DNA of 51,085 nucleotides from positions 1 through 51,085 of IMG/VR virus record IMGVR_UViG_3300029258_000423. One strand, written 5' to 3'. Position 1 is the first letter of the stretch. The number at the start of each line of letters is the position of its first letter. Shown here piece by piece: positions 1 through 51,085 of this stretch. The stretch comes from a virus. The notes below the pieces were generated by a model, which saw only the letters and a program-made list of their open reading frames with translations, was not told where the DNA came from and did no database searches. Made by a program: the position numbers and the translations under genes.

Positions 1-327
1 CAATTCGGTTAATCGCTCTATCGCGTCCGTGGTTGCGTGCATCACGTCATCGGATTGTGCAATAATTATGTCGCCAGTTGCTTGCCGATAGGCTGCATTT
101 CTGGCTATTGCTGGATTGCGATACCCAGGACACTCGCCTAGATGAGTGTATGATGTAGAGTATGTTTCGCAGTTCCGTCGGTTCTCTTCCTGGGATTCTG
201 GATCGCTTCCGTCATCGACGACGATGACTTCATAATCAAAAGGAACGTCTTGGCACCGGATGCTTTGCAAAACTCGCCGTAGGTGTCGCGGCTTGTTATA
301 CGTTGCGATGCAAATAGAGCACTTCAT
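1..327 (-). CDS. Family 2 glycosyltransferase, cut by the window edge
   Basis: Only the first 109 codons lie in the window. The start ATG at 327 overlaps the stop of the gene before it (ATGA), so the two are translationally coupled. Visible are the GT-A nucleotide-sugar fold start, VVDDGS at residues 37-41, and AQSDDVMH at about 90-97 as the metal-binding DxD region. It is a close paralogue of the N-terminal half of the preceding gene, sharing RNP.(I/V)ARN and IIAQSDDV, which suggests a tandem duplication. Sugar donor and acceptor cannot be told. The C-terminal half and any second domain lie outside the window. Confidence 0.88.
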   Translation of the reverse strand, partial: MKCSICIATYNKPRHLRRVLQSIRCQDVPFDYEVIVVDDGSDPESQEENRRNCETYSTSYTHLGECPGYRNPAIARNAAYRQATGDIIIAQSDDVMHATTDAIERLTEL

Positions 328-1949
328 TTTGATGGCCCCAGGATTTCCTCAGCGTACTTAGTAAACGTGTTCGGAGAAGTCCTGTAGTTATCCGCTGTCC
401 AGAAGTTATTGAATGTCTGTGCTAGCGTGCTTCCACCGAACCAATGGATACCGCAACACTCCTCAGGCAATTCGTGTGTCTGGTTGAAAATTTTATCAAC
501 CCGCTCGTAGAAGAACGGGTAAACAAACTCTTGCGGAAGTTCCGTGAATGTTAGCTCGCAGTAGTCGTTTCGGAACCCCTGAAAAACAACATCGCCCGGT
601 CGATGGATTCGACCCCAGGCTGTAGGCAATCCAGCCATCCGATAGACAGTGTCCGCACCGGTATTCTGATACTTGCCGGGAGTATAGCCGTCAATTGCGG
701 TTTCTCGAATCGAACTGAATAGCCGATTACCTGGAGTAGCTCCAAAGAATCCGATCGCCGCGTAGCCTTCGCTCAGGCAGTATGCAACGTCGGAGTGTTT
801 GAGCGTGTCGTATGGCATCGGTTTGACAAATAGGATATCCATGTCGGCGTAAAATCCCCCGACAGTGCTCAGCACTTCCCACTCGCACAGGTCGCTTGCG
901 TGTGCGGGTGCGAGGTTGTCTATTGGCGGCGTCCATTGCACTCGCTTAATATCAAGCTCGTCAAGTTTGTCGTAGTAGTTTGGCCCATCGTATGTCTCTT
1001 GATCTTGGGTTTCAGAGCTGCCCCATGTTTTCGTGCCTTCCACTTCCGACTCGTACAGAAATACGTCCCAATCGGGATGGAAGTGCCGAAAGCTTTTAAG
1101 CGTCATGTAACGCATCCAAGACATTTGCGTTGCCGACCAGAAAAAAGACATTCGCTTCGGAATTGTCCGCGACTCTTGATTCTCCTTGCTAAAGTCTGTC
1201 GACAGTGATCGAAGATTCTTTCCGTCCTCGTACGGCCACGATCCGCCAGAGCTGATATAGACTCCGGTTGTCTCCGCTTCGGCCTTCTTCTTTTCGTATA
1301 GCTCCTTGGATACGTCCTCTTTGGAGTGCGTGTCAGGTCCATGTGCATGGCTTTGGTGATAGCCGGTGACTTTGTTTGTGTATCGCGGATTCAATTTTAG
1401 TCCGTGCACAAGGCAGTCGGAGAACCAATTGTCATCGAAGCAAGGCTCCACAAAATCTTCGTCATTGCCGCCAATGGCGTACAAGTCGGAACGAAAAAGA
1501 GATCCCAAAAAGAAATACGGAATCGGCCTACGCGAAGAGCAATAATCCATAATGAAATGGTGCGGATTGCCGTTTAGGAACGTGTAGTTTTTTACTTGGG
1601 CGAGCAGGACTTCGCCATCCTGTATATTCGTTGTCAGGTATTCAATCGCATTCGGGCTAACGTGAACCACATCATCACTCTGTGCGATGATGACTTTCCC
1701 CCTTGCTGCCCTGTAGCCAACATTACGAGCTACCGAGGGATTGCGATAGCGGTGATTTTCCAGAAACTGATATTGAACCTTATGATTCTGGCAAACAGCT
1801 CTCGTCAAATCAGTCGAGCCATCATCAACTACGATAAGCTCGTAATCGAAAGGAACTGATTGACGCCTAATGCTTCTCAGCGTTCGTTCAAGTTCCTCTG
1901 CTTTGTTTCGTGTCGACAACACCACCGAGCACAAGGGAGTGTTAGTCAT
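324..1949 (-). CDS. Two-domain glycosyltransferase (GT2 plus GT32-like)
   Basis: 541 residues with two catalytic-looking modules. Residues 6-220 are a family 2 GT-A domain: VVDDGS at 40-45, SDDV at 91-94 and a later EPCFDDNWF motif. Residues 262-541 look like the GT32/'DXD sugar-binding' type: IPKRMSFFW opening, then SDLCEWEVLSTVGGFYADMD ending with the DxD at 369-371. Such fusions add two sugars in succession to a glycan; donors are unknown. It sits in an operon with overlapping starts and stops among other glycan genes. The domain boundary region 220-262 is charged and linker-like. Function as a sugar transferase is firm; the virion versus host-envelope target is inference. Confidence 0.9.
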   Translation of the reverse strand: MTNTPLCSVVLSTRNKAEELERTLRSIRRQSVPFDYELIVVDDGSTDLTRAVCQNHKVQYQFLENHRYRNPSVARNVGYRAARGKVIIAQSDDVVHVSPNAIEYLTTNIQDGEVLLAQVKNYTFLNGNPHHFIMDYCSSRRPIPYFFLGSLFRSDLYAIGGNDEDFVEPCFDDNWFSDCLVHGLKLNPRYTNKVTGYHQSHAHGPDTHSKEDVSKELYEKKKAEAETTGVYISSGGSWPYEDGKNLRSLSTDFSKENQESRTIPKRMSFFWSATQMSWMRYMTLKSFRHFHPDWDVFLYESEVEGTKTWGSSETQDQETYDGPNYYDKLDELDIKRVQWTPPIDNLAPAHASDLCEWEVLSTVGGFYADMDILFVKPMPYDTLKHSDVAYCLSEGYAAIGFFGATPGNRLFSSIRETAIDGYTPGKYQNTGADTVYRMAGLPTAWGRIHRPGDVVFQGFRNDYCELTFTELPQEFVYPFFYERVDKIFNQTHELPEECCGIHWFGGSTLAQTFNNFWTADNYRTSPNTFTKYAEEILGPSK

Positions 1950-2235
1950 TGCTTACTCCATTCAAATCGTACGTTCTCGCTTCGTTGGCAACTTGAATCC
2001 TGCCACGCTGGATTGCTTCGTTGATTCGACGGTTGATTTCGTCTCGAATTTTGACACGCCGTTCGCCTGAGCTTCGAGCTTGCCATTCGAGATCCGCAAT
2101 TGCTTGCGACGACGGATTCGCTTGCTTCCGCTCTTCGAGGATTCGTTGATTCGCGTTGTAGCACTTGATGTTTTCGATTGACAATTTGTCAATCAGTTCT
2201 CCGATGCTACAAATTACGTCATAGGCGTCGTTCAT
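1942..2235 (-). CDS. Small helical protein with GELIDK motif, glycan cluster
   Basis: 97 residues, highly charged and predicted helical (residues 35-85 look coiled-coil). The opening SIGELIDKLSIENIKC resembles the short proteins with a GELIDK.xI.EIK signature (DUF6165-like) that accompany glycosyltransferase and sulfotransferase genes. No catalytic residues are seen. It begins 4 nt inside the end of the acyltransferase gene, with the RBS AAAGGAGCGA, and overlaps the next glycosyltransferase by 8 nt. The family link is from memory of the motif and not checked; the role is unknown. Confidence 0.75.
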   Translation of the reverse strand: MNDAYDVICSIGELIDKLSIENIKCYNANQRILEERKQANPSSQAIADLEWQARSSGERRVKIRDEINRRINEAIQRGRIQVANEARTYDLNGVSND

Positions 2236-2615
2236 TTATTCGCTCCTTTGTCTAGTCCAACCGGATCGTCGGATTCCAACTGTTCGATCAGGCTTTTCGT
2301 TTCTTCCGCAGTTAAAGAACGTAATCGTCGTGCTGGTACGCCAGCAACAATCGCACCATCCGGAACGTCTCTTGTGACGACTGCACCGGCACCAACTACG
2401 CAATGGCTGCCGATGGAAACACCAGGCAATACCAATGCACCGTAACCGATCCACACATAATCACCAAGCGTCACTGGTTGAGCACCCTTTATCGGGCAAT
2501 GCGTTAACAGTGCCGAACGAGATCCTACTACGCAATGCTTCCCAACGGTTATCAAGTGCGGATTGACACCATCTAGTTGCCCGATTACCGTTGAGCTGTT
2601 ATCGATATTTGGCAT
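2232..2615 (-). CDS. Hexapeptide-repeat acyltransferase
   Basis: 127 residues of left-handed beta-helix repeats with the hallmark (I/V)G(A/S)xxVV turns: GKHCVVGS near 26-33, GDYVWIGYGALVLPGVSIG at about 51-69, GAGAVVTRDVPDGAIVAGVP near 76-95. This is the CysE/LacA/NodL superfamily, which transfers acetyl or similar groups from acyl-CoA to a hydroxyl or amino group on a sugar. Short for the family (usually 160-210), with no N-terminal helical cap. It starts inside the TAATG of the upstream glycosyltransferase. In this operon it most likely O- or N-acylates the glycan being built. Confidence 0.92.
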   Translation of the reverse strand: MPNIDNSSTVIGQLDGVNPHLITVGKHCVVGSRSALLTHCPIKGAQPVTLGDYVWIGYGALVLPGVSIGSHCVVGAGAVVTRDVPDGAIVAGVPARRLRSLTAEETKSLIEQLESDDPVGLDKGANK

Positions 2616-3409
2616 TACTCTTCCGGCAAGTGCTCGGCCCCTTCCGGTCGCGTCCCCCTTCGCTCAACAGCTTCGTGATGGTATACAATGCTACTGTCGG
2701 TAAATGCGTATCGTGCCCCCGCTTCGTGTACGCGGTCGAAGAATCGAACGTCAGGAGATTCGCCGTCGACGCAAGTCAACTCCCAGGGCCCGCAATCTGT
2801 CCAGTATCGCTTGTGAAACAGGTAGGGCATTGTCGCACATTCTCGGCATCCGCTGTCCGTATTGAGATCATCGGAAAATATCACATTGTCTTTGTAGTTT
2901 TCGTCATAGAGTCGGACGAATCCAGCCCCATTAAACTGCCCTGGTTCGGGGACTCCGAGATTAGTCGTGATGATTGCCGCAACGGGTTTCGGAGGCGTTG
3001 CTGCCGTTATGTGCAAGCTGTTGATGACGGTGTCTGGCGAAGCGTATTTGACGAGTCCACCGAGCCAGTTAGGACCGAAGTAGCAGTCGGTATTCACTAG
3101 CCCAGCATAGTCGTTTAGCTCGAACGCTTTGGAAAAACCAAGGTTCATCATCGCCCTAAGATTCGGAACGAAACCAACTGATTCGTCTGTCTTATGTTCG
3201 ACCACATGCACACGGATTGGCGTGTCGCCTTTGCGGTCCTTGATTATCTGCGGCAGTCTCCTTAGGTAATCATCTACGGCTGGGCTCGCAAGCCACTTGA
3301 CGATAACGTAGTCGAAGTCTTCATGTCCTGGACGCTCTATCAGAGATGAGTCCGAGAACTGCATCATATCCAACGCCGTAGAAACGCAATTAACAATCGA
3401 AACTCTCAT
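2615..3409 (-). CDS. GT-A type glycosyltransferase
   Basis: 264 residues. The N-terminal half fits a GT-A fold: VGFVPNLRAMMNLGF at about 78-92 followed by GLVNTDCYFG at 103-112, where NTDC stands in for the DxD. A later GAGFVRLYDENY and an ED-like segment (ESPDVRFFDRV, 217-227) resemble the acceptor-side acidic residues of family 2 enzymes. The start overlaps the methyltransferase stop (TGATG), indicating coupling. Substrate unknown. Confidence is high that it handles sugars, lower on the exact family. Confidence 0.8.
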   Translation of the reverse strand: MRVSIVNCVSTALDMMQFSDSSLIERPGHEDFDYVIVKWLASPAVDDYLRRLPQIIKDRKGDTPIRVHVVEHKTDESVGFVPNLRAMMNLGFSKAFELNDYAGLVNTDCYFGPNWLGGLVKYASPDTVINSLHITAATPPKPVAAIITTNLGVPEPGQFNGAGFVRLYDENYKDNVIFSDDLNTDSGCRECATMPYLFHKRYWTDCGPWELTCVDGESPDVRFFDRVHEAGARYAFTDSSIVYHHEAVERRGTRPEGAEHLPEE

Positions 3410-4044
3410 CAGTTCGCCCCCTTTGTTATGTGTGCCACAACCTCTACGATTCCATGGAATTGCGACGGACGCTCGTTAGTAAATTCCCGGACGTAGCCGC
3501 CAGCATGTTCCACCATAAGGCAAAAATTTGCTCTCGTGCGTTGCATGTTCGCAGCCCTTGCAACCGCCGATTCGCTTTGCGTCCCTTCCTTATTGTCCGG
3601 GATGGTTTTCGGATCGAGCGGTTCCTTGTAGTGGATGGCGAAAGTTCCGCCAGGTTTCAAGGCACGAATCACTTCGCCTAGTTGATACCGAAGATCGCGA
3701 TTGTTCATGTGCGGAGCAACCCACAGCGACATCGCAAGATCGAAGTTGTCGCTACCCAATCGCTTCGGATCAGTGACAAATTCAATCGACTCTCCGAGTT
3801 TCTTTTTTGCCAGATAGCTAACATCAAGAGCCCATACTTTCGCAGCTATTTTGGAGGCGTCGTTCACCCAGTCGCCCATCCCAACGCCAATGCACAGCAC
3901 AGTTGATTCAGGCGTCAGCAATCGTTCCACTTCCAGCGTAGCTAAATGACCACCTAGGCCAGTGCCTGTAAGTGCCGACACATCGCTTTCGCTATGTGCC
4001 TTATCCCAATTCGATTGCTTCCAGTCGTCGTATGTTCCTAACAT
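3409..4044 (-). CDS. Class I SAM-dependent methyltransferase
   Basis: 211 residues. Motif I reads VLCIGVGMGDWV at 49-60, post-I acidic WALDVS at 71-76, motif II DLAMSLWVAP at 102-111, and LKPGGTFAI at 129-137, the usual Rossmann methyltransferase layout. I chose the ATG at 4044: it has AGAGGAG five bases upstream and lies just past the sulfotransferase stop, whereas the ATG at 4062 has no RBS. In this operon the substrate is probably a sugar hydroxyl or a lipid/peptide precursor rather than DNA, since no target-recognition domain is present. Confidence 0.88.
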   Translation of the reverse strand: MLGTYDDWKQSNWDKAHSESDVSALTGTGLGGHLATLEVERLLTPESTVLCIGVGMGDWVNDASKIAAKVWALDVSYLAKKKLGESIEFVTDPKRLGSDNFDLAMSLWVAPHMNNRDLRYQLGEVIRALKPGGTFAIHYKEPLDPKTIPDNKEGTQSESAVARAANMQRTRANFCLMVEHAGGYVREFTNERPSQFHGIVEVVAHITKGAN

Positions 4045-4739
4045 AGTGGCTCCTCTAGCCAATGGCTTAGTCCTTGGTTCGACAGGTACGTCTTAACCTC
4101 CGCGTAGTTCTGTATCGACTCCACAAGAGGTCTTGTTTCCTGACGAAAAGTTACGGGCTGAATTTCCGACACGTCCATTCCGAGATAGGTTTGGATTCTG
4201 AGTAGCGTTTCGTCCCACCTCGCCGCCAAGTCTTCGTAGTGTATTTCGATACGCCCTGAAAATTCGCCGTCGATCTTTTCGTGCAGGAGCCTAGTTGATC
4301 CGATGAATTCCATCAGTTCCTGCATTGGCACCATGACTGGCCCCGGGTCGACGTCCCTAGGCTTGTCGACTTTATAGCTCTTCAGTAATACGCCGACCTT
4401 GATGCTGAGAAACCTTCTAAGGAGATTGTCACGCCGCAAGCAGATGCACTTATCGACGTTCGCTGCGACAACCGACCAGAACCTGCCAGGCGGTATCGGA
4501 CTCAGCGTGTCTATCCAACCGTCTCCTACTCTGTGCATTGTCGTGCCACGGTGCGTAATTCCATTTTCGGATGTATGCAGGAATCGCAGCCAGTTATCGT
4601 AATGTCCGCTTTTGTTGTCCGGGTTCGACGCGTACAGATTAAAGAACGTCGTGTCTTCCCTTGTGTCGAGTGAGTCCGTTAGAAGCATCGTTCCGGAACG
4701 TGCATCAGACAGAATCATAAACGTGTTATTGGGAGCCAC
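4038..4739 (-). CDS. Sulfotransferase-like protein
   Basis: 233 residues from a GTG at 4739. This GTG shares its first base with the radical SAM stop (TAGTG) and has AAGGAG eight bases upstream, so longer starts inside the radical SAM gene are unlikely. Residues 11-24 are SDARSGTMLLTDSL, the 5'-phosphosulfate loop of sulfotransferases. LRRDNLLRRFLS at 101-112 matches the 3'-phosphate segment (R...S), and IHYEDL at 166-171 the conserved (V)RYEDL strand. These enzymes move sulfate from PAPS to sugars, proteins or lipids. Sulfation of a glycan is the simplest reading here. Confidence 0.85.
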   Translation of the reverse strand: MAPNNTFMILSDARSGTMLLTDSLDTREDTTFFNLYASNPDNKSGHYDNWLRFLHTSENGITHRGTTMHRVGDGWIDTLSPIPPGRFWSVVAANVDKCICLRRDNLLRRFLSIKVGVLLKSYKVDKPRDVDPGPVMVPMQELMEFIGSTRLLHEKIDGEFSGRIEIHYEDLAARWDETLLRIQTYLGMDVSEIQPVTFRQETRPLVESIQNYAEVKTYLSNQGLSHWLEEPLC

Positions 4740-5791
4740 TAGATAAACTCCTTGTGCGTTGGGTCGTCGCTTAGTGCGTACTGGATGGTTGTGTTTTTGT
4801 TGTTGTACATGCAACGAGGACAATTGCGAGCGTCGAGATTCTTCAGGTGCTCGACAACGTCTCGGGAGTTCCATGTGGCCGCGAACGTCTGATTTCTCAA
4901 TGACCCAATCGCTCCACGCTTGCTGTAGGCTAAGTTGCAACAAGGGTACAGGTGAAGGTCAGCACCGATGTAGGTTGACACCTTGGAATACCCGCAGTCG
5001 GTGTAATGCGGACGTTCTAGTTGCAAGTCTTCTATTCGGTCTCCGAACAGATTGAACACCCTGAACTTGTCAGTTGTTAGGGTCTCTGCACGCTTGCATT
5101 CAGCGTAAGCTTCCGAATGAAATTCTCGGAAGTACTTAAAACCTAACGACTGAAACAGAGCTGAGATTCGGAAGTTATCAACCCCTAAGTCTCTGGCTGC
5201 ATTGGCCGCATCAAAGACTTCGCCCCAATTGCTTTCTGTCAGAACAAATCCGACGCCGACCAACGCCGAAGGACGCAACGCCATGAATGACTTCACGTTG
5301 TCCAATACTTTTTGGTAAGTGTCTATTGGGTTGCGTCTGTATTCTGCGTATGTGGACGCACTCCCGGCATCGACAGAAAAGCGTACCCAACTCGCATCCG
5401 CCAATATCTCGGAATGTTCGGAAGTCCACCGAACTCCGTTTGTCACAAGCCCAAGCTTTATCCCTGACGAGAGTATGAGAGAAGCCAGCCCGAGAAACTC
5501 CGGATGCACTGTCGGCTCCCCTCCGCCAGTCAACTCAATAGCTTGCACGCCTAGCGTCTTACAGTCCTCGACGATCTCTTTGAGTTTCTCCCAGGGAATT
5601 TCATCGCGGGTATCGAATGTCTGATTCGACGTATATCCAACAGCACGATAGGCACACCCTTTGCAAGATTGGTTGCAGCGATTCGTTGGCACCAATTGCA
5701 CATGAATCGGACTTACGTGCTGGCCCATTCGCATCTTCTGGAGAGTGCGTTGATGATGGAATATCTTCAGTGGAGAATATGCGTTATTCAT
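4739..5791 (-). CDS. Radical SAM enzyme with SPASM-like C-terminus
   Basis: 350 residues. TNRCNQSCKGC gives the Cys-x3-Cys-x2-Cys cluster (C39, C43, C46) for the [4Fe-4S]-AdoMet centre. ELTGGGEPTVHPEF is the GGEP SAM-binding strand, and GLVTNGV follows in the barrel. The C-terminus holds YPCCNLAYSK (about 282-291) and NCPRC (about 323-327), as in SPASM auxiliary clusters. I start at ATG 5791: it has GGAG upstream and overlaps the previous stop by 8 nt. Upstream is a glycosyltransferase, downstream a sulfotransferase. SPASM enzymes modify peptides, proteins or sugars; which applies here is open. Confidence 0.93.
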   Translation of the reverse strand: MNNAYSPLKIFHHQRTLQKMRMGQHVSPIHVQLVPTNRCNQSCKGCAYRAVGYTSNQTFDTRDEIPWEKLKEIVEDCKTLGVQAIELTGGGEPTVHPEFLGLASLILSSGIKLGLVTNGVRWTSEHSEILADASWVRFSVDAGSASTYAEYRRNPIDTYQKVLDNVKSFMALRPSALVGVGFVLTESNWGEVFDAANAARDLGVDNFRISALFQSLGFKYFREFHSEAYAECKRAETLTTDKFRVFNLFGDRIEDLQLERPHYTDCGYSKVSTYIGADLHLYPCCNLAYSKRGAIGSLRNQTFAATWNSRDVVEHLKNLDARNCPRCMYNNKNTTIQYALSDDPTHKEFI

Positions 5792-6506
5792 TGTGCAACT
5801 CCATGGCGTCGAAGTCCTCACCACGAAACGTCCTGGAGACTGGATGCCGCGTTTTCTTCACGCCATCGCCACGTACCGATTGTATCGATGATTCTTCTTC
5901 GCCCGCGTGTTGCAATAGGCTCGGTGCGTGCGTTTGTTCTTTGTAGCCAATCGAGCGAAGCGATGTCACTACGGCTCCGTCGATATTGTACATCGGATAT
6001 TTCGTGCCTTGTGAATGGCCCATAAATCGCGGCACGTTCAGCAAGTCAGTCGCCGCCTGGTTACTGAGCACAATACCCAGGGCACCCCTTCCTCTTTGGT
6101 TCGACGTGTGCCAGCCCTTCTTATTCTTTCCGAGTCCTTCGTTCTGCGGGACCGAGTATAGATTCCAGTATCGCTTTTCGTCGTACTCAACCGAATCAAG
6201 ATACTGCCGCAAATTCCGATACGTCAGAATGTCATCCTGGAATATCGCGTACCTGTCATGATTCGGAAACCGAATGAACAATTCCAGCAACCCCAACTGC
6301 CAGTTTCCAAACGCTCCGATGTTCGGTTCCCGAAACGTCAGAGGCAACCCGAATTGCAAGTAGTCGCATTCTCCGGGTTCGCCGTCAACGAATAGCCGAG
6401 GCTCATCGAATCCCGCCGCCTTCAGGGATTCGAGAGTCTTCGGCAAGAGGCTATCGAATCGACTTGGTACGGTCGTTACACCGTAAGCCCACGTTATTTC
6501 AGACAT
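5784..6506 (-). CDS. Glycosyltransferase, GT-A fold
   Basis: 240 residues. AYGVTTVPSR at the start, LFVDGEPG (38-45), IGAFGNW (63-69), IFQDDI at 88-93 as the DxD, and APSLLQHAGEEESS (194-207) near the end. This order matches GT-A glycosyltransferases of the GT25/GT54-like group often seen in phages, where the final P-S-L-x-Q-H-x-G motif is typical. It begins with the RBS CGGAGCGAAAC and overlaps the preceding small Cys protein by 13 nt, so it opens the glycan operon. Donor and acceptor are unknown. Confidence 0.85.
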   Translation of the reverse strand: MSEITWAYGVTTVPSRFDSLLPKTLESLKAAGFDEPRLFVDGEPGECDYLQFGLPLTFREPNIGAFGNWQLGLLELFIRFPNHDRYAIFQDDILTYRNLRQYLDSVEYDEKRYWNLYSVPQNEGLGKNKKGWHTSNQRGRGALGIVLSNQAATDLLNVPRFMGHSQGTKYPMYNIDGAVVTSLRSIGYKEQTHAPSLLQHAGEEESSIQSVRGDGVKKTRHPVSRTFRGEDFDAMELHNE

Positions 6507-6751
6507 GTTTCGCTCCGTTCTGCTCGTCTGATTGCCAGTTTGATTAACACCTTCGCACCGCTACGGATAAACGGAAGGCTACGTTTTTCTGCTTCCTCTT
6601 CTAGCCAGTCCGTAATCAGTTCGATGTTTTTGCGGCACCACTGCGGCCCCTGTTGGTCCATTCGTTTTGCGTGTTGTTCGCAATCACAATCGTTAGTGAT
6701 CGCGAATCGTCGCAGCAATCTCTTAAGCTCTGTGCCCGGATGTTGTTTCAT
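6494..6751 (-). CDS. Small conserved Cys protein before glycan genes
   Basis: 85 residues. GTELKRLLRRFAI opens the protein, followed by CDCEQHAKRMDQQGPQWC with three cysteines, then an amphipathic ELITDWLEEEAEKR helix and a basic tail. I recognise it as a widespread short phage/bacterial family that is usually found right next to glycosyltransferase genes, but I know no proven function. The cysteine pattern could bind a metal. It overlaps its neighbours on both sides (ATGA at 6748-6751), which ties tail gene and glycan genes into one transcript. Confidence 0.82.
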   Translation of the reverse strand: MKQHPGTELKRLLRRFAITNDCDCEQHAKRMDQQGPQWCRKNIELITDWLEEEAEKRSLPFIRSGAKVLIKLAIRRAERSETCLK

Positions 6752-7926
6752 TTCACCCGTACGATGGTCAGGACAACGTAGAAAGGCATCCGGTTATCGG
6801 TCGTTGTATCGCTTTTGAAATCTCCGAGGTGAGTAGAGTGCTCAAAAATATCTGATTCATCTTCCGCAGTGCCTGATCCTACTGGAGTGGCCCCTGTTGT
6901 CCACTTCGTTGGGTCGACGAATTCACCTTCCTCAAATGTCATTTCGTCACCGCCGATATCCATATCGTCGGATGGATCGACTCCATCAGCCTGAATGAAT
7001 ACCTGGCTTGCCGTACCGCTTAGCGTATTGTTTGTGAGCTTGTCCCACGCGTACACTAAGTCGGTGAAATGATGATCGTGGTCGACGTGTGCATCATGGT
7101 CCGGGTGGTTGTTCTTTCCGTTCCCGTCGTCGTAATCGCCATGCCACCGAAAGCCGCCCGTCCCTTTCAGTGTTCCTTCGTTCGACTCGCCGCCAGTGTC
7201 CCTGCTAAGTAGCACTCTGTGAGCGGCATTCGTTAGTTCCTCCCATCCTTCCGGAATCGTGCTTGTCCCGTGTGGTGTCGTAATCAATGTCGTCTGTCGA
7301 ACATCGCCGACCTTGCCGTTCATGTAGTCGCCTTCGCCAATGAAGACGCCATCCTCTGCAACGCTGTACAGAATGATTCCGTCTTCATACACCGCAGGAT
7401 CGGCGTCGATTGTCCGAGGCAAATAGACGTAGAAATTGTCCGTTCCCGGATTCGTTCCGGCACGGTCATCTACAGACACGCAATAGACGCGAGGGTCGCC
7501 CGCGTTGTCCTCCCAATCGCTCACCGCCTGAGCGTACCTTGGTCCGCCTCCGCCTGTTGGACTTGCTACCCACTTCCCTTGCTTTGTCCGATGAATCAAT
7601 ATCCATGTATCCTCTGGAATGGCCGCCGTACTGATATTGTAAACGGTCTTGTCGAGATCAACGTAAGCCTCCATTACCTCGGTTGATTCGTTGATTCGCC
7701 AGATTTCACACTCGGCATATCCTGGTATGTCATCGCCGCCAGTTCCGACGGTTCCTTGATCGTCAAGCTTCGGAATCCCTCCGGTCGGAGTCCGTGCGAT
7801 GTAAACGTCCGGAGCCTGGAAAACGTGCGGATCTTCTCCGTACTTATTCGGAGGTTGAAACTTCCGAATCCATTCCAACGCCGCTTCGATTTTCCGTTCA
7901 TCTAGTTCGGTAAGAAACGAACCCAT
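6748..7926 (-). CDS. Putative distal tail/receptor-binding protein
   Basis: 392 residues, acidic, low in cysteine. Residues 1-60 (FLTELDERKIEAALEWI) are helical. The middle is beta-rich. A His/Asp-rich stretch, HPDHDAHVDHDHH at about 272-284, could coordinate metal ions as in trimeric tail tips. The end, DNRMPFYVVLTIVRVK, matches the R-P-P-(F/Y)-Y-V-L closing strand of tail collar and fibre-tip proteins. It is the last tail-like gene before the glycan cluster. Enzymatic motifs are absent. Adsorption function is inference from composition, ending and position. Confidence 0.65.
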   Translation of the reverse strand: MGSFLTELDERKIEAALEWIRKFQPPNKYGEDPHVFQAPDVYIARTPTGGIPKLDDQGTVGTGGDDIPGYAECEIWRINESTEVMEAYVDLDKTVYNISTAAIPEDTWILIHRTKQGKWVASPTGGGGPRYAQAVSDWEDNAGDPRVYCVSVDDRAGTNPGTDNFYVYLPRTIDADPAVYEDGIILYSVAEDGVFIGEGDYMNGKVGDVRQTTLITTPHGTSTIPEGWEELTNAAHRVLLSRDTGGESNEGTLKGTGGFRWHGDYDDGNGKNNHPDHDAHVDHDHHFTDLVYAWDKLTNNTLSGTASQVFIQADGVDPSDDMDIGGDEMTFEEGEFVDPTKWTTGATPVGSGTAEDESDIFEHSTHLGDFKSDTTTDNRMPFYVVLTIVRVK

Positions 7927-7930
7927 TTCA

Positions 7931-8449
7931 TCACTCCGGAATCACTGTAATCTCGATTCGTGTTTCGCCACTCTCGCAACGAATCCACGGTTCGACGGGT
8001 TTCTCTGGCCAGAAATATTGCATGTGGCCGGGAGGCAGACGAAAGACGATAGAATGATCGAGGCCGAATCCGAGATACACCATGCCGTCGGGGATCTCTT
8101 CAGACGGTTCCGGTGCCTGAGTCCGAATCGGTTTTGGTAGCACGTTCTCGACAATGATGTAGCTGCAGTCCTGCCCAACCCATCCCAAGTCGAGTTGATG
8201 CCATTCGTCGGTAATCTTCAGCCGTCGCCGATACGGTTCCTCTTCGCTCTTCAGGTAGCAAGAGAATAGCCCCTGAGTCCGAGTCGGATTCTCATTCGGA
8301 AGGCTGTGGTAGAGAGAGACGTTCGCGGAGATGCGAGGGAAAGGCTTGCGTGTCTTTGTCGGAACGTCAAATACAATCGGTGCATCGGACGCTTCGACTT
8401 CCTCTTTTGTTGGGAACGGATCTCCTATTCCCGGTAGTTCGACTTCCAT
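7931..8449 (-). CDS. Tail-associated protein of unknown function
   Basis: 172 residues from ATG 8449, which carries the RBS TAGGAGCGAAACC. A longer reading to 8608 would run deep into the upstream gene without an RBS. Proline-rich with alternating beta-like segments (LSLYHSLP, YIIVENVLP, MVYLGFGLDHSIVF). No recognisable domain, signal peptide or membrane segment. Position between minor tail genes suggests a virion component or chaperone; I do not recognise the family. Confidence 0.75.
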   Translation of the reverse strand: MEVELPGIGDPFPTKEEVEASDAPIVFDVPTKTRKPFPRISANVSLYHSLPNENPTRTQGLFSCYLKSEEEPYRRRLKITDEWHQLDLGWVGQDCSYIIVENVLPKPIRTQAPEPSEEIPDGMVYLGFGLDHSIVFRLPPGHMQYFWPEKPVEPWIRCESGETRIEITVIPE

Positions 8450-8471
8450 GGTTTCGCTCCTAAGGAATGTG

Positions 8472-8903
8472 TCACACCTCGAATGCCTCCACGAGAACAT
8501 TCGCCGCCGCCGTGTCTGCCCGAATCCGCAAACGGTTATCTGTGTCCGCAGCAGTTCCGACAACGCCCGTTCCGAATTCGTCTTGCAAGTCCCGAGACAA
8601 TCGAACAACGAACGATTCGCCGGGTAGCAGTTCGATCATCGGATAGAATATCTCCGCCGCATCGTCCCAAATCCCGACCGTGACGAAATTGGTGGAGTCC
8701 TGATTCTGAATCCGGCAAAGTGCGGGTTGCGTCAATTCGGTAAAGTCAACATCAGTTCCATTCAGGGACGCTTCGATGGATCCGACAACCGGCCCCTTCG
8801 TGCCAGCAACGTCAGCGTTGAACGCTGTAGGCTTGGAGCTGTAATTGAGATAGTCACCTTTTGTGACGCTCAGGCTGGAATTGATTCGTGCTTCGTTGGT
8901 CAT
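8472..8903 (-). CDS. Small tail protein, unknown
   Basis: 143 residues, beta-rich, acidic: RINSSLSVTKGDYLNYSS near the start and LPGESFVVRLSRDLQ in the middle. Similar 'values with units' beta proteins occur in tail-tip modules, but no named family is recognised. It lies 8-20 nt from its neighbours in the tail operon. No catalytic motif, signal peptide or TM segment. Probably a structural component; function open. Confidence 0.75.
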   Translation of the reverse strand: MTNEARINSSLSVTKGDYLNYSSKPTAFNADVAGTKGPVVGSIEASLNGTDVDFTELTQPALCRIQNQDSTNFVTVGIWDDAAEIFYPMIELLPGESFVVRLSRDLQDEFGTGVVGTAADTDNRLRIRADTAAANVLVEAFEV

Positions 8904-8913
8904 GATACTCTCC

Positions 8914-9807
8914 TTAGAAGGATGTCGGAATTCCTAGTAGGGTGAAGTCCGATTCTTCGTATACTTCGGGTTGTAATATGTTCCCGTCGGCAGGGTCATT
9001 TGCGATAGAGCCATCAGCTTTGAGTGGCAATACCGTTGACACATTGTCGTCGTTTTTGTCTTTGTTTTGCTCGAAGTCCGACACCTTCGGAGGGTCGTTA
9101 AGCGGATTGTCGATCAAGTGGCGAGTGCCCTCGTCCGCAACCTCTTCATCCCATGTATTCCAGTTGACTTCAAACTCAAACCGCCGAGTGTAGTAGTAGT
9201 CGCAAACTCCGTAGAGTTTCCGCTCCCACGTCACGTTGGCAAGCAACACCTTGCGGGCGTCAAGACCCCACAGCGTATCATCGTTGACTGTCGGGACCAT
9301 CTCAGCAAACACATCCAACTCCAAGTCCGCCACATTCTGAGCGACCCAAACAGTAGGATGACTGTCGTCGACTTCGACGAATAACCGTTCAAGGCTAGCC
9401 GACTCGATCTTGTCTCCATTGCGATCCTTGAATGCCTCACGCTTGTCTTTCGCAAAGCTACCGCCTACCTGTTGCGGTTCCAGTAGCGGGTCCTCTACCG
9501 TTTCGTCTTGACATCGGAAACGTGGCAACGTGCTGAATGTGTTTTTGATTTGCCAGAAGTAGCCGGGCTCATTCTTTGGCTGCTCACTGTGCGTGGATAT
9601 TGCAAGTTGCGGTGTACAGAATGCCCACGCATCAGAATCGCCGCCGTAATTCCAGAAGTCACCAACAGACGGAAGCCCAGTAGCGAAGGAAGCGGTCTGC
9701 GGACCTTCACCTTTACCCGTTCGCACTAGCCACGTAATGCTGTATTCGCGTTGGCCTTCCTTGCCACGCGAAGCACTCCACCCGAGTCGCCCTTCTACTT
9801 CCGCCAT
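8914..9807 (-). CDS. Minor tail protein, unknown
   Basis: 297 residues from ATG 9807 (RBS AAGGAGCGAGTG; a GTG one codon earlier is less likely). Contains aromatic-rich beta segments (WNYGGDSDAWAF, YGVCDYYYTRRFEFEVNWN) and an acidic C-terminus. It follows the tape measure directly, the place of the distal tail or baseplate hub protein in siphoviruses. I do not see a Dit, Tal or peptidase motif. Structural tail role is inferred from position and size. Confidence 0.78.
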   Translation of the reverse strand: MAEVEGRLGWSASRGKEGQREYSITWLVRTGKGEGPQTASFATGLPSVGDFWNYGGDSDAWAFCTPQLAISTHSEQPKNEPGYFWQIKNTFSTLPRFRCQDETVEDPLLEPQQVGGSFAKDKREAFKDRNGDKIESASLERLFVEVDDSHPTVWVAQNVADLELDVFAEMVPTVNDDTLWGLDARKVLLANVTWERKLYGVCDYYYTRRFEFEVNWNTWDEEVADEGTRHLIDNPLNDPPKVSDFEQNKDKNDDNVSTVLPLKADGSIANDPADGNILQPEVYEESDFTLLGIPTSF

Positions 9808-9817
9808 CACTCGCTCC

Positions 9818-12421
9818 TTAGTTCAGGTTCGCCGGTTGGAGGTTGTCTTTGATAACGTCCAGTGCGTCTGCCGCTCGCTCGGCTGCCGTCAGTTGCTTTT
9901 CCTCTGTCGTCTTTTGCTCTCTTCCCTGTGCTCTGGCGAACGACCTGAAATAGTCTGCGGTGCCGACGCGTGTTCCACGTCGCACCGAAGCGGTTCCAGG
10001 ACCAGACACTTTCGGTTTTGTGGCGTCGTCAAGTTGCTTCTGTGCATCAGCTCGCGTCTTTTCAATCTCGGAGTATTCCTTCTTTGCTGTTTCCTTGCTT
10101 ATCCTCCCTTGCTGCAAGAGCTTATTGACGTACTCGGTTTGCTCAAAGTATGTGACGTGTATGCCCTGATGCTTCTTCGTCAAGGCTTCCGCGTCACGCT
10201 GCAAGGCCGCTTCCGCTTGCTCTTGCTTTTGTGCGGCCCTTTTCGCTTCCGCATTCGCCTCCCGTTGTGCTGCCAACAAGTCATTCCTAATCCGAAGCTG
10301 TTCAATTAGCTCTTCGTTTACACGCGTTACCCCGTCTTCCGCTCGCTCTTGTTCAAGTGCGAATATCTGTGCTTCCGTCGCCGTCATTCCCATTGTCTGG
10401 AGTTGCATATCGAGTGTCCCTAGCAAGTCGATTGCCTTGTCATTCATCGCCTGCTGAGTTTCAAGCTGGAGTCGTGCTTCCTCAAGCCTGGCTTGTTCGC
10501 CTTGTTTTTGAGCTTCGACGTCTTTATTAGCTTCTTCGCGTCGGAATTTATCTTGCAGTTGCCTCAGTTCCCATAGGTGATCTTTCGCTGCGTTCAGTCG
10601 CCTGGCAGCATGTCGCCTTTGTTGTGCGACTCCAACGTCATCGGCAGCGGCGGCATCTTCTACTGCTGTATTATCTGCCAGTATCGTTCCTTCGTAGCGA
10701 TCTTTGAGTTTGCGTGGCCCAGCAATTTTTTGTGATTCCATTTGAAGAAGCTCGACTGCATCTGTTGCTTCGACTAACCGTTTCTTAAGTTCAGCAGCAC
10801 GCTCGGCACCTTCCTTGCCTACAATATCTTGCACTATCTTCGACCGAGATTGACCCGCCAGGTCAAGCATCCGTTCAAATTCTGCATTCATCTCAGCAGC
10901 TTTCATTTTGACATGAACGAATGCAGCAGCTATCCCAGCAGTTGCTATGCTCCCCAAAGCTGCTTTGCTAGCAATCGATTTAATCGTGAGGGCACCCATC
11001 GCTGTGGAGGCAGCACCGATCGCAACAAACAGCTTCCCAAGTACCAGCGTCAGCGGACCGACAGCAGCGGCTGTAAGTCCGATGTTTACAATCAAACTCT
11101 TTGTACCGGAATCAAGACGGCTCCACCATCGAGTCCATTCCTTTACCCATTGGCCAATTGACTTGACCATTGGCACTAATTGCTCGCCGATGCTGGCTGC
11201 CATGTTTTTGACGTTATTCCATGCAACCTTCATCTGATTGCTGAATGATTGCATCTGCTTATCGGCAATCTCCTTGGTGATTCCGTTCGCCTTTTTTGTC
11301 TCGTCGTAATATTCCCGAATCGCTTCGCTAGTTCCAAGCAATGGCAAGATGGCCTGTTGCACCCTAGCCTCGAATCCGAGCATGTCAAGCGTGGCTACCT
11401 TCGTTTCCGCCGACATGTCCTTCATGATGTCTTCCAGATTCCCGACGATGTCCGCCATGTGACGCATCTCGCCGCTACTATCAAACACACTAAAGCCTAG
11501 CCTCTTATGTTCCTTAGCATTGTCCATGGAAGACTTCGACAGCAAGCGGAATACCCTATCGAGTTGCGTGCCAGCCAATTCAGACTTGACGCCCTGGTCG
11601 GCAAACGCGGCAAGCACCGCGACACCTTCCTCTATGTCCTTATTGAATGCTTTGAGTGCGGCCCCTGCCTTCGTCGTCAAAGCTTTCGAGAACTGCTCGA
11701 CGCTGGCATTGGCAAGCGTATTCGCCTTGACCAGTACGTCAGACACACGGACTAGATTCCGAGTGTCCTCAGCAACGTCTTTCGATGTCATTCCCAACGC
11801 ACTTTGAGCATCCGTCAACAAATCCGTAGCGGTCGCCAAATCGAATGCACCGGCAATAGCGAAGTCTTGCACCTTTGGCAAGAGTTTCATCGACTGTTCA
11901 GCGTCTTTTCCGGCAGACGCCAGGAAGAAATACGACTCCGCCAATTCCGTTGCAGAACGCGGACCTTCATTGCTCAGGCCAATAGCCAGATTCCGCATTC
12001 GTTCGACTTGGTCGCCAGTCGTTTGCATAATCGAAGTTGATTCGACCATCGCCTGATCGAATTGAGCAAACGCACGGACACCCATGCCGGCAAAGATTCC
12101 GAGAGGCAAGGTTACCCGCATCGTCAACGCACTGCCCATCGAAGTCATGGACGCACCGGCCGACTTCAGTGCAAAGCCGTAATTCTGAATATGCAATATC
12201 GCACGGCGGAACTTATTATTCGTGTTCGCCAGTGCCATCTGAATGCGTTGCTGGTCGGTGATAAGCTTGCCAGTAAAATCACGCAACCGACCTCGGGCGT
12301 CACGAGTGAAGTACTCAGTGGTCTTGCCAGCTTTCTGGACACCCTTGACGTACTGGCTAGTTTCAGCCGTCAGCCGAACTACAAGCTTGTCAACTTCGGT
12401 TGTCGCCATCCTTGCCACCAT
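9818..12421 (-). CDS. Tail tape measure protein
   Basis: 867 residues from ATG 12421. Residues 1-300 are of the TP901-type: SQYVKGVQKAG, MGSALTMRVTLPLG, FDQAMVESTSIMQTTGDQ, and a SATELAESYFFLASAGKD segment. A hydrophobic stretch around 445-510 (GLTAAAVGPLTLVLGKLFVA and following) may insert in the membrane during DNA passage. Residues 520-840 are long coiled coils rich in A, E, K, Q. The length would set a tail of roughly 130 nm by the usual 0.15 nm per residue rule. It overlaps the end of the upstream chaperone frame by 32 nt, as is common. Confidence 0.96.
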   Translation of the reverse strand: MVARMATTEVDKLVVRLTAETSQYVKGVQKAGKTTEYFTRDARGRLRDFTGKLITDQQRIQMALANTNNKFRRAILHIQNYGFALKSAGASMTSMGSALTMRVTLPLGIFAGMGVRAFAQFDQAMVESTSIMQTTGDQVERMRNLAIGLSNEGPRSATELAESYFFLASAGKDAEQSMKLLPKVQDFAIAGAFDLATATDLLTDAQSALGMTSKDVAEDTRNLVRVSDVLVKANTLANASVEQFSKALTTKAGAALKAFNKDIEEGVAVLAAFADQGVKSELAGTQLDRVFRLLSKSSMDNAKEHKRLGFSVFDSSGEMRHMADIVGNLEDIMKDMSAETKVATLDMLGFEARVQQAILPLLGTSEAIREYYDETKKANGITKEIADKQMQSFSNQMKVAWNNVKNMAASIGEQLVPMVKSIGQWVKEWTRWWSRLDSGTKSLIVNIGLTAAAVGPLTLVLGKLFVAIGAASTAMGALTIKSIASKAALGSIATAGIAAAFVHVKMKAAEMNAEFERMLDLAGQSRSKIVQDIVGKEGAERAAELKKRLVEATDAVELLQMESQKIAGPRKLKDRYEGTILADNTAVEDAAAADDVGVAQQRRHAARRLNAAKDHLWELRQLQDKFRREEANKDVEAQKQGEQARLEEARLQLETQQAMNDKAIDLLGTLDMQLQTMGMTATEAQIFALEQERAEDGVTRVNEELIEQLRIRNDLLAAQREANAEAKRAAQKQEQAEAALQRDAEALTKKHQGIHVTYFEQTEYVNKLLQQGRISKETAKKEYSEIEKTRADAQKQLDDATKPKVSGPGTASVRRGTRVGTADYFRSFARAQGREQKTTEEKQLTAAERAADALDVIKDNLQPANLN

Positions 12422-12743
12422 ACCCAACTGCTGCTAGCAGGTGAGCCTTTTGCATTTTCCAGATCTTTTCGCGTTCAGCTTTCGACGGTTTCTTTTTCTT
12501 CCGTGTGAATTTCAGTAGGAAGTCCGTGAACTTCACTGCCGCCGGACGTTTCACGAATGACCTCCTCACCTCCGCCGCAATTTGCATAAGGTAGTTGTCC
12601 GTTCGTGATGGTCTGTTGTCCTCTTCGTCCAGCCATTCGATCCACGCCAGAAACTCCCGATGAGTCGTCTCTTGCATGCACTTCCGAAGCGACATGCCAA
12701 GGTGAGACGCTAATCGGAACCATCCGTCGTAAGCGTTTCTGAG
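12390..12743 (-). CDS. Tail assembly chaperone, frameshifted extension (gpT-like)
   Basis: This frame has no well-placed start of its own; the first ATG (12695) lies inside a conserved-looking stretch. Read from the slippery site at 12743-12749 it continues the upstream chaperone in the -1 frame: NAYDGWFRLASHLGMSLRKC, then THREFLAWIEWLDEEDNR. Residues like WFRLA...LGMS...E(F/Y)..W are typical of the T part of lambda-like G-T chaperones. Conceptual product G-T: about 141 zero-frame residues plus 117 from this frame, about 258. It binds the tape measure during tail assembly and is not part of the finished tail in known systems. Confidence 0.88.
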   Translation of the reverse strand, partial: LRNAYDGWFRLASHLGMSLRKCMQETTHREFLAWIEWLDEEDNRPSRTDNYLMQIAAEVRRSFVKRPAAVKFTDFLLKFTRKKKKPSKAEREKIWKMQKAHLLAAVGYGGKDGDNRS

Positions 12744-13165
12744 TTTTTTGCCGTCTCATCTTCGTCGCGAAGCTCCGCGAGTTTCGCTTGCAATTCGGCA
12801 ATCTGCTTTTCGATGTCCTCTTCAGAAACGTCGGCGTCGAGCTTGCTGATCTTCTTTGCCTTGTCGAATAGGCTCGTGATGATTCGATGCGGCCACTTGC
12901 GAACCTGCGACTCTTGCATCGGCTTCCGAATGCCAGATCCATCTTCCACCTCGAACAGGCAAAGGGACACAAGCAACGGTTCCAAGTCGCCAAGCTTGCT
13001 GAATCCTTGCGGGTTACCATCGGCTCCGTACTTCGTGCAAGCGATGGACGCATTCCGCCACTTCACGGCGGCATCGCTCATTGCCTCTTGCAGGACGTAT
13101 TCTTTGTCGCCAATCTTGTACGGAATTTCGATAGGCGTCAGATCAAACGAGATTACTTCGGACAT
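12710..13165 (-). CDS. Tail assembly chaperone (gpG-like)
   Basis: 151 residues, acidic C-terminal tail, RBS GGAGCGAAACC. IEIPYKIGDKEYVLQEAMSD opens the protein as in phage tail chaperones, which look like the gp13/gpG group. The last 40 residues are coiled-coil-like. Position, directly between the tail tube and the tape measure, is diagnostic. Near the 3' end the sequence carries the slippery heptamer A_AAA_AAC, so a fraction of ribosomes should produce the G-T fusion. A strong hairpin precedes the gene. Confidence 0.9.
   Translation of the reverse strand: MSEVISFDLTPIEIPYKIGDKEYVLQEAMSDAAVKWRNASIACTKYGADGNPQGFSKLGDLEPLLVSLCLFEVEDGSGIRKPMQESQVRKWPHRIITSLFDKAKKISKLDADVSEEDIEKQIAELQAKLAELRDEDETAKNSETLTTDGSD
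12743..12749 (-). promoter_or_regulatory. Programmed -1 frameshift site A_AAA_AAC
   Basis: On the minus strand the zero frame reads GCA AAA AAC, so P- and A-site tRNAs can both re-pair on AAA AAA after slipping back one base. The zero frame stops about 30 nt later at TAG (12710-12712), and the -1 frame is open through 12390. This is the canonical arrangement for tail chaperone G/GT. I did not identify a firm downstream pseudoknot. Confidence 0.88.
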
Positions 13166-13193
13166 TGGTTTCGCTCCAAATCAGGTTGAAAGA

Positions 13194-13232
13194 CGGTGCT
13201 GGCTGTTCAAGGGGATGTGACAGCCAGCACCG
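13194..13232 (-). terminator. Strong hairpin between tail tube and chaperone genes
   Basis: A perfect 13-bp stem (CGGTGCTGGCTGT paired with ACAGCCAGCACCG) with a 13-nt loop lies 38 nt downstream of the tail-tube stop and 28 nt before the chaperone start. It is followed on the minus strand by TCTTTC, a weak U-run. It may act as a partial terminator or as an mRNA stabiliser that keeps tail-tube expression high. Confidence 0.75.
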
Positions 13233-13270
13233 GGTGATACCAAGCACCGTTTGGTGGTTGGCTGTATAAA

Positions 13271-13750
13271 CTAGGTTCCAGGCTTGTTATCGAGGACAGG
13301 TGCCTCTTCAGTTCTGGTCGACGGATCTCGGTTCGTCGGCTGAACAGTAACCGTTGCCTCGGGCTGCTCGCCTTCGACCATTTCCCCAGGCTCGAATCGC
13401 TTGAGGAAGCCGTAGAATGCAAGTGAGGTTCCATCGGGGAAATAAACCGCCACGGTCGTTTCGACGTTCAGGAGGTTGTTCTTAACGCCATCATAGACAA
13501 GCGGGTCCCATGCACACGTCGTCGAGAATTCCGTCAGGGTCGCCAGTGAGCGAGCCGCGAAAGTCCGCAACGCAGAATTGTGCATCGTGGTAATGTCGAT
13601 TTCGTCACCACCATCCCAGCCGGGAGGCGTGACAGTTTTCATCCACAAGCCGATGTCCGTATCGGCCGAGAATACGATCCGAGTCGAATACCCATCGTCG
13701 AAATGGATTCCAGCGGGATCGCTTAGAGAGGGTGCTGAAGGTTCAGCCAT
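13271..13750 (-). CDS. Major tail tube protein
   Basis: 159 residues. GLWMKTVTPPGWDGGDEIDI near 33-52 and the following TTMHNS...RTFAARSLATLTE match the tail-tube family (phage tail tube, lambda gpV/TP901 group): loop with D-x-T-T-M-x-N then (P)R.L.TL. FYGFLKRFEPGEM is the second sheet. Position upstream of the chaperones agrees. RBS AAGGAGCTATACC. The strong hairpin just after the gene suggests high expression. Confidence 0.92.
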   Translation of the reverse strand: MAEPSAPSLSDPAGIHFDDGYSTRIVFSADTDIGLWMKTVTPPGWDGGDEIDITTMHNSALRTFAARSLATLTEFSTTCAWDPLVYDGVKNNLLNVETTVAVYFPDGTSLAFYGFLKRFEPGEMVEGEQPEATVTVQPTNRDPSTRTEEAPVLDNKPGT

Positions 13751-13765
13751 GGTATAGCTCCTTAA

Positions 13766-14212
13766 TTAGGATTGCCGAATTGCGGCAGTTGCGTTAACAG
13801 TGAAAACATCCAAATCACTTTCCGGGTGCTGCTTTCCAATCGCCAGCACTTCCGACTTTCGCGAAATGGCGTAGATCGTATATCCGGTTGAATCAACGGT
13901 AACGCCCGTGTATCCAACCTCTTCATCGAGTGCCACCGCAATGGCCCTCGCCTTTGTGTATCCTGTTGGGTGTGTCTGTGAACGAATTCGGACTTGAAAT
14001 CCGTGGTGCTCTTGCTGTTCGCCACTCGTTTGCAATCGTCCGTCACTTGTTCCTTGGTTGTCGAAAACGCTGATTACGTTGTCGGGCGAATCAGGCTCAT
14101 TCGATATGTATGCTGGCCACGAATCCGAATCGGCCGGAGACGTAGCGTATCCCAGGTCAATCAGCAATTGCTGTATAATGGCCGACGGTGAATGGGTTAG
14201 TGTTCCGCTCAT
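13766..14212 (-). CDS. Tail terminator/completion protein
   Basis: 148 residues. SAIIQQLLIDLGYATSP at 9-25 begins like the minor capsid/tail terminator group (gpU-like fold), followed by ISNEPDSPDNVISVFDNQGT and HHGFQVRIRS at 68-77, the strand pattern typical of these small alpha/beta proteins. It starts directly at the end of the gp10-like gene and precedes the tail tube, the expected slot. It should cap the tail tube end that joins the head. Confidence 0.8.
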   Translation of the reverse strand: MSGTLTHSPSAIIQQLLIDLGYATSPADSDSWPAYISNEPDSPDNVISVFDNQGTSDGRLQTSGEQQEHHGFQVRIRSQTHPTGYTKARAIAVALDEEVGYTGVTVDSTGYTIYAISRKSEVLAIGKQHPESDLDVFTVNATAAIRQS

Positions 14213-14659
14213 TTATCCGCGTTCCATTTTCGTGTAAGCACTGCCCTTGAGGTTTCCGGAATCAACAGGCACCAATTCCTGACTCTTCTTTTGCAGCGAA
14301 TGTGCCGCGAGCAACAATCCGGTCCGAAGGTCGCCTGTCTTCTGGTATGCCTTCGCGATGATCTTTCGCCACAGTGCTCGATGCTGCCGAAACGGTGCCA
14401 CAAGGAATTGATTTTGCCCTCTGCCTTGCGGGTCCCAATAACGCCCCTGTCGTTTCGTTCCATCCGGTCGTTTTCCGGTTCGTTTCTTCCCTTTCAATTT
14501 CATGTTGTACTTCACGTTGATATTGTTTTCATGCACGTACAAAGCGTACTTCGCACCGTAGCCAACCAACGCCGACAACTTGTCAGACTTCCGAGCCTTA
14601 CCAACCATGCGGTTGAACTTGCTGGCCAATCGCTTGTCGCCTACTACGGTTGCTGCCAT
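14213..14659 (-). CDS. HK97 gp10-like neck/connector protein
   Basis: 148 residues, very basic. ALVGYGAKYALYVHENN at 30-46, and the C-terminal SLQKKSQELVPVDSGNLKGS (about 121-140) with P-V-D-(T/S)-G-x-L-(K/R)-x-S are hallmarks of the gp10-like family of head-tail neck proteins. In order with the next two genes it forms the neck-terminator-tube cassette. A KGKKRTGKRPDGTKR insertion in the middle is unusually basic. Confidence 0.9.
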   Translation of the reverse strand: MAATVVGDKRLASKFNRMVGKARKSDKLSALVGYGAKYALYVHENNINVKYNMKLKGKKRTGKRPDGTKRQGRYWDPQGRGQNQFLVAPFRQHRALWRKIIAKAYQKTGDLRTGLLLAAHSLQKKSQELVPVDSGNLKGSAYTKMERG

Positions 14660-14673
14660 TAACTTGCTCCATG

Positions 14674-16077
14674 TTAGCCATGCCGTACGTAGTCTTGCGT
14701 CTCACCATCTCGATTCGGAGCAAGCCTATGAGCAAACCCAGGCAAGGCTCCCCATTGATCTCCGGAATAGCGATAGTCGCTAGCACGCATCACCAAGCAA
14801 TTGCCCGCGTCTACCTGCTCGCGAAGGTAAGAAAGTATCTGGTCTGTCAGAGTTGCGGAGGCAGTGGTAGCTCCCGCCGCATCTCCTATGATATGCCAAG
14901 TAAGGCTTGTCTTCTCTCCGGCTGTAATCACCCCATCGATAAACGTCTGAGCCGTTGCGAAATCAGGCCATGTTACATTGTTCACGGACATGTAGTTATT
15001 GCCCGCGAACTCGCCACTGATTGAAACGCCATCCGCCATTGACGGGTAGACACTAGAGCCCGTTCCGCCGCTGCGAATTGCATCGGTGCGGCCCTCGGCT
15101 GCGGCCGCTGCCCTGATAGTTGCATTGTTGACTCCGCCTGGAGTTGCCACGTACCGAACGCCACGAGACCAGCCATGATGAATCAACCAGTTGGCTGCCT
15201 TGCGAATCTGCGTCTGTACGTTGGCCTGACTCAAAGCCGCCCAATCATTGTCGTCCCAGGTATGCACCGAGAATTCGTGGCCCAGTTCGTAGGCAGAATT
15301 CAACTCGTCCTTGGTCAATGCCGTGGATTCTCCGGTTTCAATGTCATTGCAAATCAGATTCAGCGTCATGCGGAATCCGTACTTTTCGACCAGCGGCATC
15401 AAAGTGGTATTCGTCGTATTGCCGTCATCGGATTCAAGCAGGAAGATCGGCATGGGCTTCACTGCCCGGAACGAAGCAAGCCTTACAGTGACATCTGAAA
15501 CGTCCTTGAACATCCGAAGTCGGATCTTCTCGATCCCTGGAGTTGTCCAGCTATCGTCATCAAAATCCCCCGCGTACGTATATCCGGTTCCTTTGACCTG
15601 CCAACGCAAAACATTCCAGCCAGTGTATCGAGGCACGATAGCGGGGTTCACATAGTAATCACCACCTGCAACATCCGACCACATGTAGGTCTGCAACCCT
15701 GCTCCAACGTTGGCAACATTGTCCACATGCATCAGGCATTCCATTTGTGGATATGTCGCCAAGTTCATCTTAAAATTCGTGGTCAGCGTAGACTCAATCG
15801 AAGCGTTGCTGTCACCGTCGGTAAACAGCTTCTTAGCCTGTCCGCCTAAACCGACGTACGGTTCGCCCGTTTCGTCTGCGACTGTTCCATTGCCCGAGTA
15901 GACTGCCCACGTCCCTCCGTACAACTCCTCTGCCTCGAACATCGAGATAGGGAGTCCCTTAACGAGAAACGGATTGTACGGAGGCAGAGACGCTGGAATC
16001 AATTGCTCCATGCCACCGAACAGACGGTCTTCGTAAACAGCAAGGTCTGTTCTCGGCCCCCAAACATTAGCACCCAT
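14674..16077 (-). CDS. NodB-like polysaccharide deacetylase in tail region
   Basis: 467 residues. The N-terminal 200 are beta-rich, possibly a carbohydrate-binding jelly-roll. The C-terminal half carries NodB-fold motifs: LLESDDGN at 213-220, GHEFSVHTWDD at 266-276, RYVATPGG at 308-315, and LTWHIIGD at 392-399. CE4 enzymes remove acetyl groups from glycans using one Asp and two His on a metal. Here the second metal His of HTxxH is an Asp (HTWDD), so activity may be altered. Placed among fibre genes, it probably acts on the host surface during entry. Confidence 0.82.
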   Translation of the reverse strand: MGANVWGPRTDLAVYEDRLFGGMEQLIPASLPPYNPFLVKGLPISMFEAEELYGGTWAVYSGNGTVADETGEPYVGLGGQAKKLFTDGDSNASIESTLTTNFKMNLATYPQMECLMHVDNVANVGAGLQTYMWSDVAGGDYYVNPAIVPRYTGWNVLRWQVKGTGYTYAGDFDDDSWTTPGIEKIRLRMFKDVSDVTVRLASFRAVKPMPIFLLESDDGNTTNTTLMPLVEKYGFRMTLNLICNDIETGESTALTKDELNSAYELGHEFSVHTWDDNDWAALSQANVQTQIRKAANWLIHHGWSRGVRYVATPGGVNNATIRAAAAAEGRTDAIRSGGTGSSVYPSMADGVSISGEFAGNNYMSVNNVTWPDFATAQTFIDGVITAGEKTSLTWHIIGDAAGATTASATLTDQILSYLREQVDAGNCLVMRASDYRYSGDQWGALPGFAHRLAPNRDGETQDYVRHG

Positions 16078-16088
16078 GTCTATTCTCC

Positions 16089-16424
16089 TCAGCTAGCGAT
16101 GACTTCTTTGCTGGTAACCCCATAATCAATCAAAGCATCCCCACCATCTCCTTGAGCGGTGACAGCAGAAATGAATCCACCAGTCACCTCCGTCACGCCA
16201 TCAAGGACAGGCTGGACTGCTTCAACCTCTAATGAAGCTCCTGCCGGGATGCCAACGTACTCACCTGTCTTGTGAGCACCGACTACATTGATAAGCACCG
16301 GAGCTGCTGACGAAGACCTGCACCCCACGAAAAACTTCTTTGCATTGCCACCGTCCGTTGTGGCATCGAAGATAGTTACAGCGGATGCCGACGATATCGT
16401 TTGTGAATTAGCTGCACTTGCCAT
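16089..16424 (-). CDS. Small virion-type protein, unknown
   Basis: 111 residues, beta-rich and Ala/Gly/Val-rich: KKFFVGCRSSSAAPVLINVV then GIPAGASLEVEA. This pattern (value, then 'PAGxSxxxE') is seen in small baseplate- or fibre-associated beta-sandwich proteins. No signal peptide or TM. Lies between the BppU-like and deacetylase genes. Function not recognised. Confidence 0.72.
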   Translation of the reverse strand: MASAANSQTISSASAVTIFDATTDGGNAKKFFVGCRSSSAAPVLINVVGAHKTGEYVGIPAGASLEVEAVQPVLDGVTEVTGGFISAVTAQGDGGDALIDYGVTSKEVIAS

Positions 16425-16463
16425 GCTACACCACTCCTTTCGTATATTGTGTTGTTGTTGCCA

Positions 16464-16805
16464 TTATCTTGACGCCGGCTCGATTGAAATTTCAAACTCA
16501 CCACTGTTCGCAGGAAATGTATCTTGCTTTCCGGATTCCTCCACGATGAAATACGCATGGAAGATTCCGACCGTGTCCACGTCCGCCGCCTGAGGTGAAT
16601 ACTGAACCTTACCATTCGTCGCGTCTGTCACGCTCACGTTCGTTGACGTTTCCGCTACCTTGTCTTCTCCGGTTTTCCGAAACACCATGTGAAACTTCAC
16701 CGTCAAACCAGACAAGTCTACCACCGTGTTGTCAGGACGTTTCAACGTGGCTGCAATCGCAATCCGCGTATCGTCCTGTTGCCGCGTCTGTTTTTGGTGT
16801 GCCAT
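16464..16805 (-). CDS. BppU N-terminal-domain-like protein
   Basis: 113 residues. Starts with AHQKQTRQQDDTRIAIAATLK, continues LSGLTVKFHMVFRKTG and QYSPQAADVDTVGIFHAYFI, ending ANSGEFEISIE. This is the Ig-like pattern of the baseplate upper protein N-terminal domain, which holds receptor-binding modules in several siphoviruses: D-xT-xx-(I/L)-xxxL...DLSGxTVxF...(Y)xxx..D...G.(F/Y)xAxF..  It stands alone here rather than fused to a fibre. Fibre attachment is inference. Confidence 0.78.
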   Translation of the reverse strand: MAHQKQTRQQDDTRIAIAATLKRPDNTVVDLSGLTVKFHMVFRKTGEDKVAETSTNVSVTDATNGKVQYSPQAADVDTVGIFHAYFIVEESGKQDTFPANSGEFEISIEPASR

Positions 16806-16806
16806 G

Positions 16807-17004
16807 TTACGTCCCTGTCAACGTGAAGTTCTTTGTGCTGGTCCCTTCCAAATCGAAGGCGTCCTCTTGCGTGCCGGTCAAGGTGAGGTTTCGATTGTCC
16901 GTTCCGATCAGGTCGTACCTCTGACTTACAGTTGCCGCAACCGCTTCCGGTGAAGCACCCCAGCCGATTACGTATCGAAGGTAATCAAGGAATCCACTTG
17001 CCAT
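16807..17004 (-). CDS. Small protein with LTGT repeats
   Basis: 65 residues. Three short beta repeats in the C-terminal half: RYDLIGTDNRNLTLTGT, then DAFDLEGTSTKNFTLTGT. The first 25 residues (FLDYLRYVIGWGASPEAVAA) are helical. Its start codon region overlaps the stop of the large fibre gene, and it ends 2 nt before the BppU-like gene, so it is likely translated. Probably an adaptor or fibre-associated protein; family not recognised. Confidence 0.65.
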   Translation of the reverse strand: MASGFLDYLRYVIGWGASPEAVAATVSQRYDLIGTDNRNLTLTGTQEDAFDLEGTSTKNFTLTGT

Positions 17005-20000
17005 TAGGAGACTCCTGTAATCGGGTCAGCCGATGCGTCAACCGTCACGGTGTAGGTTTGGAACGTCGAATCGTCCGAAGGTTTCTTAGCCGTCAGCGTC
17101 GTTCCGCTGATGCTGGAATTCGTGCTAATCATGATGGTGGCACCGAGGCTATGTTTGTCGGCAGTGTCTTCCACGTTCTCCACAGCACGGACTAGAATCG
17201 CGTCGGCCGTGCTGTTGCGTTCTGCCTCCGTCAGCGAAACCCCAGTAGTTACCGAGTTGACTGAGCCAGTCAGATTCCCGGTCCATGTTCCGGTAATGTC
17301 CGTGGTCCACGCCGTAACCAAATCAAGGCCATCAATAGCAAGCTTGAATCCCGTCTTGTCGCTCACGGTTACGCTCGTCGCCGTAATCCATGCCGCATCG
17401 CCGCGATCCCTGATTGCTTGGAGTGCATCATCCGAGCTTGCGAACGTCGACCAGTCTCCAGTAGTGGATGCCAGTTTGGCCATGATGCTATTGTCAACCG
17501 GATCGTCCGAATCAGCCACCGCAACAAGATGGTCGAGTTTCTGAGCGACGAGTGCGTCATTCGCTTCTGATTGAACTTCCGCTTTCATTCCGGTCGACAT
17601 TCCGCCCAAGTCAGTCAGCCCAGCACCCGCGACTCCTATTTCCGATGTGTCAGCAACTATCTCGACAGTCATCAGGTAGGTCGCGTTCCCAAGTGACTGG
17701 AGAGCCTCTTGCGAATCCGTGGTATTGGCGTAGTCGCCAGCACCACTTCCGCCGTCCGCATTGATCTCCGCCAATTCCGTTGCATTGTCGGTTGCTATCG
17801 CCGAATCGCTTCGTGCGATCAATTGCGTATAGGCCAGTAGTTTCGCTTGCGTTGCCATTCCGCTTTGAATCTCCGTCACAGCATCCGCCGCAATTGCGTC
17901 AGCAGTAATCGAATCAGTTGCGAACGTCGCAGCCACAAGAGCATCCGCAGCAAATGCGTCCGCCGTAAACGCTCCGGTTGCGATGGAGCCAGCGTCGATT
18001 GCATCGTCTGCGATTGCATCGGCCGTTATGGCATTGGAAGCAATCGCTCCAGAATCAATTGCGTTGTCAGCAATGGCCCCAGCGTCGATAGCGTTGTCCG
18101 CGATAGCATCTGCCGTAATCGAATCAGTGGCGAACGTCGCAGCTACAAGAGCGTCTGCCGCGAAAGCATCCGCAGTGAATGCTCCCGTCGCGATAGAGGC
18201 CGCATCAATGGCGTCGTCAGCAATCACTGCCGACGTGATGGTGTTGTCACCCATCGAGATGACGACAGATTGATTCGTTCCGTCAGTCACCGTCGATCCG
18301 GTGCTAGTGTCAGTGAGCGACGTAGAATCGCCGTACAGGTTCACGACTGCCGCAGTAGCCGTTCCGTCAATCGTAATCGGTCCAGTGATTCCAACGAATT
18401 GAACCGTCTCACTGCCACTCAGCGTTACGGTAAGTGCCCGAGTGATTCCGCGAACCTCAACATCCGCACCACCTGTGATGATTGTGGTTCCGCCACCGAC
18501 AACCACCTCATGGCTCATGGTGCAATCAGAATCGAGCGTGATGTGTGCTCCACCCTTCCAGTCACGGTTATTGACTCCAACCGCTCCACCCTCACCAGAG
18601 AAGTCGAAGTAGGGCGTTCCAGATCCAGCCACTAAGGAAACGCATTCGACGAATACGTATTGTCCGGTTCCACTCGACGTAACAGGCGAGCCTGAAGTCC
18701 CCGCGAATCCACACCGAACCGCGTAGCACGCCGGAAGCGACGTTCCTGCATTGATCTCACAGTCCTCGATAAGGACGTTGCTTCCTGTTCCGGTTCCACT
18801 GATCGAAGCGTTGTAGAATTTCGCGTGCGTGACAACTTGGCTTCCGAGCGAGAGATTGAACAGGCCATCGCCGAGAAGAGCGTAGTGCGTGCTGTCTCCG
18901 GTAAGCGTGATTGTCGAATCATTCGAGATGATGAACTTGTCGAATCGCAATTGACTATTCAGAGTCAGAGCATCGGCCCAGTTGTCGACCTTGTTATCAG
19001 CGACACCGTTTACATTGACAATGCTTCCAGATTCACCGTTATTCGTGTCGACCCAGATCGCACCGTTCTGGTAACCTGTCGTGCTGCCGGTTTGCGTGTA
19101 GCTGACGACGATCTGGTCAATCAGCATCTCCGTATTGGCCTCTAATGAAGACCCCTGAATGCCGACTTTCACCTTGCCGCTTGAATCAACGTGCCGAGCA
19201 AACAGCGTAGCCACTTCCGTTGTATCGTTCGCCGACGTGCTGCCGTTGATTCCCGTAAACGCGGTCCCCTTCACAACCTCGAATGAAGTCGTGTCGTTAT
19301 TGTACGCAACGATGTCAACTGTATCGCTTCCACTCGGAGGTGACCCCTCATCGAGTCGACCATTGACAGAGACTTCTACCGGAGTGGCAGTTGTGCCGAT
19401 GTCCATCTGATAGTAGTAATCAAGCGTTCCGGCCGCGTTCGTAATTCCGTGGTAGACTCCGTCAATATTGCTGGCGTTTGCGAATGTGCCTGTAGTCTGA
19501 GTGCCTGTCGTAAGCGTGTAGGATTCAGCGTCCTGGTTGATTGCAGAACCGCCACCACTGATTCCGCCAATCTGACTCGATAGCGTTTTCAGTGTGTAGG
19601 TAGCAGAACCGTCCTCTTCCCGTGCCAGAATCGTCGTGCCAGAATCAGCTTTCGCAAGTGGGTAAGCAGTCGATTCGTCGTACTTTCCGGAAGTAATTAC
19701 GTCGTCGCTCAAAGCTGCCGTATTGACATTGAGGTAGTCATTGCCGTCAGCCGTGGCACTGACTCCAAGCACCTCCGTGATGTTCGCGTTGACAGGTGCG
19801 GTGCGAAACGAACCGATGAATCCTGTTGGGTTCTGCGAATCAACCGCTAGAGTTGCGAAGACAGCATAAGTCGCACTGCTGCCGAATCCATTGCCACCGG
19901 TAGCAGCGATCGCCACTTCGTAGCATCCAGACGGGTATTCGATAGCAGTCCCGGTCGTGCTCAGTAAAGTTGCCGATCCGTTATAGACAGGGTCCGCCCC

Positions 20001-20129
20001 AGCACCATCGCCAGCCTGCCTAACGTAGAATGCTGCACTGGCACCATCATCACCCGACCCGCTTGTGTCGTTGGAGGCGAAATACAAATAGACGGTGTCG
20101 CCAAATGCGATGTATTGATGAGTGCTCAT
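17004..20129 (-). CDS. Large repetitive tail fibre protein
   Basis: 1041 residues, the largest protein in the window. N-terminal 140: beta domain of the type found on phage fibre proteins (GDTVYLYFASNDTSGS...). Residues about 140-600: beta-solenoid-like, rich in S, T, G, D, N. Residues about 600-760: low-complexity repeats of (A/S)IADDAIDAG and ATFATDSITADAIA, with one long unit present twice. C-terminal 280: coiled and beta, ending in ITGTTLTAKKPSDD-like beta hairpins. No enzyme motif. Probably forms trimeric side or tip fibres. It overlaps the LamG-like gene stop/start (ATGA, 20126-20129). Confidence 0.88.
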   Translation of the reverse strand: MSTHQYIAFGDTVYLYFASNDTSGSGDDGASAAFYVRQAGDGAGADPVYNGSATLLSTTGTAIEYPSGCYEVAIAATGGNGFGSSATYAVFATLAVDSQNPTGFIGSFRTAPVNANITEVLGVSATADGNDYLNVNTAALSDDVITSGKYDESTAYPLAKADSGTTILAREEDGSATYTLKTLSSQIGGISGGGSAINQDAESYTLTTGTQTTGTFANASNIDGVYHGITNAAGTLDYYYQMDIGTTATPVEVSVNGRLDEGSPPSGSDTVDIVAYNNDTTSFEVVKGTAFTGINGSTSANDTTEVATLFARHVDSSGKVKVGIQGSSLEANTEMLIDQIVVSYTQTGSTTGYQNGAIWVDTNNGESGSIVNVNGVADNKVDNWADALTLNSQLRFDKFIISNDSTITLTGDSTHYALLGDGLFNLSLGSQVVTHAKFYNASISGTGTGSNVLIEDCEINAGTSLPACYAVRCGFAGTSGSPVTSSGTGQYVFVECVSLVAGSGTPYFDFSGEGGAVGVNNRDWKGGAHITLDSDCTMSHEVVVGGGTTIITGGADVEVRGITRALTVTLSGSETVQFVGITGPITIDGTATAAVVNLYGDSTSLTDTSTGSTVTDGTNQSVVISMGDNTITSAVIADDAIDAASIATGAFTADAFAADALVAATFATDSITADAIADNAIDAGAIADNAIDSGAIASNAITADAIADDAIDAGSIATGAFTADAFAADALVAATFATDSITADAIAADAVTEIQSGMATQAKLLAYTQLIARSDSAIATDNATELAEINADGGSGAGDYANTTDSQEALQSLGNATYLMTVEIVADTSEIGVAGAGLTDLGGMSTGMKAEVQSEANDALVAQKLDHLVAVADSDDPVDNSIMAKLASTTGDWSTFASSDDALQAIRDRGDAAWITATSVTVSDKTGFKLAIDGLDLVTAWTTDITGTWTGNLTGSVNSVTTGVSLTEAERNSTADAILVRAVENVEDTADKHSLGATIMISTNSSISGTTLTAKKPSDDSTFQTYTVTVDASADPITGVS
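17878..18220 (-). repeat. Imperfect long repeats inside the fibre gene
   Basis: Two nearly identical blocks of about 120 nt (roughly 17,880-18,010 and 18,095-18,220) encode the same peptide run, SIATGAFTADAFAADALVAA and its continuation through ATFATDSITADAIA. Between them are shorter IADNAIDxG units of 8-9 residues. Codons differ at third positions between copies, so the protein repeat has been kept while DNA diverged. Confidence 0.85.
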
Positions 20130-20920
20130 AGCAGAGTCCCGTTAAATAGGTCCGCTCCGAGATTAGAGCCTTGTAGTTGATTCATAATCGCTGCTGATGG
20201 TGCCACGCCAGTTGCTAAAATCGGCACGGGCTCGTCTCGTGGTCGGATTAGTTGGTGTGGGTCTTGGTAGAGTTGGTGAAGTTCGGAAGCAGATAGATTG
20301 CGTTGATGGATGGATGGGACATCTATGTCGCCGATGAAATCCTGAACCCCAGTCCCAACCTCTAGATCGAAAGTACCTGACGTCGGCGGTAGATTGCTCG
20401 CATCACTACCGATTGCCGATCCGTTCACGTACAGCGTTAATGCCGAATCCGCATCGACCACGGCGGAGAACATCCGCCACTCGCCGTCCGCGTACGTCGT
20501 GCCCGCTGGGTAGACCGCCGTTCCTTGCAATGATGTATTGTTCTTCCAGTAGCAGTACACTCCCAGAAGACCACTGCTAGCACGTAATCCCAACTCAAAA
20601 TTACTATCATTTGATGTCCATGGACCGCGTGTGATGATGCCACGATAGCCGGAAGAATTAAGCGTCGTGCGTGCCCACGCCGACAGAGTGAACGGTGGAG
20701 CAAGATAATCCATCGCCGTTGACAACGACGTACTAGAGAAACCCATTCCGCGTGTTTTCCATGTGGCTCCGTTGTTGTCGAGGGTCAATTCCCTCGCCAC
20801 ATCCATCACGGTATCGCCAGTGCCCTCCCACATCGGCCAATAGCCAACCAATCCCCGAGCGAGGTTGTCGCTCGAATGAATGCCTGGACACCAGATGGAT
20901 GGTTTGAGGGAATTGCTCAT
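20126..20920 (-). CDS. LamG/concanavalin-like lectin domain protein
   Basis: 264 residues. RGLVGYWPMWEGTGDTVMD at 23-41 is the classic opening of LamG-like jelly rolls ((L)VGYWPLxEGxGxxxxD). PFTLSAWART, GIITRG, WRMFSAVVDADSALTLYVNG (about 148-167) and IGDIDVPSIHQRNLSASEL complete the fold: (W)..V....... LYVNG ... G.(I/L)D...I..R.LS..E(I/L). The last 45 residues (RPRDEPVPIL...) form a tail. Carbohydrate binding at the cell surface is the usual role. Next to the fibre gene, it likely helps adsorption. Confidence 0.88.
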   Translation of the reverse strand: MSNSLKPSIWCPGIHSSDNLARGLVGYWPMWEGTGDTVMDVARELTLDNNGATWKTRGMGFSSTSLSTAMDYLAPPFTLSAWARTTLNSSGYRGIITRGPWTSNDSNFELGLRASSGLLGVYCYWKNNTSLQGTAVYPAGTTYADGEWRMFSAVVDADSALTLYVNGSAIGSDASNLPPTSGTFDLEVGTGVQDFIGDIDVPSIHQRNLSASELHQLYQDPHQLIRPRDEPVPILATGVAPSAAIMNQLQGSNLGADLFNGTLL

Positions 20921-20923
20921 CGG

Positions 20924-21343
20924 TTAGCTTGCTGCTGGCCAATCTGCTGTACGGTAGGAAACGGTTGTCTCAAGCGTTTGCCCAGAATCGTTCTCCAATG
21001 CGATCTTGCATGAGCCGTACATTTTCGGGTCGATGTTGAATCGTTTCCAAACGGTATCGTTCTGGACTGGCGTAATCGTAAACGACCATGCCCCGCTATT
21101 CGTCAGTTCCTCGTAGTTCGGAACACTGCTGCAAGCACCGAGAACGTAGACCGTAACGTCGCCGGATATTGCTCCAGTGTTGTCCTCGACAATTTCGAGG
21201 CCGACTTCACAGCCTGCTTTCGTGTCGAGTGAAATAGCATCGCTCGTCAATGATGCACTGTCGGCAACTGTCGTTCCGTCCCAATCGACGGAGCTGATTT
21301 CAGCGTCGGTAAACGCTCCCCAATCGTATCCTGAAGCTGCCAT
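20924..21343 (-). CDS. Small virion-type beta protein
   Basis: 139 residues. KAGCEVGLEIVEDNTGAISG and VTVYVLGACSS, then ITPVQNDTVWKRFNIDPKMY; ends with TVSYRTADWPAAS. The composition is that of phage surface beta-sandwich proteins and matches a type often preceding LamG or fibre genes. RBS GGAGGCCTAATC. No catalytic motif. Function not recognised. Confidence 0.72.
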   Translation of the reverse strand: MAASGYDWGAFTDAEISSVDWDGTTVADSASLTSDAISLDTKAGCEVGLEIVEDNTGAISGDVTVYVLGACSSVPNYEELTNSGAWSFTITPVQNDTVWKRFNIDPKMYGSCKIALENDSGQTLETTVSYRTADWPAAS

Positions 21344-21345
21344 GA

Positions 21346-21627
21346 TTAGGCCTCCTCTGCGTCAAGTGCATCGGCAATGTCTGTTTCGGCCGTCGCCAGA
21401 AACGCTGCTACCGAAGCCGCCAACGAATCATCCGCGTTGGCCTTCGCTCGAAGTTCCGTCTTCAGTCGCAGCTTCAGTTGGTTCAGGTTCTCACCTTCCG
21501 CATGTTGCGTCCGAAGCATGTAGGACTTCGATTCCGACGTTTCCGAATCAGCCCGCGTACCAACGACGGTGATTCGTTTCGTCTCCAGGTCATCGACGTT
21601 GATTCGTACGTCCCAAGTGACTGCCAT
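21346..21627 (-). CDS. Small helical protein, unknown
   Basis: 93 residues. Beta start (TWDVRINVDDLETKRITVVG) followed by long helix LNQLKLRLKTELRAKANAD and an acidic alanine-rich tail. Starts one base after the stop of the upstream membrane protein and ends 2 nt before the next gene, so it is embedded in the operon. No family recognised. Confidence 0.7.
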   Translation of the reverse strand: MAVTWDVRINVDDLETKRITVVGTRADSETSESKSYMLRTQHAEGENLNQLKLRLKTELRAKANADDSLAASVAAFLATAETDIADALDAEEA

Positions 21628-22008
21628 CTAATCGCCTCCGTGGCTATCTGGACTCGCCGGATAGGGGCGAAGCAATGCCTCCCGCACTATCTCGTCGAGC
21701 TTGTCTTGTCGTTTGGTAAACTCCTCGTGCATGTCTTTCATATCCGACCGCTGCGTGGAGTGGTATTGTCGTATCGTGTTCAATTGGCTGTTGATTGATT
21801 CGAGCGAACCGTTCTGCCGTGCCTGATGTTCTCTCAGTGCTGAACTTGCTTCGTAACCTTCGGACAAAGCACCGTACAGGAAAGGCGTGCTGACGGTGAA
21901 TAAGGCGATAAGCACTGTCAGAATGCCGCCTGCCCACCATCGCATGCTGCGGTGAATTCCCTTGCATTGTTCCAGTGTTACCGGAGTGCATTCGTTTGCT
22001 TTCGCCAT
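21628..22008 (-). CDS. XhlA-like membrane protein with coiled coil
   Basis: 126 residues from ATG 22008 (RBS GGAAGGG, six bases away); the in-frame ATG at 22023 has no RBS. Residues 25-46 (MRWWAGGILTVLIALFTVST) are one TM segment, followed by a heptad-rich soluble part, SLESINSQLNTIRQYHS to about 115. This topology resembles XhlA-type holin accessory proteins and some tail-anchored phage proteins. Position next to a protease gene and a tiny TM gene suggests a lysis or envelope cassette. Function inferred. Confidence 0.65.
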   Translation of the reverse strand: MAKANECTPVTLEQCKGIHRSMRWWAGGILTVLIALFTVSTPFLYGALSEGYEASSALREHQARQNGSLESINSQLNTIRQYHSTQRSDMKDMHEEFTKRQDKLDEIVREALLRPYPASPDSHGGD

Positions 22009-22041
22009 AATCAGCCCTTCCATGTTGTTGGCGGTTGGAGT

Positions 22042-22161
22042 TCATTTGGAATCGTTGTGTCGTCCGGTTTTTGCCAGTCGGAGAAGCGTCTTGATTAGCC
22101 TAATCGTCATCTCGATGACCCATGACGCAATCCAGATCACCCTCCATATACTGGCTTTCAT
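22042..22161 (-). CDS. 39-residue single-TM protein
   Basis: Short ORF beginning 3 nt after the protease stop (TGAGCCATG), with AGGGTGAG overlapping as RBS, and ending 18 nt before the next candidate start. The translation is mostly hydrophobic and amphipathic: SIWRVIWIASWVIEMTIRLI, then a basic tail. Tight coupling and hydrophobicity support a real gene. It could be a small holin or a regulator of envelope proteins; no family recognised. Confidence 0.5.
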   Translation of the reverse strand: MKASIWRVIWIASWVIEMTIRLIKTLLRLAKTGRHNDSK

Positions 22162-22164
22162 GGC

Positions 22165-22854
22165 TCACCCTGCATCAGTCACACTTCGCACGGCAAACGC
22201 ACCGTACCGAAAATCAATGTCGGAAAGCTTGATTCGTCCGAGTCCGTCGTCGCCCCAATCGCTTCCCCATGAATTCAGGTAGATCGCTTCCTCCATGCTT
22301 ATCAGCTCTACCAAACAACAGCTATGGCCACGCCAGCCGAATACAACCGGCAATTGAGCAAGCAATGCCGTCCGTACTTCCGAGATGTTACCTACATCCC
22401 AGAATTCGTCGATGCGGTACTTTGCCGCGTGTTCTTCCATCAGGTCTTGCGGTGGCTTCTCATGCCAGCCTTTCGACCGTGGCCAAACTGATTCCGGCAG
22501 AATCCCTTCGTCGCGTGCTCTTGCGAGATTACTGTCGATGCTGCTTCCGCCACCGCCTCCACGATTGCTTGCGTGCGTGAAAGCGTACAGAGACAGTGGG
22601 TTTAGCTTCACGAATTCGCGTCCATTGAACTCCCGAATCAGTTGGACCGAACCTGTAGTGGATTCCGTAGCACATGAACCGTTCTGGCCTTGGTCTTTCA
22701 CTTCCCGGATATGAGACTTCATGGAAACGCCATGCTCAATCATCTCGCGACATACGTCGTCGTTCCATGTATCCAGGTTGTCAGAAAACGCACCACAGAC
22801 TTCTCCGAAACGAGTCTCACGGCGATTGCAACCGAACATTCTGATATCGTTCAT
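22165..22854 (-). CDS. Papain-like (C1-type) cysteine protease
   Basis: 229 residues. VKDQGQNGSCATEST at 52-66 reproduces papain's active-site segment, with oxyanion Gln55 six residues before Cys61, as in papain (Q19, C25). WRGHSCCLVEL places His177, and YLNSWGSDWGDDG places Asn194 in the N-S-W-G-xx-W-G motif. All three catalytic residues and the Gln are present. No signal peptide. A glycine run (RGGGGGSS, about 98-105) sits in a loop. C1 proteases are rare in phages; the role could be host-envelope attack, virion maturation or inhibition of host proteins. Starts with ATGA overlap to the exported protein. Confidence 0.9.
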   Translation of the reverse strand: MNDIRMFGCNRRETRFGEVCGAFSDNLDTWNDDVCREMIEHGVSMKSHIREVKDQGQNGSCATESTTGSVQLIREFNGREFVKLNPLSLYAFTHASNRGGGGGSSIDSNLARARDEGILPESVWPRSKGWHEKPPQDLMEEHAAKYRIDEFWDVGNISEVRTALLAQLPVVFGWRGHSCCLVELISMEEAIYLNSWGSDWGDDGLGRIKLSDIDFRYGAFAVRSVTDAG

Positions 22855-23522
22855 TGGCCAATCCTCCGCAACAATTCCACCGCGTCATTGCCATCGTTCC
22901 CGAGCGGAAGTGGCTTAGCGTCGATTTTGAAAGAGCCTCCGACGTGGCGACCGATCAAGACTGCCGGTACTTGCTGGCTTGCTAGTGCGAGTCGATACGG
23001 TTTCAGCCACGCCGGAGGTTCCCCCGTCCGTCCGTCCGTCAAGTCCACATCCTCCATCCGGAAGAGTGCAAACGGTTGCGTCTCTGCGTAGTTCCGAATC
23101 TTGCTCAGAGCGATTGATTCCTGAGGTGTCCGTGTCGCCGATTCGTAGAGCACCACTACCGATAGCTTCTCCGGAGGTAGTGGTGTCGGGATAGGGTTTA
23201 CGTCGGACTCTCCGACCGTAATCACCGCTTCCCCGTAGTCTTCTCCACAAGCAACGAATAGCAGGTACTCGCCTGGTACCTTTGCTGCGAAGATAATCAT
23301 CGCATCCTGGCCCCAAGTCTTCGCCGGAATCCAAGTCGTGCCTTCCCGAGGCCACTGTTTCGCAATCGCCTTCGGAAGGTCCTCGTCAGCGATCCCGGAA
23401 ACCATCACCTGGACGTGCTCGCCTGGTTCAATGGTTTTCGGTGCTGTCAACTCGATAGCAGCCTGTACCGGCATCGCTGCCAGAAACCATGCCCATATCG
23501 TTATTGTGAATTGCCTCAACAT
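22851..23522 (-). CDS. Exported protein, unknown
   Basis: 223 residues. Signal peptide: FTITIWAWFLAAMPVQAA then cleavage after Ala, about residue 22. Residues 24-105 are beta-rich (KTIEPGEHVQVMVSG...GEYLLFVACGEDYGEAVITV), Ig-like. After a proline linker (NPIPTPLPPEKL), a second domain (LSVVVLYESATRTPQ to the end) has the alternating pattern of a thioredoxin-like or related alpha/beta fold, but lacks a CxxC. RBS GAGGTGAACC. An exported two-domain protein in a phage suggests superinfection exclusion or envelope interaction; not proven. Confidence 0.75.
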   Translation of the reverse strand: MLRQFTITIWAWFLAAMPVQAAIELTAPKTIEPGEHVQVMVSGIADEDLPKAIAKQWPREGTTWIPAKTWGQDAMIIFAAKVPGEYLLFVACGEDYGEAVITVGESDVNPIPTPLPPEKLSVVVLYESATRTPQESIALSKIRNYAETQPFALFRMEDVDLTDGRTGEPPAWLKPYRLALASQQVPAVLIGRHVGGSFKIDAKPLPLGNDGNDAVELLRRIGQ

Positions 23523-23530
23523 GGTTCACC

Positions 23531-23974
23531 TCACAGTATCGCAATGAAGAACAATGCCCACTTGACAAACTGTTCAATCCACCACATGATTGCTTCCCAC
23601 TTCTCCTTGTCGATTCCGACTTCGGCATACGCTTGCGGGAATTCGGCTTGCAGTTCGCCTGCAACATGTTGCGTCACCATGCTCGAATCTTTGCCGTCAA
23701 GGTCGCCAGCATTGTGCATGGCGATTACCTTGCGTAGCACGCTCCAGCGAGTAATCCCCATGGCTCGCCGCTCTCGTAGAGTCACCCTCTCGGCACGACT
23801 GGCAACATCACTTGCAGCAGCTTTGAGTGTTTCATCCTTCGCAGCAGCAAGAGTCACGTCCTCGACCTGTTCGATGGCAGGTGCGTCAACTGGCGGTTGT
23901 TCGCCTTCTCCCCACTGTGCCGACGCAACGGCAGGAATCAACATCAGAATTGCAGCTAGTGCGAATCGTTTCAT
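23531..23974 (-). CDS. Exported protein with C-terminal TM anchor
   Basis: 147 residues from ATG 23974, which overlaps the upstream stop (TGATG). N-terminal signal peptide KRFALAAILMLIPAVASA, cleavage expected near residue 20. Helical soluble part with AERVTLRERRAM. C-terminal hydrophobic helix MWWIEQFVKWALFFIAIL at the very end. The layout (signal peptide, helical body, membrane end) could suit a spanin- or pinholin-like lysis partner or an anchored envelope protein. Family not recognised. Confidence 0.68.
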   Translation of the reverse strand: MKRFALAAILMLIPAVASAQWGEGEQPPVDAPAIEQVEDVTLAAAKDETLKAAASDVASRAERVTLRERRAMGITRWSVLRKVIAMHNAGDLDGKDSSMVTQHVAGELQAEFPQAYAEVGIDKEKWEAIMWWIEQFVKWALFFIAIL

Positions 23975-24249
23975 CACTCACCATCCTTAGGCATCGCGGG
24001 CCATACGGGAGTGTCTTCGTCCGACGAAAGGCTTGCGTCGATCTTGTCGTACAGGAATGCAACCGTGTCCAGAATCGACCGTTTCAGGAATCGGTCCACG
24101 ATAGCGTCAGGCCCAGGCAGGTCGATTGGCCGGATATACGTTTCGTATAGAGCGTCGATCCGTCCAAGCAAATGTGCCTTCGGATCGCTCGCATTCCGAA
24201 ACGCCTTGATCTCTTCGGTAACCACTTCCACTAGTTCAGAAAAGTCCAT
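23974..24249 (-). CDS. Small acidic protein, unknown
   Basis: 91 residues, helical, acidic: DFSELVEVVTEEIKAFRNAS then LLGRIDALYETYIRPIDLPG and a TM-free C-terminus ending WPAMPKDGE. RBS AAGGGAGCGAGAC. Located between the head closure protein and the exported pair. No known motif; perhaps a small connector or chaperone, but this is a guess. Confidence 0.68.
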   Translation of the reverse strand: MDFSELVEVVTEEIKAFRNASDPKAHLLGRIDALYETYIRPIDLPGPDAIVDRFLKRSILDTVAFLYDKIDASLSSDEDTPVWPAMPKDGE

Positions 24250-24263
24250 GTCTCGCTCCCTTG

Positions 24264-24638
24264 TTATGATTGATACGCTGACAACGAATCACCGGCACGC
24301 TTCAACAATAGTACGCGGCGGTAATGTCTGTTCTTTATGTCCGGAATCTTTTCGATCCCAACCACCTGTTGGAGTCCTGTCGGTGCATCCGGCAGGTCAT
24401 CTAAAGCACCCAACCAAAGGATGCTTTGCTCTTCCACGTCCTGAGCCACGACCACCTTCGCGGTAATGTCGAACGTGTTCCCTTGCGAATCAGTCACCTG
24501 ATCTCGCGTTTCCTCCCATCGCACGTCCAGCTCTACCGGAGTACTGGAAACAATCGGCCGACCGTAATCGTTATTTACGGAGGACGATTCCCACAATACA
24601 GCTTGTTGGAATCGGCAGTCGGTTTCGATTGAGCCCAT
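24264..24638 (-). CDS. Head-tail connector/head closure protein
   Basis: 124 residues, beta-barrel pattern: QQAVLWESSSVNNDYGRPIV, VELDVRWEETRD, QGNTFDITAKVVVAQDVEE, and RHYRRVLLLKR at the end. This order (A-V-L-W ... G-x-P-V ... V-R-W-E ... D-A-x-V-x-V) is the SPP1 gp16/head closure type. It lies next to the adaptor-type gene in the head cassette. Likely closes the portal channel after packaging. Confidence 0.78.
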   Translation of the reverse strand: MGSIETDCRFQQAVLWESSSVNNDYGRPIVSSTPVELDVRWEETRDQVTDSQGNTFDITAKVVVAQDVEEQSILWLGALDDLPDAPTGLQQVVGIEKIPDIKNRHYRRVLLLKRAGDSLSAYQS

Positions 24639-24641
24639 GAC

Positions 24642-24947
24642 CTATTCCTTCGGCGTGTTCTCGACACCACGACGCTCCCTGTCCGCTGTCCTGTCGTTTA
24701 GCCACATCAAGGCTTCCTCAAGCTTCGTAATCGCCAACGCATTCTGCCGGCACGACGCTTTAGCTTGCAGGCTCCGCATTCTGTCGATGACAACAGCAAG
24801 CACTTCCTCATTCGTCGTGCCATCCTCAACCGTCTCGAATTCCCGAGTGTCCTCGTTCAGCTCTTTCTTTATGAACTGGATGAATTGCGGATTCGTTCCG
24901 TCCATGCTATCCAATTCATATCGATGTCCGTTGTCTACACACTTCAT
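24642..24947 (-). CDS. Acb2/Tad1-type hairpin-domain protein (anti-defence candidate)
   Basis: 101 residues. N-terminal KCVDNGHRYELDSMDG is a short beta part. The C-terminal helical hairpin carries TTNEEVLAVVIDRMRSLQ (about 44-61) and SCRQNALAITKLEEALMWL (65-83) followed by DRTADRERRGVE. This is the Acb2/Tad1 hairpin signature (N/Q-E-x-L-x-x-(V/L)-I-D-R...C-x-E/Q-N-x-x-A-x-x-x-L-x-x-A-L-x-W-L). Characterised members sequester cyclic nucleotides made by CBASS or Thoeris. Here it sits between two connector genes with the RBS AAGGAGCGAAAC. Ligand specificity cannot be read from sequence. Confidence 0.78.
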   Translation of the reverse strand: MKCVDNGHRYELDSMDGTNPQFIQFIKKELNEDTREFETVEDGTTNEEVLAVVIDRMRSLQAKASCRQNALAITKLEEALMWLNDRTADRERRGVENTPKE

Positions 24948-24962
24948 GTTTCGCTCCTTGTG

Positions 24963-25376
24963 TTAGTCCCTATCCACGTAAGCAGTCTGTTCGCTCGGAG
25001 GCAATCCGAGCCAGTCCATTGTCGCCTTCGCTCTCGGCTCTTTGTCGAGCCTAGCTAGCGTCCCCGTGAGATCGCCACGCTTTGCTTGCTGGCCCCAAAG
25101 CGTAGCATCGAAGCCCATGTCGGTAACGCCCTGAAACTTCGCGGAAGCGTCAGCAGTTTTCTTATCGTGATACTGAAGATCACGGATAGCGTAGAAGTGA
25201 GCGGCGAGGTACGTCTCGATCCGCTCTTTCATTCCAGTCGTCAGAATGCTGCTGGAATCCTGCGTAACGACATAATCAACCAGCTCGGTTGCGAAGTCGA
25301 TAAACGGCGACATCGAAATAGATTCGTCGCTGCCAACTACCTCCCGCACTTTCTCTTGTGTCGTCCGCCATGCCAT
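24963..25376 (-). CDS. Head-tail adaptor protein
   Basis: 137 residues. SPFIDFATELVDYVVTQDS, then ERIETYLAAHFYAIRDLQY at about 49-67, the (Y/E)xxLAAH(F/L)(Y/A) helix typical of phage adaptor (gp6/gp15/DUF4054-like) proteins that dock on the portal. The C-terminus ATLWGQQAKRGDLTG (near 91-105) matches the 'T-x-x-G-xx-A...D..G' loop. RBS GGAGCGAACACG. Function is inferred from pattern and location. Confidence 0.8.
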   Translation of the reverse strand: MAWRTTQEKVREVVGSDESISMSPFIDFATELVDYVVTQDSSSILTTGMKERIETYLAAHFYAIRDLQYHDKKTADASAKFQGVTDMGFDATLWGQQAKRGDLTGTLARLDKEPRAKATMDWLGLPPSEQTAYVDRD

Positions 25377-25397
25377 CGTGTTCGCTCCAGTTTCAGG

Positions 25398-25751
25398 CTA
25401 CAGAACCTTTTCAGCCACAAGCACCTCAATCATTTCGCGTTTCGTGCTTGCTTCGCTGATGTCAACCTCGCGGTCGGCAGCAAACTCTTCCAAGCTTTCA
25501 ACCGTCCAGTCTTTCGGGTCTCGACTCGGTCCGGAATCCAGAATCGCTTCCTCTTCCACACTCTCAGCAATTCGGAACCGAGGGCTCCGTCCTTGCGTAG
25601 CGTTGGTGAGGTCGCGAGTCGATGAGACAATGTCGCCCGGATAGAAACAACCGGCCGCCCGCTTGTCCCCCGGTATTGCAACCGAGGGAGTAACGAGCGT
25701 CAGGTGTTTATCGGCAACAAGGCCGTTTAAGACTCTCCACAGGATCGTCAT
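25398..25751 (-). CDS. Small head-region protein with helix-extended-helix end
   Basis: 117 residues. First half is beta with GDKRAAGCFYPGDIV. The C-terminal 35 residues, DWTVESLEEFAADREVDISE then TKREMIEVLVAE, form a SAP/HeH/Rho-N-like helix-extended-helix with the typical (W)(T)VxxLxxxAxxxxI(D)xxxxxKxxMIExL pattern. Such ends occur in small head proteins next to the capsid gene. RBS TAGGAGCGAAACC. It may bind nucleic acid or be a capsid-connector adaptor. Confidence 0.72.
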   Translation of the reverse strand: MTILWRVLNGLVADKHLTLVTPSVAIPGDKRAAGCFYPGDIVSSTRDLTNATQGRSPRFRIAESVEEEAILDSGPSRDPKDWTVESLEEFAADREVDISEASTKREMIEVLVAEKVL

Positions 25752-25772
25752 GGTTTCGCTCCTACGTCCATG

Positions 25773-27044
25773 TTAAACAGTCGTGCCGTGAACAATGGCC
25801 GACTTGCGGTTCGCTTCGGTAACGTCCGTCCCGATGTACTGGGAGCGGAGATCCGGAACCTTGATGCCCATGACTCGAATCATGGTCTTGGCTCCGCCCT
25901 GTGCTTCCCACATTACCGGCGTGAAGTCCATGCCATTGACGGCACGAATCGTCTCGCTACCCAGTTCGACTAGCAGCAATTCGTCGGTCGAATCGAAGTA
26001 GTCCGGCGTCGAAACTCGGGCGATCTCGTCAATCGCTTGGATTCGCTCGCGTACGGTTCGCGATACGTCAGTGATACCTGCCGCCGTAACGGTCTTGTAG
26101 TAATCCTGAGCGAGCAGCGTACGGAAGCTATTCGAGCAGTACAACACGAACGGACCGAAGAAGTTCTGTGCCCGAGCAAGCTCGATCATCGCCAGCACTT
26201 CCTCCATGAACGCCGACGGAGTAACGGTCGAAGCGGACGTGATGTCCGTCTTCTTGATCCGATGCGGTTGCGTTCGGTAACCGTAAATGTCGTTGTTGCC
26301 GAACGTGGTATCGGAACCGATGCTGAACGTGCTCGACAAGTCAAGCGTACCCAACGTCATCTTCTCCAACGTCTCGCCACAACGGCGACCGGCCATTTCG
26401 ATCATCATCATATCGAACGGCTGGCCATGCTTCTCAAACATCGCCTTCCGTCGTTGCGTGATGAATGCACCGGCATGGATGATCGGCAGCGGCAGGATGT
26501 CCGACGTGAACAACGGAGCGTCGTTCATATCGTTGGATACCGCGTCCATGTCGATCTTCGCGTCACCAGGATCGGTCATCGTATCACGAATCAGGCCGGT
26601 CGTGCCCATGCCGTCAATCGTGTACGTCTCGGCCGATTCCAGATCGGACCACGCTTGCAGCCGCTTCCGGGATGCCCGAATGATCGTCCGATCGATCTCT
26701 TGCCAAGCCTGATAAGGCAAGGCGGAAGCATTGTGCGTCTGAGGCACAATCCCGCTGTTAATGAGCGTCTGGAGCGGAACGTATTCATGTTCCGTCACCA
26801 TCGCGTGTTCAGGACGGTTCGGATTGTAGTTCGCACTGTCCTTTTTGTTCTGAACCATGCCGCCGGTTTGAATCCGGCAGTACTTCTTTCCATCGGTCTG
26901 AATCACCGGCCGCAAGAGGCCCGGATCGAAGTGGATTCCTCCACCAGTCGAAAACCGGCCGTTCGCAATTTGCGAAGCCATTTCGCCTTGCCCGCGTCCG
27001 TTGGTAATCAGATCGATTTCCACGTTGTCGATGAAACCCGCCAT
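25773..27044 (-). CDS. Major capsid protein
   Basis: 423 residues. The position between the decoration/scaffold genes and the connectors is decisive. Sequence is typical of HK97-fold capsid proteins of this large type: IPLPIIHAGAFITQRRK-like spine helix region (near 176-193), YGYRTQPHRIKKTDIT (about 249-264), EVLAMIELARAQNFFGPFVL (281-300) and a C-terminal ELLLVELGSETIRAVNGMDF. It follows a start at 27044 with AGGAGAAAATACA as RBS. I do not see a self-cleavage site. High-copy protein; strong codon preference not assessed. Confidence 0.88.
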   Translation of the reverse strand: MAGFIDNVEIDLITNGRGQGEMASQIANGRFSTGGGIHFDPGLLRPVIQTDGKKYCRIQTGGMVQNKKDSANYNPNRPEHAMVTEHEYVPLQTLINSGIVPQTHNASALPYQAWQEIDRTIIRASRKRLQAWSDLESAETYTIDGMGTTGLIRDTMTDPGDAKIDMDAVSNDMNDAPLFTSDILPLPIIHAGAFITQRRKAMFEKHGQPFDMMMIEMAGRRCGETLEKMTLGTLDLSSTFSIGSDTTFGNNDIYGYRTQPHRIKKTDITSASTVTPSAFMEEVLAMIELARAQNFFGPFVLYCSNSFRTLLAQDYYKTVTAAGITDVSRTVRERIQAIDEIARVSTPDYFDSTDELLLVELGSETIRAVNGMDFTPVMWEAQGGAKTMIRVMGIKVPDLRSQYIGTDVTEANRKSAIVHGTTV

Positions 27045-27087
27045 TGTATTTTCTCCTATGGAGGTTGCGTTCTGTTAGTCAGAGTGC

Positions 27088-27597
27088 TTACGCACCGCCC
27101 TCGCCGTTGAATCGGCACCATGTAAGAGCGTCAGCCGTCGGATCGGTTGCAGCTTCCAGCAGTGTGAACGGATGAGCTTCCGCGTCAGTGTCGGCAATAA
27201 TCAACGTACCGGTGCCGTCCTTGACCATCATCTCTTGACCGATGACGTGGTCGTCGCCGGTTCCAGATTCATCCGCAACAAGCATATTCAGTTGCTCGCC
27301 CGGCAGCGGGTAGTAGATCTGCCCGAGGTCGCCGTCAGCGTAGGCGTCATCGTAGGTGCCGCCTTCGTGGTCCTTCTCAACCAGCACAGCGATGCACTTG
27401 CGGTCGCCATCGTTATCCACGTACTGGCCGCTCGAATAGGCTTGCGTACCGTAGACTTGGTACGAAAACCGATTCTGCACCGCAGCAGTGCTCGGCTTGA
27501 TTTCCATGACGGTGCCGGGTTTCGGCGTTCCGACAACAGTGATTTCTTCGAATACGCCACGCGGTTCGCTGGCGATGATGATTCGAGTACCCTTCAT
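27088..27597 (-). CDS. Head decoration/stabilisation protein candidate
   Basis: 169 residues from ATG 27597 (RBS AGGAGATTCATA). The N-terminus MKGTRIIIASEPRGVFEEI and the following VVGTPKPGTVMEIKPS make a small beta domain. An acidic, glycine-rich central part holds KDHEGGTYDDAYADGDLGQI, and a short C-terminal beta domain follows. The slot between scaffold and capsid genes is where head-stabilising proteins (gpD-type, here larger) are found. Assigned from position and beta composition; no family certainty. Confidence 0.72.
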   Translation of the reverse strand: MKGTRIIIASEPRGVFEEITVVGTPKPGTVMEIKPSTAAVQNRFSYQVYGTQAYSSGQYVDNDGDRKCIAVLVEKDHEGGTYDDAYADGDLGQIYYPLPGEQLNMLVADESGTGDDHVIGQEMMVKDGTGTLIIADTDAEAHPFTLLEAATDPTADALTWCRFNGEGGA

Positions 27598-27634
27598 TAT
27601 GAATCTCCTATGAGAGGGTGTAATTGGTTTGGAA

Positions 27635-28264
27635 TTACTCCACCGCGATGTAGTCAGCAGGCGAACTGCCGAACGGTGCAAAGCCTTCCGTCGAATTGGT
27701 CACAGTCGAAGTCGCCGGGTCAGCACCTCCGAACAGAGGCTCCGGCTTCTTCTCCTCCGGAATCGTTGCGGCGATGTCCTGGAGTTGATTCAACGTGTAT
27801 TCGGTGAACTTCTCGGCCATGGCCTTTTTCTGGTCATCGCCTTTCACGTTCGCCACGATCTTGCCGACGAGGACTTGCTTTTGCTTCGCTCGTTCGTTGC
27901 GTGCGAATTCAAGATCCTCGCGGACGGTTTCCGGAGCCGCCGCAAGCCATTCCTCATCGGTCATGGCCTTCGGCTCAACCGTGGTTGCATTTTCGACTGT
28001 CTTGTCTTCCGGCTTCTCTTCGGGTTTCTTCGCTGGCTCCATGGTCCAGGCTCCTTCGTTATGGGTGAATTTGTTTCCGCCCTCATCTTCCCACGGAGCG
28101 GTGGCGGCTTCGAGTGCCGTCTTTGTTTCGTCCTGTTTGTTGGCGTTCTCGACAAGCCTTTTCAGCTTCTCTTCACTGAAACCCTCCAGCGTTTCGCGGT
28201 CGGTTCCGTCCCAGCAACAGGAATTTTCAATCAACGAATCGACAAGCTCTTTCGTCTTGCTCAT
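27635..28264 (-). CDS. Possible in-frame scaffold protein from internal start
   Basis: An in-frame ATG at 28264 (MSKTKELVDSLIENSC) is preceded by GAAAGGTACGACC, giving AAAGG seven bases from the ATG. The product would be 209 residues containing only the scaffold-like portion. Separate internal starts of this kind are well known for phage scaffolds (lambda C/Nu3). The evidence here is the RBS and the domain boundary; expression is inference. Confidence 0.55.
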   Translation of the reverse strand: MSKTKELVDSLIENSCCWDGTDRETLEGFSEEKLKRLVENANKQDETKTALEAATAPWEDEGGNKFTHNEGAWTMEPAKKPEEKPEDKTVENATTVEPKAMTDEEWLAAAPETVREDLEFARNERAKQKQVLVGKIVANVKGDDQKKAMAEKFTEYTLNQLQDIAATIPEEKKPEPLFGGADPATSTVTNSTEGFAPFGSSPADYIAVE

Positions 28265-28837
28265 GGTCGTACCTTTCGGTTCAACGTCCTTGTTAACGAG
28301 TACCCCGCAACCATCCTGTATCGAGCACGCCCCAACAGTGTCGGGCAGAATCGCTAGGTGGTCCGGGTAGATGTGCGTGATTACGCCGGTGTATGAATCG
28401 CCGTTATGCACGGCGTTATCGGGAGCTTTTTCGGAATCGAATCCGAGCCCGGTGGAGCACTCGATAGGCCTTCCGTCGCGTAGATTCCGCAACGTGGCCG
28501 CATCAAGTTGGCTTAGCCTTTCGACGTGGATGCAAGCATCGCCCTTAAGCTTGCCTTCCTTGATGATGGCGTTTCGGACAGTGCCGAGGCCTTGCTCCAA
28601 CAGGATATCATGACGCTTGCCGGAACCGCCATCGGCTGGATGCTGCAAGAGAACCGGCACATCATTCCACTCGGAATAATTCGATGCAACCGTTTCAGCA
28701 CCGTAGAGAAGAGGCCCTTGGGAACCGTGCAAGATTCCAGGCACAATCATCGTAACGGGAGCGACAAGATAGTCCTCGCCGTCGATGGTTTCCGTGCGTG
28801 CTCTAGACACGCTTAGATTCGCTGCTAGCTTCTCCAT
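27635..28837 (-). CDS. DUF2213-type prohead protease with scaffold region
   Basis: 400 residues. N-terminal 190: beta-rich DUF2213-like domain with VLLQHP (His66), GRPIECSTGLGFD (Ser128 region) and IYPDHLAILPD (His160), consistent with a herpes/HK97-like Ser-His protease. Residues 192-400 are charged, helical and proline-rich (KKPEEKPEDKTVEN), like a scaffold; probably removed during maturation. The start ATG at 28837 lies about 7 nt from a good -10 box, so the mRNA may be leaderless. An internal ATG at 28264 may make the scaffold alone. Confidence 0.85.
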   Translation of the reverse strand: MEKLAANLSVSRARTETIDGEDYLVAPVTMIVPGILHGSQGPLLYGAETVASNYSEWNDVPVLLQHPADGGSGKRHDILLEQGLGTVRNAIIKEGKLKGDACIHVERLSQLDAATLRNLRDGRPIECSTGLGFDSEKAPDNAVHNGDSYTGVITHIYPDHLAILPDTVGACSIQDGCGVLVNKDVEPKGTTMSKTKELVDSLIENSCCWDGTDRETLEGFSEEKLKRLVENANKQDETKTALEAATAPWEDEGGNKFTHNEGAWTMEPAKKPEEKPEDKTVENATTVEPKAMTDEEWLAAAPETVREDLEFARNERAKQKQVLVGKIVANVKGDDQKKAMAEKFTEYTLNQLQDIAATIPEEKKPEPLFGGADPATSTVTNSTEGFAPFGSSPADYIAVE

Positions 28838-28843
28838 GCTGGA

Positions 28844-28872
28844 ATTATGCTAGCAGAATCTATTTTTGACAA
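28844..28872 (-). promoter_or_regulatory. Promoter upstream of the scaffold/protease gene
   Basis: -35 TTGTCA at 28867-28872 and -10 CATAAT at 28844-28849 with 17 nt between, reading toward lower coordinates. The same -10 context (TGCnAGCATAATTCC-like) recurs at 42.3 kb. The predicted start of transcription falls at or next to the ATG at 28837. Confidence 0.75.
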
Positions 28873-28926
28873 GACTGGCTGTTATAAATGCAACACGTTT
28901 GTGTTACGGTGTTTGCGTCTTGTCAA
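28866..28926. repeat. 10-bp inverted repeat flanking the head promoter
   Basis: TTGACAAGAC at 28866-28875 and its exact reverse complement GTCTTGTCAA at 28917-28926 are separated by 41 nt. One arm contains the -35 box of the head promoter and the other overlaps the stop of the upstream gene. Between them a small AACAC-AAAC-GTGTT dyad lies at about 28892-28905. Could be paired operators or a looping site. Confidence 0.7.
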
Positions 28927-29213
28927 TAAAGGTCTTTGTTTTGGATGTTTTTCATGTTCTCTTGGAGGTTCCTAACTGCTTCGTCTACCGTTGGAAGACC
29001 AAACTCCCAGGCACGCTTGACGCCAACCGGATGATCCTCCTTAGGCGTGGCGTCAGCCAACTGGCTTAACAATTTTCCTTGCGTCTCTTCAAGCCTCACA
29101 ATCGTGTCGAGCCTTTCGTCAGCCAGTATCTTTAGCCGAATCGCCTCGATGTGAAGCTTGCCGATGCACTCCGCTATCTCGTGTTCAAGCTTTGTCCCCG
29201 CAATCTCACCCAT
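28923..29213 (-). CDS. Small helical protein, unknown
   Basis: 96 residues from ATG 29213 (RBS GGAAGGGG; 8-nt overlap with the winged-helix gene). Heptad-like helix: KLEHEIAECIGKLHIEAIRL, then RLEETQGKLLSQLADAT. C-terminus EAVRNLQENMKNIQ is also helical. No domain recognised. It is cotranscribed with the winged-helix protein and ends in the inverted-repeat region before the head promoter. Possibly regulatory, but no DNA-binding motif is seen. Confidence 0.68.
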   Translation of the reverse strand: MGEIAGTKLEHEIAECIGKLHIEAIRLKILADERLDTIVRLEETQGKLLSQLADATPKEDHPVGVKRAWEFGLPTVDEAVRNLQENMKNIQNKDLY

Positions 29214-29475
29214 CGTTTTCCCCTTCCGAATAAATCCCCATGAGCCGGTATCGCAACCGGCATTTGTAATACTGGCTGATAATCGTCCAGCCTGTTGACA
29301 TGATCTTCGCACGCATCCGGCATAGGTGCGTTCTCAATGCGTCCCCACCATCCAAGTCATCCGTGAAACTCGCGATCAATTCGGACGAATCATGCGGCGA
29401 ACCATCTCGCAAGACGTTGATAATCGCTTGCTCGGTTTTCGTGAAACGGACTTCGGATAGGGTGGGTTTGCTCAT
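29206..29475 (-). CDS. Winged-helix DNA-binding protein (OmpR C-terminal-like)
   Basis: 89 residues. RFTKTEQAIINVLRDGSPHD (10-29), SSELIASFTDDLDGGDALRT and HLCRMRAKIMSTGWTI match the Trans_reg_C winged helix: (L)T..E..ll..L......v....L...........tlr.hI.rLR.Ki...g..I. There is no receiver domain, so it is a free-standing DNA-binding unit. It lies just upstream (in transcript order) of the head promoter with its inverted repeats, which is a natural target. Activator or repressor is unknown. Confidence 0.82.
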   Translation of the reverse strand: MSKPTLSEVRFTKTEQAIINVLRDGSPHDSSELIASFTDDLDGGDALRTHLCRMRAKIMSTGWTIISQYYKCRLRYRLMGIYSEGENDG

Positions 29476-29487
29476 GAATCACTCCGG

Positions 29488-29619
29488 CTAATGAATGCGG
29501 GCCTCGCACCCGCTCGGACTTTTACGCCGCTCCGTACACCGCCGAATCGGCGGCTTGCATGGTCCACCTGTTACGCGGCTCGGGCAGTCTAGGCCTGTGG
29601 CTTCTGGCATATCACTCAT
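29488..29619 (-). CDS. Small Cys-containing ORF after head morphogenesis gene
   Basis: 43 residues if started at 29619, whose ATG overlaps the upstream stop (ATGA); an ATG at 29610 has AAGGA eight bases upstream and may be the better start. Four cysteines: LDCPSRVTGGPC, RRC, SGC; basic. Ends 12 nt before the next gene's start. A 6-bp GC-rich hairpin (CCGCCG-AAT-CGGCGG) lies within at 29539-29553. Short and unrecognised; could be a zinc-binding microprotein or chance. Confidence 0.4.
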   Translation of the reverse strand: MSDMPEATGLDCPSRVTGGPCKPPIRRCTERRKSPSGCEARIH

Positions 29620-30815
29620 CCTTCTGCCCCTATTTCTTCCATGATTTCATCGAGCAGACTCGCCGGTCGTTTCTTCGCAATCTTCACGTCCGCACCTTTC
29701 CATGTGGATCGTTTCTTCTGCTCTTCCAGCGTCCTCTTGCCTCGTTGCTTCTTCGGAATCTCCGCAGCAATCGACTTGTCTCTGGCCTTCTCCACCTGTT
29801 TCGCGGTTCGTTTCTGTTTGATGTGCTTCACTTCTACCTTGCCGGTTTTCGGATTGGTGAAGTTGACACGCTTGCCTTTGCTGCCTGATTCTTCTGGTAC
29901 GAAAGGCACCCACGCACATCGGCAATTCGGGTGCAAGGGAATCAACCCTCTCGCCTCCTTGATCGTCATGACGGTTCCGTCCATAGGCTGGCAGCGAAAA
30001 CACACTCGGTCGTCGCCCGCAGTAGACCATTCAATTAGGGGGGATACCTCTTTCACTCCCAATCGTTCCATGCCGTCAAGCTGCCCCTCGGCATGAGCCC
30101 GAATCACCTCGGTTCGTGCAATCGTCGTCAGCCTGTTTTTGGCAATCGAATCAATCCCGTCCTGCATCGTCCGAGCGATTGTGTGGGGATTGTCGCCGCG
30201 TGCTAATCCTTCCGCGAGATCCCTAGTCATTCGCTGAGCCGTTGCGTCTGAAACGCCTTTCAACTCGGTGAATACCCGACTAGTCAGCAGTTTCACCTTG
30301 TCAACCGCAACTGGCTGACTGAATGCCTGCCGCACGAATTCCGCCTGAGTCATCGCCGCTCCACCTACTGCCGCAGCCTCTGCCGCCGCTGGAAGCTGTT
30401 GCAACTGAGCCCACGCCCTGCCCTGCCCTTTCAGGTAGCCTTCCCGAACAAATTCCTCCCAGTATTCTTCACCGCCCGCCGACTGAAGCACTGTTCTCCC
30501 ATACCGTTCCTCCAGCCATGCACGAAACGCCGCCACCTGTTCCGGCGTGGAAGTAAACGCGAATCGTCGATTCCGAACCGTCACACGCTTGCCGCTCGGG
30601 GTGAGCGTCATCGGCCGACGAATTCCGAACGCATCCTCCGTGACGATCAACTCCCGAACCTCTCGACGGAGGATAGTCAACCGTCGAATCAACTCATTCC
30701 GAAACAGCCTGCGAAGCGTGACAGTCCGAGACGGATCGACCTTTAGCGGTGAGGTAGGCCGCCGTTTTCCTTTGGCGTTGTGAGTGTGGCCGCATGTGCA
30801 TGTTTCGGTGGCCAT
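29616..30815 (-). CDS. Phage head morphogenesis protein (Mu F/SPP1 gp7-like)
   Basis: 399 residues from ATG 30815 (RBS CGGAGAAAATC). Residues about 195-300 hold the signature: TARTEVIRAHAEGQ-like helix (ARTEVIRAHAEGQLDGM), WSTAGDDRVCFRCQPMDG and IPLHPNCRCAWVPF, i.e. (R)TE..R..N/H ... D.RVC..C..(L/M)DG......P.HPNCRC. A CTCGHTHNAKGK zinc-like start and a long basic C-terminal tail, RTAKQVEKARDKSIAAEIPK, are extra. Usually a minor head protein entering with DNA or required for assembly. Confidence 0.92.
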   Translation of the reverse strand: MATETCTCGHTHNAKGKRRPTSPLKVDPSRTVTLRRLFRNELIRRLTILRREVRELIVTEDAFGIRRPMTLTPSGKRVTVRNRRFAFTSTPEQVAAFRAWLEERYGRTVLQSAGGEEYWEEFVREGYLKGQGRAWAQLQQLPAAAEAAAVGGAAMTQAEFVRQAFSQPVAVDKVKLLTSRVFTELKGVSDATAQRMTRDLAEGLARGDNPHTIARTMQDGIDSIAKNRLTTIARTEVIRAHAEGQLDGMERLGVKEVSPLIEWSTAGDDRVCFRCQPMDGTVMTIKEARGLIPLHPNCRCAWVPFVPEESGSKGKRVNFTNPKTGKVEVKHIKQKRTAKQVEKARDKSIAAEIPKKQRGKRTLEEQKKRSTWKGADVKIAKKRPASLLDEIMEEIGAEG

Positions 30816-30826
30816 GATTTTCTCCG

Positions 30827-31027
30827 TTACTGATCGACAAGTTTCCACTGATCGACACCCATCCCAATTGCATTGATCTCGATGTCTTCGCGGCGAACGT
30901 AGCCATCACGAACTCTCCTCTCCGCAGCACCTTCGGCCATCTCCCTGGTCGAGTAAATTCCGCAAATCAATCCGTCCGCATCAAGCCGCTGTACGACATA
31001 CACTATTTCCGTTACCACAGGCTGCAT
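30827..31027 (-). CDS. Small protein, unknown
   Basis: 66 residues: VYVVQRLDADGLICGIYSTR then EMAEGAAERRVRDGY. The pattern 'VYVV..........IGVYST.E.AE.A..R' is common in short phage proteins of unknown role (DUF7336-like). RBS TAGGAGAGATTCG. Sits between the HTH gene and the head morphogenesis gene. Confidence 0.7.
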   Translation of the reverse strand: MQPVVTEIVYVVQRLDADGLICGIYSTREMAEGAAERRVRDGYVRREDIEINAIGMGVDQWKLVDQ

Positions 31028-31037
31028 CGAATCTCTC

Positions 31038-31397
31038 CTACCCTCGAAGTTTCATTATCGGCTGACCGTTCCGATGGCCACAGCCAAGGCGAGTCGAAGC
31101 AAAGAAGATCGCACCGAGGCTGTCAGGAGTGTTTCCGACACACCTCTTGATGTATTCTTCGTCGCTCCAAGTCTCTCGAATCAGTGCCGCTTCCGATTCA
31201 ATCTGTTCTGCCGTTGGTCGGTATTCAAGCGGATCGTGGTACGGCCGCAACTTGACGCCAGCCTTCCGAATCACAGATCGAACGGTTGTCCTCGACACGC
31301 CGGTTTTCTTCGCAACAGCGGAAACTGTCTCGCCGTTCTCGTACCGCTCAATTATCCTCCGGCGGATCCATATCGGAGTCCGCTGTGATTTCGCCAT
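31038..31397 (-). CDS. Helix-turn-helix protein
   Basis: 119 residues from ATG 31397 (GAGGG five bases before). Residues 8-45: WIRRRIIERYENGETVSAVA then KKTGVSRTTVRSVIRKAG, a clear helix-turn-helix of the transposase/HTH_23 kind. The remainder (SEAALIRETWSDEEYIKRCV) is helical and ends with GCGHRNGQPIMKLRG. The 5' end overlaps the portal gene by 50 nt. No catalytic DDE residues. Perhaps a transcription factor or a small-terminase-like DNA binder. Confidence 0.8.
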   Translation of the reverse strand: MAKSQRTPIWIRRRIIERYENGETVSAVAKKTGVSRTTVRSVIRKAGVKLRPYHDPLEYRPTAEQIESEAALIRETWSDEEYIKRCVGNTPDSLGAIFFASTRLGCGHRNGQPIMKLRG

Positions 31398-32886
31398 CGT
31401 CACCCTCTTCGTCTGCGGTGTATCGGTTCACGTTATCCACCACCTCGGTAGCTTCGTCCTCGGTCATGCCGAGTTCGCGAGTGAAGTAATCGAACGGCGT
31501 CATGATACTCTCGACACCTCCTACCGTGTACTTCGCCATGGCTAGCGTGCGTTTCTCGGCGACCTCAGCACTGTCCATGTCGCTCAGTGATTCCAAATCA
31601 GGCCACACGACATTGTACTTCTCAGGCTCTGCAAGTGTTCCGACGTTAATCAACCTGTCGATGAAAGGTGCGATGACACTCGGCGTGAGGTAGCCATTCT
31701 GCCGCTTGCTGATTCGCTTATTCCAAGCTTTCGCGTCCTGGCTGGAAGCAAGTTCACCGCGTTCCGAGCCGGTGAATATCCGCTTCGGAATTCCTAGCTC
31801 GATACAGATTGCCTCGATCTGGGTATTGATGTGGTTGCTTGGGTCCTCGACTTGCGGAGCGAGGCTTTTGGCCGTCATGCCGTTATTCATCATGTAGCGT
31901 TGCAGGCCGTTGAAATACTGCTCGATGGCCGCCTTCATGCTGTCAGTATCGATTGGTGCCTGACCAGCCAATGCCGGATCTGTCTCAAATGAAATGCCCG
32001 GAAACGCTCCCTGCCAGTACATCTCAGCCGAACCACCGTACAGCTTAGTCAGGTCGTAGATTCGGTTGTAATTCTGCTGCAACCGAGGCATTCCGTAAAC
32101 CTCACTGCTTTCCTTCCCGTCCACTACATGAATCACCCTGGACCAATGCACCTGCTTCGCTTCGATCTGATGATAGCCCGAACCTCCACGACTAGTACCG
32201 CCTTGCTCGAATGCAAGGCTGTACATGTTTGGCTGGCCGTAGCGTGGATTCTTTTCGTCGCTCTCTCGACTGACGATATCAGCAAGCGACTCGTCGAATA
32301 CCCTCAGGTAGAGAAGCGGCATTCCGTCGCGTTGTTCAACTGGCGTATGGAGCGGTTGACCGTCACCGAATCCCAATAGCAGAATGCCGTACCGACCGAC
32401 ACCACTCAGCCTGTCGACCCGCTCCAAGGCTTCCCATACCGGGTTTGCCTCTTCAGATTCCAGCTTGCTGTCGCCTGTGAGTTGCTTCGGAAGCGATCTC
32501 CAAGTAGCCTCGAATGCCGTTTCGTCGTCAGGTTCTTCCGTCTCGGAAACGACTGGCACGGCCGACCACGACTCTTCCGGGAAGATGTCCACAACCCGAG
32601 CCGCAATTGGTTCCCGGTCGTAAACGTCGCGGTATTCCTTAGCCGTCAGGTTCTCCGTCTCAGGATACCCGCACTCATGGTTGATGTTCCGGCGTGGATC
32701 GGTTCCGCCACCGTTCATGTAGTACGCTCTCGAATACTGAGCGTTTGCCACTCCGCGATGAGCGTTCTGAAGCATTCTGAACAACTGAATCGCCGTCTGA
32801 TCCGGCATGTTGTCCGTACTGAATCGAGGTAGGCTGCCGTTTCCGTTGGACGTGAACCGCCCTCGCTTATCTCGCTTAGTCGCCAT
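31348..32886 (-). CDS. Portal protein (DUF1073-like)
   Basis: 512 residues from ATG 32886 (RBS GGAGTTTCACC); longer starts would lie in the terminase gene. AKEYRDVYDREPIAARVVDI, GIPKRIFTGSERGELASSQD and AFNKRISKRQNG-like (DAKAWNKRISKRQNGYL) fit the DUF1073 portal group (the last two being the most typical: 'GIP...L.G...G.l.SG..d...W...I...Q'). The C-terminus is acidic and degrades to DMDPPEDN. Forms the dodecameric DNA channel at one head vertex. Confidence 0.93.
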   Translation of the reverse strand: MATKRDKRGRFTSNGNGSLPRFSTDNMPDQTAIQLFRMLQNAHRGVANAQYSRAYYMNGGGTDPRRNINHECGYPETENLTAKEYRDVYDREPIAARVVDIFPEESWSAVPVVSETEEPDDETAFEATWRSLPKQLTGDSKLESEEANPVWEALERVDRLSGVGRYGILLLGFGDGQPLHTPVEQRDGMPLLYLRVFDESLADIVSRESDEKNPRYGQPNMYSLAFEQGGTSRGGSGYHQIEAKQVHWSRVIHVVDGKESSEVYGMPRLQQNYNRIYDLTKLYGGSAEMYWQGAFPGISFETDPALAGQAPIDTDSMKAAIEQYFNGLQRYMMNNGMTAKSLAPQVEDPSNHINTQIEAICIELGIPKRIFTGSERGELASSQDAKAWNKRISKRQNGYLTPSVIAPFIDRLINVGTLAEPEKYNVVWPDLESLSDMDSAEVAEKRTLAMAKYTVGGVESIMTPFDYFTRELGMTEDEATEVVDNVNRYTADEEGDDGEITADSDMDPPEDN

Positions 32887-32925
32887 GGTGAAACTCCGTT
32901 TCTTCGCTCCATGGTAGTCGTTTGA

Positions 32926-32954
32926 ATTATAGCACTCCGGCAATCGGTTTGAAA
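32926..32954 (-). promoter_or_regulatory. Possible promoter upstream of portal gene
   Basis: -10 TATAAT at 32926-32931 in the context GCTATAATTC, matching other phage -10 contexts here, with a weak -35 TTTCAA at 32949-32954, spacing 17. It overlaps the terminase stop. Medium support because the -35 box is poor. Confidence 0.5.
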
Positions 32955-34456
32955 GTGTTTTTCTTCAGTCCGAATACAGCCAGCACGAAAGCGTCCGCCT
33001 CATCTGGGCTATGGCCGACGATTTCCGTCATCGTAATTTCCCTGGAATTGCTGTCCTTACGGCGTTTCGGTGGCAGGAACATCAGCCCCTCTTGATTGTA
33101 CATCCTCGGAATCTTCGCAAGCTGTTGACGCAATTCTGCCATTTCATCCGTGTTCGGAATAGCCAATCCGCCTCCCTGTTGCGGGTTCATCGCAACCGAA
33201 GTTACACCGTACATCTCGGCCCGCCGGTTCTTATACGCTTTCCGTTCCTCATCGTTCAGTCGCCTGTCGCCAATCGTTGTCCTGCCGAGCTTTGGCTCTG
33301 GACTAGCGGCAGCACCGAACGAAATCACTCTAACATCATGGCCCTTATTCCGCAACACCTCGGCATGTTGCTTGCCACCGCCGCCCATATCGAACAGCAC
33401 ATCGTCTGCTCGGATGTTGAATTCGTCCATGAGCATGAGTGTTTGCCCAACAATCACGCTTGAATCTGGAGTCTTCACAGACAGCATCTTCTCGACACCC
33501 CAGTCGCTCACGATGCACCATGATGTATTATCGCCACCCATCGCAGAATCGACCCCCATCGCCCGTCGAGCAATCCTTCCGGGCTTCGGTTTCGTCTCGG
33601 CCAATTCCTCTGACAGACTGAGCCATTCAGGCGGGAACAGAAGCAGGTTGTCACCTTCGTAGAATTCCGCGTCGAGCCCTTCGGATTGCTGTTGCTTGTT
33701 CCAGTGCTTCCGTCGCTTTTTGTACTCTCGGTATGATAGCACGCCTGGAATCAATTCCCGGTGCTCGATAGGCCATCCGGTACGCTCTTGAGCCAATCCA
33801 AGCCTGACGTTCGGGCTATCCTCTGCACGAATCTTGATGACCTTGCGAAACAGCGACCCTTCCTCGTCGCCTTCCTCATCGCCAGAATCGACAGCCTTGC
33901 GATAGAAATTCTGACACGGAAGCGGGTTCCCGAAGAACAGGAACTTGCGGGACCACCGAATGGCCATGTTGTAATAGAAGTCGTGCAACCCGGCCGCCTC
34001 ATCGCCGACGAATAGAGTCGCCGGTGCGTGTCGTCCTGACATTGAGTTCTCATTCTCGGCAACGATACCACGTATGATGCTCGTATCGCAGATCACGCCA
34101 GTCTCGACACACCGCTTCCGAATCTTCCGATTGTTGATTATCAGGGGTCCGCCCTGACGGTAATCCATCGGGGACCGGCAGGTGTGGATTGCCTTATTGA
34201 TTTCAGACCACAGCACGTCTACATGGTCGCCGGAAACGGAGGTGGTGACGATCCGGCATATCTTGTTCTGAAGAAAGTAGACTAGAATCAGGTAGGCCGC
34301 GATGAAATCCTTCCCCATCATGTTCGCCGAAACGACGTACGTTTCATCATTAGCGTAGACCGATTTGATAATCTCTTCCTGCTTGTCGTACAGCTTCACG
34401 CTCGGCCATAGATCGGCGATTACTTCCAGCGGATCTCTCTTCTGAAACGCTATCAT
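32927..34456 (-). CDS. Terminase large subunit
   Basis: 509 residues from ATG 34456, within TAATG of the upstream membrane gene. Deviant Walker A VVSANMMGKD at 41-50; Walker B TLFVGDEAAG at 147-156 with the catalytic Glu. C-terminal RNase H-like nuclease: MGVDSAMGGD (first Asp 303), LFDMGGGGK (about 350-358) and HSPDEADAFVLAV near the end. It packages DNA into proheads as ATPase and cuts at start and end. Active-site residues are complete. Confidence 0.96.
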   Translation of the reverse strand: MIAFQKRDPLEVIADLWPSVKLYDKQEEIIKSVYANDETYVVSANMMGKDFIAAYLILVYFLQNKICRIVTTSVSGDHVDVLWSEINKAIHTCRSPMDYRQGGPLIINNRKIRKRCVETGVICDTSIIRGIVAENENSMSGRHAPATLFVGDEAAGLHDFYYNMAIRWSRKFLFFGNPLPCQNFYRKAVDSGDEEGDEEGSLFRKVIKIRAEDSPNVRLGLAQERTGWPIEHRELIPGVLSYREYKKRRKHWNKQQQSEGLDAEFYEGDNLLLFPPEWLSLSEELAETKPKPGRIARRAMGVDSAMGGDNTSWCIVSDWGVEKMLSVKTPDSSVIVGQTLMLMDEFNIRADDVLFDMGGGGKQHAEVLRNKGHDVRVISFGAAASPEPKLGRTTIGDRRLNDEERKAYKNRRAEMYGVTSVAMNPQQGGGLAIPNTDEMAELRQQLAKIPRMYNQEGLMFLPPKRRKDSNSREITMTEIVGHSPDEADAFVLAVFGLKKNTFKPIAGVL

Positions 34457-34674
34457 TAGTCGGTATCCACCTGATTCGCCAGTCGATCCAGAATCACCAC
34501 CGAAACACCCTGGAGCATCGCTATCACAATCCACTCAGCAAAGAACGAAAACCACTGGTACGGAAGGATTTCAGTGCCTCGCATCGGAGCGTAATACATG
34601 CCTCCGAGTTCCATCAGGCCACTGATGACGTGTAGGAACATTCCGAATACGATCAGCAGTAATAGAGATCTCAT
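34456..34674 (-). CDS. Two-TM small membrane protein (holin candidate)
   Basis: 72 residues. TM1 SLLLLIVFGMFLHVISGLME (3-22); TM2 FFAEWIVIAMLQGVSVVIL (about 43-61); short loop with YYAPMRGTEILPYQW; acidic tail DRLANQVDTD. Two TM segments and size are like class II holins, but holin genes near the terminase are less usual, and other functions such as superinfection exclusion are possible. Overlaps both neighbours by 1-4 nt. Confidence 0.7.
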   Translation of the reverse strand: MRSLLLLIVFGMFLHVISGLMELGGMYYAPMRGTEILPYQWFSFFAEWIVIAMLQGVSVVILDRLANQVDTD

Positions 34675-35177
34675 TCCGAATCCCCCTTGATTTGGCTCTC
34701 GATGAATTTGCGAACGGACACAAGTGCTTCGTAATCAATCTTGATGCACGATCCTGCGGTCCTAGATCCGTCGATGATTCCATTGCAGTGTTCCAACGCC
34801 TCTTCGGCAGTCGGAATCTTCCACTTGCCAATCGCACCTCGCAGATAGTCACGCGTCTCTTCGGATGCCTGCCAATTCGTGCTCATCCACGGGATATCTC
34901 TTGGACCGTTCATGCACACCTTGGAGTGGTATTCGCCACTCGGATTCAGTCTCAGCGTAAACACCCTGTCTTCGGCTACCCCATTCAACTCCTCGCACAA
35001 CTCGAATAGCTCTGCCGCTTCCCGTGCTCTGTCGCTGTAATCAGGTTGCGGTTCCATTGGGAATTCCCGTGCTGCCCATTCAGCGAACGCGGATATGTCT
35101 TCAGTGAATTCCGTGCATGTTCGATTGTACAACTCATGCCACTTTTTGACGCATCGCTTCGTGTCTTTCTCATTCAT
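34671..35177 (-). CDS. Accessory protein, paralogue family A
   Basis: 168 residues. N-terminal helical part with KKWHELYNRTCTEFTEDISA and W-A-A-R-E-F; then AEDRVFTLRLNPSGEYHSKV. The C-terminal third, IGKWKIPTAEEALEHCNGII, then YEALVSVRKFIESQIK, matches two other proteins here (37,106 and 39,052): W-x...P-(T)-x-x-E-A-L-x-x-x-x-x-I...(V/I)R.(F/A)(I/L)E. No catalytic motif. Starts with RBS TTAGGGAGCGAATGAG. Confidence 0.75.
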   Translation of the reverse strand: MNEKDTKRCVKKWHELYNRTCTEFTEDISAFAEWAAREFPMEPQPDYSDRAREAAELFELCEELNGVAEDRVFTLRLNPSGEYHSKVCMNGPRDIPWMSTNWQASEETRDYLRGAIGKWKIPTAEEALEHCNGIIDGSRTAGSCIKIDYEALVSVRKFIESQIKGDSE

Positions 35178-35311
35178 CTCATTCGCTCCCTAAATGTCCC
35201 CTGTTGTGCGGAATCAGTCCGCGTTTACTCCACTTGATAGAACGTCTCGCTCCATGTAACTTCCATCACTCCCTCTCCTTACGGTAATCGTCCTAAACTA
35301 CTGGTAATCAA
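35178..35311 (-). other. Short intergenic region with micro-ORF and hairpin
   Basis: 134 nt. On the minus strand a GCGGA-CTGAT-TCCGC hairpin lies at about 35,207-35,222. Just before it is a 13-codon ORF (35,225-35,266, MEVTWSETFYQVE) with an excellent RBS, AAGGAGAGGGAGTG. The micro-ORF might be a leader or chance; no promoter of the type seen elsewhere is evident. Confidence 0.4.
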
Positions 35312-35971
35312 TCACTTGCGTTCCCCATTAGAATTCCGCACCGGTTTAGATTCCGCCTCCAGAATGATCTCCTCGATCCGAGTCTCAATCGGTTCACCCG
35401 GTTCGTGAAGTGCGTCCCAATCGACTCCGCTGGAAGCCGCCTCTGTTTGCTCCACCTGGAATAGCATGTGTTTCAGGGTCAAGGCCGCTGCCGTCGTTTT
35501 GGAAACGAACTTGACTTTGAATTTGCCCTCCTCAATGTCCCCCTTCCGCGTTCTCGTCGTCATCTCGACGCTCTCGATCAGCCTTCCAACCTCATGCGGG
35601 ATATCGTCCAGATCCTTTACCAGCCAATGCCCGGATTCCGTCTTCTGGAATATCGTCAGGGGGTTGAAATCAAGCACTTGGAATAGGTATTCCAGGATCT
35701 CATCCGCCGTGTACTGGAGCCTGTCGATTCGATCTTGGAGTGCTTTCCCGAGGTAAGCACGAACGTCCGGAGCCTTCATAAGCTTGTTGGCTGCCGAATT
35801 CGGGCACTTGTACCCTGCCTTCTTTGCCGCCTCTGTTGGGCTCATGAAGTCATTGGCAATCAGCTCATTGCAGAAGATCAATTGGGTAGCTGTAAGCTTG
35901 TCCGAATCGACTCCCCTCTTGCGTGGTTGTATCAGGGATGTTGGCATGTCGGAATCACCGCCTAGAGGCAT
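35312..35971 (-). CDS. Terminase small subunit
   Basis: 219 residues. LTATQLIFCNELIANDFMSP (26-45) then TEAAKKAGYKCPNSAANKLM is the Terminase_2 helix-turn-helix: LT..Q..F...(Y/L)......N.T.AA..AGY......A..L(M). Residues APDVRAYLGKALQDRIDRLQ follow. The middle DEILEYLFQVLDFNPLTIFQ and KTTAAALTLKHML are the 'DIL.e...I......d' and 'K..AL..L....' parts. An alternative start at 35947 is possible (AGGCGGTG upstream). It recognises the packaging site and works with the large subunit. Confidence 0.92.
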   Translation of the reverse strand: MPLGGDSDMPTSLIQPRKRGVDSDKLTATQLIFCNELIANDFMSPTEAAKKAGYKCPNSAANKLMKAPDVRAYLGKALQDRIDRLQYTADEILEYLFQVLDFNPLTIFQKTESGHWLVKDLDDIPHEVGRLIESVEMTTRTRKGDIEEGKFKVKFVSKTTAAALTLKHMLFQVEQTEAASSGVDWDALHEPGEPIETRIEEIILEAESKPVRNSNGERK

Positions 35972-36004
35972 TAAGTTGTTGTAAAGGAAACAGTTAGGGC
36001 AAAC

Positions 36005-36277
36005 TCAGTCGTCGGTTTCCCAGTCGGACCATGCACATCGGCCTTGCATTAACAGTCGGCGGACCTTTGCTCCGCAGACAAGGCAAGTGCCGTCCTGTGC
36101 GTTGTGTTGTGGCTGAGCGACTATTATTTGAACTTGGCTGTGATCGCACTTTTCTTTCATTTGGTTGTGTCGTAATTGCTCCAGAATCAGCCCCAGTGTC
36201 TCGTCGATGCTTTCGAGCACCGAATAGATGTCGTCGTTGTCCGCCTGGTCGAAATCATCCATCTCACTTCCCCTCAT
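36005..36277 (-). CDS. Small protein with zinc-ribbon end
   Basis: 90 residues (85 if started at 36262, where GAGGGGA precedes). Acidic helical N-terminus: DDIYSVLESIDETLGLILEQ. C-terminal KEKCDHSQV...GTCLVCGAKVRRLLMQGRC with Cys/His spacing like a zinc ribbon. Overlaps the upstream gene by ATGA. Similar small zinc proteins are common in phages; role unknown. Confidence 0.75.
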   Translation of the reverse strand: MRGSEMDDFDQADNDDIYSVLESIDETLGLILEQLRHNQMKEKCDHSQVQIIVAQPQHNAQDGTCLVCGAKVRRLLMQGRCAWSDWETDD

Positions 36278-36603
36278 GGAATTCCTATGTCATCATCGTT
36301 AATCGACACGCCGTACTTCCACCTGTAAGCTACCTGGGACCCTGCAATCAACGCATCCGCTTTCGCTATCGCTTCCAACGAATCAGGCACCGCTATCGAG
36401 AACGGAAGATCCATGTTTCCGTCCTTGGCTTGATAGATTGAATACATGCACATCTCTTTGCCTTGCCACGTCCGAATCACCCTTGCATCGTCTGGTACGT
36501 AGGCCGTCGAACCATGGAGTGGTCCGTGAACGAATAACAGATTCCACGAATCCACGTCCTGCGGATCGACCGTTTCAAACCAGTTTTGTGCCTTGCATAT
36601 CAT
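36274..36603 (-). CDS. Small protein, unknown
   Basis: 109 residues from ATG 36603 (GAGG seven bases upstream; the ATG at 36645 lacks an RBS). NWFETVDPQDVDSWNLLFVH (7-26), HGSTAYVPDDARVIRTWQGK, then ADALIAGSQVAYRWKYG. It has a beta-rich body and no catalytic motif I recognise. Belongs to the chain of small accessory genes. Confidence 0.7.
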   Translation of the reverse strand: MICKAQNWFETVDPQDVDSWNLLFVHGPLHGSTAYVPDDARVIRTWQGKEMCMYSIYQAKDGNMDLPFSIAVPDSLEAIAKADALIAGSQVAYRWKYGVSINDDDIGIP

Positions 36604-36654
36604 GCGAATGCCTCGGGGTTCCGAATGCCTTATACACCATCCCATGGGTGGGAG

Positions 36655-36900
36655 TCAAGCCTTGTCCATGCGTGTGTGGAACCCGATTGTCTGCTCATGC
36701 TCGATTCCGCGAGCACTTCCGGAGATTTCACCTGCGACGAATCGCTCCGTGTTTCTGTCGTTTCCGTCCCACCATGAAACGTCATATTCAACGCCAGAAT
36801 CGCCGATGTGGATTCCAGTAATTGTCCCGTCGTGTCGGTTGTCGTAAGGGCCAACTTGCACCGGAGTACCGACTGACCATACCTTGATTTCGCTCTTCAT
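36655..36900 (-). CDS. Small SH3-like protein
   Basis: 81 residues. KVWSVGTPVQVGPYDNRHDG (6-25), TITGIHIGDSGVEYDVSWWD, NTERFVAGEI. The pattern 'G..V.V......G.(I/V)TGI.I...(G)V.YEV.WWDG......(W/F)....E(V/I)' is a common short phage family with an SH3-like barrel. Unknown role. RBS AAGGGATTCTG. Confidence 0.75.
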   Translation of the reverse strand: MKSEIKVWSVGTPVQVGPYDNRHDGTITGIHIGDSGVEYDVSWWDGNDRNTERFVAGEISGSARGIEHEQTIGFHTRMDKA

Positions 36901-36943
36901 CAGAATCCCTTCCCGTGCTTGTGTGGTCTCGTTTCGTTTCTGG

Positions 36944-37105
36944 TTACATTCTCTCGGTCTGCTCTTGCTGGTATTCCTCTTGCTGGTCGAGGTATCGAAT
37001 CACGTCAAGCAGTGCCTCGGCAATCACCGCAATCGGTTCGCCAGCCTGATTCACCAATGCTAGCTCACGAAGCTCTTGCACTTGCTTTGCGGTTGTTCCA
37101 CTCAT
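36944..37105 (-). CDS. 53-residue helical protein
   Basis: ATG at 37105 is right after the upstream TAA and has CGGAGG eight bases before it. Helical and acidic: TAKQVQELRELALVNQAGEP, then VIAEALLDVIRYLDQQEEYQ and a glutamine-rich end. Coding is supported by the strong RBS and by tight coupling. No recognised family. Confidence 0.7.
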   Translation of the reverse strand: MSGTTAKQVQELRELALVNQAGEPIAVIAEALLDVIRYLDQQEEYQQEQTERM

Positions 37106-37585
37106 TTATTCATCCTCCGGAATCAGTTCTAGTGCTTCTCGAATCGTTTCCATCTTGCCATCAAGTCCGCATGTTGAATTCTCGATGGCGGTGACAATTC
37201 GCAATGCCTCATCTTTCTTAGAAGGCATGAGTTGCTTTTCTAGCCACTTCTTTGCCTCGGAAACACGCATCCATTCCGTCTGCTTCTCAGGCTCCCATTC
37301 ACGGCATTGTGTTTCACGATGTGAGTAAACTATCTTGGCCTCTGACCAATCATACTTGAATCGCACGTTGTAATATTTTGTTGGGAAACCAGCACTCCCG
37401 CAACTGACTTCCTTGCACAGCTCCAACAACTCCACTGCCGGATGCTTCGGAAGCAATTCAGGCGGGAAGTTATCATGCCACCAATCCAGTAAGTATGACG
37501 CCGCTGCCTTCCGTGCCACAGGCTGGCCCATTGCGAAGTTGTTGAATCGCTCTACTGCTTTATCAATCCATTCGTCCTTAGTCAT
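37106..37585 (-). CDS. Accessory protein, paralogue family A
   Basis: 159 residues from ATG 37585 (RBS ATGGAGCGAAAG). Shares the family pattern with the 34.7 and 39.1 kb proteins: SAKKW-like (VSEAKKWLEKQLMPSKKDEA, about 107-126), then LRIVTAIENS and IREALELIPEDE. Middle: VELLELCKEVSCGSAGFPTK and VRFKYDWSE, both also seen in the family (E..LC.E....). Expansion of a family of this type within one phage suggests interaction with host or DNA, but nothing is known. Confidence 0.75.
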   Translation of the reverse strand: MTKDEWIDKAVERFNNFAMGQPVARKAAASYLLDWWHDNFPPELLPKHPAVELLELCKEVSCGSAGFPTKYYNVRFKYDWSEAKIVYSHRETQCREWEPEKQTEWMRVSEAKKWLEKQLMPSKKDEALRIVTAIENSTCGLDGKMETIREALELIPEDE

Positions 37586-37601
37586 CTTTCGCTCCATTCG
37601 G

Positions 37602-37757
37602 TTAATTACTCCCAATCCTAACCGCTCGCGTGGTTGCGGCGGTTGTTCTCACGGAATCACTCCGTAGCTTTGAATTTGCCTTCGCACATTTCGGACAGAT
37701 TCGGTTTCCGATTCCTTTCGACTCGAATCGATTCTGACATTTCAGGCATCGTCGCAT
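37602..37757 (-). CDS. 51-residue zinc-finger protein
   Basis: Begins at an ATG overlapping the upstream stop by one base (TGATG). RRCLKCQNRFESKGIGNRIC then PKC gives a Cys-x2-Cys...Cys-x2-Cys zinc finger, as in a very common short phage/bacterial family (R-K-C-L-x-C-x-R-x-F-x-S-x-G-x-G-N-R-I-C-P-x-C). Ends with a basic tail VRIGSN, also typical (VRIG). Well conserved in phages but of unknown role, probably nucleic-acid binding. Confidence 0.82.
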   Translation of the reverse strand: MRRCLKCQNRFESKGIGNRICPKCAKANSKLRSDSVRTTAATTRAVRIGSN

Positions 37758-38302
37758 CACTCGCCCCCTTCCGCCGCTCGCTTTGCCGCTAGGGCTGATT
37801 GCAGTGCTTTTCCAATTGTCTGCCCGTCATGATATCCGAAGTACCTAAGTGGACTGCTCACCGCGAATGGACCTGCGTTTATGCAGTCTGTTTTGTTGTG
37901 GATTTGCAGACACTCTCCAGGCGTCTCCACTAACTCCTCCACCGCGTCGACAACGGCACGCAGTTCGGCGTTCTCGGCTTGGAGGATGCTATACCGATCA
38001 GGAGCATCAGGCTCCCCGTATGTCGCCACATCAACAGATATGCAGTCATATGTCGCCTCGAAAATGTCGGGCTTGCATGGGTAATACTCGCCTTGCACTC
38101 CCTTGATGATCCAATCGCCTGGACTTGCTTTCATCACGCCTTCCAGCGTCGGAATTTCCAGTTCCCTCGAATACGCAGCCGGATGCGACGGCCTCCGAAC
38201 ACGAAATTCGGTTCCGTCAGGAAACGTGAATCGAACATCTTTCGGCCCAGGATTCCACTGTACGGCCTCAATTACGACCGGCTTCTTTCTGTACTTACTC
38301 AT
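37757..38302 (-). CDS. Small phage protein with GDWI.KG motif
   Basis: 181 residues from ATG 38302 (GGAGG nine bases upstream; 8-nt overlap with the gene before). YRKKPVVIEAVQWNPGP (4-20) and ASPGDWIIKGVQGEYYPCKP then FEATYDC are the typical paired motifs of a short phage family: 'KP(V)xIEAxQ...G(D)(W/Y)IIKGxxGExYPCKPDIFxxTYE'. A C-terminal coiled part (ILQAENAELRAVVDAVEELV) and a domain ending IGKALQSALAAKRAAEG resemble an extra fused module also seen in the 41.9 kb protein. Function unknown. Confidence 0.82.
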   Translation of the reverse strand: MSKYRKKPVVIEAVQWNPGPKDVRFTFPDGTEFRVRRPSHPAAYSRELEIPTLEGVMKASPGDWIIKGVQGEYYPCKPDIFEATYDCISVDVATYGEPDAPDRYSILQAENAELRAVVDAVEELVETPGECLQIHNKTDCINAGPFAVSSPLRYFGYHDGQTIGKALQSALAAKRAAEGGE

Positions 38303-38513
38303 CCTTCGTGTCCTCCGTGGTCTCAATCAATAGCTCTGCCTCTGCCTCGGTCAGTTTGGCAGTGAATCCCTTTAGCCGATCCACTGCCAAACTGAATTCG
38401 GTAGGGAGTTGCAACCCAAAGCTATGTAGCAGTCCGGACAGTTTCGACGCCATGATTGACACCGCCCCGGCGTCTTTGAGTGCTTGCAGCAATTCGTTTG
38501 TCGTGATTTTCAC
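38295..38513 (-). CDS. Small helical protein, unknown
   Basis: 72 residues from a GTG at 38513, which has GGAGG seven bases upstream; a TTG at 38549 is a weaker start. KITTNELLQALKDAGAVSIM (2-21), LSGLLHSFGLQLPTEFSLAV, AEAELLIETTEDTKDE. No motif recognised. It is the first gene after the palindromic element at 38.58 kb. Confidence 0.68.
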   Translation of the reverse strand: MKITTNELLQALKDAGAVSIMASKLSGLLHSFGLQLPTEFSLAVDRLKGFTAKLTEAEAELLIETTEDTKDE

Positions 38514-38532
38514 TTCGTGTCCTCCGTGTTCT
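38513..38532 (-). promoter_or_regulatory. RBS region duplicated for two successive genes
   Basis: Upstream of the GTG at 38513 the minus strand reads GGAGGACACGAAGTG; upstream of the ATG at 38302 it reads GGAGGACACGAAGGATG. The 13-nt block GGAGGACACGAAG is therefore present twice, once per gene start. It decides both starts. Confidence 0.6.
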
Positions 38533-38562
38533 TCGTGGTTAAGAATCAACTTCGCTCGAATT

Positions 38563-38601
38563 CGTATGCTAATATCATGCTAAGATGTCAACTCTTAGCA
38601 T
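38563..38601 (-). promoter_or_regulatory. Palindromic operator with embedded -35 box
   Basis: ATGCTAAGA (38577-38585) and TCTTAGCAT (38593-38601) form a perfect 9-bp dyad with 7-nt centre TGTCAAC, whose reverse complement holds TTGACA. A third half site ATGCTAA lies at 38566-38572. A -10-like CATACG is 17 nt downstream (38563-38568). Looks like a repressible promoter for the 38.5 kb genes; an alternative is a plain RNA hairpin. Confidence 0.6.
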
Positions 38602-38786
38602 TCACCCAACGGTGACAACGTAAAATACTTCGGCAGCCGATCGGCGAGTCGTGCTTCGTAGTAGCCGTCGTACCACGCGACTCGGTTGCTATCGAGGCTG
38701 CCGGTCCGCTTGTACGGGCATTCCGGCCGCTCGCCAGCATGATACGCTTCGCGTCCTGCCAGTCGTGCTTGTCGTTTCGTTAGCAT
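38595..38786 (-). CDS. RMF/CrpP-like small protein
   Basis: 63 residues from ATG 38786. KRQARLAGREAYHAGERPEC, then PYKR and RVAWYDGYYEARLADRLP. This matches the RMF-like short motif: G..A...G.....CPY........W..GY..A. RMF dimerises ribosomes; CrpP-like phage/plasmid relatives are of debated function. In a phage, ribosome or RNA binding is the natural idea but unproven. The last codons form one arm of the palindrome. Confidence 0.78.
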   Translation of the reverse strand: MLTKRQARLAGREAYHAGERPECPYKRTGSLDSNRVAWYDGYYEARLADRLPKYFTLSPLGEC

Positions 38787-39043
38787 TGCTCCGTTTCCTT
38801 CATGGTTAATCCGTGCTCGTAATTGAGAGCCCACACCATCGTGCCGCGACGGACCGAGCCACCACAGACACGAATGCACCGTCGCCAAGCGGCAGCATGC
38901 GGTGCCATGTTCGCCCAAACGATCTCGCCGCCGACACGCCTCAGTACTCCGTGAAGATGCACGCGGATGCCGCTGTTGTGATCCCAGACCGGCGAGATGT
39001 GCCAGCACCGGACCCAGCCTCGCCCCGGCCGTGTGTATTTCAT
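38780..39043 (-). CDS. Small Trp/Cys-rich protein
   Basis: 87 residues from ATG 39043 (GAGGA five bases upstream). KYTRPGRGWVRCWHISPVWD, VHLHGVLRRVGGEIVWANM, AAWRRCIRVCGGSVRRGTMV. Rich in Trp, Arg and His. No domain known to me. Overlaps the next small gene by 7 nt. It is clearly within the small-gene operon. Confidence 0.62.
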   Translation of the reverse strand: MKYTRPGRGWVRCWHISPVWDHNSGIRVHLHGVLRRVGGEIVWANMAPHAAAWRRCIRVCGGSVRRGTMVWALNYEHGLTMKETEQC

Positions 39044-39051
39044 TTGCATCC

Positions 39052-39516
39052 TCATTCCCCGTTCCCAGATTCGTCCGAATGGCTCTCGATGAAACGCCTC
39101 AGCTTCGCAACCGATTCGTGATTCGTTCGGTCTACGATTTCGTCGAGTGCTTCCAACGCTTCTGATTTCGTCGGAATTGGTGCTGTCTTTGCTTCCAGCC
39201 ATCGAAGTGTTTTGGCGTAATCCATCCATTCGGACCACTTGAATCCAGAGCCAAGTTCAGCGTAAAACACGCGGCACGACTTCCGCCCTGGGCAAACATC
39301 CACGCCAGGCTTCACACCGTAATCGAAACAATTCAGTTCCCCAGTGAGTCTCACAATCTTCTCGATCGTGCTTCCCGAATCGGGTTGTTCCTGATCTAAA
39401 TACTCTCGGACCCTTTTCATCCTACGCCAAGCCCAATGCGGAATCCGCGTACGCAGGCCGCTTTGCTCAAGGCAGTATTCAATCGCTTCAATCGCTTCCT
39501 CTAATGTAACTGTCAT
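39052..39516 (-). CDS. Accessory protein, paralogue family A
   Basis: 154 residues, RBS AAAGGAGCGAGACAA. LEEAIEAIEYCLEQSGLRTR at the start; VRLTGELNCFDYGVKPGVDV, then VFYAELGSGFKWSEWMDYAK and TLRWLEAKTAPIPTKSEALE, ending VAKLRRFIESHSDES. The last section is shared with the 34.7 and 37.1 kb proteins (W(L)E.K....P(T/S)K.EAL......I...R.(F/A)IE). Cys-rich CPGRKSCR in the middle is specific. No function known. Confidence 0.76.
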   Translation of the reverse strand: MTVTLEEAIEAIEYCLEQSGLRTRIPHWAWRRMKRVREYLDQEQPDSGSTIEKIVRLTGELNCFDYGVKPGVDVCPGRKSCRVFYAELGSGFKWSEWMDYAKTLRWLEAKTAPIPTKSEALEALDEIVDRTNHESVAKLRRFIESHSDESGNGE

Positions 39517-39546
39517 TTGTCTCGCTCCTTTCTCGCGGGTTCCGAA

Positions 39547-39894
39547 TCATCTCCACGTTCGCACTTTCGCCTTTGGGTGCGCCTTGCACGCTTCCAAATA
39601 CTTCTCTAGCCAAGGGACGAAGTTGTCGTACGTTCCCCACTTGTTTTCCGGTTCGTACGTTCGGAAACGCTCCGGATCGGAACGTAACACCCGAATTCCC
39701 TCGGCAATCGGTTCAATCAACTGGCCAGCCGTCTCGATTCCGTTTTCATCTGGACGCCACAAAGCACCGTAGATGCCCGCCGCATCGGCCATCACGTTTA
39801 GGTTGTGCGTGATGTTCGCACTGAATAGCTCCACGACGTGCGGTGATTCGCCGCCCGTGTCGACTTCGACTTCCAGGTATACGTCAAGACTCAT
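39547..39894 (-). CDS. Conserved small phage protein
   Basis: 115 residues. SLDVYLEVEV at the start; ELFSANITHNLNVMADAAGI (23-42); YGALWRPDENGI; AEGIRVLRSDPERFRTYEPE; WGTYDNFVPWLEKYLEAC. I recognise this as a conserved phage/bacterial family with the phrase 'NITHNLN.MA..AG(I/L)Y..LWRP.E' and 'N.WG.Y......(V)..YL.AC'. Biochemical role is unknown to me. Confidence 0.85.
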   Translation of the reverse strand: MSLDVYLEVEVDTGGESPHVVELFSANITHNLNVMADAAGIYGALWRPDENGIETAGQLIEPIAEGIRVLRSDPERFRTYEPENKWGTYDNFVPWLEKYLEACKAHPKAKVRTWR

Positions 39895-40085
39895 TGCTTT
39901 CCCTCCGGCTTTGTTAGGTACTCTTTCAACTCTTTCTCCGTGTCGAATCGCCGCTTTTCGCTACTGCATCTTGAACAACATTCAATGAACCACCGCGACT
40001 TGTCTAGGTTCTTAATTGAAACGCAAGCACGAATCAATGTCGGATACTTGTCGCACTCGCATGGATCTAGCTTTTCGTCAGTCAT
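39891..40085 (-). CDS. Small Cys-rich (zinc-binding?) protein
   Basis: 64 residues from ATG 40085 (RBS AGGTGGAGG). DPCECDKYPTLIRACVSI, then WFIECCSRCSSEKRRF: C-x-C ... W-x-(V/I)-x-C-C-x-x-C resembles the Lar/zinc-ribbon group (restriction alleviation protein-like), although only partly. Lar-type genes in phage protect against type I restriction, and this phage also has DNA methylases, so the idea is attractive but unproven. Confidence 0.6.
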   Translation of the reverse strand: MTDEKLDPCECDKYPTLIRACVSIKNLDKSRWFIECCSRCSSEKRRFDTEKELKEYLTKPEGKQ

Positions 40086-40097
40086 TACCTCCACCTT

Positions 40098-41039
40098 TCA
40101 CTTGAATGTAGCTCCACCCAATTCAAACGCCGCCTCCGAATCCTCCACGTCAATCTCTTGTGCGTTCAGCCACCCACGTAAATCCTTGGCTCCGCCAGGA
40201 AGCATCCACCATTCCACTCGCCTCTTCAGCCGTGCCCTTAGCTTCTCAGCCGTTTGCCTAGCACCGAATTTGCCAGGCCAACACAACTGACATCCCGTGC
40301 AATTCAGCTTGTGCCTCTTGCGTGCAACCTCAGCCAAGTCTTCGTGTTTCTTCCTGTCACGCTCGCCAAGCACCACAATCCGTCTCTGCTTATCAATTCG
40401 ACGTAACATCGGAACCAGGTAATTCATCCCGCCCACATTCGACGGACGCCCAATCACGCTCAGCCCCAACGTCAATCCTGCTGCCGTGTCACTGCCACCC
40501 TCTACAATGTAGACAGGCCCACCGTACTCGTTTCCATCAGCCGCATAGCTCAGTCCGCGTCTACTGCCAGGCACCTGCAACTTCCCTGTCCCGTTCACTG
40601 GCTCTACCAATCTTCGACTGATTCCAACTACCAGTCCACTCGAATTCCTTTCCGGAAAGCTCCAACACCATCTGCAAGCCAGTTCCCCATATCCGACTCG
40701 CAGCTCGTTCAGGCTCGCCGTAGACACACCTAGTTGTTCTGCTAACCGTTTCATGTCTCCGCCCGCATTCCGCCACATCCTACGTGCTTGCGGTTCCCAT
40801 TTCGCGTGAAGCTGCTCATCGGTTAATCGTTTCTTCTTATGTCGAATCACCGAAGGCACTGATTTGACGTCGTCTCCGAGATTGTGAATCCATCCACCCG
40901 CATCGCCTTTCGCAGGCTTGTCTGACTCCACTCGCATGCAATACGCAACTCCTATGGAAACTGTACACCAATCCGACTTCCCACATATCGGACACGGTTT
41001 GTCTTTCGTTACACGCTTCCATTCAGACGGCGAATCCAT
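40098..41039 (-). CDS. DNA primase with zinc finger and Toprim domain
   Basis: 313 residues from ATG 41039 (AAAGGA seven bases upstream). Zinc finger at the N-terminus: CPICGKSDWC and AYCMRV (C16, C19, C25, C34). Toprim: VYIVEGGSDTAAGL (about 176-189) with the catalytic Glu in VEG, and VVLGERDRKKHEDL (about 227-240), in which the usual DxD is ERD. CTGCQLCWPG (near 251) may be another metal site. No helicase domain is fused, so it would pair with a separate helicase, possibly the SF2 one upstream. Its mRNA has a 0.5 kb leader. Confidence 0.88.
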   Translation of the reverse strand: MDSPSEWKRVTKDKPCPICGKSDWCTVSIGVAYCMRVESDKPAKGDAGGWIHNLGDDVKSVPSVIRHKKKRLTDEQLHAKWEPQARRMWRNAGGDMKRLAEQLGVSTASLNELRVGYGELACRWCWSFPERNSSGLVVGISRRLVEPVNGTGKLQVPGSRRGLSYAADGNEYGGPVYIVEGGSDTAAGLTLGLSVIGRPSNVGGMNYLVPMLRRIDKQRRIVVLGERDRKKHEDLAEVARKRHKLNCTGCQLCWPGKFGARQTAEKLRARLKRRVEWWMLPGGAKDLRGWLNAQEIDVEDSEAAFELGGATFK

Positions 41040-41413
41040 TCGATGTTCCTTTGCCTGATGCCGTAACAGTACCCTAAGTGCGTACCCCAGGACCAGAAAA
41101 TGAACGAAACTCGTAAGCAACCGGAAACCCAAGTTTTTTCGGCTTGGGTACTAAATCGTGGAGCTTAATCGCGGCGGCTGTCCAAGTGGCCTGATTCCGC
41201 GTCGTCAGCTCCCTCCATTAGCCTGCTAATCCTGAACGGGATTTGAGGTTAGGAGCACGACTCGCTAAGATACGCTTAGCTACGATTCATTGGAAATCGA
41301 TCGTACTCGGTCCCATGCACTTTGGCACCCTTCCACAGATCGGATTGTTTACTCAAACGCTTCGCCCCACAAGCGACTCTAGCGAGCCATTAAACTCATG
41401 GGCTGGTCGAAAG

Positions 41414-41490
41414 CGGCCGCAGATGGAATCGAACCATCTCATCCCTGGGCATGTTACCAAACGCGAAGTAGCGACCTTCGCCTTGCGGCC
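41414..41490 (-). tRNA. tRNA-like element, degenerate
   Basis: A 77-nt fold on the minus strand has a perfect 7-bp acceptor stem (GGCCGCA with TGCGGCC) and a perfect T-arm (GATGG-TTCGATT-CCATC). The D-arm can form GCGA/TCGC but lacks the usual GG in its loop. The anticodon stem TTTGG/CCCAG has a mismatch and loop TAACATG lacks U33. No CCA is encoded. So it is either a decayed tRNA or a tRNA mimic; it is unlikely to be a standard decoding tRNA. Confidence 0.45.
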
Positions 41491-41500
41491 AAACGTACGC

Positions 41501-41566
41501 ACCCCCCCCACCCATTTGAAGCAAAGAGCAGCACAGATTGTGCAAGACTTTTTGGGCGGGGGGGAG
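41501..41566 (-). promoter_or_regulatory. Structured leader element 4 (C-run/G-run stem)
   Basis: On the minus strand CTCCCCCCCGCCCA (41553-41566) can pair with TGGGTGGGGGGGGT (41501-41514), 14 bp with G-U pairs, enclosing a GCACA-ATC-TGTGC hairpin. It begins about 30 nt after the promoter start. It resembles elements 1-3 in layout but no U-run follows. Confidence 0.6.
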
Positions 41567-41603
41567 TTGTTTCATTTGAATTTGCCTCTTTGCTTCATTC
41601 GCA

Positions 41604-41631
41604 ATCATAGCGAATCGTTTCGTTCTGTCAA
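41604..41631 (-). promoter_or_regulatory. Promoter for the primase leader
   Basis: -35 TTGACA at 41626-41631 (perfect), spacing 16, -10 TATGAT at 41604-41609 (5 of 6). The -35 overlaps the stop codon of the gene before. Transcription would begin near 41,597. Confidence 0.8.
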
Positions 41632-41864
41632 GTGGAATCCTCGGAATCATCCACAATAAGTGCTGACGCTGCTCCGAGCGTATCGGATAGAATCGCCATC
41701 GCCTGAGCTACGGAATTGGCTTCGGGCCACGATTCAACAATCGCCATTGATTCAGAGAACGCTTCACCGTACTCGTCTTTTGTTTCCAGGATAGCGGCCA
41801 GCGTGCTCGCATCGCTAGATAGGGTCCTTAGTGCTTGTGTTGTCTCTTGGAAGTTGTCATCCAT
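41628..41864 (-). CDS. Small acidic helical protein
   Basis: 78 residues from ATG 41864, overlapping the upstream stop by 8 nt. TTQALRTLSSDASTLAAILE, then SESMAIVESWPEANSVAQAM and ILSDTLGAASALIVDDSEDS. No domain recognised. Its stop codon overlaps the -35 of the next promoter, so transcripts end or are refreshed here. Confidence 0.7.
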   Translation of the reverse strand: MDDNFQETTQALRTLSSDASTLAAILETKDEYGEAFSESMAIVESWPEANSVAQAMAILSDTLGAASALIVDDSEDST

Positions 41865-42186
41865 CTGATTCTTCCTTTTCTGATTCTCGTTTCGCCGCAA
41901 GAGCCTTCCGAATCGCTTCCTCCCGAGTCGCACCACAAACCATTCCGCAACCGCGTGCTACGATGCACCACCGATATTCGAGATTCTGTTCGGTGAAATG
42001 ATTGATCTGACAGAATCCATTGTCCGTGCTCAATTCTTCCACGGCGTCGAGAATACCTTGCAGCCTGTCAATCTCGTCGGCTGCTTCCAGCATGGTTGGG
42101 CCGCATCCACAATCATACATCTCGACAGTGTTCCTGTCGGGTTCCCCTGCCAATTTCCGAAACTCTTCGTTATCGAATTCACTCAT
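41857..42186 (-). CDS. Small Cys-containing protein, unknown
   Basis: 109 residues from ATG 42186 (RBS GGAGCGATTCCG). NTVEMYDCGCGPTMLEAADE (20-39), IDRLQGILDAVEELSTDNGF, CIVARGCGMVCGATREEAIR then KALAAKRESE. The last part resembles the C-terminal module of the 37.8 kb protein (T..EAI.KAL.AKR..E.). A longer reading to a GTG at 42309 would run through leader element 3 and is less likely, though the GTG lies exactly at the predicted transcript start. Confidence 0.7.
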   Translation of the reverse strand: MSEFDNEEFRKLAGEPDRNTVEMYDCGCGPTMLEAADEIDRLQGILDAVEELSTDNGFCQINHFTEQNLEYRWCIVARGCGMVCGATREEAIRKALAAKRESEKEESDG

Positions 42187-42205
42187 CGGAATCGCTCCGC
42201 ATGGT

Positions 42206-42279
42206 AAAAATCCTCCGACCGACCAATGTGACACAAACACGCCGCATAGAATGCGGCAGAACTTGTGGCCGGTCGGAGG
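42206..42279 (-). promoter_or_regulatory. Structured leader element 3 with U-run
   Basis: CCTCCGACCGGCCA (42266-42279) pairs with TGGTCGGTCGGAGG (42212-42225): 14 bp, one G-U. Inside is a perfect GCCGCAT-TCT-ATGCGGC hairpin (42241-42257). Directly after comes A TTTTT (42206-42210). This is a terminator shape, placed 20 nt before the next gene's start and 30 nt after the promoter start: an attenuator or a structured RNA with an exposed GGAGG. Confidence 0.78.
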
Positions 42280-42305
42280 GTGTTTCGTCAGTAGCTCTGT
42301 TTGTG

Positions 42306-42551
42306 TCACCTGGAATTATGGCAGAATCCGTGTCCGTTGTCAATAGTGATTTCAGGCCAACCGAATTCTTTCATCATCGAAACGTATTGCCCGTCAGGTC
42401 CATCCGGACGAAGCTCCGTCAGGATCTTCCGTAATTGTTCCACAGCCACTTCCGGCGTAGGACCGATTCCGTTAGGCGGAACTCCAGGAAGCTGAATCGG
42501 TTCAGCACGCCAGAGTCCGCGTTTCGTTTTCTGTGTTACTCTGATTATCAT
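42306..42551 (-). CDS. HicB-like small protein, paralogue 1
   Basis: 81 residues from ATG 42551. IIRVTQKTKRGLWRAEPIQL (2-21) then PGVPPNGIGPTPEVAVEQLR, PDGPDGQYVSMMKEFGWPEI. The first 45 residues resemble the HicB antitoxin fold start (short beta-beta: G.W.A....LPG....G.T.EEA...L). It is paralogous to the 43.4 kb protein over its whole length. No HicA toxin partner is near, so a stand-alone role (inhibitor or regulator) is more likely. Its 3' end contains the promoter at 42.3 kb. Confidence 0.75.
   Translation of the reverse strand: MIIRVTQKTKRGLWRAEPIQLPGVPPNGIGPTPEVAVEQLRKILTELRPDGPDGQYVSMMKEFGWPEITIDNGHGFCHNSR
42315..42343 (-). promoter_or_regulatory. Promoter before leader element 3
   Basis: -35 TTGACA at 42338-42343 (perfect), 17-nt spacer, -10 CATAAT at 42315-42320 (5 of 6). 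Transcription start expected near 42,308, right at an in-frame GTG. Lies inside the end of the HicB-like gene. Confidence 0.85.
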
Positions 42552-42649
42552 TTCCAGTCCCCCCACACTTCACCGCGACACCGCATGAGAAACTTCATCC
42601 TCTGCGTATCTTGTCGCCAGTATTGCTTTAGCCAAGCCAATAGGTCCAT
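42548..42649 (-). CDS. 33-residue ORF
   Basis: ATG at 42649, 3 nt after the upstream stop (TGAGCTATG) with AGGGTG as RBS; its stop overlaps the next start (ATGA at 42548-42551). LLAWLKQYWRQDTQRMKFLM then RCRGEVWGDWK: basic, Trp-rich. Its fit between two genes with overlapping codons supports real translation, but the length is small. Confidence 0.5.
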   Translation of the reverse strand: MDLLAWLKQYWRQDTQRMKFLMRCRGEVWGDWK

Positions 42650-42652
42650 AGC

Positions 42653-42835
42653 TCACCCTGGTTGATTCCGACACGATGTCATTACGTACGTTTTCACAAG
42701 CTCGAATGCTTGCACTTCCGTAAAGCCTTCTCGGCGTAGTCCAAGGTACATCGAGAACCACAGTCTCGGCAATGCGTCTGTCATCCACGCAGCCGCTTGG
42801 TCCGCGTCCGCTACTTGTTTCGGATCAATTGTCAT
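42653..42835 (-). CDS. 60-residue helical protein
   Basis: ATG at 42835 with AAGGA seven bases before it (an ATG at 42841 is too close to the RBS). PKQVADADQAAAWMTDALPR, LWFSMYLGLRREGFTEVQAF, ELVKTYVMTS: helical. The motif WF.(M/L)Y..L...GF...(Q/E)A..L(V/I)(K/R) is common in very short phage proteins. Unknown role. Confidence 0.7.
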   Translation of the reverse strand: MTIDPKQVADADQAAAWMTDALPRLWFSMYLGLRREGFTEVQAFELVKTYVMTSCRNQPG

Positions 42836-43012
42836 AATCATTTCCTTATTCTAAGTCAAGAGCCTTACGTTCTTCGCGAATACTCGTTTACTCATGGCTC
42901 GTTTCCTTTCGCAACGCAGCTCTCCGTTGCTCTGACTCCGAATCGCTTCATGCTGATTCGGAACACGCCTCTCTCATACCGCGTCGTGCGGGCCTCTACG
43001 TTGCGAATGAAT
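42836..43012 (-). other. Gap with overlapping micro-ORFs
   Basis: About 180 nt without a normal gene. Minus strand holds two short reading frames joined by ATGA: MKRFGVRATESCVAKGNEP (19 codons) and, with RBS AAAGGAAACGAGCC, MSKRVFAKNVRLLT (14 codons, about 42,850-42,894). No dyad or promoter stands out. Either micropeptides or decayed sequence. Confidence 0.35.
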
Positions 43013-43090
43013 CTATCCGTCGCCGTCGCCGTAGCCGTAGCCGTCGCCGTAGCCGTGGCCGTCGCCGTCAAGTGTCAGCATACATTCCAT
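43013..43090 (-). CDS. Gly-Asp-Tyr repeat micropeptide
   Basis: 25 residues, starting at an ATG with a strong RBS (GGAGGCATCCAA) inside the end of the broken gene before it. After MECMLTLD the protein is a run of two-residue steps: GDGHGYGDGYGYGDGDG. The DNA is a tandem hexanucleotide array of GACGGC/TACGGC type. Such G(D/Y/S) repeat tails occur downstream of the same gene family in other phages (recollection). Could be structural or an expandable repeat. Confidence 0.5.
   Translation of the reverse strand: MECMLTLDGDGHGYGDGYGYGDGDG
43018..43072. repeat. Hexanucleotide tandem array
   Basis: About nine imperfect copies of GCCGTC/GCCGTA on the plus strand. Reads as Gly-Asp/Gly-Tyr codon pairs on the minus strand, Ala-Val on the plus strand. 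Possible slippage hotspot. Confidence 0.75.
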
Positions 43091-43347
43091 TTGGATGCCT
43101 CCGAATCAATTACGGAAATGACAGCACGCATCGGTGCCCTGACAGTTCCAACTGAATCAAGCTTCGTGTCGGATGTCGGCCCATTGCGAACCAATTCGCC
43201 AAGCCCTTCTGACGTGCCCCACACTCGGATGTTGTGTGCGTTTTCAATCACACACTACTCCGAATCACATTCGACGTTTCCGACGTAGACAAATCCACGG
43301 TCCAACACGACAACCGCAAATCCCTTTAGCACTTGTTTCGACTCCAT
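43075..43347 (-). pseudogene. Conserved small gene interrupted by an amber codon
   Basis: ATG 43347 with AAGGAGAGCGATT upstream. The frame reads FAVVVLDRGFVYVGNVECDSE, then TAG (43255-43257), then CVIENAHNIRVWGTSEGLGE, LVRNGPTSDTKLD, VGTVRAPMRAVISVIDSEAS, stopping at 43075. Both halves belong to one known short phage family (V.DRG.V(Y/F)VG......(W)...A.NIR.WGT..GLGEL...GPT..T.LD..GTVR.P..A(V)I). Homologues have Trp where TAG stands, so TGG to TAG. Either a nonsense mutation, sequencing error or readthrough. Confidence 0.72.
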
Positions 43348-43365
43348 AATCGCTCTCCTTGTTAA

Positions 43366-43584
43366 TTATTCCTCAACCACTTCGATACATGGCCACCCAT
43401 GTTTCCGCATTATCGGAATGAATCCCTTGTCAGGTCCATCCGGTGAAATGTTCGCCAGCCTCATACGCAGACTCGCAATAGCGTCTCCACTCGTTTCGCC
43501 TGTTCCATTTGGCGGACAACCAGGCAATTGCATCGGGTCCGCTCTCCACATTCCGCTTTCCGTTTGGAATACTTTGACTTTCAT
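43366..43584 (-). CDS. HicB-like small protein, paralogue 2
   Basis: 72 residues from ATG 43584 (AGGGA six bases upstream). KVKVFQTESGMWRADPMQLP (2-21), GCPPNGTGETSGDAIASLRM, SPDGPDKGFIPIMRKHGWPC. Same family as the 42.3 kb protein: 'G.WRA(D/E)P.QLPG.PPNG.G.T...A...LR' and 'PDGPD..(Y/F)(I/V)...(K).(H/F)GWP'. The first half has a HicB-like antitoxin look without a DNA-binding tail. Retained duplicates suggest selection. Confidence 0.75.
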   Translation of the reverse strand: MKVKVFQTESGMWRADPMQLPGCPPNGTGETSGDAIASLRMRLANISPDGPDKGFIPIMRKHGWPCIEVVEE

Positions 43585-43610
43585 CGTCATTCCCTAATAA
43601 GGTGCCGTTG

Positions 43611-45824
43611 TCAAAACTCTTCTTCCGACGAAGCCATTGACCTGCGGCGTTTCTGTCCGATTTCAATCAGCTTCGCATCTCGCCCCATGCCACACTTCAC
43701 CATCTTCCTTCCGGCATCAGTCAACGCCGCGTCGGTCTTTGCTGACTGCAATATCTTTGTCATCTTGCTCCGGAATTCGTCCGGTTTCATTCTGGCGGAA
43801 ATTGCCAATGTCGCATCCGCTGGCGACTTGCACCACGACACGTCGATTCGTTTCCATGCCGCGAAACTCACCTGCTTGCCAGACGGACCGTTACGCTTCC
43901 AATTGTCCTCACCGATTCCTGTTTCGTGCGTAGCCTGTTCCGCCGTCTCTCCAGACAATAGCTTATCAATCAAACGGCCTGCCTGCTTCTTTGTTAGCGA
44001 GTAATCCACAATCTTGACTCCCAGCGACTCCAGAAATCCGTACTGAGAATCGGAAGCTATGCGAGGGTCTGCCGTTGCTGAATGGCCAACATCATGCACG
44101 GAATATTCTACGTCGGCGTTGGCCTTAGCTCGACGTTCAAAGTCTTCCCTAGCTCGACGTTCAGCCTCATCTTGCTCGCGTTTGATTCGTTCCTTCTCTT
44201 CGGTGTCTTCCATCTCGGCTCGGTCTATCGCATCTTCAACGTCGCCGCCTTCTTCCTCCAGAATCTCTTGGGCACGTTCGACAATTCCATCGTCAAGACC
44301 TTCCGAATAGATCAGTGCTGTCGAAGCACAATCGTCAAGGCCGGTCACGCCAACCAGGTCTACGATCAGGCAATTCGGCTTGCCTGATTCCGCGATTGCC
44401 TTCCGTCGTTCCTCTGGCGTTTCGATCTTACACAAGTCACGTATCAGCGACTTTGCAGGACGGCAACCCCGACCCTTCATCTGTTCGGCCAACGAGGAAG
44501 CTGCCTTACTGACCGGCCGGAAGATTGCCACACACCCGATGTCTGGATCGTTGTATCCTTCCCTTGCAAGTCCGACCACAACCAGAACTTGAAACTGTCC
44601 GGTCTGATGTCCGTCGTACACTTCCTGACGGTCCTGCGGTCGTGTGGAGCCGTTTATGTGCTTCGCCTGTTCTCCCGACTTCGTAATATGCTCATCGGCA
44701 ATCATTGTGCCGCATTCGCATTTCGCTCCGTCGCCGATAAGAAGCTTCGGAAACCATGCCGCCTTCTGGCATTCCGGGCACACTGCTTCGGATCTCGCGT
44801 TAATGAATCTGGCTACATTCTGAGCCATCTCGATTCCAGGACAGAATACCAACGTGCGACGGTCTCCCATTAGGTCAAGCAGCGGCTGACATAGCTTCGC
44901 AAGCGTTCCCTCTTCACCGAGTACCCGCTCTAATTCCGCATCGTCGAAGTCCCCAGCAACACGCTTCAGATTCTTAAAGTCGACTCCCTCGACGCTAATG
45001 TATTTCTGCTCATACGGAACCGCGTAGCCATCTTTCACAGCACATGTCTTCGACCGATGAAACAGCGGGTAATCTGCCGCCACTGCCGGAAACATTTGCG
45101 ACCCAATAGACACGCCGTCCGCACGCTTTGGCGTTGCCGTCAACCCGAGTTGTTTCGTGTTTGGGTTCTCCCAAAACCAGTCAGTAAGATAGCCGACCGA
45201 CCGAAGCTTACGTACGTGGCGATGTGCCTCATCGAAGCATAGCATCCAGTTTAGATCAGGATCGAATCGGTGCAGACGACTCCACTTGTCGCCTTTTGCT
45301 TTCGGGTCCTGTTTCAACTCCTCGATCTGGTCGCGTACATGTTCGGTGCTGATCCTTCCATTGCTCAGCATATTCAGAAACGAATTGGCTCTAGCTTTCC
45401 ATAGTGGCCCAAGGTCGTCGATTCCATATTCTTCAGACAACCGTTCTCTTTGCTGTTCTGTAACTTCCGGTGCAAGCAGCAATGAAGCCCTTGACGCCAC
45501 GACAACCGAATCGGCCGCGTGTGCTCGTTCACGCTCCATCTCGATTCCTGGAACGATTCCAAGGAAGTCTTTCACCTCTTGAGCAAACTGCCACACAAGC
45601 TGCTTCTCATAGCTTATGACCATCACGCGGTAATTGTCGCCGCGTGCAAGCCATGTGCCTGCAATCATACACGCGGTCGGTGTCTTGCCAGTGCCTGTTG
45701 CAAGGCGAACCAATACGCCACGTTCGCCAGAATCCCACAGACGAAACGATTCGTCGTGAGCTGTCTGTTGATAATTTCTAGCAACAAACTGAGTCAGTAT
45801 CGGAGCTTCCGGGAATAGTTCCAT
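43611..45824 (-). CDS. SF2 DEAH-box helicase (ResIII/XPB-like)
   Basis: 737 residues from ATG 45824 (TGATG overlap). Motif I VRLATGTGKT at 39-48, II CFDEAHR (196-202), III LTATP (228-232), and VI EQMKGRGCRP (near 470). A zinc insert CPECQKAAWF...CECGTM lies at about 354-385 between the two RecA domains. Residues about 535-600 are a charged coiled coil (EEKERIKREQDEAERRARED). The C-terminal 150 have no known fold. Likely DNA replication/recombination helicase of the phage; it may cooperate with the primase gene downstream. Confidence 0.93.
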   Translation of the reverse strand: MELFPEAPILTQFVARNYQQTAHDESFRLWDSGERGVLVRLATGTGKTPTACMIAGTWLARGDNYRVMVISYEKQLVWQFAQEVKDFLGIVPGIEMERERAHAADSVVVASRASLLLAPEVTEQQRERLSEEYGIDDLGPLWKARANSFLNMLSNGRISTEHVRDQIEELKQDPKAKGDKWSRLHRFDPDLNWMLCFDEAHRHVRKLRSVGYLTDWFWENPNTKQLGLTATPKRADGVSIGSQMFPAVAADYPLFHRSKTCAVKDGYAVPYEQKYISVEGVDFKNLKRVAGDFDDAELERVLGEEGTLAKLCQPLLDLMGDRRTLVFCPGIEMAQNVARFINARSEAVCPECQKAAWFPKLLIGDGAKCECGTMIADEHITKSGEQAKHINGSTRPQDRQEVYDGHQTGQFQVLVVVGLAREGYNDPDIGCVAIFRPVSKAASSLAEQMKGRGCRPAKSLIRDLCKIETPEERRKAIAESGKPNCLIVDLVGVTGLDDCASTALIYSEGLDDGIVERAQEILEEEGGDVEDAIDRAEMEDTEEKERIKREQDEAERRAREDFERRAKANADVEYSVHDVGHSATADPRIASDSQYGFLESLGVKIVDYSLTKKQAGRLIDKLLSGETAEQATHETGIGEDNWKRNGPSGKQVSFAAWKRIDVSWCKSPADATLAISARMKPDEFRSKMTKILQSAKTDAALTDAGRKMVKCGMGRDAKLIEIGQKRRRSMASSEEEF

Positions 45825-46654
45825 CACACCATCTGATTGTATTGCTGTTTCGTTACTCGGCCGTGACCCTTGCACGCACATTTCTTATTGTCGCCGTCGC
45901 ACAATGGACACGGAACCGGCTTCGTGGCTCTCAGAGTATTCATTGCTTCCTTGAACTTTCGCTCCCACCCGATCCTCGCATTCAGTTCGTCCATGGTAGG
46001 GCAGTCGTCGAGTTCTTTCTGTGCCTCGGTGACCATCTTTGAAAGCTGTCGAGCCCATGATTCGATAGACGACGATTCCCTTTTGCATATGTCCTCAATC
46101 GTTTCATCGTCCGGGAATTCCTCTTCCGGTTCCTCTGTGCCGGTTTCTGGATCATCAGGCACAATGCACGACGCACAAGATCCATCCTCAAATACGTCCG
46201 TCCCTCCACAGTCTGGACAGGGTTCGGAAACAGGCTCGGAATCCACGTCAATAATCTCTTCGGATTCCGGCTCCGTCGCTGGCTTAGGCTTGGGTGGTTT
46301 CGACGGTTTCGGAGGCTTCGGGTTCGCCGCCTCTTTGGCCGCTTTTGCTGCTCCAGCCAATGAGCCTTCCAGAAGCAAAACCGCAGAACGCTGCGTTTTT
46401 GGGAGTGCCGAAACGTCCCTATGAAATTGCATGTAAAACTGTGCTGTCCTTAGACTTCCGTCAAATAACCGCTTGCATTCATCCTCCCAACTTCCGTGGG
46501 GTACGCCTTTCTTTGCGGCCGCCAATTCCTCGCCAGTTTCGAGTGCATGATTCGTTGCAGAACCGAGGTCTTTTTCGACGTATCCGTGGAGCACATTCGC
46601 CTTGCGGAAATGGTCGTGGACTTCCATCGGTAGATTGGATTTCTTCTTAGCCAT
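45824..46654 (-). CDS. DUF3102-like protein with zinc fingers
   Basis: 276 residues, RBS CGGAGG. N-terminal ALETGEELAAAKKGVPHGSW then EDECKRLFDGSLRTAQFYMQ is the DUF3102-like pattern (G..L...K....HG.w..w......s.rTAq.yM.l). A proline/lysine linker (KPPKPSKPPKPKP) joins CPDCGGTDVFEDGSCASC, then an acidic helical part, and CPLCDGDNKKCACKGHG at the end: two zinc modules. Possibly a DNA- or helicase-binding factor. Expressed from promoter 2 with leader 2. Confidence 0.82.
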   Translation of the reverse strand: MAKKKSNLPMEVHDHFRKANVLHGYVEKDLGSATNHALETGEELAAAKKGVPHGSWEDECKRLFDGSLRTAQFYMQFHRDVSALPKTQRSAVLLLEGSLAGAAKAAKEAANPKPPKPSKPPKPKPATEPESEEIIDVDSEPVSEPCPDCGGTDVFEDGSCASCIVPDDPETGTEEPEEEFPDDETIEDICKRESSSIESWARQLSKMVTEAQKELDDCPTMDELNARIGWERKFKEAMNTLRATKPVPCPLCDGDNKKCACKGHGRVTKQQYNQMV

Positions 46655-46669
46655 TGCGGCCTACCTCCG

Positions 46670-46744
46670 AAAAGAAAAAGCCTCCACCCCGTGTATGCCC
46701 AAACCACAGACAGAGAATCTGCCCAGAATTTGCACGGGGGGAGG
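46670..46744 (-). promoter_or_regulatory. Structured leader element 2 with U-run
   Basis: CCTCCCCCCGTG (46733-46744) pairs with CACGGGGTGGAGG (46681-46693) with one bulge, and the minus strand then reads CTTTTTCTTTT (46670-46680). The following CGGAGG is the RBS of the next gene. Same plan as elements 1 and 3: terminator shape in the 5' leader, about 30-40 nt after the promoter start. Confidence 0.78.
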
Positions 46745-46780
46745 TGATTCGCGTTTGTGTTGTGATTCAGGCATAACGGA

Positions 46781-46809
46781 ATCCTAGCAACATCGAGTGG
46801 AATTGTCAA
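46781..46809 (-). promoter_or_regulatory. Promoter before leader element 2
   Basis: -35 TTGACA at 46804-46809 (perfect), 17-nt spacer, -10 TAGGAT at 46781-46786 in the context GCTAGGATTCC. The same -10 context is found in the 48.6 kb promoter. Confidence 0.83.
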
Positions 46810-46817
46810 TAGGAATC

Positions 46818-47204
46818 TCACAAGGTCATCGGGTCGCACGCCTTCACCTCGAAATTAAGGTGCTTAATCAACTGGTCCACGGACACCGGATTACCGTTCA
46901 GTCTCACGCCATCTTCCGGAAGTTCCTTTGCCAATACAACGAGATAGAACCCCCAATAGTCATAGCCATGGCTGCGTGCGACTTGTCTAAGCATCTTGTC
47001 GAGAACCTTGAATGTCAACCGCTGAGCGTGATACAATGCTCCGTTGTATCTCTTCTCTTCGACAAGCATCAGTCGTTTCTTTTTGAAGTCTTCAAACACA
47101 TAATCCAGGTTCGACACGGAAAGTCCATCGCGGCTGCTTTTGCAGTTCTCCGGAATCCATAAGCCAAACGGAGTGAAGTCCTCCTTGCGTTGTGGTTTTC
47201 GCAT
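46818..47204 (-). CDS. Small nuclease-like protein (PD-(D/E)xK-type candidate)
   Basis: 128 residues from ATG 47204 (a GTG at 47210 also possible). FTPFGLWIPENCKSSRDGLS, then VSNLDYVFEDFKKKRLMLVE and EKRYNGALYHAQRLTFKVLD. The LD-Y-V-x-x-D-(F/Y)-x-x-x-x-(L)-x-L-(V/I)-E-x-K arrangement (Asp then E-x-K) with following Q and helix suits the PD-(D/E)xK nuclease fold found in short phage proteins. Could be a recombination or DNA-degrading nuclease. Moderate confidence. Confidence 0.65.
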   Translation of the reverse strand: MRKPQRKEDFTPFGLWIPENCKSSRDGLSVSNLDYVFEDFKKKRLMLVEEKRYNGALYHAQRLTFKVLDKMLRQVARSHGYDYWGFYLVVLAKELPEDGVRLNGNPVSVDQLIKHLNFEVKACDPMTL

Positions 47205-47206
47205 AA

Positions 47207-48490
47207 TCACTCAACCCTCCATACGACGATTTCTCTCGTAAGAACGAGCGGCGTCTTGTGTTCCTTCGACCACTCGACCATCTGTGCATTACACTGTTGG
47301 CTCTCATATGGAACGGAATAACGCATGGCAACAGGCATCTTGACGGATCGCAACATGTCACCGACGTGGTCCGTGAACTGCCTATCTGGAGCGTTCCATT
47401 GTGTCGGTTGGATTATCAAGGCGACGTATGCGTCCGCCAGTTTCTTAGCGAATCCACTGATGATTCCATGCAGCGATTTATTGAATGCGTCAAGCTCCAT
47501 GTTGGCCAGGTCGGTTGCGTCCTTGCTGTATTCACCTTCCGCTTGCTTCCAGTATGGAGGGTCAAGGTAAACGAGCCTTACGTCTTTCCATTGCGGAGGC
47601 TTCGGTAGTTTGACGCGACAATCATCGGACACTAAGTCATGGCACCGTATTTCATGCTCACGTTCAACGATTGGCTTCCGGTCTGAAACGAAGTATCTTC
47701 GGAATCGCTTTTTGCATATGTCGATTGTCGATCCTCCGCCAGCAAACGGATCGACGACAATATCAAACGGTTCGGTATAGAGGTACAGAAGGTTATCGAG
47801 CCACTTGACTTCCGAGTTCCCGAAGTGACTAGAACCGCTTGTCTTCTCTTGCTGTTTCCATACGTTGTAAATCGGTGGCTCGAATTCCACGGCGTGGCTT
47901 GCGGCGGATTGGTGAGGTTTAGTCAAAGCGGCAATGTCGCCATATTGACTTAAACAGCGGTCTACGTCCTTTTGTGATGTCCCCACCTCATCCGCAATTT
48001 CCTGTTGAGTCGAACACGCCAGCCACATATCGAAGATCCGCCGGTTGCGTCTCTCCTTGTCGTCCTTGTCCGTGCGTGACAGCCAGTCGCGGATCGTTCG
48101 ATCAGAGACGCTAAGAATCTTCGCGAGTTGCTTCTTTTTTTCGCTTCGCTCCTTTGTTGGCGTTGCGTTGTATATCCGTTTCGCCATGTCCCTTTTGTCG
48201 GACAAGCTAAGCTGCAATCCGTGCGTTGCATTACGCTCAATCGCCAGTTCCAAGAGGTGAGCGTCGGATTCCGTCTCAGTCACAACGACTGGAATATCGC
48301 CTATCTCTTTCTTTTTGTGGCTCGTCCATCTATGCCACCCATCGATCAACTCATTGTGTTGATTGACTTCAATCGGCGGAAGAACCGAGAGGTCTGCCGC
48401 GTACTTCTGGACCGTTTCCGCACTGGTTTCGATCCGAGGGTACAGATCATCGCGGAATACAACATCCGCAGTCTTGATGGTTTTTGTCAT
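47207..48490 (-). CDS. ParB-like domain fused to DNA methyltransferase
   Basis: 427 residues. N-terminal ParB/Srx-like domain (1-95): DLYPRIETS, LPPIEVNQHNELIDGWHRW with GWHRW at 51-55. Helix-turn-helix at about 118-140 (KKKQLAKILSVSDRTIRDWL). Methylase: VVDPFAGGGST at 245-255 and LVYLDPPYWKQ at 306-316. The SAM-binding FxGGG motif precedes DPPY, i.e. alpha/gamma-like order, probably N6-adenine. Such ParB-MTase fusions in phages protect DNA from restriction. Its promoter and leader (elements 1) lie upstream. Confidence 0.9.
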   Translation of the reverse strand: MTKTIKTADVVFRDDLYPRIETSAETVQKYAADLSVLPPIEVNQHNELIDGWHRWTSHKKKEIGDIPVVVTETESDAHLLELAIERNATHGLQLSLSDKRDMAKRIYNATPTKERSEKKKQLAKILSVSDRTIRDWLSRTDKDDKERRNRRIFDMWLACSTQQEIADEVGTSQKDVDRCLSQYGDIAALTKPHQSAASHAVEFEPPIYNVWKQQEKTSGSSHFGNSEVKWLDNLLYLYTEPFDIVVDPFAGGGSTIDICKKRFRRYFVSDRKPIVEREHEIRCHDLVSDDCRVKLPKPPQWKDVRLVYLDPPYWKQAEGEYSKDATDLANMELDAFNKSLHGIISGFAKKLADAYVALIIQPTQWNAPDRQFTDHVGDMLRSVKMPVAMRYSVPYESQQCNAQMVEWSKEHKTPLVLTREIVVWRVE

Positions 48491-48520
48491 TCGTCCTACC
48501 TTAGCTCAGCAAGGCTATGC

Positions 48521-48590
48521 AAAGAAAAATCCTCCCCACGGGTTATGACAAGCACGGGCCGAGATTCGGCCGAGAACTTCCGTGGGGAGG
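48521..48590 (-). promoter_or_regulatory. Structured leader element 1 with U-run
   Basis: CCTCCCCACGG (48580-48590) pairs perfectly with CCGTGGGGAGG (48531-48541); inside is GGCCGA-ATC-TCGGCC (48557-48571). The minus strand continues ATTTTTCTTT (48521-48530). It lies between a strong promoter and the ParB-methylase start at 48490. Terminator shape in a leader points to attenuation or anti-termination. Confidence 0.82.
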
Positions 48591-48625
48591 CGTGTCTTAT
48601 GTGATTCATTGCTTGTCATACCAGA

Positions 48626-48654
48626 ATCCTAGCGTCTTCACTGTCTTGTGTCAA
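48626..48654 (-). promoter_or_regulatory. Promoter before leader element 1
   Basis: -35 TTGACA at 48649-48654 (perfect), 17-nt spacer, -10 TAGGAT at 48626-48631 in GCTAGGATTC. Start of transcription expected near 48,619. Confidence 0.84.
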
Positions 48655-48667
48655 GAGGAATTCCGAA

Positions 48668-48859
48668 TCAAGTCATTCCAAACGCATCCCGAAACGGCCC
48701 AAGCGGGTCCGGTTTACTCTCGGCAGATTTCCTACCCTGCTCATAAACCTGTTTCAAAAGCTTCCGTAGATTCACAGAGGTGAATTCTACCACCGAATCA
48801 CCGTCAGCTATTCTGGGTTGTTTCTGAATCAGTTGGTTCCATATTTGGTCAAATGTCAT
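48668..48859 (-). CDS. Small helical protein, unknown
   Basis: 63 residues from ATG 48859, inside the end of the upstream gene. FDQIWNQLIQKQPRIADGDS (4-23), VVEFTSVNLRKLLKQVYEQG then RKSAESKPDPLGPFRDAFG. The pattern F..(I/L)W..L......L.......EF......(L)R.LL.QVY..G is seen in many short phage proteins. Unknown role. Confidence 0.72.
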   Translation of the reverse strand: MTFDQIWNQLIQKQPRIADGDSVVEFTSVNLRKLLKQVYEQGRKSAESKPDPLGPFRDAFGMT

Positions 48860-49313
48860 AGTCTGAATCACTCCGCTCTTTCTGCTGGAGGATGTATTGA
48901 ACCATCACCTGAGTTGATGTGTCTCCCGATCCCACCCAATCCCTCGTAGCTTCGGTTGCTTGCTCCAGTGTAATCGGTTCTGGCTTGTCGAATCGCTCTA
49001 TCAATTCGTCGAGCGTGAATGCCACGCGAACACGCGGGACTGTGCTTCCTGTTTCGTCTGGATACAGCAACCCAAACGACTTAGGAAAGCTTACGTCTTT
49101 CATCGCCAGCCATATGACGCTTGGGGAACTGTCTCTACCACGAATCTTCCCCTCCCGAATCAACTCAGCAATCCGTTGGAGTTTCTGCATTGTTAGGTCG
49201 GTTTCCGGTTGGGAGAAGTATTCACGCACAACATTCCAATTCATGTTTCTGCATGCTTTCCCGGAATCCATTCCTATCCACGCTTCCCTCGCTTGTTCTC
49301 TCGTAACTGCCAT
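48849..49313 (-). CDS. Unknown protein
   Basis: 154 residues. AVTREQAREAWIGMDSGKAC, MQKLQRIAELIREGKIRGRD, SPSVIWLAMKDVSFPKSFGL, VRVAFTLDELIERFDKPEPI. Helical with a beta middle; no motif recognised. RBS AAGGGAGCTAATTCG. Lies between the conserved ECCWHRNG protein and a short gene. Confidence 0.72.
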   Translation of the reverse strand: MAVTREQAREAWIGMDSGKACRNMNWNVVREYFSQPETDLTMQKLQRIAELIREGKIRGRDSSPSVIWLAMKDVSFPKSFGLLYPDETGSTVPRVRVAFTLDELIERFDKPEPITLEQATEATRDWVGSGDTSTQVMVQYILQQKERSDSDYDI

Positions 49314-49334
49314 CGAATTAGCTCCCTTCTGAAT

Positions 49335-49640
49335 TCAGATTCCAAACGGTCCATACCTAGCACCACTGGTAGTGCCTTCCGCGATACACTCACGCAACAC
49401 CGACTCAAATACGTCGCCACGCCACGAATTGCCAGCGGCAAACTCTACGCCGCAGTCGTCGAGCATGTCGAGGCAGATTACCGCACACGCTCCAGGCTCA
49501 TCGAACACGGTAGCAAGGAATTCCATCTGATTGCCATTCGTTAGTCCGTCGTGCATGAATCGGATCGCGTAGAATCCGAGTCCACTGATTCCGTTTCGGT
49601 GCCAACAGCATTCCTTAATCTCGATGTCTTCTCGCCTCAT
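49335..49640 (-). CDS. Conserved small protein with ECCWHRNG motif
   Basis: 101 residues. DIEIKECCWHRNGISGLGFY (5-24), FMHDGLTNGNQMEFLATVFD, EPGACAVICLDML, FAAGNSWRGDVFESVLRECI. This is a common short phage family (I.I.ECCWHRNG..G.GF....F........(M).(A/G).(V/L)F.......A(V/I).(D)......(F)..NSWRGD.FE..LR). No biochemical role known to me. Confidence 0.85.
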   Translation of the reverse strand: MRREDIEIKECCWHRNGISGLGFYAIRFMHDGLTNGNQMEFLATVFDEPGACAVICLDMLDDCGVEFAAGNSWRGDVFESVLRECIAEGTTSGARYGPFGI

Positions 49641-49657
49641 CGTGTCCTTCTCCTTTG

Positions 49658-50536
49658 CTAGAACAGTAACGCTTCGCTTTCAGCTCGTTTCGTAATCGCT
49701 CTGCCAATATTTTTCTTAGCAGCAGCAATGTATTCGTCCTTAATCTCGCACCCATACGCACGACGCCACAGCCTGATTGCGGTGTACAATTCACTTCCGA
49801 TTCCTGCGAAAGGTGAGAACACAATTTCATCAGGATCGGAATACAACCGCACTAATCGTTCTATCACTCCGAGCTGTAGCGGGCAAATGTGCTTCGTGTC
49901 TTTCTCACCTTTCGCTTCGCGGGTATTCAGCGTGTCGGTGGCTTTTATTTCATGCCACGACCAACAGCTTTCCGCCCATTGAATCCACTGATTCCGAGAG
50001 ACTTGGCCCTTCTCGTTAATCGCTTTCTGATTCTCGCCAGGTGCTCGGAACTTCAATAGGTAATCAGGCAACGCACATCGAGCCTTGGAACGATCCCGTT
50101 CCAGTCCGACGAATTGCAGTTCCCTGGACTTCGTCCGAATCGCCTGGGCTTGCGGATTGCGTGAGACAACGAAGTCACCATCGAATATCAGCCCAGCACG
50201 TTCGCCTAGCCTGATGTTCAACCCACGGAAATCAAACAACCCCTCACCTCCGGATCGTTTCATTCGCGGAATCTGTGTGACGTGAACCACAACCACGCGG
50301 CCGGGTTTCAGTAGCCTTGCGAATTGGCGATAGAAAAAACCCAAGTGAATCTTCGCTTCGTGTTTCAGGTCCTCGCTATTACCGATGTCCTCAGGTTTAC
50401 TGCTATACGCGAAGACAGTAGGAAAGGGGGGCGAGAAAACCGACATATCGAAACACGCGTCTGGCAATTCTGCCATGTGTGTGATACAGTCGCCTTCGTG
50501 AATATGCCACTCGTTACCGTTTAGAATATCGCTCAT
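49658..50536 (-). CDS. DNA methyltransferase (SPPF type)
   Basis: 292 residues, RBS AAAGGAGCGTAAACG. MSVFSPPFPT at 31-40 holds the catalytic SPPF, as in N4-cytosine (and some N6-adenine) enzymes. The SAM-binding motif VFSPFAGIGSELYTA is near 243-257, at the C-terminus, so it is beta-class order. LLKPGRVVVVHVTQIPR lies between, with a target-recognition stretch at about 95-200. Second methylase of this phage; either self-protection or modification used in packaging or regulation. Confidence 0.92.
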   Translation of the reverse strand: MSDILNGNEWHIHEGDCITHMAELPDACFDMSVFSPPFPTVFAYSSKPEDIGNSEDLKHEAKIHLGFFYRQFARLLKPGRVVVVHVTQIPRMKRSGGEGLFDFRGLNIRLGERAGLIFDGDFVVSRNPQAQAIRTKSRELQFVGLERDRSKARCALPDYLLKFRAPGENQKAINEKGQVSRNQWIQWAESCWSWHEIKATDTLNTREAKGEKDTKHICPLQLGVIERLVRLYSDPDEIVFSPFAGIGSELYTAIRLWRRAYGCEIKDEYIAAAKKNIGRAITKRAESEALLF

Positions 50537-51085
50537 CGTTTACGCTCCTTTGCCTTGTCATATAGTTCTGGATCTTCTCGCTTCAACCTTGCGAACACTC
50601 CAGGCATCCACGCCCAGCGTGACACGAATTCGTTCCATTCCTTCGGACGCTCTCCAATGAAATCGTCCGGAGCACGGTAGTAGGACGCGAACGGAACCGC
50701 ACCGGCCAGCAAAATTTCTTTGCACCGTTCCTCCGCTAGTTGCGTCGTGTCGTTCTCGTCGAATCCACATAGAACGAAACACCGCACTTGTCCGAGTGAC
50801 AACCCGCTTCGCTCTCGCAATTGCTTGATGGATTCCGACGTTGTTTCAAGCATCGCTGGCGAATCATAAGCCACGTATATACGTTCCAGCTTCGTTCGGA
50901 GTCCACCAATCAGATCAAAGTGCCACCCCTTTGCGATCTTGGAATCAATCCCGCCATGCAATCCGACTTTGCCTGTCTGCCTGCGAAGCATCTCGAATAC
51001 CGATTCCACATGCGGTTTATTGCACGCGAATAGGTTACTGTCAAGCACCCTAGTCCCGTCGCGTATCTCCAGTTCTCTGATTCCT
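50533..51085 (-). CDS. Radical SAM-type protein, C-terminal part (cut)
   Basis: The frame is open to the right edge; the GTG at 51048 sits inside IRELEIRDGTRVLDSNLFAC and is unlikely to be the start. RVLDSNLFACNKPHVESVF then VGLHGGIDSKIAKGW, ERIYVAYDSP, VRCFVLCGFDEND, AVPFASYYRAPDD match the C-terminal half of phage radical SAM/Fe-S proteins (LDPNLLAC..H...L......F.gGLD.R.......L...W.A.D......C(Y)VL.G...D). The Cys cluster would be outside the window. Probable role in modification, unknown substrate. Confidence 0.72.
   Translation of the reverse strand, partial: GIRELEIRDGTRVLDSNLFACNKPHVESVFEMLRRQTGKVGLHGGIDSKIAKGWHFDLIGGLRTKLERIYVAYDSPAMLETTSESIKQLRERSGLSLGQVRCFVLCGFDENDTTQLAEERCKEILLAGAVPFASYYRAPDDFIGERPKEWNEFVSRWAWMPGVFARLKREDPELYDKAKERKR

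What the first reader, a model, noticed from the sequence alone, without database searches (positions are those of the whole stretch)
46670..48654. Repeated module: TTGACA-N17-TAGGAT promoter plus terminator-shaped leader
At 48.6 and 46.8 kb the same plan occurs: perfect -35, 17-nt spacer, GCTAGGATTC -10, then a CCTCCCC(C)...CGG/CGTG stem closing a 50-70 nt RNA, followed by TTTTTCTTT, then the gene. A terminator in every early leader suggests a common control such as anti-termination by a phage protein or RNA (compare put/nut logic), or protection of the GGAGG arm. The stems differ in sequence, yet the shape is kept, which indicates selection on structure.
Basis: partly seen in the sequence, partly recalled or inferred. 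Interest (0 to 1): 0.85.

Follow-up and report, generated by a model that had tools for sequence, protein, structure and literature searches.

The report
Knotted RNA leader at phage promoters
A phage starts four of its messenger RNAs with the same shape, a knot of RNA that ties up the very 5' end, and an unrelated phage lineage does the same; this looks like a previously undescribed RNA device that acts on the transcript it heads, although what it does is not yet shown.

Summary
Both sites carry TTGACA-N17-TAGGAT followed by the described stem, but the leaders are not terminator hairpins. Each has two interleaved long helices (order A-B-hairpin C-A'-B'), that is, a pseudoknot, and helix A starts at the predicted transcription start. 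Two further copies lie at 42.3 and 41.6 kb, also directly behind TTGACA promoters. Those four promoters are the four best sigma70-like sites of the 38-51 kb region. Linker lengths are nearly constant (16-20, 8-9, 0-2, 0-2 nt) while the helix sequences differ, and each arm pairs best with its own partner. The same architecture heads a replication-initiator-like gene in an unrelated AT-rich phage lineage (L109, L197), where a compensatory G-C to A-U change supports helix A. Dinucleotide shuffles of 4.9 Mb gave no hit at score 60 or more. Rfam and the literature searched gave no match. The U-tract is absent from one of four window copies and from the other lineage, so termination is not the shared function. 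Most likely the element works in cis from the RNA 5' end, as a decay-resistant 5' cap (preferred) or a put-like polymerase modifier. Structure: high confidence. Function: open.

The parts
48626..48654 (-). M1 promoter TTGACA-N17-TAGGAT
48610..48620 (-). M1 helix A 5' arm TATGACAAGCA, starts 5 nt after the -10, at the predicted transcription start
48580..48590 (-). M1 helix B 5' arm CCTCCCCACGG
48557..48571 (-). M1 hairpin C GGCCGA-ATC-TCGGCC, preceded by linker AAGTTCTC
48544..48554 (-). M1 helix A 3' arm TGCTTGTCATA
48531..48541 (-). M1 helix B 3' arm CCGTGGGGAGG, followed by ATTTTTCTTT
47207..48490 (-). gene behind M1: 427 aa, N6/N4 DNA methyltransferase domain
46781..46809 (-). M2 promoter TTGACA-N17-TAGGAT
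46761..46775 (-). M2 helix A 5' arm TATGCCTGAATCACA
46733..46744 (-). M2 helix B 5' arm CCTCCCCCCGTG
46709..46723 (-). M2 hairpin C GGCAGA-TTC-TCTGTC, preceded by linker CAAATTCTG
46694..46708 (-). M2 helix A 3' arm
46681..46693 (-). M2 helix B 3' arm CACGGGGTGGAGG (one bulged T), followed by CTTTTTCTTTT
45824..46654 (-). gene behind M2: 276 aa, weak hits to PHROGs of unknown function only
42315..42343 (-). M3 promoter TTGACA-N17-CATAAT
42298..42309 (-). M3 helix A 5' arm GTGACACAAACA
42266..42279 (-). M3 helix B 5' arm CCTCCGACCGGCCA
42241..42257 (-). M3 hairpin C GCCGCAT-TCT-ATGCGGC, preceded by linker CAAGTTCT
42228..42239 (-). M3 helix A 3' arm TGTTTGTGTCAC
42212..42225 (-). M3 helix B 3' arm TGGTCGGTCGGAGG, followed by ATTTTT
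41857..42186 (-). gene behind M3: 109 aa, no family found
41604..41631 (-). M4 promoter TTGACA-N16-TATGAT
41586..41597 (-). M4 helix A 5' arm TGAAGCAAAGAG
41553..41565 (-). M4 helix B 5' arm TCCCCCCCGCCCA
41531..41543 (-). M4 hairpin C GCACA-ATC-TGTGC, preceded by linker AAAAGTCTT
41517..41528 (-). M4 helix A 3' arm CTCTTTGCTTCA
41502..41514 (-). M4 helix B 3' arm TGGGTGGGGGGGG; no U-tract follows

Best explanation
Each strong promoter of this phage's minus-strand early region makes an RNA whose first ~95 nucleotides fold into one compact pseudoknot. Helix A begins at the first or second transcribed nucleotide. Helix B is interleaved with it. A' and B' follow each other with 0-2 nt between them, so the two helices can stack, and a small hairpin C sits between B and A'. 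Shown by sequence: the arrangement, its four copies, its nearly constant geometry, its link to promoters, and its recurrence with a compensatory change in an unrelated phage lineage. Inferred: the knot folds during transcription (A closes first, then B' pairs as it emerges) and acts in cis from the RNA's 5' end. The mechanism I consider most likely is that it hides and braces the 5' triphosphate end against 5'-end-dependent decay (pyrophosphohydrolase plus RNase E or RNase J), as a protective 5' cap made of RNA, so that the phage transcripts outlast others. In three of the four window copies a U-tract lies behind B', which may make the polymerase pause while the knot closes.
For: The element is anchored to the promoter, not to the gene. 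Helix A starts 5, 5, 5 and 6 nt after the -10 in the window and 8-9 nt after it in L109/L197. The distance from B' to the start codon ranges from 9-40 nt (M1-M3, L109) to more than 450 nt (M4). The predicted 5' end is therefore flush with or within about 3 nt of a helix of 10-15 bp. RppH-type enzymes prefer single-stranded 5' ends, the B. subtilis enzyme needs at least two unpaired nucleotides, and 5' structures stabilise mRNAs (PMC3997798). The summed helix energies (-47 to -55 kcal/mol) exceed the best nested fold (-32 to -41) in all six copies, so both helices can coexist. The arms do not overlap in any copy, unlike an either/or switch. All 50 tested cells of helix A pair, with two-sided changes at 9 of 10 positions, and each arm of A pairs with its own partner far better than with any other window copy's. 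L109 and L197 keep helix A through a G-C to A-U change.
Against: A plain 5' hairpin would protect an RNA, so simple protection does not explain the interleaved second helix, the constant linker lengths or the kept linker motif (RTTCT-like before hairpin C); these suggest specific recognition. No transcription start, half-life or host RNase content is known. The host was not identified. Only two lineages were found, and homologues of the M1-associated gene in other phages (L004-L014) have no such leader.
Confidence: 0.4

Rival explanations
1. Put-like antiterminator: the pseudoknot binds the polymerase that made it and makes it resistant to pausing and termination, one copy per early promoter, with no protein needed.
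For: Same logic as HK022 put: an RNA element at the start of early transcripts acting in cis. One copy follows each of the four best early-region promoters. Geometry and the unpaired linker before hairpin C are kept while helices vary, as expected for a shaped binding surface. M4 is followed by more than 450 nt before the primase-like start codon, where termination would be a hazard.
Against: HK022 put is two adjacent stem-loops forming a V, not a pseudoknot (PMC9378689). The HK022 genome has no match to this architecture. Terminator-like sites in the region are no more frequent than in shuffles (12 found, 13.2 expected).
Confidence: 0.25
2. Attenuator: B-B' plus the U-tract is a conditional terminator, and helix A, a ribosome on the leader reading frame or a phage factor decides whether transcription continues.
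For: A run of five T directly follows B' (after one base) in M1, M2 and M3, which is unlikely by chance at about 25% T. M1, M2 and M3 have an open reading frame starting with ATG or GTG at the predicted start and running past the U-tract.
Against: M4, L109 and L197 have no U-tract. Helices A and B do not overlap, so there is no built-in either/or switch. The loop of B-B' is far longer than in usual terminators. The M4 frame closes after 8 codons and L197 has no start codon there.
Confidence: 0.2
3. Protein or translational operator: a phage or host protein (or the ribosome) binds the knot and controls translation of the gene behind it, as T4 gp32 does on its own mRNA (general knowledge).
For: B' holds GGAGG in M1-M3 and in M3 lies 9 nt before an ATG. 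Kept linker and loop bases could be contacts. Four copies could form one regulon.
Against: Distance from the knot to the start codon is not kept, M2 has a separate GGAGG downstream and M1 a separate AGG, M4 is far from any likely start, and the position is fixed to the promoter instead.
Confidence: 0.12
4. Minimal HDV-like (theta-type) ribozyme or a relic of one: the strand order P1-P2-P3-P1'-P2' is the same.
For: Identical strand order, no P4, as in minimal delta-like ribozymes of phages (PMC10879173). M4 lies beside a tRNA-like element.
Against: The junction where the catalytic cytosine must be is 0-2 nt and reads AC, none, AT, AA, none, A; there is no upstream RNA to cleave off because helix A starts at the predicted transcription start; Rfam finds nothing. 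In theta ribozymes the tRNA lies 5' of the ribozyme, here it would be 3'.
Confidence: 0.03

Closest known systems
HK022 put RNA (antiterminator, PMC9378689)
   Same: RNA structure at the start of early phage transcripts, cis-acting by position, one copy per early promoter, about 70-95 nt
   Different: put is two adjacent stem-loops; here the helices interleave. No activity is known here, no sequence relation was found, and HK022 itself has no match to this architecture.
5' stabilising leaders (5' stem-loops that block RppH and RNase E entry, review PMC3997798)
   Same: 5' end sequestered in a helix at the predicted transcription start
   Different: Known ones are simple hairpins or ribosome-binding stabilisers; here a three-helix pseudoknot of constant geometry is repeated at several promoters.
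Minimal HDV-like / theta ribozymes of phages (PMC10879173)
   Same: Strand order P1-P2-P3-P1'-P2'
   Different: No junction for the catalytic cytosine, no cleavable 5' flank, longer helices, 5-9 nt between P2 and P3.
T4 gene 32 leader pseudoknot (general knowledge; the T4 review PMC3014915 was found, not read)
   Same: Phage mRNA 5' leader with a pseudoknot
   Different: That is a small pseudoknot and operator for one gene; here there are four copies tied to promoters. T4 130-168.9 kb gave no match to this architecture.
Intrinsic terminators / attenuators
   Same: G+C-rich helix followed by U-tract in three of four window copies
   Different: Long loop containing a strand of an interleaved helix; U-tract absent in M4 and in the second lineage.

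Membership tests
HK022-type put antiterminator RNA | RNA element at the 5' end of early phage transcripts | tested here: met
   Helix A starts 5-6 nt behind the -10 at the four best early-region promoters; transcription start itself predicted, not mapped
HK022-type put antiterminator RNA | Two adjacent (non-interleaved) stem-loops forming a V | tested here: not met
   Helices A and B interleave in all copies
HK022-type put antiterminator RNA | Sequence relation to known put phages | tested here: not met
   blastn of the leaders against 50,697 phage records: no match; architecture absent from HK022
HK022-type put antiterminator RNA | Suppresses pausing and termination by binding the RNA polymerase beta' zinc-binding domain | not testable with these tools
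   needs in vitro transcription
Intrinsic terminator | G+C-rich stem with short loop | tested here: not met
   B-B' has a loop of about 38-54 nt; the terminator scan does not call B-B' in any copy
Intrinsic terminator | U-tract directly after the stem | tested here: inconclusive
   Present in M1, M2 and (5 U) M3; absent in M4, L109, L197
HDV-like / theta ribozyme | Nested order P1, P2, P3, P1', P2' | tested here: met
HDV-like / theta ribozyme | Catalytic cytosine at the first position of the junction before P2' | tested here: not met
   Junction is AC, none, AT, AA, none, A in the six copies
HDV-like / theta ribozyme | Covariance-model match in Rfam | tested here: not met
   No ribozyme match among 4227 families (the few sub-threshold matches are to other families)
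5' mRNA stabiliser | 5' end paired or nearly so | tested here: met
   By prediction from the -10 position; start sites not mapped
5' mRNA stabiliser | Longer mRNA half-life with the element | not testable with these tools
   needs rifampicin chase or in vitro decay

The most novel reading that the evidence does not exclude
A new class of phage RNA element: a self-sufficient 5'-terminal pseudoknot, placed behind every strong early promoter of a phage and found in unrelated phages, that changes the polymerase or ribonuclease fate of whatever transcript it heads.
Probability: 0.4. Interest if true: 0.85.

Novelty: new variant of a known kind. Interest (0 to 1): 0.66.

Why it matters
Few cis-acting RNA devices at the 5' end of phage transcripts are known (put is the textbook case). 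A compact knot that recurs in sequence-unrelated phages, with shape conserved and sequence free, would be a portable 5' module for making long-lived or termination-proof transcripts. It would be directly testable by fusing the ~95 nt to a reporter. It also shows that promoter-anchored pseudoknots escape hairpin-based annotation: nested folding and terminator scans see at most half of each.

Tried and rejected
Leader peptide: M1, M2 and M3 have open frames of 34, 37 and 150 codons from an ATG/GTG at the predicted start, but M4 closes after 8 codons, L197 has no start there, and the frame relative to the kept linker differs in M3, so a coding explanation was set aside. Homologues of the M1 gene in 22 other contigs: none has a clear copy. 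Promoter-pattern scan of viral contigs (29 hits), promoter-plus-linker scans: only L003, the same phage; L109 came in on a chance match elsewhere in its contig. Portal and primase relatives: none. Bacterial genomes could not be sampled: both genome scans returned no loci and no handle for a host phylum could be obtained. MAFFT alignments A1-A3 did not keep the helices in register, so no covariance model was built. L067 (16874-17007) scores 71 without a promoter and with a weak helix A, and L024 (4363-4454) scores 60 behind a perfect promoter but with helix A starting inside the -10; neither is counted. HK022, lambda, phi29 and part of T4 gave no match above score 50. Plasmids gave no copy.

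Full report
What the window is. It is a 51,085-base virus record of a tailed phage: portal and Mu F-like head proteins and a tape-measure protein, with the main genes on the minus strand. Its sequence relatives in phage databases are few and the host was not identified. Contig L003 is identical over the overlap and extends 2,281 bases beyond the window.

The observation. TTGACA-N17-TAGGAT occurs exactly twice, at 48654-48626 and 46809-46781 on the minus strand, against 0.01 expected. The stems CCTCCCCACGG/CCGTGGGGAGG and CCTCCCCCCGTG/CACGGGG(T)GGAGG are there, each followed by a U-tract.

What was missed. An inverted-repeat search shows at the first site a second perfect 11-bp pair (48620-48610 with 48554-48544) whose arms alternate with those of the first stem: A, B, A', B'. 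The same alternating order appears at 42309-42212, and a fourth copy at 41597-41502 follows the promoter TTGACA-N16-TATGAT. Ordinary folding cannot draw such a structure and shows B with hairpin C only. A purpose-written detector for interleaved helices ranks the four copies first in the window. In 4.9 Mb of viral sequence no dinucleotide-shuffled hit reached 60, while the four window copies score 85, 75, 74 and 64.5.

Anatomy. Linkers for M1, M2, M3, M4: A to B 19, 16, 18, 20 nt; B to hairpin C 8, 9, 8, 9 nt, containing RTTCT (GTCTT in M4); hairpin C 15, 15, 17, 13 nt with triloops ATC, TTC, TCT, ATC; C to A' 2, 0, 1, 2 nt; A' to B' 2, 0, 2, 2 nt. Helix A starts 5, 5, 5 and 6 nt after the -10, that is, at about the expected first or second transcribed base. 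The four promoters are the four best sigma70-like matches of the 38-51 kb region, with 10-11 of 12 consensus positions. Elsewhere in the window only three sites reach 10 of 12.

Selection on structure. The helices differ in sequence between copies, yet all 50 tested cells of helix A and all 35 of helix B pair, with two-sided changes at 9 of 10 and 7 of 7 positions (registers were set by structure, so these counts lean towards it). Each 5' arm of A in the window pairs with its own 3' arm at -14.6 to -19.4 kcal/mol and with another window copy's at -6.5 or weaker.

A second lineage. The detector also found L109 (IMGVR_UViG_3300037484_000300, AT-rich), 6078-5975 on the minus strand, behind TTGATT-N16-TATAAT. 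Helix A is 11 bp, helix B about 23 bp with one bulge, hairpin C 7 bp with triloop TCC, linkers 19, 5, 0, 0 nt. The gene behind it matches replication-initiation families weakly, and repeated iteron-like sequences follow it. A relative with 83% protein identity (L197) keeps the leader: the second pair of helix A changes from G-C to A-U, one U-G of helix B becomes C-G, and the first pair of A is lost. Neither has a U-tract. The two lineages share architecture and position, not sequence, so common descent is not shown.

Energy. The summed helix energies are -47 to -55 kcal/mol against -32 to -41 for the best nested fold. Even after a usual pseudoknot penalty of about 10 kcal/mol (my assumption) the knot is favoured or level. 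The arms do not overlap, so this is not built as a switch between A and B.

Mechanism. The fixed quantity is the distance to the promoter, not to the gene, so the element most likely acts from the RNA's 5' end: on decay or on the polymerase that has just made it. Decay protection is the simplest (RppH and RNase E rely on single-stranded 5' ends, PMC3997798). The constant geometry and kept linker bases argue for recognition and keep a put-like action open (PMC9378689). A terminator role is possible for M1-M3 but cannot be the shared function.

Known families. Rfam gave no match to the leaders. blastn of the leaders against the phage collection gave none. HK022, lambda, phi29 and 39 kb of T4 have no such structure at the detector's threshold. 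The strand order equals that of minimal HDV-like ribozymes (PMC10879173), but the junction for the catalytic cytosine is missing. Literature searches found no description of it; most subscription journals are not covered.

Limits. No transcript data, no host, only two lineages, and one strong detector hit without a promoter (L067), so real DNA gives a somewhat higher background than shuffles. The structure claim rests on sequence; I put it at about 0.9. The functional claim is an inference.

Noticed in passing
window 41490-41415 (minus strand): tRNA-like element right behind M4: 7-bp acceptor GGCCGCA/TGCGGCC and a perfect T-arm GATGG-TTCGATT-CCATC, but poor D and anticodon parts; Rfam tRNA-Sec 22.8 bits against a cut-off of 47, not called by ARAGORN.
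   Followed up: partly
window 41415-41040 (minus strand): About 375 nt without a convincing gene between the M4 knot and the primase-like ATG at 41039; predicted folding not clearly better than shuffles.
   Followed up: partly
window 48619, 46774, 42309 (minus strand): ATG, ATG and GTG at about the predicted transcription starts of M1, M2, M3 open frames of 34, 37 and 150 codons; the M3 frame runs in phase into the gene behind it.
   Followed up: partly
window about 43065-43013 (minus strand): Short tandem run of GACGGCTACGGC-type units; similar GGC-rich runs lie near the methyltransferase gene in L008 and L012.
   Followed up: no
L109 5520-5340 (minus strand): Repeated GTACTACGGAAACCGTAGTAGTCAGGTA, iteron-like, directly behind the replication-initiator-like gene.
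   Followed up: no
L279, L285, L288, L291, L297, L298, L302-L304: A different leader shared by several AT-rich contigs: TTGACA promoter followed by CGCCCCCACTCC...AAGTTCTGACGTGGGGGTATTTTTTT, an ordinary terminator-shaped leader without the second helix.
   Followed up: no
L024 4330-4454: Perfect TTGACA-18-TATAAT promoter followed by a strong hairpin and a possible weak version of the knot (score 60); helix A would begin inside the -10.
   Followed up: partly
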